DNA from: Membranipora membranacea
Lineage: Eukaryota; Bryozoa; Gymnolaemata; Cheilostomatida; Membraniporidae
Length of the DNA stretch: 64,000 bases
NCBI GenBank assembly: GCA_914767715.1
Contig: OU612069.1
Span: 4,092,001-4,156,000 of the forward strand
Direction: 5' to 3'
In this document: positions 1 to 64,000 of the stretch, one piece after another
Layout of the letters: each line of letters begins with the position of its first letter
How positions within the stretch are numbered: position 1 is the stretch's first letter
Position numbers and translations under genes: made by a program
The notes under the pieces: model-generated
Database searches by the model: none
Told to the model about the DNA's origin: nothing
The model's input: only the letters and a program-made list of their open reading frames with translations

Positions 1-475
1 GATGAAGATATTAATTCGATAAGAAACATGTATTGTTTATTTATCATTATAACGTTTATGGTTTTCTAAATTTTAAATTGAATTCCGTGCCGTCTAGGTC
101 CAAATAGATAAAATACACTCACCCATCTTTTACATGTAAAGAACATGGCAGGTACTTTTTTTGGCAATTGTGTATATGTAAGAGCAATTCAGTGCTTCAA
201 TGATTTACAAACAACACTACTGGCTGGCAGTCAGTCAGGTGATCATCGCTTGCAATATGATTCGCTGTATTAGTTAGAAGACCAACTCCTAAAAGGTTTT
301 TGATCTGTACGATCTAAGTTGAAGTCTAAGTCTAAAATAGTGGCATGAAACTTGGAATCAGTCTGAGAATAGTTGTTCCCCTAGGAGCCTGCATTTAGAA
401 AATTCAAACTGTACATAGAGGATAGCTGTAGAATATCACCGTGGTAACTCATGTTTGTTCGCAATTTTTCTTCAG
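1..475 (+). other. Intron of EIF2A (upstream exons outside window)
   Basis: No coding exon is visible here. The stretch ends in a pyrimidine-rich acceptor (AG at 474-475) just before the first EIF2A exon in the window. That exon opens in phase 1, so an upstream exon must exist to the left of the window. Confidence 0.6.
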
Positions 476-2779
476 ATTCTGGACCAGCTTACAGACCACC
501 CGGTATGAGAGGTCGTGAACCTAAGACTGCTTTCCGTGCGACGCTTGAGCTTCCTTCTAATCAGAAGAACCAGCCTCAGGAGGAGAAAAAACAGCTGTCT
601 AAGAATCAGAAACGCAAACTAGCCAAGGTCAGGCGAAGGTCATGTGTGTGTATGTGAACAATGGTGATGATAGATACATCAAAAAGCTTAAATCCGAAAA
701 CAGAGGTTGCCCCAGATGCTTTGAATACTGGATGGTGATGATCAACCACATCAGATATTGGCTCGATTAAACCGAAAACTAGATTGGGGATATGAAACTG
801 TAAATTCTGCCTAAGATGCAAATTTCAGGCTAAAAGACTTGCGTCACCTTAAACTCCATGACAGAGTTTCACTATTTTAGTATAATGAGACATATATTTA
901 CTTATTCTGAATTGCAGGAAAAGGCCATTGCCAGCTCACAAGGTGGTGAAGCAGCGTCTGATAAACCAGCCAATCAGAAACCTGCCAGTGCTAAACCAGC
1001 CAATAAAACACCAGCTAATCCACCATCGACCAATGAGAGGCTCCCTAGTGCTCCTGCTGTTGCCGCTGAGCCAGCCGGAGGTGCACATTATGTCCCATTG
1101 ACTGGAGACCCTGAGAAAGATAAGAAAATCAGAAATCTGTCTAAGGTTTGTGGTCATTTGTGTAATTATGAACACTATACATTACACAGACATTTCCGTG
1201 ATTCCCAGATTGCTCAAATTTGTTTCCCCAACTACCGAAATAAGAGTCCATGTATAACCTTGAAAAATAAACACAACTCGAATTGGCAACTTTGGCTCAA
1301 TTTACTCATTGGATATTTAAAAAGTTCTTGTATCACCATCCTGAAGTGTGCGAATTTGCAAAAAAAAATACGCGTTTAACTTGGTTGCACAGAATGTCAA
1401 CAAACTAGTTTGCCATTTCCATTAGGTTTGAAATAGTGTAATTTGTGGCTACCTACCTAATCATTTACTGGACCTCATTGGTTCATATTAACTCCTGTCT
1501 TAGCTAGTGAAAATTGGTGCTAGCTATTATTATATATCACAAAACTAACTAAACTAGCTGATTATTAATCTTGAGGGTATCAGCCACTGACATATATTCA
1601 TATCAGTGGTATGGTATGGAATTCATATCAGTGGTATGAGCTGTTAACTTTGTTTGTTGTCTGTTTTGTATTTGTAGAAGTTACAGCAGGTACAGAAGTT
1701 ACGAGAGAGTCAGGCAGCTGGAGTCAAATTACAGAATAACCAGGTATGCTTTACAGGATATGATGTCATCAAAATGGCCAAAATGTTAACACTTACAAAT
1801 GTAGTGTGAGAAATTTGTCTCAGCAATGTATCCTCACCTCTCTCAACTCTGTCCTGCACGGGTAGCGGGTGCCTGCTGGAGATCTAGCTCAATTAGACTT
1901 CTCCGTCTAATCCTGTCCATCCTCTTACATGAGGGAACAGGATTTGAGATCCTTCCTGATTGTTGCAGCAGAGTATGGGCCTCGCTAAAACAATGTGACA
2001 GTGCTAAACACAGAATGTCTCCTATTCCCACCGATATGACCAATTGGTGCGTGATGACACGTGTATACAGGCTCAGTTGTCATTACTCAGAGCAAGTCTC
2101 TGACTCCTTGCTCTGAGCACACAACAATGCTCTACCACTACAGCTCATTTTCCTCCCACTACTCAAGTCAGAAAATCTACCCATATGAAAATGATTACTT
2201 GTTGGTCAGTGAGATGTACTCCATTTTATTGAGTTGAAACACTAGTCGTTGAGTGGAGTATAACATGTTTGTATGCTCAGACTATTGTTATTTTCATAGC
2301 TGAGTATAACTGGGATACCTAGTTGAGTGCCATCAGCATTGACATGATGCTTTTCAATTTTCGGGCACAGTCTGAATTTTTCTGAGAGCTGTAGTACCCC
2401 TGCAGGGAAATAATCTCTATCCCCCATACCCTCATATCTACTCTTACCATTCTCCTTCCCCGCCTCCATCCCCATACTATGCTCCTCTGTTCCAAGGCTA
2501 CAGTTCTGTTTCATTGTTTATTAATTTGGGGTTATCTTTTTTGGAGTTATCTTTACACAACATCAGCAAAACATAGTTATATCTCAAACATACTCACATT
2601 TCATACCTATCTGACTGTGGGCCTGTACGGGTAGCTGTTAGAAATAACATAAACATTTATATATAAATGTTAATCGTATATGTATAATATATGATATATA
2701 TCGACTCATATTTTAGCTGGAGAAACTGAAAACAGAAGACGCGATTATAGAAGAATTGGAGAGTTTGAGTATGGGATGA
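476..2779 (+). CDS. EIF2A: Eukaryotic translation initiation factor 2A, C-terminal part (four exons)
   Basis: Four exons join in frame: 476-627, 918-1145, 1678-1743 and 2717-2779 (stop TGA 2777-2779). They encode about 170 C-terminal residues. Seen: a SGPAYRPPGMRG stretch, a basic run (KKQLSKNQKRKLAK), a low-complexity Ala/Pro/Asn linker with PANQKP-like repeats, then GDPEKDKKIRNLSK and a terminal heptad-like helix ending ELESLSMG. The order AYRPP, basic lysine helix, GDPE-DKKI and a closing Leu/Glu helix matches the C-terminal tail of animal eIF2A. That protein is a cytosolic initiator-tRNA-binding factor with a WD-repeat propeller N-terminally; the propeller would be encoded left of the window. 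Junction phases agree (0/0/0 after a phase-1 entry). The product is recognised from family knowledge of the tail alone. Confidence 0.85.
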
Positions 2780-4257
2780 CGTGACGTAATGACAGGACGT
2801 GATAACTAATATAGCTTCTACTATAAATGGATTATAATTCCCCTGAATGCCAATAACAGCACCCAACACTGACTCTAAAATATTAAAGGTATTTGTAAGC
2901 CAGTTAGGGCAGGTAAATGTCAATGTTAAACAAATTATTAGTCAAGAGATTGTGTTCTGGACTTCTTGCAAAGGTTTATATAGGAGAACTGACTACTAGG
3001 CAATATAGAAGTTTTGTTTTGAACATTCAACAAACACTCACAATAAGCTAACAATTCAAAGTTTTATGAATTAAAATTCTCTACATTATACATTCTTGTA
3101 AATAGTAGTTGCTCTGTTGAGCTTTCGCCATCAGGTATTCAATTTGGGAAAACAGAAATTAGTTTGATGTTAGCGAACACAATAATTCTCCTTTGAGAGT
3201 CATTTTTATACTAAGTTATTTTTTAACATACCTTAGAATAAACAAGACATGAGTTGAAACTAAACAATTAGCATAGCTTGCCATTCTTCCTGATGTATGC
3301 GTGAATTTTACTGCCCACATATCAGCTCAACCAATCCTTGCTAGGTCACCGGAAAATCCTCTCCAAAAGTTTTTGTTGGATTTGCTCGCTAACAAATTTA
3401 CCCATAAAAGAAAAGAGATAAGTCACACTTGATCAAGCCAGAAGGTTGATATCTTACGAATTGAAAAAATGCCACTGCTAACTAAGTACTAGGATTTACT
3501 TTTGGGGATAAAGGCTTGTGAGATCACGCATCTTCAATTACATTCACAATTTGATGTACGCTATATCAGGGAGTTTGGGACATGACTCTTGGCTACATTA
3601 GTGTTCACCAGGGAGGGTGGGACCTCCTTGGTGTTCACTGAATAAATACCATAATTGAATATGGAGTTATCCCAGCATAGCTTACTCATAGTATTAGTGG
3701 TGATTGGAGACTTGCCAATAAACCCTAAACCAAGGTCTTATCAACGAGTTATGAAAGGAGAGCTTTGAACGTTCCGTACAGCTCATATTTCATCTCAAAC
3801 TAATTTGCCAAAGTTCTCAAACTTGGCAGAAATCTTAATCAATACACCAGCAGCTGTGGGGCGCCGCTCCGAGTTTGCAGTAAAACAAAAAAAACTTCAA
3901 ACAATGTGAGCAAGGCTATAGAGTTACAGTAATCATTGTCACTTGATACAAACTAAAATAATGTAGATTGTGTAATCTATGAGCCAATTGTCAACAAAGT
4001 TATAATGATTACCGCTGCCTGCCTGCTCTGGATTATTGTACAGCTACTTATTTCAGTGTATTTTATAATAGCTGAATGGCTTATTATTAATTCAATGAAA
4101 AAAATGTATTATTGTGACCCATAGCCTGTTGTTAGATTTTGTTTGAGTTGGCATTAGCATTGATTGCGAGAGCTCGGTGTTAGAACTTTATACTGCCATA
4201 TGAAACCTATGATCACATAACTCAACCTTTGCCTAAATGGCTATGACCACGTAATCT

Positions 4258-4440
4258 ACAGGGATGTAGTTATATTCGCAATGATATATACTTTCGACAT
4301 AGCGGCACTTACTGTAAAATCAAAGAACAATTCTTGAGGGATAATTTCACCAACTCACTAACAGGGATATAGTAATATTCGCACGGATATATATACTTTC
4401 GACATTGCGGTACTTACTGTCAAATCAAAAGGAATTCTTA
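4258..4440. repeat. Direct repeat, two units of about 75 bp
   Basis: Two diverged copies (4258-4334 and 4360-4440) each start ACAGGGAT-TAGT-ATATTCGCA. Each continues through a TATATACTTTCGACAT-GCGG segment to CTTACTGT-AAATCAAA, with a short unrelated spacer between them. No coding frame is present. Confidence 0.8.
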
Positions 4441-5199
4441 TTTTCTTTTATTGAGTAACTTGGTATGCTGTGAAGGGTTTGATTACTTCAACGATGAAGT
4501 AGGCAGCTATTGTAGCTTCTGGAATGCTGGTTGATAAGTTGGTACAAACTTGTTGAGTTTCACCTACCGCTGCAGCATAACGTGACTTATCTCACCGATC
4601 TCAGCTACTCAAGGGGAGAATATAATCAGAACGCTACTTTATAGTTTATCAGTCGATTTAGTCAGCTCTACATAGCTGCCGACAACAAGCGCTGTCACTG
4701 TAGAAGAAACTTATTTATGGTGCTAGCTTCTTACAGATCGCTCAACGTAATATCATATTTGTAAGTAAGTTCTGTTTTGTAGTTTATGTGAGCTATGGTT
4801 TATTTGGTGACAATAGCGTTGCCACTTATTTTCTTTTTATAAACTAAAAGGCAAAGAGTAGATTGAAAACCAACTACAAGCTCACTGATGTTAGTGTGTA
4901 TACTAGCGTTCAATGCCATTCTCCCTGGTGCCAACCGAGGGCCTTAAGTTATGTACTGCAAATCATTGCTATGGTATACTAGTATTGACCTTCACTCTAT
5001 AGAAAAGGAATTCAACAACATACTGATAGAGCTTGGGTCAAAATCATGGAATAGGAATATGATAGGATATTCTCACTGGAAGTATTAAATCATCACCTCA
5101 AGTTTAAGTGTGAGTGTTTTTGGATAACATGCATATTAACTTAACAATAATAGTACCTATGAACACTGCTGCTCTGAATAACGCAAGGTGTATCTGATA

Positions 5200-5749
5200 C
5201 GGTAACTGTAAATTGCTGAACGGACTGAACAGCTGAACAGAATTTCTCAGACTAAAATTATTGTTTGTAGTCATTTCTCTGGGTGACTATCACTTCTCAA
5301 ACACATTCCTCTTAACCAAATGATTTGATGAGTAACTAAGTTCCTGTTGGCACCTAATATAACCAATTTAGCACAAGCAAATGAAGCAATCAACGTGCCA
5401 TTTCTGACCAAATCTGATGGTGTTCTGGAAATTGGACACCAGAAACATTATCCAGCTCAACCTTCCATCTAGCCAGTCTTAACAAGCTTTGTTTATAGGG
5501 GGAGGGGGGGGGGCTACTTTCAATCCATTCAATAGTAGTGTAACGACGAAAAATTTACTGTGAATGCAATTGAAAGAAACCAAGGTGAATGCAAACTTAA
5601 AATAAATAATTTAATGAGAAGAATATAAAGAATTGTCCATGCTTATGCAAAATTAGCCAATCATGTAAACAATCAAACAAATAGTAGTCAGAGAAATTCT
5701 GTTCAGCTGTTCAGTCTGTTCAGCCTGTTCAGCAATTTACAGTTACCCG
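5200..5749. mobile_element. Non-autonomous inverted-repeat DNA transposon with 9-bp target duplication
   Basis: The left end (CGGTAACTGTAAATTGCTGAAC...) and right end (...GCAATTTACAGTTACCCG) are inverted copies extending about 65-80 bp inward. They share internal CTGTTCAG/CTGAACAG repeats and the AATTTCTC-GACT block. The element is flanked by identical TATCTGATA at 5191-5199 and 5750-5758, a clear target-site duplication. The 550-bp interior has no transposase frame. A 9-bp duplication suggests a Mutator-like or atypical hAT mobiliser (hAT elements usually make 8 bp); that assignment is inference. Confidence 0.85.
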
Positions 5750-6218
5750 TATCTGATACTGTGTGTATAGGAGTAATTGAGGTAACCTAAAGCTCTGTTT
5801 TGCCCATGGTTTGCTCTTGATTGTGGCCTTGTTTTTACAGGATGTTTACCTATAGTGCAAACAAGACTATCAATAGTAGGAAAAACAAATATGTAAATGG
5901 AGTATGTCCATGCTGCTATGAGATATTATGGCATTATCTTAGCTTGTTTTAATCAGATGTCTCATGCCTGCCGTAGTCGCTATCTTTGTACATGGTCAGT
6001 TTTTGTGATGACTACCTTCAAACACTCAACCTTGCTCAAAATATCAGTCTTCACAGCTGCAAAACACTTTCTGCATTGTTTATTGCAGCGTAAATCTTCG
6101 CGGATACTAAAGCTATCAGCAGAGGCGAAACAAAACTTAGCCATCCAATTGCTGGATGAGTTGATGGTGACTGTACTCGCTCTCATCCTCTCCTCTGGAT
6201 ATTAGACTGTGAACCAGC

Positions 6219-9200
6219 TTGGAAATGATGACGAATTCTCCAGAGGAAGACTATCTAACAGGGCTGGCTAATCTTAGATCCAAGATTAAAGACATAGACT
6301 CAGATATTAAGGGATGTGTACAGACCCACCCCTCCTATCTGTCAGAGCAAGGCTGGACTGAGGCTGAGTATAAGTTTACTGCATGTCTTCAGGTTAGTGA
6401 CTGTATGTTGATGCATCAATCAAGTTTGATCCAGTTAACCTGCATTCGTGCTGGCTTCTCTCCCCCTTATAATCGATAGGGGAAAAGCAATTCCTAATGC
6501 AGGCAAACTGGATCAAGCTTGGGCTATAGGAAGACCTATTTTTCATGCAAATGCATGTGTGATAGCTGTCTAAATCTGATTTCAAGCTCAAAAATGATAC
6601 CAAGAAGCCTGTTCTCTTCAGGAACACTTTGATATAGCTAGTTGGGGATTGAGGTAATGTAAGTTAGCAGCTGAGGTTGGGTTGAGTCTATATAAAGTAA
6701 AGAGAGTGTGTTTATGTTTGCTACTTCAAGCATATGTGAAAAGGCTTAAATGTACCTAGTGCGAATACTTTACTCATCTCGGGAAATAAGTGCTAAACAT
6801 TTCTTATGGCTAGCTAACATTCAAAACCTCATTACAAAATATGAACTCCTACGCAGCAAGAGTAAAGTAGCATCAACTATCTTTAAGTCACCCCCAAAAC
6901 AAGCTTACTAGGCTCTAGCTAAAATTTTCTCCTCTAGGGTAGATGAAGATTAAATTCTGCCAAGAATGATCATTAACTAAATATAATACATCTCAAAATT
7001 GAGAACAATGGATTCAGTTATAACATTAATCAAATATTAAATTGTGGGGAATGTATAGTTTTGAATTCATAGCCAGGGTATGACGCATTTCTAGGGGGTG
7101 GATATATTGGTTTCTTAGCCCAAAAGTCAACACAATAATCACTTGGGAGTCTCAATCAGTCTCAATCGGTTTTGGCGCCCGGTCTTTGACAGTCCTGGGT
7201 TTCCATCTCAATGTGGTTAACCAAATTCCTGCTTCTCTGGTGTGTTGCAACGCGCCTTCAAACCTAGAGAAAATTTGCGCAATTACTGCAGGCAAAAATA
7301 CCACCGTCTAATCTTGGGACGTGATGTGATGTAGCTGACAGCAAAACTTGACCCCTGACTTTAAAACCAACACCCCCAACCTACAGTTGCCTCGCTGAAT
7401 AATGCTCGTATTAGATTAGAGTAATAAAATACTGCATCACCCTCATATCCGCGTTTGAATATGCCCACTCTGAGTGCGGGATGAACTCCACCCCTCTATT
7501 TTGAAATCTTATGTTGGGTTGAGAACGTGACATTTGTGAAACTTGACAGTGCTCTTACTAACAAAACAAAAAAAATAAAAAAAATTCTAAATTTAATATA
7601 TTGGGGGGATAGTTTGACTCACATTGATGACAAAAATGATCAGAGCTCAATGCCCAACTCTATGTTGCTTTCACTTGTTTTCTTAACATGCCTCATCTTT
7701 GGTAAGTACAAACTGGCTTCGAAATTTATCTATGGGACATCTTCGACGATCAGCAGAATTCTTAACCTTCTTAACCAGTAGCCTAGTATCATTTAGAGCA
7801 CTGCCTGCTCCATTAGAGAAGTGAAGGGATACATTTCTTTCTATGTACTAGGTCGCATTTGACAGCCCTAATTAACGGGCTCAGGTGGCTTGTGTGGGGT
7901 AGTGACCCTATCCCCTTGCCCTTCGTTGCCGGCTACTCTTTTTCCTAGAGGCAGAGGGGGATCTTTATACTGCGTGCTAGTACACAGTAGACCTCCTGTA
8001 TTTTTGGGCCTGATCTGAACATTGTTGTATTGCAGTAAAGTACTCTCTCACTTATCCGCCCTTTCTTCTTGACTTTGCTTGTAGTTTTTGGAGAGTAAGT
8101 CACATGATCAGTTGCCCATTTAGACGTATAAATACTCTAGTGTTTATATGTTTTTGGCTCTGACCTATCTCCCCTTGATTTCGTATGTAGTTTTTGGAGA
8201 GTAAGTCACATGATGAGTTTACTCTGACTTATCCCCCTTGATTCCGTTTGTAGTTTTTGGAGAGTAAGAATTTACTGATAGAGAGAATAGACCATGAGGG
8301 AGGAATGCTGTCTATGATTAATGACCTCAGAGCTACCGGTGCTGACTCACAACTTATATCTTATACGACGAGCTACTGGGACGACTTTCACTCTGTGATA
8401 AAAGTACTCCGAGAGGTTACCGATAAATTTCATATACAGGTAGGACCTTCATATCAATACCTAGATCAAGTTTGATCTAGTTTGCATTCAGGTTGGTTCC
8501 CTTCGGCTGATTAGTTGGGGGGGGGAGGGAGGACGCAATTTCAAAGCAGGCAAACAAGATTGAGCCTGGTCTACTCAATACCCTACAGGATGAAAACCTT
8601 CACTGGATTTTGAGTTTTGCTATATTTGGTGATGAAGAATTCGCTTAATATTTATTCCGCAAATCATTAGATCTTACAGATTCTCAATGATTATCTGAAA
8701 AACAATTTCAGTGAATAAAATATTTGCTTGTATGTAGCCTGTGAATTCATGAATTCTCGGCCAGTCTGTTGTTAAATTTAATTCTTAGAGCTTTTCATGT
8801 CTGATAGTTTCATTATTTGAACACCTCAAGAACTACAGTGAATTGAAATCCATTGTGGCTAGTGTGTCTTGAATCCAATAAAATCTACTCACAATTACTC
8901 ATTCAGGTAGCTTTTGACAAGTTACTCGGATTTTAAATATTGCACTGCTCCAGTAAACAGTAACACTAACAGTGATTGCATGGTTTGAGCTAGCCTGTCT
9001 TGCCTGGCTTGTCAGGACAGGACAAGGTAACAACGGTTTATACTCGATGATGTAGATGCCAAGCATTTAATTTTTGTTCCTCTCGATGTTTTCCAGGTGC
9101 TGAGTAAGTTGAGATTGATGTTTAGTAATCACATGACCTTACCAAATCTGACAGCTAAATTAGCGGAGGAGTACAACTCCCAAGTGTCACAGAAGATATC

Positions 9201-12200
9201 TACTATAGATAAACTGTATCACAGGCTTATCACACTGTCACAGACATTCCAGAGTAAAGTGGACAGGTACGTTCAGTCAATTCGTCCAATCAGAATGGAG
9301 TATCCTTATCCTAGTAGGAAACATTCAGTCAATTAGGCCAATCAGGATAAAGCGTCTTTATCATAGTAGGGTACAATCAGTCATTTAGACCAATCAGAAT
9401 CAAGTATTCTTATCCTAGTAGATTTTTGTCCCCGCCCGACTGCTCCCCAGCGAGCCTAGTGCCAGTACTGGGTATTATTTTCCAGTGGACTGAGACTCCA
9501 TCCTGTTGGCTTCACTCCTATCATCGTTAGCACACTTTGATATTAGCTGCGCACTATGGTTCCAGTATATGTTAAACTACTCTAGAGCAAAAAGTATTTG
9601 CCACAGTCCTCAAAAAGCAAAATTTACGGCTATCTTACATTTACCCTTCCTCAAAATTTAGTAACCAGCTAAACGAAACTCTACTAGGGTACCCCAGAAT
9701 CAAAATCTTACCCAAGCGATTCAGTTTTCAGGTTACTTTTGTCTATTTGTCATCACCAGGTTGGACAGGTAACAAGCTCTATATCAGATCACACCCAAAG
9801 CACACTTTCCTTTTAAGTGTCTCACCAATGCACCAAACTCAGTTATTGCCGTGGCCTATTCATGTATATATATATGTAGCTATAACAAGGCTTTTTGGTT
9901 AATCACTAAGGTTAATGTTAATTTAACTATGAGTTGAGGAATGATTTAAAATTGGGATGATCTGCTCTACAAACAGCCAATGTGTTGACTATGATTGGTG
10001 GATGGGGTGAAATACACCAAACAATCAGAGCCAACACATTGGCTACTCTACCAATGTACAAAATTTCAACGAGTCAAGTTTCTCTTTCTACAGAGACTTA
10101 TTCGAGTCAGGTGCTAATGGAAAACTGATTATAGTTCGGCTTCCGCGTGATGTCATCATCAAACTTCATCTACTCATCTCTCTATCTAATGACTTACTCA
10201 ACAGGTAAGTTAATAGTTGGACCAATGGACTAAAAGTTGTCTCTAGCTCCTTGATTGGTTGGAGCAGCGGTCTGATTTGGGATCACAAAGTCCTGAGTTT
10301 GAGCCCCAACGAGTGCAATGTTTGTCTCGTACTACCCGATTTGGCTGCTGTTGACCTTTCACCCTAGCTGTCCAGGAAGGTAAAAACCAACTATGGCAAG
10401 CCAAATTGCAATAATCTTCAAATCAATGAAGTTGCAAGTATCTCTAAAAAAAAACACCATATTTCTTACAAGTTAACATAATTTTTTTTAAAATTTTTAT
10501 CTTGGGAGTTGCCTCCCTGACAAAAATAGTGGACAACTCCCACTATTTTAGAGCTCCCTTTTAATGTGATCAAACAAGCTCCGGGATGTTATCAACTCGA
10601 AATCAACTGACCAAACATGTAATCTGTAGGGTAAAGCGACTTTATGTAGGTCGCCCCTTGCCTGTATATTATTAAAAAGGTTTTCATCACAAAGGCAGGT
10701 GCCTATTATATAGCAAGAATAATTGACAATATTTTTTACATTTCATGTTTTCGTAAATGTTCATTTTTCTAATGTACAGAGAGGAGAAATTCATCAAAGA
10801 AATGGCCAGTGCAATGTCAGAATACAGGAAGAGAAAGAATGAGTATGATCGTAAGCTCTCAGACAAACGGGAAATTCAGCTGGCTAAAATCAACAATGTC
10901 AACCTGGCTACTCTACTGCTTGATAAAAACAAGGTACGCTACTATCTGAGATCGAGCAGATACATCCAAAATACCCTCGAGTCACTGAATATATCCACTA
11001 AGTCACCCATTTCAACCCCTCATTCACCCTAAGAATCCTCTTTTTGTCACTGTAGTGCATATATTTGGGGACCTAAGTTTGCATTAGTGTTAACTACTGC
11101 TGGACTGTAATTTTCAATCAGAATTTTTTTTCATGAGATTGATTCATGTTATTGTGGTTCTAACCATAGAATTAATACATTCCCTAAGCTTATAATAATA
11201 ATCAATACTGCCACAGCTAAACATGTGACAGGACATTATTGGTTTTTGCAAAGAGTCATGGTTGGAGGATATTAAGTTTATGGTTGTAACGCCAAATTCA
11301 AACCATTACAGTGCCCTATGGTTAGAGTCTGATCTAGAGTCTGATCTAGAGTCTGATCTAGAGTCTGATCTAGAGTCTGATCTAGAGTCTGATTTAGAGT
11401 CTGATCTAGAGTCTGATCTAGAGTCTGATCTAGAGTCTGATCTAGAGTCTGATCTAGAGTCTAGGTCAAGTTTGACCCAATTTACTGCGTTCTGGTTGTT
11501 CCCATTCTACTTGTGAGCTGCCGGCAGATTTTATGGGGAAGGGGGCAACTCCAAATGCAGGCAAATGGAATCATACATGATCTGAGCAGGAAGTCCCAAG
11601 CTCCTCAGACCTTGATTTAAGAGTGCCTAGATCAGGTAGTTTGGGAGTTTTTCAAAACCTGTTTTAGAAGTTGCTCCCCCTCAACTGGATACACTGCAGG
11701 CATGAAGATTGGAGTGGATATATATTCATGGATAAGGGGAACATATCTGTCCCTGAACAAGCATATGGCAATTAATGTATGATTGCTGGAAACAATTTCT
11801 CATCTTTGATCGGTCCATAAGTTCAGTAATGCTACAGCCAACCCCTGTAAACATTTGTCAAGTAGCATGCCTGAGGTTGTAAAGCTCGTTACTGGAACGT
11901 CAGTCAATACATAACGTTAATGCTGCGAGAATTCTGGCTAGATCCAATTACTGACATAAAATTAAATGGTTTTGTAATTTCTCCACAAATAGCCATACTG
12001 TATTTTACCACTAATTTATGAATTCATATCAATGGTTATATCTCTATCTTCTTGCTGTGCTGGTAGGAGATGCTGGAGCAGCTAGATAATGAGTTGGATG
12101 ATCTGCAGACTCAGTTAGCTAACAAAGAGAATGATTTAAATCTCACCGAAGTGGAGATTGAGCGAGATCAGAACAACATAGAGTTCCTCAATCACACGAT

Positions 12201-13414
12201 CGCTACTACCAAACGTAACCAAAGGCTGCTAATCAAGCGACAAACACTTCTCAAAACTCGACTAAGCCTCGAAAAAGTGAGTCGCCAATGAAGTTATTTT
12301 GGGGAATATTCTTGATTTGATAGAGTTTATTAGGGTCTGGCCTCTGCAGGCTAGCTGTCTAAAGTCCCTCTTGAAGATTGATGCTTGCCAAAACAGGTTC
12401 AGGTTTTTGTCTTTACTTGCTTTGCTTTGCTTCGAGGTTATACCGGTCGAAGTCAATTTTAATTGCCTGTTTACCCATTGCTGAGCAGGGAACCAAGTCT
12501 TCAGGACTTGTTCTATGGTTTTTCTTTTACCGAGCTCAGAAGCTCTTTCAAGAATCAGGCTGTAGATCAAATACTTCAATAGACTACCAATCATATGGCA
12601 CATTTGAATCACATAATTACTTTGTAGTTTCGAAATTTGATGGATATACCAAATGAAATTGTTTTTTTTTTGTCGTCATAGAAACTGGAACAAATAAAAG
12701 AAGATTTGCAAACTGTCAACAAAAAGATGCAAGATAAGACGACTAAAAAAGAGGCAGTGAAGACAACTCTACAGGAAACGGAGGTCAATCATAAAACTGT
12801 GTCCGAGGAGTTGTCTACATTTACTGGTAAACATAGACCAAGATGCTATAGAATCTGACAAATACCATTTTGCGCATGCACAACCAATGTGTTTGATAGT
12901 TAATAGAAAAACTTCCATTGGAATGAAACTGCCATCAAAACTGCCAATGGCAAAGTTTCATGGTTGACGTGAAACATGGAGTTAGTTGTGATATCAAACT
13001 TCTTGCTGGAAACAAGCAAATGGTGCCTATGCTAAATCCTATATTATTGCCAGCAATTTAATCGGGCAATTATTGCAGTTGATACTGCACAAGTTGAAGG
13101 GGCAATATGTGTTAGTTTAGACAAACTTAAAAAAACCAATGCTGAAATAAGAAACCATCACAACTCCATACCTGTATACAGCACTGGTATTGTTTACAGG
13201 TAGTATAGATGAAATGGAACGGGAGGTGAGAGATATACACACAGATCTCATAGACATGGAGATTCTACATTGTATTAAAACATCACCTGAAAACATAGAC
13301 GAGATACGCGACAGACCGCAGAGTGTCAAAATAGCGAAATCACTTCGAGCTAAAATCACCAAAAAACGCCTCAAACCATCTACAAATGTCGTTATAGGCC
13401 CTGAAGACACATAG
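6219..13414 (+). CDS. Coiled-coil protein of unknown identity, eight exons
   Basis: Exons: 6219-6392 (start uncertain; acceptor at 6243 also possible), 8254-8439, 9097-9266, 10094-10204, 10780-10933, 12067-12276, 12682-12826 and 13200-13414 (TAG). All phases agree (0,0,2,2,0,0,1), giving about 455 residues. The N-terminal half (LTGLANLRSKIKDIDSDI..., FLESKNLLIERIDHEGG...) is helical. The segment in exon 4 (LIIVRLPRDVIIKLHLLISL) is hydrophobic and regular but too charged for a membrane helix. Exons 5-8 are classic coiled coil rich in E/K/Q/L (EMLEQLDNELDDLQTQLANK). The tail is basic (AKITKKRLKPS). No enzyme motif is seen. It resembles CCDC-type cytoskeletal or axonemal proteins, but I do not recognise the family. 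The true N-terminus may lie upstream of 6219. Confidence 0.75.
6419..6521. mobile_element. Foldback MITE, copy 1 (intron 1 of coiled-coil gene)
   Basis: Terminal blocks CAAGTTTGATCCAGTTAACC-TGCATT and AATGCAGGCAAACTGGATCAAGCTTG are mutual inverted repeats around a short GC-rich core. Seven further copies lie in this window. Confidence 0.8.
8073..8270 (+). repeat. Splice acceptor plus exon start present three times
   Basis: The block TGTAGTTTTTGGAGAGTAAG occurs at about 8081, 8187 and 8250. It is preceded each time by a CTTGATTTCGT-like pyrimidine tract. Only the third copy continues into the open exon (FLESKNLL...). The first two continue as GTAAGTCACATGATSAGTT. Confidence 0.85.
8462..8572. 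mobile_element. Foldback MITE, copy 2
   Basis: Starts TAGATCAAGTTTGATCTAGTTTGCATTCAGG and ends AAAGCAGGCAAACAAGATTGAGCCTGGTCT. The ends are inverted relative to each other, with a G-run in the core. It lies 23 bp after the exon ending at 8439. Confidence 0.75.
9272..9421. repeat. Tandem repeat, about 50-bp unit, three copies
   Basis: The unit reads TTCAGTCAATT-G-CCAATCAG then AT-CTTATCCTAGTAG. Three diverged copies run directly after the donor of the exon ending at 9266. The unit contains CCAATCA, but nothing else suggests a promoter. Confidence 0.8.
9975..10044. repeat. Short foldback element with AGCCAATGTGTTG ends
   Basis: AGCCAATGTGTTG (9975-9987) is inverted at 10031-10044. Related AGCCAATGTGTTGG sequence recurs at 34945 at the edge of another repeat. 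It lies 50 bp ahead of the exon at 10094. Confidence 0.7.
11325..11463. repeat. 12-bp minisatellite (GTCTGATCTAGA), about 11 copies
   Basis: Near-identical 12-bp units run up to the edge of a foldback MITE. An open frame through it reads as Glu-Ser-Asp-Leu repeats. It lies inside an intron (10934-12066) and is not a gene. Confidence 0.95.
11464..11584. mobile_element. Foldback MITE, copy 3
   Basis: Starts GGTCAAGTTTGACCCAATTT and ends AAATGCAGGCAAATGGAATCATACATGATCT, inverted relative to each other. It adjoins the 12-bp minisatellite, whose unit GATCTAGA resembles this family's terminus. Confidence 0.75.
11722..12036 (+). repeat. Dispersed repeat of about 315 bp, copy A
   Basis: Shares most of its length with 31128-31440 in the same orientation. 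Landmarks are ATATTCATGGAT, GCTGGAAACAATTTCTCATCT, TTTGTCAAGTAGC, CATAACGTTAA, AATAGCCATACTGT and a terminal ATGAATTCATATCAATG. It ends 30 bp before the exon starting at 12067. Confidence 0.85.
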
Positions 13415-13668
13415 CCAGCAAATCCTGGGTTGTCATTCCTCGATCAATACATACTAACGCAATATATTTTTATGTGTTCTGAATCAATAAGACATCACAA
13501 GTGACTCTTTCCCAATGTTTTTATTTTTACTACGACTGATAAAAAAACAATATAGACTATACCCGGTATATATTTTGCTCCCAAACGCATAGACTACACT
13601 GTTGATTCAACATTTCTAATAAGCTGCTTACATTTATCAATGATAATGTACATCAGAGCAAAGCATTG

Positions 13669-13902
13669 GAGCGGCCGTTGTGCAATGGGTAAGGCATGGG
13701 TCTTTCAATCCAGAGGTCCTGTGTTCGATTACCCGCTAATCAGGGTGGTGTCAGGAAGAGCATCCAACCTCAAATGCTCCTGTGCCCCATCAGGATCAGG
13801 TCCGTAGACCCGTACTGATACCGGAAGACAAAAAACCAAGCAACATCAAGTTTTTTCACATATTATCACAGGGTATCGAGACTATAAATGGACCTGAGTT
13901 TT
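13669..13902 (+). mobile_element. tRNA-derived SINE with long target-site duplication
   Basis: The head resembles a tRNA gene: box A-like GTGCAATGGGTAAGGCATGG, an anticodon-arm region, and box B-like GTGTTCGATTACC at about 13721. The body follows with GTGTCAGGAAGAGCATCCAACC, similar to a motif I know from animal SINE/RTE-type tails. Flanks CATCAGAGCAAAGCATTG (ending 13668) and CATCTGAGCAAAGCATTG (ending 13920) form an 18-bp duplication with one mismatch, as expected of LINE-mediated insertion. The tRNA is degenerate and not a functional tRNA gene. Confidence 0.8.
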
Positions 13903-13920
13903 CATCTGAGCAAAGCATTG

Positions 13921-14335
13921 AAATAAATTTGACAAGCATATCAGAGCTATCACAATCACAACTGTCCCGTTATAAACTTTTTTTTACGCTTAAACTGCTA
14001 GCTAGAGGGCACTACAGCACCCCTCCCACACCTACCTTGCCCTTTGTTATACACATGAAACACAGGGATACAGAGATGTAAAAAGTCAAATCATGAGGTA
14101 AAATGACATCACAAAACTTCAGAAGATTAGATAAACCGATATTTCTGCTGAGTTGATGGTTCTTGCAATGTACTGCAGTCTTAACACAAATCTTTTTAGT
14201 ATTTACAAAATTGGAAGGGCCAAAATTTTTACTCCAGTTCGAATTTTATCCAGGAAGGATATCTTGCGGCCTTTTCAGTTGAGCCTGCATAAAATGTGGC
14301 CTTTTTCAAGAAAAGGTTGCCCACCCATGCTCTAG
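13921..14335. other. No gene seen
   Basis: Lies between the SINE's second target copy and the first recognisable TPR residues. Short open frames here show no conserved pattern. Confidence 0.5.
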
Positions 14336-15234
14336 AATATCACGCTAAATCTTTAGAGATCAGACTTGACACTGCATGGTGACAATCACCACGATGTGGC
14401 GACATCCTACAATAGCATAGCTTATGCTTTTAGCAGCAAGGGTGAACTAGACAAGTCTTTGGAATATCACTGTAAAGGTCTCTCAATCAACCTTGACACA
14501 TTAGGTAAGTCCCACCCTGATATAGCATTGTCATACAACAACATGGGAAAAGTGTACGAGACCAAAGGGAACTATGATAAGGCTCTGAGTATCACATGGA
14601 GTCTCTGGCAATCAGGCTCGGCACACTAGGTCAAACTCATCCTGATGTGGCAAAATCTTACAGTAACATGGCCATGGCTCACACAGGTAAAGGTGAATAC
14701 GACAAAGCTCTAGAGTTTCACAAAAGATCCCTCAGCATCAGATTGGAAACTTTTGGAGAGAATAACCCAGCTGTTGCTGCCTCTTTCTATAGCATAGGCG
14801 AAACCTACAGCAACCAGAGCAAACTTGAAGAGCCAGAGGACTATCTAGATAAATCGCTAGCCATTCTCCTGAGCTTCCCAGCTGTTGAAGACACCTACCT
14901 CGCTAAAGCCTATAACTACATGGACTTACTGTGCAAGGATAAAGGTAAGCTTGAAGAAGCTCTTGAGAACCACAACAGATCCCTCAACTTGAGACTGATC
15001 ACCCTCAATGAGAATCATGTCATTGTGGCCGAGTGTTATAATAATATCGGCAAAGTCTACAGTCTTAATGGTGGGCGAGCCAAAGCACAGGAACATTACG
15101 ATAAACCGCTTGAAACCAGACTCAGAGTTTTAGGTGAAGATCATCCGGCTGTAGCTGATACTCTCCACAATATCGCACTTCTCTCTGAGGAGCGAGGTTC
15201 GAGTTTGGCTTTGGAAAAGTTCCAGAAAGTGTAA
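14336..15234 (+). pseudogene. Tetratricopeptide-repeat (kinesin-light-chain-type) gene remnant with two frameshifts
   Basis: About 290 residues of 42-residue TPR units, without introns. Typical unit signatures are SYNNMGKVYETKGNYDKAL, SLAIRLGTLGQTHPDVAKSY, FYSIGETYSNQSKLEE and CYNNIGKVYSLNGGRAKAQ. The spacing G-x-HPDVA...Y-x-G-x-YDKALE-H-SL-IRL is that of KLC, nephrocystin-3 and NACHT-TPR proteins. The frame breaks near 14372 (about 2 bp lost between EIRLDT and the next unit's HGDNHHDVATSY). It breaks again near 14591, where one base is missing in what should read KALEYHMESLAIRL. No upstream start or partner domain is seen. The last unit ends in a stop at 15232-15234, and an AATAAA lies at about 15452. 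It is probably a decayed, perhaps retrocopied, fragment of a larger TPR protein. Sequencing errors could mimic the frameshifts. Confidence 0.8.
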
Positions 15235-16551
15235 TGTATTTGAGAAAACAACAAACTCAGGCTGAATCATAGAAAGACAATAGACTCATATAATTCACAA
15301 TTGCGGGTACAGGAAACTGTTCAGCAGAAATAGGCCATATGATGTCTCAATCACTACCAGCATTGTGCGTCATCGGTTTTATGATAGCTTATTCATTGTA
15401 TTTATCTGTTGATTTCTGTTCTGGCATAATTTGTTGAATATCCGTTACTGCCAATAAATGTTTCAAAATACCCTTTAAAGATATAATGAGAAACAAAAAC
15501 ACATGTTCCTTTGTGCTATGATTATTTCAAAATGGTCGGGTTCTATGATATTCCAATTTAGGAACCAAGACTAGTCTTCTGAGCCAAACATAAACGTTTG
15601 TGCACAGCGTAGTCTGGGGATCTGTTCTGTATCAGAAACTTGATAGCATTTTGTCGAGGACATGATTTCTATGTTCGGTTGAGTCACAGTGCAAGCAAAG
15701 ACTCTCCCTAACTCCTCGGTTCAGGTAGATCTCAGATTTGTTTTGTGTGGACTCAAATCTGGAAAACAATTGTTGTTTCTAGTTGTTGATAAGACAATAT
15801 TTATTTGAAGAGAATCTAGGGTAAAATGAAAAGTAAAAAATGAACACCAAAAAGCGTAGCATCAAAAGAAATTACGACAAAACCATAAAAACTCAAATTA
15901 GTTGAATACTGCTTGATCAAACTTCGGTCTAAAAGAGCAGACCGAAAAGGCGTTAAGAAACAAGAATTTCACCTTCAGTATTGAAACAACTCAACATCAA
16001 TATTTACAATCATGTTACCATCAAATGCAACGTTATCAAACAGAGTTGCATACAAAATGAATCTGTAACATCTTTGGTAGTTCAGCAGACTGAAATAAAA
16101 CACTAGTCATACTTCATTAGCGATCATTCAAGATATGATAAAAAATATATAAGATCAACTCTGAATTTGGTTTGTGAAATCATAGAAAGAAAACTTTCCT
16201 GGCCTAATTTTGTAGAATTAAAGTACCAATGCTCTGGCTCAGGCAGCGGTATTAGGTTTCTGCTCATAAAGGCGGGCATTCTCTTTACTGGATGTTAGGT
16301 CTGAGTACCATCGACTAGTACCATCGACTAGTACCATCGACTAGTACCATCGACTAGTACCATCGACTAGCACCAGCGACTACTACCAGCCCCTAGTTGA
16401 CCATTGAAATGATTAATTGAGTCAGCTTACTAGCTTACTAGGGTCGCTAGAAAATAGCGCAGATAACCTGCTTCATGATCTTATGTTTAAAAGTAACCAA
16501 AACTTAAAAGAGTGAGATACAACACTTCATAGCCGATAGACAATGTGTAGC
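15235..16551. other. Intergenic/3' flanking DNA
   Basis: No coding pattern. Contains a poly(A)-type signal near 15452 (plus) for the TPR remnant and a 13-bp minisatellite at 16305-16385. The 3' UTR of CFAP97 (minus) must lie here; its end was not determined. Confidence 0.5.
16305..16385. repeat. 13-bp minisatellite (GTACCATCGACTA), about six copies
   Basis: Perfect units decay at the right edge into GCACCAGCGACTA and CTACCAGCCCCTA, the usual pattern of a tandem array. Confidence 0.95.
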
Positions 16552-19500
16552 TCACCATCCAGTTTGCCACTCTGGCTTTTTACGTATGGTGGCACTACTA
16601 GGCCTGCTGTGCGTATAAGAGGCACTAGACGGACGGTTTGAAGTATTAGCTGGTCGGTTCGAAGCACTAGATGGACGGTTGGTGGCGCTGCTCGGTCGTG
16701 GGCGTCCCGTGGTGTTAGTATAAGCGCTCACAGCTCGATTAGTACCAGCGCTAACAGGTCTGCTTCTTCTACCTGTACCACCTGCAGATAAAATTGACAA
16801 ACTTTGTCACAAAACAAATAATAGCAGACTAGGTCATTTCGGAGTTACTCCCCTGCTACTGATACTCTGCAGCAGAGAAGACAACTCCAAAAATCACACA
16901 CTGGATCTAACGTAGTTTAAGTAAACCATAAAAGCCGATTGTTTTGCAGGCAGGGTGGCACATATGTACAATCTAACAACACAACATTGACTGAAAAACA
17001 GCTTCTATCCCAACTCTTATGACTGTCCTAGAGGAGTATTGTATTCGGAGGAGGGAATTTTCCCCGCTTGTATTTTGCATTGTCCTAAACTGGTACCCAA
17101 TCTTAAACCAGAATAAATATGGATAAGCCGTGTTTTGCTCAGGCTGGAAATAGTCTACCGTAAAGCCAGCTAACATTGCTCACCCTCTTTATTTTATATA
17201 GAGTCCCACCTCAGCTAGGCAAATATGAGTTCTAGCTCACATTGAATCATCAATTAACTAGCCAAACTAAACTATAGCTAACATTTACTCCTATACGGTA
17301 GCCTATCTAGCGTGTGGGTGTCATCAGAAAATGACGATTTAGATATTGATATAACAATGACCTTATAGAACTTTATTGTTTATGATTTAAGTGATAGTTG
17401 GAGAATCAGGTTTCTGGTATTATTCTACACTTCTCAGATAGATTAAGATTTACTTATCTAGGTTCATAAACAGCCTGTGGCCAAGTTTCAACCAAGTCAG
17501 GATTAAACAGGACTAAAAAGGTCTCATTTTCATTTCGAAAATAGTAACTTTTTAGTCCCTTTGCTAGGCGTGAAAATTCGTTGAAACTTAAATAAGTGAT
17601 CTAAATTAGACTGCATAGATGATACCAAAATCTGATCCTTTTGCAAGCACTATAAAATAAAAATAAACGCAAGCTGAGTCGTATCCGTAGTACAGTCATT
17701 GGAGCTTACGTAGCCCAGTGCTGGGATCCCTAGGAGTATACAAACATAACTCAATAATTTACCTGCAGCAGTAAAGCCTTGTGAACTTTTACTTCTGCGA
17801 GCTTGGCCGTCCATAGAAGTATTAAAGTCTCCACCGGTCCGCATCTCAGGACAGTAATACGATATCTGCTTATGGTAATCGTCGAGCTGTTTGGCTCTGT
17901 TCATCTCCGCCGTCGGTTTGACTTTATTCAATCTACGCAACATCGCCTAAAATATGATAATGATAGGAATGACAAGAACGTAAAATGCCTCGTAGTTGGC
18001 TCATTACGCAGTTTATTAGGTAGAAATAAAACTCTAAAATTAAATATTAGCTAGAGTTTAATTAGGCTAGTTTAGGGATCACTTAATGTTAGCTAGCACG
18101 TAATCGTGTCTAGCTGAGGTGAGAGTCTATACATAAATAATATAAAATACAACTTGAAAGTGATAATGAAACATTGTACAATGAGGTGATTAGGAAATAT
18201 TCCTTGATAATAATTAGTCACTCTAAACTAGCCACATTAAACTCTTGATGGGGATACAGTTTTGATGTCGACAGTCCGTCTGTAACATTGACTTTCAATT
18301 AGACAAATTTGTTCCAAAACCGTTCACTCACAATGTATGTAGTTCCAGCAATGTGTGAGCGATTTGGGAACATGACCCCTGTCAGGTCTTGCTCACACAG
18401 CTAGGAGCGATCAGAAAGTTTCTTAGGCAGTTTTTAATTGACAGACTAACTCAGGCTTACCCTAATGTACACTAGTAAGAATTAAGTCCGACGTTAGGAT
18501 AAGTTGATAATTTACAGATCTTTACTTATTTTTGCCCCAATAAGAAACAAAAACCCTTTACACACTTTCATCGGACATAAATGAATAAGATAAGTTTTAC
18601 TATAACCCTCACATAAAGCGTTCCAATAATTATTTTAATAAGACAAGATAACTTTTTAATCCTTAACATAATAAAATACTACCCAAAAACCAATACATGT
18701 TATAGTCAGGCAGTTTTGTCAGATTTCCATGGTAAAAAAACTCATTGCTCTACTTGAGCATTGAATTTTTTCCATCCAACTCTGATACAACTTTATCATA
18801 AGTAACTGCCCGACTATAACATACATTGCTCTCTGGGTGGCCTTTAACTATTTTCTAGATTGAACTATTTTTGACATTATTAAATGAATAAGTAAACATA
18901 CGAGATTCTCTCGCTCAATCCTCTGCTGTTCCCTCATCCTGTTCAGAGTAGCCGGAGTCATTCTGGTAGGCTGCTGCTGCGACTGACCTCGACCTTTAGC
19001 CTTCGGTTTCTTAGGCTCTGTGTTAGTAGTTCTCTGCTGCTGAATACGGGGACCCTGGTGATCCCCTGATGTGGATGCTCTCTGTGAGAGAATGTTCTAC
19101 AAGCACAAATAAATAAAATTCCCAGTCAATTTAAAAGGAGCTTGGTGTAAATCTCTAAACTGAGGGTGGAATAACAATATGTATTCAGATGAACTGAATA
19201 AATATATGAAAACAAAGAAATGTTAGAGAATTATCCTCTATTAATCTTTGAGTGCACAACTCCCGAAACAAGGGCAACAATTAAGAGTTTTATGGACCTA
19301 AGAAGCTTGGAGCTGACAGCCTTTGGTAATCGAAAACAAAAGCAATGAATGAACCTTCTTCTGTCACAATGGACTCTCTAGTTGACACATTGGAAAATAT
19401 ACGTTGACTACGATTGGCAACTTATTGGGATGAGAGAAACTGTCAGGTCAGATGGTACTGATATATAGTGAGCATGAAAGTTAGTTTGATTCACTTTCAT

Positions 19501-22500
19501 TATATTTCGATAGGCGCTCTCTGTAACCTGGCATTAGCTTACTTTCCCACCCAACAGCCAATAATATCAGAGTCAACACATGAGCTATAAAGACCTGTGA
19601 GTTATCTGGTTGACGATACATGAGGTCACACACCTGCTTGGCAGCCATTAGTATCAACCGTAACCCTAAGATTAGAAGGACCTTGACGCAGATGGGAAGG
19701 TGGATCTGACCTATTATTTGTGATATGGGGAGAGGACGGGAGGGTATATATTCTCTATTTTCCCTCTCATCAGAAAAGTTAGGCACTGGCTGTATGTGCT
19801 CAACCTCTGCCAAGATTGCTGCTGCTGATACCAGATAATTTTAACCACAGATGTGCTGTGGTTAATGATGGAATGCAACTATCTGCGGCGAACTAGGCAC
19901 AATTTGAGCACTGGCTAGCACTAGTGGCAAAACTTTGTGCTGGTAATGAAATGCTGCTATCAGTGACCCTAGTAACCCACTTGGATTTTCAATTTGAATC
20001 AAACCATGTACTGGGAATCAAACAGGGTCCTGGTAGACTTAATCAATGATGTAGTAAGGTAGGACATACATTAAGAAGTCTTTGGTTCTCCATGTCGATC
20101 ATCCTCGCCTGATCTGTAGAGAATGTGAAGTTAGTCTTATTCCTGTTATTATCTACAGCAGCAGAGGAAGGTCGCGACCTCTGACCTCCCGATGACCTCT
20201 GACCCGATGACTGAGGAGGTGAGTGTATGGAGACATGCTTCTTCTGGTAGTGATGGTATGACTGGCTCTCCTGGTCAGCGTCTAGCAGAGCTGACAGTAA
20301 TAGCTTCAGGTTTAGCTGGTCTTTATCTACTGTGCTGTCGGACTTCAGAGCTGATCGCTGTCCACTCCTCTCTCCTATCACTGTAATTATTAAATAGAAT
20401 AATTGAAATTATATATTATAATGATAACAATTAACTTTAATAAAAAATCATCACAAAACTGTCTTCCAACCACTTCATATAAACTTGTTGATGCCGACCA
20501 CCCATAAATTCCTAGGGTTTTATCATTGTGTTATTTTTCGATTTGATTTATTTAATTGACATATATGGGAAGGAAGATTAACATTAATAAAAGTACTTAA
20601 AATAGCGTAGCATGGATAAATTGAAGCTTTTGAATCTGGAATCTCAAGATCGCATTCCATGATGCTCTTTCAGGTGGTGAATTCTCAAAAAGAAAAATAT
20701 CAGCGTTTAGATAAACACAATTATTATTTCCTTGTTTGTAGGTAAAATAAGTCCTAAAAGATATTTGGAAAGGGCTAATCAGGAATACTGTATGGTATGT
20801 GACCATATCATCTCAGGACTTAACAGGAAACTACCAAATCAATCTTCTACATTGAAATCTCAGCAATGCTTTGTTGGCACAGGGAACCTTTTTGACTCAT
20901 TCAGATCAAACTGTGAGATCACAGATTTACTAAATTTCGATCCTGTGTGATTTTGGACCGGCCAATTATGAACGGAAACTGTATCCTAACTAGCAATCAA
21001 GGCACTGTTGTATAATCACCGAATGGTTGGCATTGCGATAAGACCTATGTGTTCTACATAATCAGGTTACAGTCATTGATGTCATGTTGATAGTCCAAAA
21101 TTTGGGTATACAACACTTCAATTCGTTTCGAAAGCAACATTTGGCATCAAGGTTTTTTTACCATGCAAATCGGAAACAACTCAATCATAAGTAACTGCCT
21201 GACTATAACTTAGAAGACTAAGAAGATTGCAATACTGCACCTGGCACTGTAGTATCATCACGGAAATCACATTGACACAATGTTAGTTTTTGGATAAAGT
21301 ATTGGCAGGAAAATTTTCTTGATCTAAGTTTGCACTGTATCTGGTTGCCTGAGAGTGTAATGTTATTTAGTAAACAAAACCTAAGCATTGATATCAAACC
21401 AGATCAAACAAATAGCATTAAAGCCCACTGACTTTGTTGACCAGAACAAACACAAAAGGGTTTAAGAAATTGAGCTAGGTGAAATTTCATTCAATAAAGT
21501 CATCTATTGAGTGAAATAAAGACCTTTGTAAACCTATTTAGCTATTTTCACCTGGTCAAACTAATATTTCATGCTAAGAATTTGTGTCAGTACCAAAAAC
21601 TTAAACCTCAAATCAAGCAAAATCCTAAACAGCTCAAAAGCTCAGTATCTGATGGAGTAAATTCAGCGATTAATCGAGTGACCCCGTGGGCTTATATTGT
21701 TTCCTAGTGAAGCGATAAAGCTTTTCATATGGTGACCCCGATTCCATGCTAAGAGTGAAGTTAATTTGCTCTGAGTTATAGAGATACATTGGCATATTAT
21801 ATTATATGTAGTATACCTGTACCCTTAGCAAACCGAATGGCCAAACATCTCGTTTTAAAAGTACTAAAAGTAATTTGTTTAGCTATTATAGGTAAAACAA
21901 CAGTTTTGCGAGCAAGAAGTAAACCACTGCGTTTATATATTTTGTAATAAACTGTCAGCTTCACTTTGTCAGTCACTGGGCAGGCCCGTAGTTCTAGGGG
22001 GAGCAGGAAGGCACTGCCTCCCCTAGAAAACTAATTACAGTGTCCTAAAAACACTACAATTGGATAATCCATGTCAGAATCAGCTCCTCTGGGAATTCAT
22101 GCCTTAAACTGCTTGGAAGAGCTTACAGCACCCCTCCTGGTAAGGCTTTGGACTTGCCACGGACTTTTGCCTCCCCTACCATTTTCTTAACTACGACCCT
22201 GCTAGGCACATAAGCTTCCGTAATTATCAGCTAATATTGGCTTGTTAGCTAGCTGTAGGCCTATGAGTTTAGACTATAGTTATGCTGATATAAGGTAATT
22301 ATGTGAAAGAGTCGGCCAGTGAAATAGACTAGTAGAACTTTAACATGCAGGCAACAAACCCTACAATGGTAACGCTGAGCAGTTGTTACCTAAGAAGTTT
22401 GCTCAAATTCACCATTGATAACATAAACATGCTGACAGAATCTCAGAGGTTTGATCAGCATGCAGGGTGCAGAGCGGTTTGCAGGACATCACATTACAAG

Positions 22501-24882
22501 CATATAGGCCTCATCTGGTCCCCAGAGCAGTGATTTTCATATAAGAACTTATTGGTTGCAGTCACTGCTTAGACTGTTTAGATCATAACAGTTGCTAGCG
22601 TGCAAGAAAACCCCCCAAACCCATAGACTTAATAATAAACCTAGACAGGACACTATATGGAGCATTAGTATTGGGGCACTGAGGCATTTATTTGTGGGCG
22701 ACGTAACGACATTGGAAGGTGTTGTAGCATTGCTGGTATACCGACCTGCAGGTCATATACCGGGTTTTTTGTTGATAACTCGATCAATTTTGATCGGATT
22801 TTGAGTTTCAAGGTTTATTTTTAAGTCTATGATCAAACTTCTACTTTCTCCGAACTTTGACCTCAGGACTACAGACAATGATCTCACCTCTAGATTGCCG
22901 TTCCGGCTGCTCGTTATCAGATAACGATGAGACACTAATACTGCTGTCAGAGTTGGATCTGTGCTGTCTGTGACTTAGTCGGGTGTGAGGTCTGGAGGAG
23001 TTCCTCCTCCTTGTATCTCCTTCTGACCCTGCAACATAGACACATTTATAATATGATTGCCCGCTCAGTACAATGACAGTTATAACGAATCACATGATCG
23101 ACACTTGGAAGGATAACCCAACAGACCAAACATCCAACAAGGGTATTGTATGTTGAGTCAACCTTCCAAGTGATGATCATGAGACATGGGTATTTCGCCT
23201 GTGGACTAACTCGAGTGAGACTCAGAAAATCTGTGAAATAAGCACCACAAGATTGAAACATTGGTTTTAAATCAAAATTTCTTCATGGATCGGTCTGCTG
23301 AATCTACACACACACACATACACAAGCAAACTAATAAGATAACATAAATAATCTTTTTTTCTAAATTTGTGTTTCAACTGAAAAGTGTATACATTTACAT
23401 CAGAAGCTGCGACTGTTTTAGCTTCTTAGCATCGGCTGCAGATACATGCAACAGTCTGAGGTAGTGGGTACATCAGACAACAGTCTGAGGCAGTGGGTAC
23501 ATCAGACAACAGTAGAGAGACAAGGACAGAGAAAAAAACCTGAACCAATTCAGCAAAATAAGAGTACAGAATCTATGAAAGCTCAACACGAATTTATTGC
23601 GTAAAATTTTGATTTACACATGTATACATAAACTATAATATGACCGCAAATAGTGCAGTTGCCTGCAAATAGCGGCAATCATAGTATCATAGCAGAGAGT
23701 TAGTATTATAAACATAAAAATATACGTTTATGTTTAGTATATTATACCTGTGGACCATTGTGATGAGTTGCTGTGTGATCTGCTCCTACTCTGAGACTGG
23801 CTCTGACTGCGTGACGACGGTGGACTGTGACTCCGTCTGCTCTGTCGTCGTGGTGTCAGTGATCTGTCACGTCGTGGCGTCACTGATCTATCTGAGTTGT
23901 AACTTATCCTAACCTCCTCGTCAGATGAATGAGACAACTCCTCATCGCTGTATGTACATCTGCCTTTTTTCATCTTCCTCCCGTCCGATGTGTAGTAGGT
24001 ACTGCCTATAGATCGAGGTAAAACTCTACTTGATGTGATTGTGAAGGAATCAGGTTTTTGGTATCATTCTAGTTTTTCTCAGTCTAAATTACAATACTGC
24101 TGCAGGTTCATAAAAAGCAACTGATCTTACCCAAAGATGATGAAAGGGTACTTAAACATTTTTGCCCCTACGTAGGGCATGCTGACGAGTATCCAACAAT
24201 GCAATGAGATTTAGTGAGATGATACAACTAGCGAGATTAGGACTACCAACTTAGAGATTATTTGGGGGAGTGTTCCTACCACAAAATCTTCTGGTGTAAT
24301 TCTACTTTTATGTAAACTTTGCTTAACAGGAGCATGCAATATTCACTTTGCATCTAAGAGCTAAAGTACTAACCTCAAGTTTGGACCTACAGTGTGTCTC
24401 CAACCACATACCAACAAACAGTTGACTTAGTCGATGTATCTAATGAAAAGCTTACCCGGAGCCATTTGGCTTATAGACGCCTCCGTATCATTGTTGTTGT
24501 CCGTTTGTTGCCAGGCCTTCTGATTACTACTTCCTGATCTCACTTTAGATGACTGAGGTCTGGGAGGTTTCTGATGTGTACTGTTATAACTAGGACTATT
24601 GTTATTGTTGTTTTTACGAGAATATTTGTCGGCATTGCGTCTTTTCTGAACTTCAGAGTCAGTATCAGTTGAACTATCCGAGTCACTGTGATGGTTGGAT
24701 GAAGTGGGTATTTTAGCTTTTAGTACAAGCCTTTTACTGTTAGAGCTTGATGCTCTGCTATGACTACTGTGGCTGGAGTGTACTGATGATGCAGATTTGT
24801 GACCCTGCTTAGAAGCAGGTGCGGTGATATCTCCATCCTCAGGGTCCGAGTCGAAGAAATCAAAGTCTACTCCGTCTGCCAT
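16552..24882 (-). CDS. CFAP97: Cilia- and flagella-associated protein 97, complete, seven exons
   Basis: Minus-strand exons: 24456-24882 (ATG 24880-24882), 23748-24005, 22888-23028, 20070-20380, 18902-19096, 17763-17946 and 16552-16781 (TGA). All junction phases agree (1,1,1,0,0,1), giving about 580 residues. The start is fixed by the acidic VDFDFFDSDPEDGD, like the FFDSD-E opening of CFAP97. Ser/Arg-rich low complexity follows (SRSQSQSQSRSRSHS). Then comes the conserved DQARMIDMENQRLLN helix, the hemingway/KIAA1430 signature, a basic helix (NRMREQQRIERENL) and LNKVKPTAEMNRAKQL. The C-terminus is a repetitive NRPSSASNRPANTSNRPSSA tail. CFAP97/Hemingway proteins act in cilium and sperm-flagellum assembly. 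The Pro-Ser-Ala repeats are lineage-variable. Introns hold several short repeats. Confidence 0.9.
18697..18822. mobile_element. Foldback MITE with TGTTATAGTCAGGCAGTT ends
   Basis: The left end TGTTATAGTCAGGCAGTT (18698-18715) matches the inverted right end (18804-18821) at 17 of 18 bases. The inner arms (TTGTCAGATTTCCATGGTAAAAAA against its partner) are also inverted, more weakly. A half copy with the same right end lies near 21150-21210. Both sit in CFAP97 introns. Confidence 0.8.
19408..19590 (+). repeat. Dispersed repeat pair member (partner 34950-35150)
   Basis: Shares GATTGGC, AGGTCAGATGGTACT, a CACTTTCA-T-TATTTC block and CTGGCATT-GCT with 34950-35150 in the same orientation, diverged. 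It lies in a CFAP97 intron. Confidence 0.65.
22627..22805 (+). repeat. Dispersed repeat of about 170 bp, copy A
   Basis: Matches 61735-61903 in the same orientation. Shared blocks are AAACCTAGACA-GACACTATATGGA, GGGGCACTGAGG/ATTGAGGCACTGAGG, ATTGGAAGGTGT and the identical ATAACTCGATCAATTTTGAT run at the 3' end. It lies in a CFAP97 intron. Confidence 0.85.
23449..23512. repeat. 29-bp tandem duplication
   Basis: CAACAGTCTGAGG-AGTGGGTACATCAGA is present twice with one difference, followed by a third partial CAACAGT. It lies in a CFAP97 intron. Confidence 0.9.
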
Positions 24883-26270
24883 CACTCAAGCGTAAAGTTT
24901 ATTGTGGTACTAAAATGAAACAGGCACAATGTTATATTGGTATCAAACCCATAATAATTGTGAGGTTAGCAGGTATTATCTTATAAAAGACGTTAACTCA
25001 TTTAGGGAATAAACTTGTGCAATGGCTTGAGCTCAAGTGTCAATTCAAGGGCATATGATAATTGTTCTTTTCTTTCTGAGGGGGTATGAGTGCTGTCTTA
25101 GGTTATTTCCCAAAGTATGACTCAGCTATTGAACCGTAAAACTTCTCTGATGAGATGTAGGGAACAAAATTATCCGATTAACTGGGCAGCATGCTTGAGG
25201 GCAGCATCAATAGCCATGATAAAGATTAATTCTAGCTGAAAGATACCCCAAGAAGTGAGCACATAGGCCTACAAGAATTTTAGAAAAGCAACTCAGCATG
25301 TCTAGTAGGCCTACCTATACTGTGCTACTTTATTGTTCTTGACTTAAGGTGGTATCCTCTAAAATGGTGAATTGTTGATAAAGAACCCCAATTCAATGGG
25401 GTAATTTTCTACAACTCCAAATATAGGGTGGTAGGGGTGAATCAAAACATTTTATAGCAAAACAACTTTGTTTTGAGCTATATCTCTCTCAACTGATGAG
25501 ATATCATAAAACACAATATATATGATGACTCACAAACTATAGATGAATTTGTGTAGCAATGAAAGTAGTACTCAATTTGAGTACGAGAGTCAGTGACACA
25601 GTGTGATTGATGAAACTAATTCAGTCAAGTGTGAGTCAATTGCTTTCACTCACTCTATCATGAAATCACAGAAATGACAAACACAGAACCAGGGTGAATT
25701 CAATCTAATCTTACACTTTGATAGTATTCCTCAAGTCAATGTTTGCAAGTATATTGACAATTGAAACTGTAGCTCTGTGTTTATCTGCCCTCTACTGAAC
25801 AAATGCGTCACTGCAGGCCTGTAAATTCGAGCCAGCCACTGGGGACTTTGTTCTGTGATTTCTAACTCCAAATTTCCTCCTTGAGTGTTTACTGTAACTA
25901 CATGACGTCACACCACAATTAGGTACCAATGCCGCTGAATACCCCCTGACTTATGATTTTGTGTTGGTTTGAGACGTGTGAACATGCTTCTATATAACCT
26001 CAGATCCATCATAATAAGCTCGACCTATTCAATCGTACCTTTTGCAGTGCCAAGAGATTGGTATTTGGTGCGTATAAAAAGTCGGTCCTGTCTGCTTGTT
26101 TCTAGCAGACAAGTAATAATACACACAAAGAAGTTTAATAGAGAAAGGGCACCAGCAGTTAGTCACCGGGATTTATTTAATAACATTCACATTTCGTCAG
26201 TGTAATTCATACTACAACTAAGATAATCATAATCACAGGTATTTTGTTGCATCGGTAGTTTCTCTGGGAA

Positions 26271-26365
26271 CAATCATCAATACAATGGTAGAGAAATGAG
26301 TGTAAGAAAAGGACTTGCCCTGTCCTTTTCTTACACTCATTTCTCTACCATTGTATTGATGATTG
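26271..26365. repeat. Perfect palindrome: 44-bp arms, 7-bp loop
   Basis: The arm beginning CAATCATCAATACAATGG at 26271 is repeated exactly in inverse at 26322-26365, around the loop TTGCCCT. AT-rich TTATTA repeats follow at once. No frame or target duplication was seen. Confidence 0.95.
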
Positions 26366-27459
26366 ATGTAATAAATTATTACTATTATTATTTATTATAA
26401 GTAAGTAACATTTATATTATTATTTATTATTATTATTATTTATTATAATTGTTACTGTATTTTATACCTATTCACATTCCAAGGCAGTCACTGAAAGAGG
26501 TGAGTGTGTCACATTGTGTGAATGTCAGATCAGGGAGTTTAACCAAGGAGTAAAAAGACCTCCATCCTTGTTAAAACTCAGATGAGATTGATTGATTCTC
26601 TCTCAGCCATGGTGGTGATGAGATGTATGTATGTATGTACTATGTATGTATTCGTATTGTATGTATGTTGATCAACCGATAGAATATTTATAGATAAGTA
26701 GGCAAGTCAGGACTTGAGTTAGCATTCATGATACTCAGTTGAGTTAGCATGTTACTTAACCAGCCAGACCGACGACGATGTATGTAATGTAATCAATGTA
26801 GTAATGTATGTTTGTAGAACTGTTGTAACGTAACTAAATAATTATTTGCTGTCTTATATAAAAATGGTTATTTTATATACCAATTATGGATAGTAAACTA
26901 AAGGGGCATAATTCCAACACCAACCCAACAGATAACTCATGATGATAGAATAAACAGAATGTAGAAGCAATTATTGTGAAGAGTATCTTTGGAAGGATGT
27001 GTACTCCGGCACATGGAAAGCGTTCTGTGTACAGCTGTTCGACTCCGCTTCTTATGCAGCAGGTATGTGCAGCATTGTCTTAGGGTAGTAACATATTAAC
27101 ACTGGCAAATTGTAGAGCAGCATGTACAGCCTAAGCAAAATTTATCTTATTCAGCAATATTTCAGTGTGTTTTCATTGTGTGAATGCTGCAGTGCATAAT
27201 AGTTGCAATAATGATAAAATTACATACATTTGGTTGAAGTCTTGATATTGTCTTATCTCCAAATTTATTGGAATAAAATTAATTTTGTGGATTTAATATG
27301 ATATTACCTGTGACTTTGTATGCAATGTTAGTCTGTCTCGCTGTGAAATATCAAGGAGTGTTCTCCTTGCCTATATGATGATATGTCGGCCTGCTTGGCT
27401 AGAGGGATAGTGTATGGTTATCTTTAGGCTATCCCCGTGATAATATAACTAATTGTTGA

Positions 27460-28178
27460 ATTTTAAATCGCAGATTTGATCACGGAGGGGGACACTTCAA
27501 TGATAGTTATACTGTCTGCGGTTTAATTTGGTGGGGGAAAATGTGAACATTACATATTATCTTGTGAACATATTGTGAACATATTATCTTTACGCATGTG
27601 TTGCAAAGGCATATTTTTCTTGCAGAGGCGCCTACCTACCTAAGAGGGGCCATAATTTGTTCTGTTTTAGGCCTATCCTGAATACCCCATATTGCTGGCA
27701 TTTTGTGCCATATGTTTATCCAATGAATGAGAGTCGAAGTTAGAGACTCTGACTCCTTGGTTTGTCCGATTTTTAAAAAATAATTTACATCATATGGATC
27801 TATGTTAGACAATGATAATGATGTTACCGTAGACAAAATAATAAATAAATTTATAATAAAATTTATCATTGAGTCTATGGATATAACTCATTTAAAAAAC
27901 CCAGAATACTAAAAGCGTATAACTTGTGTCTTAGCACTAATCGCAACATTAAGCTGTATAACTTCGAGGTTGGATGATACGTAAACGTTGGACAGGTGTC
28001 CTTGCTCAAATGTCAAGTGAATTATGGCCCATCATAGGAAGGTATGATGCAGGACAAATTGCCATTGCAACATATACCTAAAGATAATGTGCCCGCTTTT
28101 CTCCCACTGAACCAATCCGCAGGCGGTATAACTATCATTGATATGTTCCCTCTGTGATATATACTCGTGATTTAAAAT
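27460..28178. mobile_element. Large inverted-repeat element, arms of about 160-200 bp
   Basis: The left arm (27460-27659) and right arm (28020-28178) are inverted, diverged copies. Shared blocks are ATTTTAAATC, TCAATGATAGTTATAC, CTGCGG, ACATTATCTTTA, TGTTGCAA-GGCA and GGGCCATAATT. About 360 bp lie between the arms, without a transposase frame. It is probably a non-autonomous DNA element; its ends and target duplication are not defined. Confidence 0.75.
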
Positions 28179-28371
28179 AACGAAAATCATCATGATGGTA
28201 TGATTAGTTCTGGAAAGGACAGTTGAGTCACTGTCACACCTGGCACATGAGCAGCCCCTCGGTGGTAATCACTAAGGAGTTATTTTCTGAAAGACCACAT
28301 CGGCAACAACCCCCCCCCCCTTATTAGCTTTTTACTTCTCATAGAAATATTTCATTTGCAGGAATATGAGG

Positions 28372-31300
28372 AGTCCGGCGACGATAAAACAGGTAGGGTC
28401 AAAATTAAATCTAGTAAGTATTCCATTTCTCGGCCTACGTCTTTAGGGGTGGCAAACCATTTCCAGCCTTAGATCACAAGGCTGAACACCAGATCAAGTT
28501 TGATCCATTTTTCCCGTATTGGAATTTCCACCCCCCCTCTACTGACACGCCAAAGGCAAATTTTTTTTGCCATTAGTATGTCAGTAGAGCGGGGGAGGGG
28601 GGGGGGCAATTCCAATGCGGCAAAAATGGATCAAACTTGATCTAGCTGAATACTGCCTATCTTGGACCCTCTCTTAATAGTATGGATGGATATTATAGAG
28701 GAGAGATGGTAGTTAATAGAGGGCTGACATTTAAACCTTAGAATGAGTTAGAGTTATTTTTTGTACTTGTCTAGCCAAACTGTTTCTGTCTTCTACTAAT
28801 GTGATACAACTTGGAGATTAGCTTCTAACACTAACAATCATTGCACTATGGCGGGCACTGACGATGTATACCTAACATTCAAACACCCTTTTAGCGAAAT
28901 GTCATTATCATTTGGAGTTGTGCATCCCTCACATGGACAGACAGGTTATGACTTTTTCTAATTATCCCGTTTTTATTAGATATAACAGGGCTGAGATCTA
29001 TGGCATATAGCCATGTTTCTGGGGTAGATAATTTACCTGATAGTACAGGTATGGCGTCTGCTGCCGAGCACACTGAATACTCACATGATGAGTCTGTATA
29101 CCACTCATCTAACGAAGACTTCAACGAATCAGTACAGACCATCACAACACATCAAACCGGATATACGGATGAGCAACAGCAATCGGAATATCAAGGTGAA
29201 TGATTGTAACAGTTTTATCAATAGTACACGGGTTCTAAGGGTCTGTTTAATTGTCCCCCTGCATTGGAGGTGTTGGAATATCAAGGTGAGTGATTGTAGC
29301 TGTTGGTTGATTAATATGGCAAGGTATAGTCACTCACCACATTTCGAAGAATGAGCAGTGAAATAGTGGGCGCCTTAGGGGCTAAGCCGTGATGTCTGCG
29401 CCATTTTGCTCTCAGTTTGTAGGCAGGTCGGAGCACACCTGGGGGTCCAACAAGTCCCAGTTGTCAGTGGACTGCAGTGGGATTCGATACCCACGACCTT
29501 CAACATTACTTGTTGAAGGGACAGCGCTCTTAACAAACTGAGCCACCTCCTACTCCTTGTGATTGTAGCGGTTATATCAATAGTACCGTGAGTTCTCAGT
29601 GTCTGCTATAGCTGTCTCCCTGTATTGGAGGCAGAAGTATGTAACTTGTTGTCATTCTGCCCGAGGAGTTACATTGAACTCTTTGTTCCACCCACTATAT
29701 TGGAACGCAAGGCGAAGCTGGTCATCACTTTGCAGTCTCCATTTCAGTATACATACAAGACATCCAGGTTATTCGACCCAGCCATTGACAGGGGTCCCAT
29801 AGTGCGATGGGAGTAGACTAACAAGCATGCAGTTGCGAAGAAACAGCTCATGTCCAGAAGGTGTTACTGCTCAAACCTCCGATCTTCGTTTTGTTGAAAG
29901 TCATCCTACCCCCAGGAGATATAAACATAACAAACCCACTGTGACTGGTCTTTCAATGCTCAGTATATGTATATGACCATTATATCAGCAAAAAATGAGA
30001 TTCTTTTCACATAAACTACTTGTTTAGAGTTTAGACAAAGGAATATGTACCTGGCAAAGATTATGTTGAGAGACCATCTGACACCATGTTTTGGAATATC
30101 AACAGCATGCAAACATGAGAATTGATGCGATTAATACCATGTGGAAGAACCATTTGACGGCATTGTCAAACCATTGTTTTCATTAGATCGAGTTAGATAT
30201 TTTATTGCCTTGATTTTATTTTTGTTGTATTATTTTGATTTTGGTCTTTTTCGCACATCAGGGAGAACATCTTTCGATGATGGTAGCTGCATATAGTAAT
30301 GTATATATATATATATATATACATATATATAAGTGAAGTGACCCTTGAAAAACATTCATTGATAAGTTTTTCATGTATTTTTTAGATTCTTTAGAGGGGT
30401 CACCAGCATATGATGGCAGCTTTTACGAGGATGATATCCACCAAGCCATGGGTAGGCTAAAATATACATGTAAAAGTCCATATTTGCTGGATAAGCTGAT
30501 GGGTCACAATACACATGAGACTCAACATCTTACCAACAGGTAATTATTGCAATGTCACCATCTTTCTGTCACTCTTGGTTTGGTTTGGTTTCTATTTCAT
30601 CGAACAAGTTAAAATATAAGAAACTCAAAAGATTAGGTAAAGTGGTGTTGAGGCCTACATGCGCAATAGCTTTGACAATATTGCAGCTAGTAGAGGCACA
30701 AGGCCAAATTGTTGTAAAAGATGCGGCAATAGAATTCAATTATATTACGATGAAGCAAGTTCCAACCTCAAAGCCAAGAGGTGACACTCTAGCCCTCGTC
30801 TGTATAATCAGGAGTAACCACTGTAAGTTTCTCTATGTCTCCCTGCGTTTCCTCAATTTTAAGTTATTTGTTCTGTCACTGCATGAAAAACATTCAAAAA
30901 GATGATTGCAGATTGCCAAAAAAAGTATATATATATATATAAGTCTCTATCCACAATAATACCGCTTTATTCAGCTTGCTATCCAAATTCTCTTCCAGAA
31001 TAAAATACAGGCTGTTAACTGTGAGGCCTGTTCAGATATAACAATAATATGATAATTTTTTGTTGATGCTAATGACTAAGACAAAACAGATTTCCAAAGA
31101 CCATATATTTACCATTGTAGTCAATGATATTCATGGATTGGGAAAACATATCTGACCCTGGACAAGCATATGGCAGTTTATGTATGAATGCTGGAAACAA
31201 TTTCTCATCTCTGATCGGTCCCAAAGCTCCCTGATGCTATAGCTGACCCCTGGTACTCATTTGTCAAGTAGCTTGTCCTAGTTTTTAAAGGTCGTTTCTG

Positions 31301-34300
31301 GGACGTTAGTCAATGCATAACGTTAAAGCTGCCAAAATTTTAGCTCCAATTACTTATTTTCTTATATACTGATGTAATTTCTCCATAAATAGCCATACTG
31401 TGCATTTTACCACTAATCCATGAATTCATATCAATGATTGTAGTAGCTGCGATGAAGCTCACTCTCAGAGCGTGGCGTACTCTCCGACAGCAGACATCAC
31501 CCACGCTTCGACTATATACAACGATGTGACGCCGCAGTGTGTTCCCTACGGTAGATCTGAACCCGAGTCACATCATGAACCATCTCTTCATCCTTACAGA
31601 CCTGCCATATACAGCTGTAAATCACCTCTAGTCCTCGTGGTATGTGGACTGTATCCCTGCACTGAACTTGTGATATTCTATTGCATGATTATCTCAAATC
31701 AGATCATGAATCAATCCATATGCCCCTCAATTTTGGTGATTTTGGCTGGAAATCAGATAATAGAAGACCAGGACATAAGAGGTACTTTGATCAAATTGAC
31801 TCTAACTATCAAAGATAAAGATTCTTAAAGTGAGATTTTGAGATCAAGGTGAACACATCGTAAGCTGCAGCTTTTTTGCTCAGAAACTCAATTATTCAGA
31901 TTACTTGAGATCAAAGTATAACATATCCATATGACTGCTCTAAACCAATTACTGCCATCTCATAGATTAAGTCAGCCTTGGTCTCATGCCTTGTTCCTTT
32001 TATGTGTTTTTTAAAATAAACAACCCTCCACAATCCACTACCTGTCATTGTTTTGCTGTTAAACATTCTAATGATATTATTAGAATTACTATGAAGGTGA
32101 TGATGATGATATCGACAGGCGGACTCGTACCACAACAACTACAGGTAATATATGTAACACAAATACTACAGGTTATATTACCACAACTACAACATCATCT
32201 ATTCAGCAGACAATTGTTACAGGTTATTTACATGCTATATACTTGAAATAAAAGTCATCTCATAATACTGAGTTGTCTGCTCAATGTCAAGGAGCAGACA
32301 ACTTTATACTACCAAGTTGATGTTCACGTTGGAGTTTTTTTACTACAGTATAAAATTTCCTTTATGAAAATCAAGGTGTGATTAATCTGCCTGCTATAAA
32401 GCTGACTTCTTATACGATGTTTGATTATATATAACCACTAACATCTATTCATATCAGTATATCTAACATTATACTATATTATATTATTTATATTATACAT
32501 ATAATATAAAATATATAAATCGATATTTTTATTCTGCTTTGCAGGTAAATTGAGCCGTAGATCTTACAGTAGAGTATCAGGGGTAGATAACTTAGCAGAC
32601 AGTCATATTGTAGTATATAATGAGGAAACTGACTACGAGAATACTACAGATGAAGAGGAGGGACAGGAGGGGGACAACTCAGTATATCACTCATCTAATG
32701 AAGACATGCAGAGTACCTCCGCCTACTCTCATCACTCTGAGCCGACTACTGATGCAGGTAACAGTTAGATCAAGTATAGTTTAGTTTATTATCAGATCTG
32801 ATATTATCATGTGATAACAAAAATGGATCACAGGGTGCTCTAGGTAAAAACTGCACTAGAAATTTATCAGCTTACATAATAAAAGTTGGCACGGTATGAC
32901 GTAAAAAGATTAAAAAAGCTCCTAGGTCTCTTCTCAGTGCAATATCGCTTTAGTATAAAATTACTGACTGTCCAAGAAGATTTTGTGAGGAGTCATTATA
33001 AATATTTTATTACGTAATGGGTGGGTAGGATCATTTGAAAATTCACTAAAGTATGACCTAATTTGCCTGCAATTTGGGTTCGCGCCTCACCAGTAGACTG
33101 GGAACAACTGGAATGCAGGCAAGTTGGATGAAAATTGATCTAGGTAATAATATTATGAAACCTTCATGTTCAAGCTTGGAAGGGAGAGGACAAACACAGA
33201 AGATTTGATGTTTGTACAATGTATATTATAGGTAGCAAGGGTGCAGCCTGTTGGATAAAGGTTAAGGCTTGGGATCTTTATTAAAATCAGATAGGCCAAA
33301 TATATATATTTTTAGTGATCAATTCAGGAATGATTTCACCCGGAGGTTAGACCACAGAAGAGAAAAGGAGCAACTGGCTCTAAAATCCTCACTAATTCTG
33401 ATCGAATGACACCGCCCTTCCCTCCTGGACTAGCTTTTACTCATAGTTGTTAATTTCACTCACAGTTATTATTGAAATATACTTTTAATAGGCGATCAAG
33501 ATGATGCAACCAGTCTTTGTTGCACAGCAGATGAGGATGAGGCTTCTGCACCCGAAGCGCTAGCTCCTTTTTCCCAATTCGGTTAGTAAATCTGTGTTTG
33601 GTAAATTGCCAGGGGTTGCCAAGTGCACAAAATGGGGTATGAAAATAAAACCCTTCGAGATTTGCTGTTTAGTAAGAAACAGAAGATTGGGCTGCCCCTA
33701 AAGAGGGACGCAAGGTGCCCTAAATCCTCATACTGAGAATGTGATACATCCTAGAAAACTAGAATGCATCCTAGAGGTGAGGCCATAGAAGACCTAATCA
33801 TGGGTGTGCAGCGAGCTGCCAAAACTGAACTTGCACTAATCGGCCATTGGTAATGACACTTTGATCTTAGCCAATAGGCTGAGATTTGCATGTATCTTCA
33901 TTATCATCATCTTAAATCTTTCTCAGTTTGTAATGTAAACCATTATCTGCTTGGTTAACTTTTAAATGTAGTTTATACATATTTAGTAATACAACAGTTA
34001 TAGATAATAAAATAGCTTTATGAGACATCTCTGAAACAGAAGAATAGTCTATATTCACCTTTCTCTTACTCTGACAGGATTAGGAGGGGCGATAGTTGGA
34101 GGTATGATTAGACAGAGGAGACAAACCTATTCCTGTAACAGCCCGTTTATACTACATCGCCACAGCGAGCACACATCTCCTATCGATATGTCTGCTAGGC
34201 ATAGTAATACACCTCGTGTGTGGTGAGTGGAGCTATGCACCCCTGAGGTCACCTTCGATATAATGCTTAATTAACCATAGAGCAGAACAAAGACTCACTC

Positions 34301-37300
34301 ATCACCTAAGCCTTTGGCTTGATTCCTGTGATCTTTGAGTGTAGTGGGTATCTACTGTTGATAAGACTGTAGTTGATAGGTCTGTCAGGCACAGTATTAC
34401 ACCTTCTGAGAACACATAACTAAAAGTGTATTGAAATTCCTCAACTCTTTTAGTAAGATATATCTACTGATAAGTTACTATCATCACAGTCTGGAATCAA
34501 TATTACACCAAATGATAACACAACAATGGTCCCTGTTTTTATCTCTAACCTCTTCACTGTGGCTCATTTCTAGTTAGGTGACGTAACAATAATTATACCT
34601 CTCCTTACTTTGTGTGTTGTAGCTTGGCAGGGTTGAGCCGGTTGAGACTTCAGTCCAGAGAGATGCTCTACTTGGATACGAATGAGATGTTAGTCCTTCC
34701 CTCAACTGTTGGTGAGCCTGCTGACCAGGTGATCCCTGAGCACCACCTGGAGCAGCCGTTACTCGCCACAGAACATAATCAGTCAGAACGATCATCTCTT
34801 CAGGAGAAGAGAACTTCACATTGCTCATCAGATACAAGAATTAATATAGACATGAATGGTCTCGAAGCAGGTATTGCTAGCTACTGTATTGTTAGCTACT
34901 GTGTTGTTGGCTACTTGTATTGTTAGCTATTTTCACCTACACTTAGCCAATGTGTTGGCACTGATTGGCTGGTGGGAGATGGAGATTCAATGCTAGGTCA
35001 GATGGTACTTTCCTGAAAGAACCTATTAGTGTTATAGTGACATGTAAGAGTAATTCATTTTCACTTTCACTGTATTTCACTTGTTATATTTTGTGAGCTG
35101 GCATTGGCTCTCTCTACCACCCAAAAGTCGATCAGATAAGAGCCCTCACTTTGGCTACCTACCTTGTGGGAAAAATTAAATTGAAGCAAACTTGATAAGC
35201 TTGTAAAACTCATAATTTATCTAACAGACTCTCTGTGTATACACCAAGTGGTGAAGTGACACAAAAACTTGGACACAGTTGTAACGAGCTGTTAAAGATT
35301 GGCAGTTGGTGAATCTTTTGAACTTACTTTTAACTTCAGACTCTACAGACTCTGAGGCAGAGAAGCAGTCTCAGAGTATAGGTGAACGTTTACTGAAGCA
35401 GGCCAGTCCTCATATAGCAGAGTATCTCAACTCTCAGTCTGAACAGTATAACAACAAATCTACTGCTGAGACAGGGGAGCTTAGTCATCGGTCGGCAGAC
35501 CCGGCTCATCATCTGTCGGCAGACCCTGCTCATCATCAGTCCGCTGACCCAGCTCCTAACATGGAGGGTTTGGTGGAAGGTGAAAGCGATCAACTTCCCG
35601 AGGAGTATACTGCGGGTAAATCTCCCAATCAAGCTCATCTAGCAAGACTACGCAATGAATTTGTAAGTTTAGGGTAAAATATGTAAATAGACGTTGGGTA
35701 ATTTTCTGCTAGCTCTATGTTCAAAATATTTAAGAGCCAAACATTACAACAATGATATGGTGGACACAAAGTTAATCTGACCGCGCTGACACTCATCAAC
35801 AGGCTCACGGAGAGAGACTCATACACAATAAGATTAAAAAATCAGTAAATACATGCTGCTTTGCTGCTGTTATTCTTTTTGTAAGCTCTTTATTGGCTGT
35901 CTATATCATTACAACATTGAAATGATTTCCAAATAGTGCGGGAAAAAAGGTGAAAAGTAAAAAATAGCAAAAATGTTAGAGTGAGAATATAGTAACGTAA
36001 GAATGAAATCTGAATGTATCTTTACTTCCTATCTTATGAATATATAAACTTTTATTGGCAACCAAAGTCATCTCATTAGTAATGTTTTTCATTCAGTGCC
36101 AGTAAAAAAATTTAAAATAAAACAGAATAGAGTAGCATTAACATTGTTGATTAATTTGATAACATTTGGTTGAATAGCAATGCTCTAAATGATCTGAACT
36201 CCTATTTGTACAGACACCGAGGAAATCTGACCCCGCTGAACTCGCTGACCCTGATTGGCAGCTGAGGCAGCAGGCCGGTAGTCTAGTAGATATGGAGAGA
36301 GATGAAGCCCAAATGACTACAGAGACAGGAGCTGCTATATTAGACGAGATTAGAGATATGCAGTTTATACTAGATCAAGCACAAGGTATGATAGTTATAT
36401 AATATAAAAAATAATATGAAATAAAGTATGAAGTTTCAAAAAAGGCAAAAAAGGTCATAATTATTACTGAATCAAATATAGTACCCTCAAGGAGATAAGT
36501 ATCCGCAAGACAACAAGTTTGCTTATATCCACAGTTTTATAACAACAAAATTTGTGGCTAGCTGAAATTCATAAACCTTATAACATTACGCTTAGCTTCT
36601 GGTAAGTGCAGGCTAACATTGAATCACCCAAGACTTGCTGAACTGAACTCTAACACATATTTCCTCTCTTAGGATTTGCTTACTCAATAAATACAATCTG
36701 AAGGAATAAGATTGTAGAGTCACTACTAGTGACCTGTTTTTTCTGTTTTTAATACTTTATTTGCAATCTAAATCATTTTGGCGAAACAGAAGAAAAAAAG
36801 ACAATGGAAAGAAACCATAATGGTTTTACCAGAAAAACTGTATTTTGTTCAATCTCATAATAATAGCTCATGAAAATTTGCAAAAGGCCTTAAACCCCAG
36901 TCAAGTTTATCTACCTTCAGGTCATACAACTATAGAGTGTAAATTAAATGCTTTAACAAATTTTGCACGTTCGTTCGCTTCAAGATTAAGGCTTTGTGAT
37001 GATTTTGATGTGCAAATTAATAATCTACCCTCCCCATCCCAATAACTACAGGAAAAACTTTTGTATACGATCAAATCTTTTTTTTGTGTGAATAAAGTAA
37101 ACGGAAATAAGTAAAATTCGGATGTGCATAAAATAACGTAGGAAAGACCAGACAATTCAAATGAGCAGAATAATTTTGTTGTATTTTAGAAGCCAGAGAG
37201 TATGAGATGTCGGCAGCAGCAGCAGTGTTGTATGAAGAGCCAGCGGAGATTGGCAGCAGCTCACAGATTTATAATTACTCAGTACCAGATTACTCTGTAC

Positions 37301-40300
37301 CGCAGGCCTGTTCACTATCTCCCGCTGAGGGTGAGTCATAGCTACACTGATTAAAGGTTGATTTAAATCTAGCTGTTGCACGCCACATCGTCAAGTGTGT
37401 GTAGAGAAATTTGAATTGCCTTAAGGTTGGTCTCAGTTTGTAGGTAAGTCGGAGCACACCTGGGGGCCAACCAAACCCAGTGGTCGGTGGAATGCAGTGG
37501 GTATCGAACCACGACCTTCAGCTTTTGCGTGCTGAAGGACCAGTGTTCTAACCGACTGAGCCACCTTCTACTGATATACGAGTTGATCCACACAAAGCGA
37601 CAATGCCACAAAGAAGACCAATAAACAATATTTTGCTGAGGAAGCTGATATTTTCCAAAGGCAGATAGATCAGTTTCAAGTTCAGGCTGAGTTATGTTAT
37701 GTTCACTATCTCTTGCTGAGGGTAACACCAACACTGCTGGTTTACTATCTCTGAGATGCAAGTCTCTCTACAGCATAGTGACGTACATATAAGAAGACCT
37801 ACTGGTTAGGTTTTGTTTATCTGTCTGGTTTTAAGTTTAGGAACTCCAGCACATTTGAATCAATTCAGTAGCTACTGCAATGTGAATATAACCAACAGTA
37901 ATTGATAGCTTGCACATGCGCAAAGTTGGTGAGCGGCTGAGTTTCTCAGTACCCTGTTGCTTTTCTGCGATTAACAAAACCAAAATGTACGAAATGATCC
38001 ATCAGAAGAAGTGAGGTTAAAGTGGCAGCACACCATCTGACCCTCCTGTTGTACGCAAAATGTTTCGTTGACTGACCTCTCCAGAGGCGCGCTGATATCA
38101 CTCATACTACAGGAAGACACAATCAGGCATCAATACATTTCAATAACAGATTTCATTTCTGTTGTGTTGATTACATAGTCATGGGTTCAAGCCCATGAAT
38201 TGAACAATCATAATCGAATGTCCCGTCTGCAACACATTTTGGTCTATCTAATTTCTACATGTTGAAGGCAGATATTTCTTATGTTTGTTTTGTTAGTTAT
38301 GAGACATCAGCTATGTCAGCTATTTGGTCCGTATTTTCTGTCTGCCTATAACCCTTATATTTTGAGCTCTGAGTCATTATACTACGATACCTACAATGAT
38401 TTAGCTAGTATTATATTTTGTTGCAAGAGTTTTCATCTGTTATGGCATTGGTTGTTAGATCTCAGCCAGGTCATTTGCTAAGTCCGTACTTCCTGTTTGT
38501 TCAGTGCCATGATCCCACGAGCCTGAGAGTTATCATACTATTATACCTACAATGTATTAGTTAGTATCATATGTTTATCATACATTACAAAGTCCATACA
38601 CCCTGTTTGCTGAGTCTCCAGATCTGTAGAGCTATGAGTATCTCTATACCCTGTGACAGGTGGTAGTTACAATGATGGCAGTAGTCTCTCTAGTGAGCCG
38701 ATAGTTAAAAGAAGAAGAAGAGCAGCAGCAGGAGGAGGCAGAGTATGTAAGGGTAAACTATACTCTAGCTCTGACTGTAAGTAAACAATACAAACTTAAA
38801 CGTATTTACTAAAACTACACAGGCCTCACGTGTTTATTCATTCACAAACAATGCAAACTTGAACCTCCGAATGTAAGCTACACATGATAATAAGTGACAT
38901 TGTGTCGGGGTTATAAAAATACAATACCCTAGAACTCCACTGGTATTTGGGTCTTCCAACTACAACATACCTTAGAATAGTAAAGTTTTCCCAGCAGGAA
39001 ATGTGCCTATTATTGCAGATGCTTGCAAAATTACCACACATATTATAATATAGTATAGTACTGCCTCTACCAGATTGCCATCTTGTTGGATGTAAAACAA
39101 ACACATAATACCACCGAAAGATTTCGGTTCAACTTATCATCTTATTTTATACAATATTTGGCCAGTCTGATAATAGGATTGACTAAAGAGAGAAAAGTTA
39201 TATATGTTATTGCCATAAACATATAAACGCTATATATATTTATATGTTAATGGCTATTGCATAACAAATTTGGCATTTGTCTTCTTAATGCCTTCTAAGT
39301 TTGGCTGTACATAGTGGAAGTTGATAGGTTCTCAAACTCATCCTGAGGGTAAACAATTCTCTAATTTTCTCATGGGAATTCATTTATATTTATCTACACA
39401 CATACGAGTTGTAGTTATTTTCATTTGGATAAAAGAAGGAATTACTCCGAATGAAAATTGCTAGATTTTTGTACTGTTGTTAACAGCTGAAGGAGAGGGA
39501 AGTGCTCAACAGAAAATGGTTGTCAGGACTAAGAAAACTAAGAGTAAGCTTCGCTACAGCATAATATTGGTTGCATTTTGCAAGTAGAAAATTTCAAATT
39601 TTCCCATGCCAATCTCCCCAGAAGTCAGTATAAATCTGGTCCTCCTAGTTAGACTAAGAAGTGGATTAGACCATGACAGAGTTTTATCTGTTGTCATTGA
39701 CTTGTTTTAATTGGAGAATTTCAGAGCATTGTATTGTGGGATACTCTGTGATATGCCCATTGTTCACAGACCTTCCTGCTTTTTTTGGGAATTTCAAAAA
39801 AATGAGTTATGGGATATTTTTAAGAACGCCCACGGATCATAAGCCCACCCATTCTAGTTGGGAATTACAGAATGGTGCATCATGGGATATTCTTTGACAT
39901 GCCCAAAGTTTGCGTTATGGGGTATTCTTTAATACGCCCTCTTATTGGTATCCTGTTTTGACGACACATAATCTGTACGAATCAATTTATAGAGAAGAAA
40001 AGAGTACAAAATAGCCGGAGAAATCTCCGGCGCTGTAAGGCTATAATTTCTGATATCAGTAGTGAAAACAACCGAGACGTTCATTATCAGGGTGAGTGTG
40101 AACCATAGACGTAGGCGTAGACTTGGACTTGGACTTGGACTTGGACTTGGACTTGGACTTGGACTTGGACTTGGACTTGGACTTAGTATGAGATGTTACA
40201 TGACTGCTGTTTTGAAGAGAAAAGCATATTGTTGTATCTTCAACTGTAAGATGTGCGTGTGTGTGCTTTTCACGGGTGTCAATCAGGACAGCCCAACCTG

Positions 40301-43300
40301 TAGTAGTCTACACCAAGTTTGGCCCATTTGCGGGCGTGATCAGTTGAAGGAAGTAACTGGAATGCAGGCAATTGGATTAAACATGATCTAGTAGTAGTCG
40401 GACTATCTGGCTGAGCCCTTGCTTTTGCTTTGCTAACTTTTTGTTTTATTCAACATCAAAATTAATGGGATAAATATTCAAAAAGAGAAGAAAAAATGCT
40501 TTTTTGGATATCGACAATGTCAGCTGACAGTTACTGATTGACTCCTTGCTTCTGTATTTTGTGCTGATTTGATCGTAAAATGAGTTTATATTACTATTGC
40601 CAATTCTTTTAGATACTCATAGATACCTTATTGGAGAGCGTCAATTTTTCTTTTTAAATACTGGTTGGACTGAGTGATTGTACTTTTCTATTTTAGACAA
40701 GGGGGATGGAGACCAGTATACACCACCAGGTCAGAGTACCAGTAGTAGAATCTGCTCTGTGACTCCAAACCCATCACACTCACTTAGTAAGTTAGTCTCT
40801 AAATCTCCGGCACAGCAAGTCATACATAGTGAAGATGGATCCTCTGGTGACATCAACCAATCATATGTCTACCCTGTAGCCGGCAGCCGATCAGATGACA
40901 CCCCTGTAGCAGCAAACATTCCTCAGTATAAAGCCGAGAAAGATGTCAGCACAGCCGAAGCTTCCCAACATTCATCTAATGAAGAGCTTTCTGTGTCAAG
41001 AAAAAGAAACCGTGTACTGCCATTTCCCTCATCTCAATCTGGCAGTGCTGTCTCTATTGATTATGGGGCTGCTGCAGCACAAGCTAAGCGTTCTGTTGAT
41101 TATGAGACCGCAGTATCAGGTTCTCCAACACCTGCTCAATCAACCGATGACGACTCAGTAGATGATGGAGTTGCTGTCCTCAGCGAAGCTCCCTCTATTG
41201 ACTGCGGGGCAGGAGTCAAACCAGCCCTGACCCTCCCTTCGTCTCAGGCAGTTAGCTGTGCGTCTGTTGACTACGGAGCTGAGGAAGAACTTGTGGAGAG
41301 AGGCACAAAGAAGAAAATGACAGTTGGGGGTACAGCCAGCGATGTTTCTGAGGACCACAGTCGTGTTCCTGCAGATTCTTGTAGAGTGTTACCTGAGCCC
41401 AAAGTTGACTGCACTCCTATTTTGATAGGTCCTAATCTGGAGATTAATATCCCAGTGCCAGAAGCCCCAAAATCTAGAAAGAGAAAGAAATCAGTGCCCA
41501 GACAACAGAAGACACCCCGTCCAAGGAGGCAAGCTGCTGCTAAAGCTCTACAAAGAATAAGTAGTGAGGTGAAGAACTATGAGGCTGTCAATAAAATGCC
41601 AGACAGATCAGACAACTTACCTGATGTTGTGATACAGCATACAACACCTGTACCTAACCTCTCATTTTCAGTAGCTCTAGCAGGTAGCACTGGGGGAAGA
41701 CTGACACATTCCACTCCATGTCCCACGCTGGCTTTTAATGATGGCCTTAAATCATCCAATAAGTCACCTGGGTTCACACCTATTGCTAAAAAGAAGCGCA
41801 TATCCAACATCCAACCAAAAAATAAAAAGGTTTCTGAGCACAAGCAAGATCAGAATGAGCCCATACAACCACGTGAAAACACACAGCCAAGACGCTCATT
41901 CAGTCATGATAAAAGTATTGAGAGTGTCATTGGCTCAGTAACTTTACCATGGGAAGGAAGGAAAGTGTTCTCTCGAGTTAACCGCTCACAAAGCTCTCAT
42001 AACTCGGCTAGATTAGCTACAAAAGAATCAACTGACCATGTTGTGGTTGATAGTGTGGAGAGCGAACGAATGAAGCCTATGCAGAAGCCCGTTAACATTG
42101 AAGGCACCTCACACTCTGGGCCTTCTCTGACCCTCAACTCTGTAATTAGTCAGCATCAAGAACCTGACGTCACACTGAAAGAAGGCGCAGCGATTGGGTC
42201 TGCTGCACCTGTTAACGATATGATTCTCGCTGAGAATAAAACAAATTTGGAAGTCAAAACCAAACCATTTACACCCAAACCGTTTCAGAAAACAGTCAGT
42301 ATCGAGCTGGATGACAGCCCAAGTATAACCTGGGATCAACAGCGATCAGATGAAATCAATGTTCAGGTTGACCCTGAGCCTGATGTTATGGGAAATGCCC
42401 TTTTGGAAAACCAAGGCGTAAGCGTAGCAACAAAAGGAACAACATCGAAAATCATGAATTTCAAGAGGCCTGTTGCTAAGGCCGACAGTCCCCCAGCGGT
42501 TTATATACGAGATCAGGTATGTGATAAGTTTGCTGACGTGAGCTTGTCGCAACAGATTGAGAGCTCCCCACAGGAACCTATTGATAGAACACCCATCGTG
42601 AAACAGAACAAGCAAAAGATGAAAAAGAAGATCACAAAGAAAACATTTACTCTAAAGAAAATAGAGAATGATGAAGTTGTTACTAATAATTCATTAAATT
42701 CTAGTCGCATCAGGACAACCAGAAGTGGCCGATGGCGCAAAGTTTTGCCCTTACCAGTCGGTCTTGAGTCATCGATCCTGAGTGCAACAGAACCCGATCA
42801 AGTAACAACTAAAGTGATACCTGCTGATATTAGTCATAATGTCTCAAAGGGACAAATGCATAAAAGTGCTACAGGCATAGGTCGTTCCATGTCGGCTGCG
42901 AATGAACAAGGTGATGTGGAGGATGAGAAAAGGCGATGCGACAGAGCTTCACTTACAGCTGACATTGAAGTTACAGAAGTGAAGCACAGCCCTGGAGCTA
43001 ATCAGAGCGTTCCTGGCATTAATCCCAGATATAAAGATGATGATCTAAATATATCACCAGAAACTAGGCTAATATGTAACACCACATTTACCGTTTGTGG
43101 ACCGACTCATTCTAACAAGTCCTCTATATCTGTATATGAAGCAACGAGTGGTCAAAATAATTCAAGTAGCTCAAACAACAAAACACCCAACTCCCCACTT
43201 CATGAATCTACTGCAGTGAAGACCTATAATAATGAACTACATGTTAGTGTGGAATCCTCATATACAGAGAGTCCAAGTGTGTCATTCATAAGTCAGAAGC

Positions 43301-46300
43301 GCTTGTCACGCAGTTCGCTGAACCTCTCTGGAGGTTCCATACGTCAGCCTTCTCCCTCAGAATCAGATGAGCCTGAGACCCATGTTTCCTTGGCAGCTAA
43401 AGAATCCCTCCTCTCTGAGAATGTACCGGCTATGGATAACACTAACGAGATTATTGATAATATCATGAAGTCTTCTGATATGAACTCCATGGTTTATGAT
43501 ATGACCACTCTTGTGTCTGAACCTGGACAACCAGATCGGAGTCGATCCTTCCTCACCCCAACCGGAGACCCATCGGATCAAGTAGATCAGGGAAATGGTC
43601 AAGCAGACACGCGACCTCTAACACAATTAGTACCTGTAACCCCTTCCTCACCTTTACTGATTAAAATGGCTCAACCTTCAAAAACTAGGAAAGTGAAACG
43701 AGCTGACCCTGTAATGGATGCAGAAAAAAGCATGCAATTAAATGCCTGTTTGGCAGTTACTGGTCATTCTAACAATATTGCCTCAGCACTCATCTCAAAC
43801 AAAGCACATGACAATGATGTCAAACCTTCTAGTGCAGCCCTACATCACAGTTCAGCTGATAGAAATCCATCAGAGAAGCTCTGTGCTGTATCAGATATTA
43901 CACCAATAGACAACGATACTGTGCCAGAAACACAAAATGCTCCTCCTGTCGCTACAGTTATGAGCGATGATGAAACAAAGTTTGAAACTGTACCTGAAAC
44001 CCAACAGTCCACGCCAGAGACTGGCGGAGATGTTGAGGCTGAGGTGTCAAAAACACCATCACAAGTTCAGTGTGACAGCAATCATGTGACATACAAAGAA
44101 AATGTGAATTCTCAGCCTATTGAGGGTAATACTGAACCATCTCCAATCAGTGAGCGCCCTAAGCGCAGGAGACCTGCTATGAAAACCCGGACAAGAACAC
44201 GATCAGAGCCTGCTAAACCAGCTACTACAACAAGAGCAGGAAGTAAGCGAACGAGGAGCCTATCAGAGCCACAACCCAGAGCACCTGCTGGTGATGGTGA
44301 TGAGGAAATCATAAGTGTGTCGACCAAACCTAGAGTTTCATTTGCTGACATAGTTAAGTATGCCATGACGCCGCGCTCTAGAGGTAAAGCTATAGTAGCT
44401 ATGTTTGACACGCCCGAGCCAAGTAGTGCCATCACGCCTATCAAGTCTATACTGAAGTCAACTGGATCAACTCCAAGTAAAGAGTTACATGCAACCAGCT
44501 TTGATTGCTACAATGCTGTGGCCAGAGAGATAACTCCCAAGGCCATGCCAGCCAGTGATGGTTTGGTAAAGGAGACTAGAGATGAAGTATTATGCAATTC
44601 AGATGACACTACAGTGAAGGCCCATCGTATAGCAGCTGTCACAACAGGGAAGGCCCATAATATAGCAGATGACACCACTACAGTGAAGGCCCATAATATA
44701 GTGGATGACACTACAGTGAATTTCTGTAACCCATGTCCGACTAAACATGAAAACAGCAACAGCAGTCACTTCATGTTCATCCATCCACCTGTTGAGGTGA
44801 GTGATCAGAATGATTTAATCTAATTTTGGTTATGGATTTCTTATGTTTTATTGAATTCTGTGTCTTGTTGTCATCGACGTTTAACTATTTCCAAACAGAA
44901 ATGATGATTAATGAGGGACTATCAGAATATGCCCCAATGATAGCTCACAGTTACAGATAAAAAGACACATACAACGAATAATTGCGTAAAGTAACAAGGT
45001 CTGTCATCAATATACTGCTATGGGATTTGGGCCCATTGCTTCATACCTTGCGAGTTGCCCTAACCGTCAGAGCTACACTGCCTTCTGTTCTATTGTGTTG
45101 GAAGTACTGTCTTGAAGCCCTTCTGATTTGCAAGCATTCATCTGAACAATCACGAATTCGACAAGCTGACATGAAATCATTTCAAGTTCTTTCTCTTTGC
45201 TGCAGACAAAACCGAAGACTAAAAACAGGCGCAATAAGAGCAGTGTCCATGATGTCTCCTCAGCCTTTGATGAGTTTGATAATAAGCTGAGAAACTTTCT
45301 ACTTGATGAATCTATAAATGAGAATAAGAGAACTACCACACCTACGTCTCACCCTCATACACCCGGTAACTATACCTACATCTCAAAATCCCACAACCGG
45401 TAGTTATTTGTTTTTATATGTGTCGTATGAAGCGGGCATTGATTTTAGGAGATATCTGCTCACAAACGACAATTAATATTAATGTTTACTTGCTGCATTG
45501 CCTGCTTGGTAAGTTGTATAAGTAAATCGAATATAAAATAAATTGACTAACTGGAGGAATACAAGGTGGCTTGTACATGTTAATATGCCAAATGTTTAAG
45601 AAGGTGAATTCGTGACATGGATAGAGTGTTTCTGTGATTTTATTCATACTGATACCTTGACTCAGCAGAGAATGATGAGATGAGAGGTGGTAGTGACGGA
45701 GGATTGTTCTTCAGTCGACGGAGAAAAGAAAGAATCTCCAGATACAGCCTTCTATCAACATGTCACGGCAAGTTCAAGTCTGTCTGTACCAGACAATCTC
45801 TCAATACCAAAACCCCACAACAAAAACCAGCGCGTAAGTTGATAGTTTATTCTTGCAAGGATGAAAAGGAGATGAAATATTAGATGCCCAACCTTTTTGG
45901 CTTCCTGCTTCAAGATGTTTTCATTTGTACTGTTTTGGGTTATATTTGTCAAGAGAGCGTTCATATAGAATGAGCAAGATTTTCCGAACAAAGTCCCAAA
46001 AATATATGCGCTCAGGATTATCGCTATCTGTTATTGCTTCATGATGTTAGATGTTATCTTTACCGCACGTTGGGCTCACATTTTGACAGCAGGGACTTTG
46101 AATTAATAACATTGAGATCGTTTCTTGCAATTGGGTTCAACCCTTTCCTAGTCATTTGCTCGGAGTATATATTGGAGCTGAGTGATTTGGAAACAATACC
46201 TCTAGCAGCTCTCTGTCATCTAAGCAATGAACAACTGCAGGATCTCGATCCATTTAGCTCCCCACTTAAGATACAACTACATCATGCAGCCGCTGCTGTA

Positions 46301-49300
46301 TCGTCTAAACTCTTCTTTACAGTGACGCTGAGTTCATCTCTGGGTAAAATAAGATCCAGATCAGCATCAATACCTCCGAGTAAGTCAAACTCTAACTCCA
46401 TCACCACAACACCTCACAAACCTAGAGTGACTGTCTCCAAAACACGGAAATCTAGAGCTGACACTACAACACGAGGAAAGAGTAGTTCTGCAATAAATGC
46501 CAAATCTCTCAAGTATACTGGGCTGGCTCCTTCTGTGTCCGCCAAGTAAGTATCTCAGCTGTGTTAGCTATCAAATTGTCGACATAGAGAAGAGAAAGGG
46601 AAGTGACTTTTTCGGCATGGTTATTCTCAACCTCTTCAGCATCATCAAACTAAATTTCTTGTTTAGTTGCTGTTTTTCCTAATGTGTGCAGATATTTGCT
46701 TGAGCCCCTATCAACTAAACAGAATATGAAACTTTTCTTGTATGTTTCGATGTAATAGGCTTTTATCCAATACATAAATGCCACTACCATCACACTGGCA
46801 TAGTCTGAGCATCCTATTTGCCGGTGAACAAGTCCGCAGGGGCAACTCCAAATACCGACAAAAATATCAGACTTAATATCTAAGGTCTCCTTTAAGGTAC
46901 TCCTTTTTTGTGTGGGTATATCTTAGCGAGATTTCGTTATATGAATTTGGTTGACTATAGAATGCAACTGCCAGCTACTCAGGTAGAGTTTCAGTACCTA
47001 AACCTTTGCCCCTTTGTTTTCTGCATTTCTTGGACAACATTTCACTATTGAAATAAATCAAAGGTAATAAAATAATAGAAAGCACTAATAAATTATAATA
47101 CAATAATAAAATAAATATTAATAAGTTATTTTTAAATCAAAGGATGAGACACAGCGCCGGAGGAGATGACCCATACAATATGAGCAGTGATAGTTCACTG
47201 ATAGGGCAGGATACAGACACACTTAGACGTCAGTGTTTCTCTGGTGTAGATAGAGCTCATATACAGAGTGACCTTCAGATGACCTCGTCACTACTAGATA
47301 TTAGTATTATATCGTCTGTAGAGAGCGAGCAATCTTATACTGATACACTCACAGCTCCTACTTATTTATATCATCAGGTATAATATGATCCTTTAAATCA
47401 GGGAGAATTGAAGGGGGAGGAACTTGCACTCCATGGGCCACGCCTCTTTTTATAACATGATCTAACTTTTGTTTTTGAGTTATGCCCCTTCGATTCTTCC
47501 TGTTTAAATGTACCAAATAAGTCCCTCATCATTACAGGAGAGGAAGATTTACCATAGGTCTAGAGGAGTTAGTTTCTTTGCAGGAGAAAAAAATTCACGC
47601 TTGAAAAAGCAGAATCTGTGGTTATCTTGCATTTAGGCGGTTATGTGAACCCCTACCTTAACTCGCGAAGAATTTGTGCTTGCTAACATCTAGTCAATCC
47701 AAGACTAGCTAATATTTACAACTCTAGGGTGGTAGTCTACTATTTGAGATTTACCATAGGTCTGGATTTTGTTCATGCTTACATGTTTTCAGCAACAGAT
47801 CCTCCCTTGAATCGGACAACGAGACTTACAATATAAAGTAATAGATTCTAGTCTGCTTTGTGTCCCCTTAAATCATGAAGATGGTAAGAGTATGGGCGAG
47901 ATACAGAAGTCATGTTGTCTAATCATAACATAATTGAATTGATTGCCACAGTGGGATTTTCTTGGTTACCTGCCACTAAACTTCTCTCCAATGCAGAGAG
48001 GTTTGTCCCATCTAGAGTCTTGTGCTGGAAGCCATAATACTCATACAACACCCAGCTTCTCGGATTCCCGGATACGCTGGCTTGTTAGAGTTTTAAGGCC
48101 AAAATCACAATCTGATTGTTCACTCAATGAATGAGCGATATCTGTTACGGTCTTTCTCAGAAATTGCTCCCTCATTGTTGGAACTATATACATTCTGAGT
48201 GAGCGAATTTAGGAGGGATTTTGTAGAATTGAAAGACCAAGTAAGTGCTACTTTTTTTTATCAATGTAGTAGTGATAATTTGCTTCAGTAAAGTATCACT
48301 CATTCTAATTTAAGGACACTTTGGCTAGAATGATAGGCCTGCCACTACCAAATTATAATTAATTGCCAATGCTGTTTATTGAATCCTGACCTTGGAGATC
48401 GCAGGTCCATGAAGTTAACAATTAGTAGACTATTCCTCACACTCAATATCCATGTAGCCGATGAATACTATCACATGTTCTTATCTTTAACAAGGATGGA
48501 GACATACTGTTAGTATATTATAATAAGGCTGCCCCTTATGACGATGATGATGATGAGAATTGTTCACCCAGGAGCTCAACAGAGGTTATATCTAAAGGTA
48601 ACCACAAAACAGTCAGCAAGTCAGCTGTCAAAACCGAGCGGCTGATTTATGCTTCTATGGACCACCCAGAAGTAGACCAAACAGAAGCAGACCACCCTGA
48701 TATAGACCACCCTGATGTAGAACAAAAAGCTCTGATAAAGGCTGTCAGCTCTACTGTCAAAAGTAGGTGAAACATTTAAATCTAAACCGATGGTCAGTAC
48801 TAAATCAAGTTTAATCCATATGCCTGCCTTCAGAGTTGCTCCCTTCTACTGGTCACTCCGGCGTGACCAGTGGAGGGGATGCAACTCCTAATGCAGGCAA
48901 ATGGAACAAACTTGGTCTAGGCTCGTACCCACAACTCAACGTCAGGTTCTGAAAGCTCTAGACAAACCGATATTTGAATATTATTGCTATGGAAGTGTTA
49001 CTGGTTGTTTAGCAATCGCTTTTTTATTTTTAAATCATTTACATTATTGATTTATGGGGGGGGGGGGCGTCTGACTGGGGCGAAGTCGATGGGGCTCAGA
49101 CTAATGTCTCTTGTCCTTATCGTATATACAGGGGAGGCCAAAGATAATAACTTGACAGCTGATAATGTGACAGCATCCGAAGTTAAAGTGGAGAAGAAAA
49201 CTCCTAAAGTAGTGGATCCGAGCACAGCTAGTAGAGCTAAACAACCTGCCAAATCTAAAGCCATAAGAAAGTCAACAATAAGTGAGTCATGACCTGTCAA

Positions 49301-50984
49301 TATTTAATGTGTATGGTTGTGCTTTAACCTTGAGCTATTATGATATTCATATTTCAACACGATGATGGTAAATGGTTGATCACGGGTTGGTGCTGTTACT
49401 TTGTTGAAACTGGCTAATATTTGGTCGAATTGAGAGCCTTGTGGTAGGCTGAATAGCGACCTTAGGACACAGTTGATCCTTCAAGCTGAAAGAAAATTCT
49501 TCTCAATCTTCTTCAAACACCTGAGTTGTCCCCCATTATAGATTTACAGGTTATAATAAATTGTGACAAATAAACTTTTTTTTTAGCATATTCCCTGAAT
49601 AGCCATAGAATATGTGGTATGAGATAAGTCACATTAAGTATTTGCCACAGTAAATATCTCAACCCTTAGGCGCAACTATTCCTTAAAAGTTGTTCTATAT
49701 GTGTTTTGTTCAGTTGAAGTGAGTACAAGGCCATCTAAAAAGCGAGAAATCAAGGTGAAGGAATCCTCTGTGGAGATGATAACTCCTAGTGCAAAAACCT
49801 GCAGTCCCTCAGCTACAAGCAAAATGTCGACTGCAACAAGCAAGACTCCTAAAACTAAAACACCAGGTAATGAACTGTATTTTTTATGATAAGATAACAA
49901 TTTATTGAAACTCTCGCAGAAACTATTCGGTAGTTTTGAACGAATAAAAGGAAAATAATTCAAAAATGGGCTTATTAAGAAAGGTATTGGGGCAGGGAGG
50001 GGAGGGGTCTTTGAAGACACTAATGCCATAATTGATATCAGATTGTTTCTGGCATGAAACCTGCCAAAAGTTCCGTTTCGATTTATTAGCTGGTGAGCCG
50101 TCATTTTCACAATTTTTAACATGATGTTTCAGATTCAGGTTATCGCTCAGTGAGGAAGCTGTACAACGCTAACTCAGGATACAGACTAGGTAGTGATGAT
50201 GATCTGAGTCAGACTTCTACATGTAGTAGTTATCCTAATCAGGGTACGGGACGCGGGTGTAGAGCCCTCAATTATAACAAGAAATCCAACAAGCTCAGGT
50301 AATTATACACATTCTAGTCAAGGTATGGGACGTGGGTGTAGAACCCCCAAATATAACAAGAAATCCAACAAACTTAGGTAATTATACTTGTATTAGGCTG
50401 ATTCCGCTATATAGTCGTTGAGCTCTCAAATATAACAAGAAATTCAACAAACTCAGGTAACCATACTTATTCTAGTTAAAGTACAGGACCCAGGTGTTGA
50501 GCCCTCAAATATAACAAGAGGATTAACAGACTCAGGGAATTGGAACTTCTTACAGTATGCTGTGCTTTTATAGGCTTGTATCACTACAATGTAAAATAAA
50601 GATATATCAATGTTAAAATAAAGATATATCAATGTCTCACAACGATATAATTTTACAGTGTTGAGTTGTCAATTAAATATTTTGAATGATGATCCAATGT
50701 AGCAGTGGCAAGTAAGTCTGATCACAAGAAACTTCGGTACAAATTATCAATGACTCAACACGTCTAATTATCGTCATGTCCTTAGCATGGGTCAGCATCT
50801 TTGATCTGTATGCTGGGTAGTGATATGGAGTTGTCTCCACACAAAACAAGGGAACCTAACTTCTAGTTATTATAAAATTTGAAATGTTTTACCTGCAAAC
50901 TATATATACTCACTTTACAGTAAGAAAAGCAATCTGGCTACACCAACTAAACTGAAGGAGATTATGAATCTGATCAAGTTCTAA
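28372..50984 (+). CDS. Large disordered nuclear-type protein with RVSF and SILK (PP1-docking) motifs, about 26 exons
   Basis: Exons in phase: 28372-28423 (start and donor uncertain), 28980-29195, 30386-30451, 31458-31639, 32084-32144, 32545-32757, 33492-33581, 34078-34222, 34623-34870, 35340-35662, 36214-36385, 37190-37330, 38660-38776, 39487-39543, 39993-40091, 40697-44796, 45206-45365, 45669-45833, 46323-46545, 47143-47377, 48495-48762, 49132-49281, 49714-49866, 50133-50298, 50931-50984 (TAA). A small extra exon 35802-35843 is possible. About 2,600 residues, Ser/Thr/Glu/Lys-rich, no globular domain seen. The 4.1-kb exon carries basic patches (SRKRKKSVPRQQKTPRPRRQ), VPETQ repeats, PRVSFADIVKYAMTPRSRGK at 44326-44385 and IKSILKS at 44440-44460. 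RVxF plus SILK is known PP1 docking in RIF1 and KNL1; Ki-67 and Repo-Man use RVxF. No HEAT repeats or FHA domain is visible, so I do not assign any of these names. The closing TPTKLKEIMNLIKF looks like a conserved helix. Confidence 0.75.
28491..28645. mobile_element. Foldback MITE, copy 4 (most complete)
   Basis: AGATCAAGTTTGATCCATTT at the left end and its inverse at the right end match almost perfectly and extend into a CCGTATTGGAATT-CC arm. The centre also folds (CTACTGACA...TGTCAGTAG). It lies in an intron of the large gene. Confidence 0.9.
29411..29554 (-). mobile_element. tRNA-derived SINE, copy 1 (minus orientation)
   Basis: Read on the minus strand: box A TGGCTCAGTTTGTTAAGAGC, an 8-bp stem CCTTCAAC/GTTGAAGG with 7-nt loop, and box B-like GTATCGAATCCC. 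An AGGTGTGCTCCGAC body follows. The stem replaces the normal 5-bp anticodon arm. Partner copy at 37431-37571. Confidence 0.85.
31128..31440 (+). repeat. Dispersed repeat of about 315 bp, copy B
   Basis: Same sequence family and orientation as 11722-12036. It ends ATGAATTCATATCAATGATTG, 17 bp before the exon taken to start at 31458, so the exon's acceptor region directly follows the repeat. Confidence 0.85.
33056..33143. mobile_element. Foldback MITE, copy 5
   Basis: CTAATTTGCCTGCAATTTGGG and the inverse GGAATGCAGGCAAGTTGGATG-AAATTGATCTAG. The outer left end is degraded. Confidence 0.65.
34950..35150 (+). repeat. Dispersed repeat pair member (partner 19408-19590)
   Basis: Shares AGGTCAGATGGTACT and the downstream CTTTCACTGTATTTCACTTG...CTGGCATTGGCT block with the CFAP97-intron copy. 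It begins with AGCCAATGTGTTGG, as in the foldback at 9975. Confidence 0.65.
37431..37571 (-). mobile_element. tRNA-derived SINE, copy 2 (minus orientation)
   Basis: Minus strand: box A TGGCTCAGTCGGTTAGAACA, stem CCTTCAGC/GCTGAAGG with 8-nt loop, and box B-like GTGGTTCGATACCCA. The body matches copy 1. It lies in an intron of the large gene. Confidence 0.85.
39732..39940. repeat. Four spaced copies of a TATGGGATATTCTTT-A-ACGCCC motif
   Basis: Copies near 39735, 39805, 39882 and 39915 share TGGGATAYTYTKT...GCCC at irregular spacing inside an intron. Function unknown. Confidence 0.7.
40113..40184. repeat. 6-bp repeat (ACTTGG), about 12 copies
   Basis: A perfect hexamer array inside an intron, 22 bp after the donor of the exon ending at 40091. 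The open frame through it (Leu-Gly repeats) is not supported as coding. Confidence 0.95.
40310..40390. mobile_element. Foldback MITE, copy 6
   Basis: CACCAAGTTTGGCCCATTTGC and the inverse GGAATGCAGGCAATTGGATTAAACATGATCTAG; shorter core. Confidence 0.65.
46790..46866. mobile_element. Foldback MITE, copy 7 (degraded)
   Basis: Only the inner part is clear: CATCCTATTTGCCGGTG... and GGGGCAACTCCAAATACCGACAAAAAT. The assignment rests on the shared GCAACTCC-AAT core. Confidence 0.45.
48802..48920. mobile_element. Foldback MITE, copy 8
   Basis: AAATCAAGTTTAATCCATATGCCTGC and the inverse AATGCAGGCAAATGGAACAAACTTGGTCT. The centre also folds (CTACTGGTCAC/GTGACCAGTG). It begins 36 bp after the exon ending at 48762-48766. 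Confidence 0.85.
50243..50545 (+). repeat. Exon 3' end and splice donor copied in tandem four times
   Basis: The end of the penultimate exon (50243-50298, ...ACAAGAAATCCAACAAGCTCAG then GTAATT) is repeated at about 50320-50385, 50420-50465 and 50485-50545 with growing divergence. The second and third copies keep the TATAACAAGAAAT-CAACAAACT-AG/GTAA arrangement. In the fourth the donor GTAA is lost (CTCAGGGAATT). Confidence 0.85.
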
Positions 50985-53900
50985 AGCCTGACTTCTACCA
51001 TCAAGCTACGGCACTGGGTCATTATCAGTGTTAGCAGTTATTATCTTTTTGTTGATGACCCTGATTTACTATACCTTTTTTTCATACCTTGATGTCTGAG
51101 AAAGGGCACACAATCACAAACAAGTTATTTTGATGTATTTTTTCATTGTTGACTTTTTTTTGTTATTCAAATTGTTTGTTGACTAGTTGACATATTTTTC
51201 GGCATTCGTAATTGGTAATTTGTATTCGGATAATAATATTTTTCCCTGTCCAAAAAATGTGGACAACTGTTGTTTCTAGTTTTTATCAACCTGTTTCAAA
51301 TTAAAAATTATATTTGATAATACCATACAAATATCCAGGCATCCTATTAGGTGTACTGTAAAGTCTCTGATAGAGCAAACCCACCAAAGACTCAAGTACT
51401 TAGCATAAAACAATTTATCTGCAGTATGATGTATCTCCTGTTGTCATGGCTTATCCAGTGTGTTGCTATATCTGCGTCATATTTGACTGTAGTTTATTGA
51501 TTTGCTGCCGCTTTCGCCACATCAGACATCTCTGTGTCCAAGGTGAAGCACCATAAGCTTGTAGTTGAGTAGCTTTTCATGGTTTTTAGTTGTACTTCGT
51601 TCAGATTGAGACTTGTTTGGAGTCGTGACCCCTTGAGATTGAGACTAGCTTTGAGTTGTGACACCATGAGATTGAGACTTGCTTGGAGTTGTGAAACCTT
51701 GTAATTGAGACTTGCCAGTTTGAGCAGGGAGTAGTGACATGGTTTGAGCAAGGAGTCTCAATGATGTAGTTTTTGAATGAGCGAGAGAATGCAGAATGCA
51801 CCAGAGATGAACACTGAAGGCTGATTAAGAACCAACAACACCACATCAACAAACACCAGCCACATCAACAACCAACATAACCAAGAAATCCCAACGACAC
51901 CAAACAACAACAAAGAACAATCTAATCTGAGAGATAAACCTACAAGAACAAACCCCCCCCCCCCCTTACCTGACCACAATAGATCTTCACCAACTACATA
52001 AACGACTACCAACTACTCAACAATTCCAGAAGCTAACATTACCACAAGTTACAACAAACTCTATTGGCTTTGCCTGAGAGGGGAGGTGTAAGGATGACAT
52101 CAGGTGTGAATAGACAAATTCATATCATCATCATTAATATGTCATCATGTTTAGGAATTTGCCAATATTTATGACTGATTGTGCTGTCATCGAAATTAAT
52201 TGATTGAATATTCATTTGCTCGCTGTATCCTGACTACATTTTGTTACGATCATATGAACTGCTGTGTTACTATTGGTTTAGATATTTTATGTCTCATATA
52301 TATATAAAAAGTTTTACTATCAAATAAACCAGTTAATACGTTGCAACGAAGTAGCATAGTACTTCTAAGTGATCACCCACCACAACTTGTAAGGACAGAG
52401 TACCCTTACAACTGTCCTTCTCTTCTACAGTTTCAAGCCAAAAACTGCATTAAAGTGAACTGATAACTCTAACAGAACCTTTGCCTGTCACAGAGAATAT
52501 CGTATCTACTGTTGAAGTCACATAACAGTGAGCTTTCCAAAGTAAATAATCCATCATTTCTGCATGTGGTTTGCCTCACACTGGGTCCTCATCCAGTGAA
52601 CCAAAGGGACCTACTTGAGATAAAAAGAGATGCATAAAAGATGATTTTGCCTCTGGTGCGCAATGTCCCAGAATATAGAAATTGCCCCTCATGGGTGCTT
52701 CAGAGATGTTTCTTAAACATTATTCAGTTATTCGTCCTAAAAAATCCTCCTCGAAGACAATTATCACTTTTAACAAAATAGCACAACGCCATGACATGGC
52801 GTCACGCTGAAACCATAATTTTCAGAATCAGTGTTTGTTCAAATTTCCAATGATATATAAAATGTTCAAATCGGTCAACATTGGAATCATATCCTTAACG
52901 CCACCGTGCTCTGCTCAAGTTATCCTCTAACTACAGTCAGTACAGTTCACTTAATTCAAATTTCTGGAGACCACAAAAATTTGTTCTAATTAAGCAGAGT
53001 TTGAAATAAGTGACATGAGAATGCATTGAGTTGAGAACTGACTATAGGGACCAATTTTCCTTGTCTGAATTAACAGGGGTTTTGAATTACAAAGTTTGAA
53101 TTAACCAGCTTACACTGTACTTTGTTTTTTTCTGACTCCTTGATAGGTTTACAAAATTGACAGTCTATCAAAGTCCTTCCCTGACCATTGAATGTGTTGC
53201 AGGTAATATCAAAACTAAAGAATAATACTACAGAGACAAATTAACCCTGCCACCATTTATTTTGCATAATCTAGCTAGAGAAAAAGAAGAAGAATTAGAA
53301 ATCGGAAAACATCATGTTTTAAAAAGAATCTAACTATTGTATATGGTTAATAAAAAATGTTCAAATACTAAGTTTAAATACATATCTGAGTTCTGCCTGT
53401 CTATTAAACAAAGCATTCAAAACAACTAGAGAAAGGAACCCATCATAGAACTCTCCTTATCAAGTTAATGATAATAGTAATGTGTAGTAAGTAAAACCAT
53501 AGTGGTTTGTAGAATGTCATGACAAACTTGTCATAGGGATGTCAGTCAATCCTTGAGCATCCTATTCAAAACAAGACGCAAGTTTGTGACATTATGTGTT
53601 ACCTGCGGATGTATAAATATAAATCAAGACATTAACTCAAAGTATCCAATATCTGATAGGGAAATAATCTAACCTTGTAAAATAACCTTAATCAAACTGA
53701 AGCATGATACACATGGGATTGCAGTGTAATATAGGAATGAAGCTCTACTGTCCACTCTCAGCATTATGTTGATAATTAGGTTCAGTGTGAATAGAAAATG
53801 CAAGGAGCAAAAAAACATGTGTAGACATTTTCTATATTAGTCATTACACCAACTTGCTCCCTGAACTGATAGCAGCAGATTACTATAAAAATGGTAGAAA

Positions 53901-54321
53901 ATATGTAGCATATGGGTGCCTTTTACGGTATAATGTTAGCTCATTATAAGAATGTGATTGAATATGATGATGGCGCGCTATAACATTCACCAAGTACCCT
54001 TGTCTTGTTGTATGAGTGCAACCACTGTCAGAGGATGGTAGTTATGTATGTGTGACAGTCCACTTATAATACTCAGCAGACTGGACTACACGCCCCCCTC
54101 GTTTTATCTCTCTGACTTCTTTCTCTACAAGTAGAAAAAAATCTGATAACAACAGATAGAGATTATTAAATTAGCAGATCAATTCTACTGACAGCATTCA
54201 GGATTATTTTGGATATAATTATATACATTATGAAGTTATCGTCAGATGCCCTGCTCATCCATAATAATATCTTTAACTTGCCTCATTTATAGTACTAGTA
54301 CATGGGTAAAAAAATACAGTA
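50985..54321. other. Intergenic DNA between convergent genes
   Basis: Must hold the 3' UTRs of the large plus-strand gene and of the minus-strand ROCO-caspase gene. It contains a 35-bp tandem repeat (51604-51718), a 12-C run (about 51953-51964) and an AATAAA at about 52324. No conserved coding frame was found. Confidence 0.5.
51604..51718. repeat. Tandem repeat, about 35-bp unit, 3+ copies
   Basis: The unit is GATTGAGACTTG-TTGGAGT-GTGA-ACC-TGA. Open frames across it on the minus strand are repeat translations. Confidence 0.9.
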
Positions 54322-57300
54322 TCATATAAGCATCCAAATAAGAGGAGTGAGCTTACCTAGAAGTGGTTCAATCCTTGTAACCACCTGGTTTGGCACATTC
54401 GCAAACATCTCAGGTGAGTTCTGAATTTGGACTCCAGGTAGCAGATACAGTTTTCTCAGATTAGTGAATGTGCAGACAGTTTTAGGCATCTGAGAGACAT
54501 AAGAGGCAGCAGTGGGAGCTGCAGCAGCACCTCTGTTCAGGTTCTGATCTGTTCTCTCCACTCCATATCTTGTCACTGATTCTCTTACCTGCAATTTTGA
54601 TGGTTGAAAATGGTAATGCATCATCTGTAAGAGTTTGAATGACTTCATGATTGGTTAAATGATTTCAGAGAGTGTAAGGTTGAATTATATTTATGGAATA
54701 TTAGAGGTGAGAATGACTCCGATCAAGAGATTTACTTCAATTGATGCATCAGTAGTTTAGAGTAAGTTGGGTTAGTCAGTTGCATTTATAGGCACTTAAC
54801 TGTTTGTGTCCATGAAGAAATATCTCAATATAACAAGGAACTTATGCAAGACTTACTATTTCAGCCAGAGATACAACATCATGCCTATGTCCCAGGGTGT
54901 ATAAGGTCGCCACCAAAGCCCTGATGAAGGGTGATCCAACGCCAGGGTTCCTTGGTGCAGCAAAAGCTACAATAGAAATTACTCTATGATACATAACAAA
55001 TCCATTGACCCATTAATACCTAAGGTGGCTGTAGTTCTGCTGTAATTTTATTATGGAAGAATTCTTGAAATAATCTTCAAATGATAATACGAGGGATAGT
55101 CCCCTCTAGTGCGATGGAATCATGACTGTACTGTACTGACTGTACTGTACAACCCCAAACAACTGCCACTTCTAAACTTATATTGCTGTTTAAGCTGAAT
55201 TTTTCTGCTGTTGAATACTCACAATCAAAGCTGGACTGCATAATGATCATATCTGATACAGATATGTCTTGTGTATCATTGTCCACTTCAAAGTCATTAG
55301 AACTCGGCATTGTCACAACTTGAGTGCTGCTATCAGTTTGGGGAGCTCTAAAAGCTGCTGTTCCAGTAGTGAGGTCGTCTCTCAACATTTCCCGATTACC
55401 TTTTTGAAAAAACGCGGATATGATCATCAGCTGCAAGACTTAGTAGATATGCTATAAGCCTGTACTGTATTGTATCAATTTCTTGATTTTATAAGCTAAC
55501 TGTCTTGTTGTTTATGTCCTTTCAGTTTCAACTTCAGACATAGTGTTATAAGCTACATTCTACTTAAACACAAAATCTGGTGTTGCTGCCTGATATTATT
55601 TCTCATTCAAGTTTAACAATACTTACTGCCAGCACATGCTTGTATGATCACAATCTTTGGTCGGCCTCTCATCACCGAGAAGTTCTTAGGGGAGAGTAGA
55701 TTGTAAATATCCGTAAGTCTGATGAAGACTCTGTCAGAGCCAATAATACAGCCCTCGTCTCCATGACTGGTCAGAACGAGTACAAACGCCCCCATATGCT
55801 TGTGTACTGATTGACCGACTTGATCTGTTAACTGTGTCTCGCAGTGTATGGCTTCGATGATTTCCTAGTAAAAAAAAACTTACGTAAGTCCTCCATAAAA
55901 GGTTTAGTTTCTCAAATTATTGACTGAGATAGTTTACTGCATTGATGTCATAGAGCAGTTACCCTGGAGCGTGGTCTGATATTGTCAAGGAGGGATGATT
56001 CTAAAGCCTGGTCATTCGTCACAATCAATCGTACATGTAAACAATTCACAGATTGTAAATGTTCAGCTTACCCTTGCAGTGTAGGTTTTGTGTTCACCTA
56101 CAGTAACAAACCCTAGTTTGTCAAGCATACACTTGATATTCTGATAGTCATGTTCAGAACCACTCCTTGTCTGGTTGTAGTCGTTAGAGACAATCAGAGC
56201 ACGTCCTCGGCATTCTGTCATCTGGTAAACAGTCTGAAAATAATCAGAAAACGAAGCCTTGATGATATTTGAACTATTTTGTTGCCTCATAAGCTTTACG
56301 ATCTGAGAATTGTACCAAGGAACTTCCGAACCACAGCTGTAATTATTCACTTCATAGACACAGCCTTCTAAGTTTGTGTGAAGACATGAAAATATCGATC
56401 AAAATCATAACAAAGTAGCAGCTTTATAAACCTGGCTTTCAGGGATTAAACTCTGATCTGCTTGTTGTGGTTCCATATCTATCTGGGGTTGCCTTCTTTT
56501 CATGATCTCCACTACATCCTGAACTTCGGACATCTGGATCTCTGGTATGCTCTGGCCAGGATCATCTGCTGTGAGAACAGGAGGAGGGTCAGGTTTCACA
56601 TAGTGCTTATTAGAATTTGAATTTTCTTTGCCTGTTTTCTTTTTACCGTAGAAACCAAGTTTCGTATGATTAATTCAGTAAAAGAGAGCTGTTGACTGAC
56701 CTGATCCCGCAGTTGTCTCCTCCCTTCTTATGTAGTCATCAAGAATTCTGACTCCCTCCTCACTGATCTTAAGACCTGTTTGAAACAACAGCAAAAATGG
56801 CAAGGTTAGCACCCCTATTGAAACAATCACTTGGTTAACATGCAATCCCGAAAATTAATGCTACAAATGGTAACAAATGAATTAATCGGATCTGCTGAGG
56901 CAGATAATGATATTTTTCCATGAACTTACATGGATATCTGAGAGGTAGCGGGACACGCCTCGTCCCATCGTTGGTGTCACATGGACAAGTCTCCTCTCCA
57001 GTGTAGGTGGTATGACGGGGCTCTGGCAGTTTGTATCTGACACGCCTGTTGAACCACTCAGGATTGACAAATGTTGCTGGTGATGACTGTTTGGTCAGTA
57101 GGCAATGAGAGCAGTAGAAGACATGGTCATATCGAACTCCTTTCCACACAGAATCCAATTCAGATGTAAGTCGCTTCATTGTTTCTAGTTGGGTCTTCCA
57201 AGCATCGCTGATAAGCCTGGCCGGTGTTTGCGTGATGAGTGTCACTTGTTTTTCTTTCTCATTATGCAATAGATACCGCAAGACTCCGTTCATCTCTTGC

Positions 57301-58851
57301 ACACTCGCTCCATTTATACCAGCTTCAGGTGTGTTGAATGGATTGACGCATATGTCTAGAAATCTTGCAGTGATTACATGATATACATATTGCGGAACGT
57401 TGAGGCCGTTCAGATACAGATCGACTCTCAGCTGAAGGTGATTTGTGCCTTCTGTTGGGTTTGGTATGTTCTTAGTGCTGAAGTAGGGAACGATGAACTT
57501 CTCACTGCCATCACTTTCTATAGGTCCACAGATCAGGTGAAATGTTTTCAGCAGCGTGATACCAACATCAACAGGTAGTTCCGATTCATTGCTGAGCAGA
57601 TTGTGAAGTAATGCAGCTCTTATGATTCCTGTGGCTTTGAAATCATTGACCATGCTGACATACTCTCTTCTGTCCACAGGTCTTTCCTTATATCTGTAGG
57701 GTCTAAATTTGGTTATGCGATATTCCCATGCTTGAGCATCTGCATGATCGTAAAGTGTCCTTATGACATCAGCAAGAACTGAAGGGCGATGGAATAAATA
57801 GTCACTCAGCTTCTCAACGTCCTGAAACCACATTATTCTTCCTGCTTCTTTGACGTACTGCAAAGCATGCTCACTGTTCTTACTGAAACCTTGTATGAAG
57901 TCAGTAACAGAAACATAAGGCTTTTGCTCTTCAGCAGTAAGCTTATTCAGCACTTCATACCAACTACCGGGTATATCAGTGATCAGCTTAGCCCCTGCTT
58001 CCTTCAGTGCACTCTTTAGTGATTTGATATCCATCTTGCTCGATGAAGCCGAGAGCTCTAGTATTGTTGTGATCAGGGGCTGTGCTCTGTCGATGAAACA
58101 TGTCATAGAGAAAAATGAGCTGTCAGGCATAGCAACACCCTCTTCTGATTGAATTACATCTAAACGCAGCTTCTCTGTTGCTGATAAAAGCTGTTTCTTC
58201 CTCAGTTTGAGGGTCTCGTTGCTAAGCAAATCACCATGAGTCAGTACGAGCACTGGTCTTCCTAGGTTTGGTTGTGATGTATATAGGTGCGCTATCCACT
58301 GGAAGCATACATCCTGAGCTGCAGCCTCTACTCCATGCGCATGTACTAAACTGTCAAACTCTGCTATATCTACCACTAGAAGTGGTACAGATTGTACTTT
58401 GGCGTTCACTTGATAGGCAAGGTGATACACCTCATGCCCTCCCAAATCAGTGAATACCACCTTCAATTTCTCATCAATGTCAGCCTCGCATACATTGAAG
58501 ACACGTGTTGCCTCATCAAGCTTGATGTCGATATCGGAACGGGTTGTCAGCACACGCTGATCCTTCTGTACGCTCCTCACAATGCTTGTCTTTCCTGCTT
58601 TAGTCTTGCCTATGACTGTTACCGGAATGAGTCTGAAAATGTTATCTTTTTCAGCATGAAGATCATGCAGATACTTCCTTACAGCTTCTATACCCTGTAT
58701 GCAGACAGCATAGGGAGGAGATACTAGTGCATAGCAGTCGTCACATCTGAAGGTCTTTAGCGTGCTGATATTGAAGATACTTTCAGGTATAGAGGAGAGT
58801 GACCTGTTTCTTCTAATATCAAGTACTTCCAGTTTGGTGAGTTGCCCCAGG
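54322..58851 (-). CDS. LRR-ROC-COR GTPase fused to a caspase (ROCO-caspase), 5' end incomplete
   Basis: Minus-strand exons: 56930-58851, 56701-56775, 56432-56631, 56072-56302, 55627-55864, 55223-55399, 54857-54966 and 54322-54588 (stop TGA; a donor at 54356 is also possible). All phases agree (1,1,0,0,1,1,0). About 1,070 residues: last LRR (LGQLTKLEVLDIRRN), the GIEAVRKYLHDL junction, and a ROC GTPase with P-loop GKTKAGKTS, switch DLGGHE and THGD in place of NKxD. COR follows, ending in a Cys-rich stretch (YCSHC, CPC), then a disordered linker of about 90 residues. The caspase has RGRALIVSN, catalytic His in SHGDEG (CAT 55763-55765) and catalytic Cys in IIQACAGS (TGT 55634-55636). An Asp-containing inter-subunit linker and p10 (PRNPGVGSPFIRAL, QMPKTVCTFTNLRKLYLLPG) complete it. 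The S1-pocket Arg is kept in PRNP, but the usual Trp before it is Pro. Inferred role: nucleotide-controlled protease in cell death or immunity. Confidence 0.88.
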
Positions 58852-60510
58852 CTGTTTAAAAGATAAAAATATATTTACTTTCAATCATAATGAGCGTTGC
58901 CGACATGGGGATGAACTTTTAGTCATGACTAGACAAGTGCAAGGTACAGTGAGTGGTATGGTGGGTTGGCCAAGGTTGCACAAGAAGATACAAATGTGTT
59001 GATATTTGGGGAAAATGGCGCAGTCATTGCAGCCTCGCCCTCAAGGCACACACTATTTCACCGCCACGATGTGGTGAGTGACAAACACTTGTGATTTTAT
59101 CCAAAATTTTTTAAGCCAACTAATGACTGAGTACTAAATTGTGAGTTTGTTACTCGCAGCAGGGCCAAATGATAGCAAGTATCACAACACCCGCTATCCC
59201 AACAAATTAAAGAAAAAGTTTACTTTTATTTCTTTTTCGATGAAATGCAATGTTATGTAGAATAATAAGTCATTCTTTCGTTTGTTATTTATCACTTCTG
59301 TTGTGACAGCCCATGACCACCCTATTAATTTGATCAAAATTGTAGCGCTGATTGTTTTTCATTCTTTTGCTAATCTGCTAACCAATTTCAACATAAGACC
59401 ACCTCCAGTATGCAGTGAATTTATTACTTTGTGAGGCCTTATGCTGTTCTCTAGGCTTTGGGAGTCAAGGTTCAACCCTGAACCCCGTATCGGGGGGTTG
59501 TGGGGGGGGGGCTTACAGCGCTTTTCCCAAAGCTGAGAATAATTGATATGACACTGCGCTGCACAGGATACTCAATGATGGCAGGTTCACATTCATCATT
59601 GAACTTGGGAAATTTTAAGTTCGATAGGCCACATAATCGTGAAAACACCGTCATTTCGCTCTATTTTTCAGTAACAAAGTTTTCTTATTCAATGGTAATC
59701 GGCTACATTTAGTTATTTTTACAGGATAATACACCCTTGGCATCGTAACTTTTAACATAATATTACTTGATAGAGTTAAAAGTCTCAGATTATCACTATC
59801 AAAAAACTTGTCTTCTTGAGTTACTGTACAAATTATTTTATTTTAAATTGAGGAGGACTAATAAATTTGCTAAATATAGTCTCATCATAATGCATTTTCG
59901 TTCTGGTCGATTTTCCTGCTAATTGCCAAAAATAGATATAATTAATTAAATTAATATTATGCCTCATTGATAACTTCCCTCTTACTAGGAAAGGTTGCTC
60001 CAACATAATAAAATGATAATAATAATAATGAAAATTTAAATAAAGATAATAATGATATATGTTTGTATTATGCACAAGTATCTTATTGGATTAATAAGTA
60101 TTGCCCCTCATGTTAATGGAAGATGACAACTCAATAGAGCGATCAAGGTGTAAGGTCATTGATACAATATCTGATAGTTATTTTGTATCAAGTTTACCCT
60201 GTTTACTTAACAAAGTTTGAAAAGGTTACAGTCCAGTAGATCTAGGATAGGCAAGATGTATTCCATCCCATAGAAAGATAAGTAAAGTAGATATTTCATG
60301 TCATCTTGGAAAAGCTCCATTGGGGTATGTACTGAAATCCGATAAGCTGCAAACCCAACATGAGGAGCATAGAGCACCATTGACAAGTGCTGCTTTACAC
60401 CCTCAAGGATTATTACTTTCCCTATGTTAATTATAGATCAGTTTTTGAGAATTGGCACCGGTATCGTAATATTTCGGATAGTTTTAATGACACATAATAT
60501 TATATCATAC

Positions 60511-60646
60511 CTAATTTCAATCCGGCAAAGTCGCAATTCAAATCCGTATGCAGCATTACTTTGAAGAGTATTAAGAAACCACATCACTTGCTGGTGTCTC
60601 GCTGAACATTGTTCCGGTATGTTGTTTATACTTGTCTTCCAAAATA
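60511..60646 (-). CDS. Candidate upstream LRR exon of the ROCO-caspase gene
   Basis: Open between an acceptor (AAATAG at 60652-60647) and a donor (GTATGA from 60510). It ends in phase 2, as the exon at 58851 needs. The join would read FELRLCRIEIS then LGQLTKLEVLDIRRN, a plausible continuous leucine-rich repeat. The preceding residues (FWKTSINNIPEQCSARHQQV) are not clearly LRR. This is inference from phase and local pattern only. Confidence 0.4.
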
Positions 60647-61734
60647 CTATTTCCAAGGTGGTATAGAAACATTGCGACAGCAGAAATCATATCCCATTAC
60701 ACTGATTATATTGGTTGAGAGGACAATCTAATGTTCTCAGATTATTGGAATGAGAAGTGTCACCATTATGAGGAGAGAAAGCACTGTACATTGTGACAGT
60801 TTTACGAAAAAAACATTACCACAATGCATTTAATTTTGAAAATCATCGGTGGCTATGAGGTGGTTGTCACGGCATTATAAAACAAACTTCATGGGATGAT
60901 CATAAAATAATTCTGTAGTGATAGAAGAACTGTGATGCTATAACATTGTTAACATTGAAAAATTTTTGATAGCATGATCATAACATCATTAAAGTGCTAA
61001 TTATAAGCTGTTTTCTCGCATTTAACAGTGATGTACCGTCATGTCAAAAATAATGTTTGACTAATACTTAGAACCAAAGATTCTGCTATATCTGAATCTG
61101 AACATTGTGATTACCATTCTGTATCCTATTAGGCAATAACCAAATCCCATCATTTACACACCATGTAATACTTGATAAAATTTTATGCAAAACAATGTCA
61201 CAATGTTCACCGTTTGCTGGGTTTTTGACCTGCATTTGTAACAAGAAGTCAAAAAGTTATGAGGTTCTGGAATATAGGGATCACAAAAATTCCCAGGGAT
61301 CAATTAGCATTTATAAACTTGGATTTTTAGCTTTTGATAGGTAAACTATAAAGATTAATCCCTTTTCTTTTATATCTACTGGTAGGAACACATAACAATT
61401 GTCTTAAACAAACTGATCACATGGATTTGTAAATAAAAGGCAGTATCACCATGTCTAGCATACTCTGCAAGTCCTCGTCGAAAAGGTAATGAAACTGCCA
61501 ACACAGGTCTCCAAAATTTAAATTCACACTTCTGTTTTTAAATTTTACTAATCGCAGTCACGTAGATATGTTGGTAGTTGGTTGTTTGACTGAACTAAAT
61601 ACAAAATCTTTATTTTCAGTTTTAACGCTTTGTATATTTGGTATTTTTTCAGGTCCTTGCCATCATTTTAAGGACAAATCCTCCACCTGTACCATTTAAA
61701 CATTTGTAAATATATTCAACTGTCAACAAATTGA

Positions 61735-61903
61735 TTATAAACCTAGACATGACACTATATGGATATTGAGGCACTGAGGGACTCAATTGTGGGCAACGTT
61801 ACGTCATTGGAAGGTGTAGAAGCAATGATGCTATCATTGATTTTCTGTCTACAATCCAGATTTTTTGTTCATAACTCGATCAATTTTGATCGGATTTTGA
61901 GAT
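61735..61903 (+). repeat. Dispersed repeat of about 170 bp, copy B
   Basis: Partner of 22627-22805, same orientation. It starts AAACCTAGACATGACACTATATGGA and ends with the same ATAACTCGATCAATTTTGAT block. The short open frame crossing it is not a gene. Confidence 0.85.
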
Positions 61904-64000
61904 TAAAAATTACAATAGATTTAGCAGCTCATCTCATTTACGCCATAAAAGATTTGGAACTCAGTGACCTGTTACCCCACAAATTTGATATACATATAGA
62001 AAGTCTTTTGTTCTGCTATGAAAAATCCACATGAAATTTAGAAGAATAGAAACAAAAGACAGTGGATATTCTAGTTTGTATCAACTGTTGTGTCTTTTGA
62101 TTGAAAGCCCAGCAGTTTTGAATTTGACACCCTATACTAGAATTAAATATAGATTTAATTTCACGCAGTTAAATTTTAATTTGATTCTGCAAGGTTTTGG
62201 TCTTTATATTTTTAAATATGCCTATCGTATACCATGCTCACTGAGTTAGAACTTTATCGACAGAGGACTGAGGACTAGGGGGTATAAAGATTCCTTAGCA
62301 AAACTTTTTAAATTGATGATAATCCAGAGCGGCAGAATTTCACTCAGGATGGCAGCATTAGAGCTGCAACAATTTAATATCCAACAATTTCCTCTACTCT
62401 TTTGTCTCTATGATACTTTTGAATTTCTTGCCACAAGCTGGTATTGCTGGTATGTCGGGTAGATGCAGTAGTGAATTTGCCTAGGGGACTTGACCCTACC
62501 AATTTTCAGCGTGTCAATTTTGAAAAACCTCTTGTTTTTAATTACCAAGTGCCCAGAGGGCCTCATTGTGAGATTAGTTGGAATTATGAATGGATTACGC
62601 TGGTTTACTTGGTGCAATAGCCAATTACCATGATTTTCCCCTTTGATCTGAGCAAATAACTATAGCCAACGTCACTAGGCACTGATTTTCTTCATCCTTG
62701 ATTTCAGTACACCAATCTACACATATTTAAAATTAAGACCAATAAAACGATGGTCTTTTATAAAAGACTCATGCAATAAAATTTGAGTCCATAATGGCAA
62801 ACAATATGATATGGTCTTCTACTCTAAAGCTCATCTGCAGGAGTGAACTCTCACTGCAGGAGCCATCGAATGTTCTCAGGGTTGACAATAGTAGGATAAT
62901 CTCATTTATTGAACCCACCATACACAGACCATTTATGAGAGATTTCACAAAGGAACATTACACAGGACAATTTTTTGTGTAAATACCTAGAGATAATAAT
63001 CAGCCTTCACTCTATTGTTTCTTTGGAGATTAGGCATCACATCCATTTTAAATTTAATGTAAATGAAATTATCCTAAGAAGACAGGAGACACCTATACTT
63101 GTTTAGGTGAACAAACTCAGAGTAGTTCTCACAAGATGATGTCTCAATAACAATAACCAACCCAGGTGAAATCAACAAGCGGAATTTATGGTTATGGTTA
63201 ATCTATCACATTTGGCCTATTTTAAAACTGGCAATATACAAAAAATGTAAACAATTTGTATTTAAGTGTTAACAGCTGAGAATAAATGTGTTTCCCTGAT
63301 CTGACAAGACACTAAGACTTGACGAGTTATCTTATAGGTATTAAAAAATTAAGAGTTTACTGTGATAACATTAACCCCCTTCAGGTGTACTGAAATGACT
63401 TAGGTAAGATTTCGAAGATTTCTGGTTCTTCTATCATACTTGAGTACTTTTTGTATTCTGCTTTCACAATTAAATTTTGGTTCCATTTTCATATTAGGAA
63501 CAATAATTTAAGTCGGCATTCAATAATCTGATATTATTTTAAGTGATGTCATGTTAGAAGACAAGACTACAGGTTCACATCAAATCATCATTGTGATATT
63601 AATATTGCATCATCGTATTGTGCTGAGTGTGAGGCTTCTACACGATTCAATCCCTTTCATTGTTTTAACCTTTTGTAAACAAAAGAATCCTTTATATGCT
63701 GAGCCTGATTTTTTTCAATAGAGGATAAATGTAGCATGTCAGCTTGCATCCAAAGTTTATAAGAGAAAACTGAGAATAAATTTTAAGAAATGCTGCATTA
63801 AATGAATGGAAAATGCGATAGAGTGACCCTAAATGATTCATCCATAGGCAACGTCACAACTAAGTCACACAAAAAATTTGACGCTTCTAGCATTTGTAGA
63901 AGTGAATTTTAATTGAATGATCTGGTTAATAAAAGATATTTTTTTGCCAACATTTCATCACGTTGTATGAAATTCATGATTTTTTGCATTCATTTCGTTT

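Follow-up and report, generated by a model that had tools for sequence, protein, structure and literature searches.

A predicted bryozoan gene that joins a ROC-COR GTPase to a caspase in a single reading frame

The minus strand of the Membranipora membranacea DNA analysed here (the window, 64 kb in full) carries a predicted gene that encodes, in a single frame, the end of an LRR region, a ROC GTPase, a COR domain, a linker and a caspase. Most likely, a single gene encodes both ROC-COR and a caspase that retains its catalytic residues, as a sequence-only reading of this DNA had claimed. The best evidence for one gene is that the same COR-linker-caspase join occurs in an annotated protein, P0020, of the bryozoan Watersipora subatra. 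With a probability of about 0.6, the product is a single-chain death or immune receptor that combines the LRR end, the ROC-COR GTPase and the caspase in one frame.

Exon chain and limits of the gene

The gene comprises nine exons from 58851 to 54042 on the minus strand, with eight in-phase junctions, a single open frame and GT/AG ends at all eight introns. The window holds most of the gene, and the predicted product as modelled is 1044 aa. Exon A (56930..58851, 640 aa) encodes the end of the LRR region, ROC and COR, as assigned from the sequence, Pfam, PDB matches and a structure model; the ROC P-loop GKTKAGKTS is located at 58584..58610. This exon is bordered by the acceptor AAACAG/C and the donor T/GTAAGT (slashes mark the exon borders), the latter of which splits a Cys codon. 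Exon 2 (56701..56775; LKISEEGVRILDDYIRREETTAGS), which has phase 1 at either side, and exon 3 (56432..56568) form the linker and were assigned from splice sites and frame, with P0015 weakly similar to exon 3. The caspase large subunit starts in exon 4 (56072..56233), which contains the first P1-Asp-pocket Arg (TRSGSE) and, heading the caspase domain, a Met that could serve as an alternative start (56219..56221). Exon 5 (55627..55864) continues the large subunit and supplies its catalytic pair, a His in SHG (about 55763-55765) and a Cys in QACAG (about 55634-55636). Exon 6 (55223..55399) holds an Asp-rich stretch between the large and small subunits, the likely cleavage region. The small subunit, with the second P1-Asp Arg (APRNPGVGSPFI), occupies exon 7 (54857..54966) and ends in exon 8 (54357..54588), which also encodes a tail. 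The terminal exon 9 (54042..54124) carries a TAA stop, and the homologue P0015 ends similarly (YYKWTVTHT in the window gene vs YKWLVRRNV). All of these features lie on the minus strand, as does the nearest AATAAA 3´ of the stop (53256..53261); the only other AATAAA in 53000-58900 is at 55052, in intron 6.

Every exon and junction of the sequence-only reading, eight and seven in number, could be confirmed, with GT/AG borders and no break in the frame, and so could its P-loop, SHG and QACAG motifs. Its chain holds, but its end at 54322 does not: exon 8 ends at 54357, and exon 9 with the stop had been missed. Five of the eight junctions (1/2, 4/5, 5/6, 6/7 and 7/8) fall within clear ungapped alignments to P0020 or P0015/P0016, similarity is weak around junctions 3/4 and 8/9, and 2/3 falls in the linker, where the alignment has gaps. 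Calculated from base composition, the odds of 404 stop-free codons in a row following exon A are approximately 3e-11, a figure that ignores that the exons had been pre-chosen as open.

At the 5´ side, exon A begins with a 3´ splice site and has no in-frame ATG ahead of ROC; the start codon should therefore be upstream of this exon, and neither it nor the 5´ end was found within the window. Of the LRR region, only approximately two units can be recognised (Pfam LRR_14, E 0.067). A regex, a small LRR profile and tblastn gave no convincing LRR exon in 58852-64000, so the proposed extension of the gene to 60646 is unsupported: the end of an LRR region is visible, and a larger array was not found in the window. 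The LRR profile, built from five repeats, is weak: one piece of the plus strand (E 0.26) outscores exon A itself (E 0.45). No second copy of the gene was found in the window by tblastn with the model, P0015 and P0016, which returned one chance match (E 0.61).

ROC-COR and caspase domains

The predicted window protein has the sequence features of a ROCO protein: it contains the ROC motifs GKTKAGKTS, DLGGHE and THGD, and COR lies directly behind ROC. Among the family sequences that cover each motif, G1 is present in 10/10 (window counted) and G3 and G4 in 11/11; the G4 of P0002 and P0003, THCD, was assigned by reading, the scripted match having picked an LRR stretch. The profile search that had been proposed as a check clearly recovers Peptidase_C14 (3.2e-28), whereas Roc (6.1e-6) reaches 26.9 bits against a cut-off of 27.0 and COR-A (8.8e-5) 22.9 bits against 35.3, with COR-B not listed. 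In relatives, Roc scores 34.3 bits (P0002) and 30.3 bits (P0008). The structure model of exon A (mean pLDDT 75.6) has CtRoco LRR-Roc-COR as its best match (E 6.6e-19), followed by LRRK1 and LRRK2, and the predicted fold matches all three over the length of ROC-COR. The exon end '..PC' is shared by 14 of 15 ROC-COR sequences (window and P0001 counted; 13 by script and P0008 by reading), with P0024 differing. Judged from protein rather than DNA, a GT[AG]AG[TC] donor fits 10/11 of the sequences that extend at least two residues, window excluded; P0004, with Arg, does not fit.

Within the PDB, the caspase part is closest in sequence to CED-3 (1.4e-13), with which SHGDEG and QACAG align. The catalytic His and Cys are present in 6/6 covering sequences (window counted). 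Two Arg residues, which we take to form the P1-Asp pocket, are also kept, the first in 7/7 covering sequences (window counted) and the second in 4/4 aligned. Both subunits are matched, and nine Asp residues lie between QACAG and the small subunit. The caspase would be Asp-specific, with self-cleavage at the Asp-rich part of exon 6. The model of the P0015 caspase is poor (mean pLDDT 49.0); all 50 Foldseek matches listed for it are caspase entries, which we counted as weak support.

The COR-caspase join and its homologues

P0020 (554 aa) is named "caspase-8-like" by NCBI and UniRef. A single alignment with the window protein spans COR, linker and caspase (E 3e-63 over model residues 480-992), at 27% identity over 566 alignment columns and with the join at the same Cys. 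In single-sequence BLAST with the parts taken alone, COR gives 1e-21, the caspase 3e-35 and the linker only 0.001. Pfam finds Peptidase_C14 in P0020 (8.3e-36) and COR-B below its cut-off (3.1e-4). The first 20 residues of exon 2 share 4/20 identities with P0020 without gaps, a score reached by 10 of 100000 shuffles. P0020 begins within COR, and with the C-terminal half of COR, the linker and the caspase it repeats the domain order of the window gene, without ROC and LRR. More widely, P0002-P0008 and P0017-P0027 show a family, whose members may be paralogues, copies from other species or both.

We infer that one mRNA spans all exons in the window. It is rather unlikely that the locus makes two products, a long ROC-COR-caspase and also, or only, a short caspase that starts at the Met heading the caspase domain, by its own promoter or by alternative splicing. 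This Met is present in 7/7 covering sequences (P0020 has one more residue before RGRAL), P0016 and P0019 were called from it, and P0015 and P0016, both apparently spliced, carry the caspase without ROC-COR. However, the stretch from exon A to exon 4 contains neither AATAAA nor ATTAAA, introns 1-3 measure just 154, 132 and 198 bases, the linker exons 2 and 3 weakly resemble P0020 and P0015, and P0020 is a single annotated protein over the join. The Met starts may also be an artefact of a gene caller that takes the first ATG past an intron on a short contig.

Many animal caspases have non-death roles, and the fusion could be real with a caspase that acts as a scaffold or a non-death protease in development, differentiation or colony growth rather than as a killer. 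The conservation of the catalytic dyad and the Asp-pocket residues across the family argues against a mere scaffold, and we consider this explanation improbable. That the apparent gene comprises two unrelated neighbours, or arises from a false join in the assembly, is very hard to sustain: no transcript was found to run from ROC into the caspase, and beyond the join the alignment goes on only weakly, in exon 2, but the W. subatra join sits on a 75.9 Mb contig, the 64 kb window contains no Ns, and the end of exon A is common across the ROC-COR family.

Comparison with known systems and proposed mechanism

In human LRRK1/2, DAPK1 and MFHAS1, the LRR-ROC-COR core is combined with a kinase, a Death domain or nothing instead of a caspase. 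P0012 and P0014, probably of animal origin, share this core with the window gene and carry a Death domain in the C-terminal place of the caspase. Of the six ROC-COR proteins that come nearest without belonging to the family, four (P0009, P0010, P0012 and P0014) have such a C-terminal Death domain, and none is listed in P0011 and P0013. In the 1044 aa of the window protein, from which the 5´ end is missing, no kinase or Death domain was found among nine families at E ≤1. With respect to an inflammasome or apoptosome, in which a NACHT or NB-ARC ATPase recruits a caspase on another chain through death folds, no match to NACHT, NB-ARC, CARD, DED or Death is listed in the same 1044 aa. Animal ROC-COR-TIR genes are described in Aplysia (PMC9334734) and the sea anemone (NG1; PMC5094078), and Trichoplax ROCO genes carry CARD and death domains (PMC4104024). 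Like the window gene, these combine ROC-COR with immune or death signalling domains; in the available portions of the three sources, these are adaptor domains and no protease is seen.

In amphioxus, LRR-caspase and TNFR-caspase hybrids are an animal single-chain receptor-caspase 'shortcut' similar to the window gene, according to the part of the source at hand; they differ in that no GTPase, ROC or COR is seen there, the main text giving 0 matches for 'GTPase' and 'ROCO' (PMC2575513). Bacterial LRR-AP-GTPase(ROC)-COR proteins carry C-terminal effectors from at least 24 domains, caspase among them, and the excerpted description of LRR-ROC-COR-caspase proteins has the same domain order and the same logic as the window gene (Kaur et al. 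2021, PMC8195603). Unlike these, the window gene is intron-rich and animal, and the best PDB matches of its caspase are CED-3 and further animal caspases. With respect to bacterial conflict systems, Pfam gives no CHAT match in the window protein. Relatives were found in none of 73 candidate stretches from IMG/VR and, by a scan of contigs, in none of 53 from prokaryote genomes. Plasmids yielded three cyanobacterial records, one with CHAT and two without a Pfam match after COR at 0.001. WP_159402710.1, on plasmid pNsp_j of Nostoc sp. ATCC 53789, contains LRR, Roc, COR-A, COR-B and then CHAT, which is a protease domain of the caspase clan; it differs from the window protein in having CHAT (PF12770) rather than Peptidase_C14, a full LRR array and one uninterrupted frame. 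The claim that no animal ROCO-caspase had been described agrees with the top-ranked literature matches listed, in the available text of which no animal ROC-COR-caspase was found (PMC7159879, PMC6321704 and PMC7836458 among the sources with nothing on it). The architecture is nevertheless less unprecedented than had been stated, with bacterial and amphioxus counterparts in print, as far as the excerpts go (PMC8195603, PMC2575513).

In the proposed mechanism, the LRRs would recognise a signal from microbes or from damage, and ROC-COR would switch both its nucleotide state and its dimer state. The geometry of ROC-COR would then control the pairing of the caspases, which would activate when brought together. 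The notion that GTP drives dimerisation may have the wrong direction, because CtRoco, the nearest studied structural relative, becomes monomeric on GTP binding in the excerpt of its report (PMC11052575). The Death domains at the C-terminal end of four of these nearest ROC-COR proteins suggest that an adaptor may have given way to the enzyme itself. Tentatively, and with less confidence than in a single-chain receptor, we propose a bryozoan multigene family of one-protein inflammasomes, in which a protease replaces the Death adaptor and the GTPase switch directly gates the caspase, and which evolved independently of the bacterial LRR-ROC-COR-caspase/CHAT defence proteins.

As a rule, animal initiator caspases depend on separate scaffolds, which activate them via death-fold adaptors. 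If the proposal is true, animals would here have their first GTPase-gated caspase. As predicted, the fusion would let a single protein detect a signal and also trigger cell death. A chain that carries its own GTPase switch, read out by a protease rather than a kinase, would be a minimal system in which to ask how the ROC-COR state controls an attached enzyme, which is still an open question for LRRK2, a protein linked to Parkinson's disease. Such a chain would in addition be an animal counterpart of the bacterial LRR-ROC-COR-protease defence proteins, and in colonial animals the killing of infected or foreign tissue plausibly pays.

Gene architecture and caspase residues

The predicted ROC-COR-caspase gene lies on the minus strand (58851-54042) and comprises nine exons with GT/AG borders, which form a single frame of 1044 codons ending in TAA. 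The eight exons recognized in the sequence-only reading are borne out, but a ninth (54124-54042), which carries the stop codon, had been overlooked; the C-terminal end of P0015, a related protein sequence, aligns with and is similar to that encoded by this exon. The introns are 132-268 bases long and contain stops in all three frames, and the GC content of the exons is 0.448 compared with 0.387 for the window. Exon A (56930-58851) encodes the LRR end, ROC and COR; no more than two LRR units can be seen in the model. Since exon A starts at a 3' splice site and lacks an in-frame ATG before ROC, the gene should begin further upstream, but no earlier exons were found when the 5.1 kb of the window beyond exon A was searched.

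The catalytic His and the catalytic Cys are each kept in all six family members covering the site, and the first Asp-pocket Arg in all seven (window included in each case). The second Asp-pocket Arg, counted from alignments, is kept in 4/4. The caspase domain opens with a methionine (56219-56221, minus strand) in 7/7 family members covering the site, as if this were a former or present start codon.

Two other features were observed on the plus strand of the window. Tetratricopeptide repeats at 14581-15234 (Pfam TPR_12, 4.3e-38) are probably an exon of another gene. An open frame of 1381 codons at 40678-44823, a very large single exon that is Ser/Thr-rich by eye, gives no Pfam match at 0.01.

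Predicted fold and family

The profile searches proposed by the sequence-only reading recover Peptidase_C14 in the spliced model (3.2e-28), but leave Roc (6.1e-6, 0.1 bit short) and COR-A (8.8e-5) below their cut-offs. These weak ROC-COR scores are helped by predicted structure. Exon A, modelled with AlphaFold2 (mean pLDDT 75.6; final 60 residues below 50), has as its top structural match the LRR-Roc-COR crystal structure of the bacterial protein CtRoco (E 6.6e-19), followed by LRRK1 and LRRK2. The top PDB match of the caspase part by sequence is CED-3 (1.4e-13). The caspase model of P0015 is poor (mean pLDDT 49.0), and all 50 Foldseek matches listed for it are caspase entries.

The first relative search scored the best 7988 candidates by shared words. 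P0001 is 99% identical to the window and probably represents the same locus. Thirteen further ROC-COR sequences (P0002-P0008, P0017, P0018, P0021-P0024) and, besides P0020, six caspase pieces (P0015, P0016, P0019, P0025-P0027) were recovered, and by this sequence similarity the gene is a member of a gene family. Six more distant ROC-COR proteins (P0009-P0014) fall outside it; four contain a Death domain (P0009, P0010, P0012, P0014), and none is listed for P0011 and P0013. P0026 is 95% identical in the exon 4 region (56072-56233) and less similar by eye just upstream, a pattern that would fit a recently duplicated gene or a divergent allele.

Probable continuity between COR and caspase

Three lines favour the single gene proposed from the sequence. 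Exon A ends in '..PC' at an identical point in 14 of 15 ROC-COR sequences, window and P0001 included (13 by script, P0008 by reading), with P0024 as the exception. The donor consensus GT[AG]AG[TC], its fit inferred from protein sequence, suits 10 of the 11 sequences other than the window that run at least two residues past this end; P0004 has Arg at that place. Given the shared end and donor fit, exon A looks built for onward splicing. Secondly, neither AATAAA nor ATTAAA occurs in the stretch that separates exon A from the caspase; intron 6 contains one AATAAA, and another is found 0.8 kb downstream of the stop.

The strongest line is P0020, a protein of the bryozoan Watersipora subatra annotated as caspase-8-like and found by alignment search; it also points to Bryozoa as the phylum of the window. 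A single BLAST alignment (3e-63) joins it to model residues 480 (COR) to 992 (caspase); taken alone, COR gives 1e-21, the caspase 3e-35 and the linker a weak 0.001. Pfam reports COR-B (3.1e-4, below cut-off) and Peptidase_C14 (8.3e-36) in P0020. The opening 20 residues encoded by exon 2, compared ungapped with the corresponding place in P0020, show four identities, and 10 of 100000 shuffles reach the alignment score. P0020 unites COR, linker and caspase in one annotated protein, but its N-terminus falls within COR.

A short caspase product from the locus is a live rival, because P0015 and P0016 look like spliced caspases without ROC-COR and the gene calls of P0016 and P0019 begin at the conserved caspase-head methionine. 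The missing poly(A) signals and P0020 weigh against it.

Proposed mechanism and precedents

Initiator caspases are generally activated by proximity-induced dimerisation. Published work describes this for caspase-1 (PMC4650733), and describes nucleotide-free CtRoco as a dimer with its LRR folded back that becomes open and monomeric with GTP (PMC11052575). Joining these two behaviours, ROC-COR-gated caspase activation is a likely mechanism for the single-gene product. The LRR would sense a signal and ROC-COR would shift between dimer forms, which would set whether two attached caspases pair; paired caspases would then self-cleave within exon 6 (55223-55399), which is rich in Asp, and subsequently cut cell proteins. 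CtRoco warns against assuming that pairing follows GTP; as far as the sequence goes, either nucleotide state could be the active one.

A protein of Nostoc plasmid pNsp_j shares the LRR-Roc-COR arrangement but carries a CHAT protease, a member of the caspase clan. Its gene (L003:3165-7772, 1535 aa) is annotated only as a leucine-rich repeat protein, and PIN-domain and recombinase genes lie nearby. In the literature, bacterial LRR-ROC-COR proteins bear one or another of at least 24 C-terminal domains, caspase among these (Kaur et al., 2021, PMC8195603); amphioxus has LRR-caspase and TNFR-caspase hybrids, with transcripts recovered for many, including TNFR-caspase (PMC2575513); and animal ROC-COR proteins occur with TIR, CARD or death domains (PMC9334734, PMC5094078, PMC4104024). 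The view that no animal ROC-COR-caspase had been described holds among the top-ranked full-text matches listed, a coverage mostly outside subscription journals. The finding of a ROC-COR-caspase gene is real, with support exceeding what a first reading could know; those matches gave no earlier animal example, but there are bacterial and partial animal precedents.
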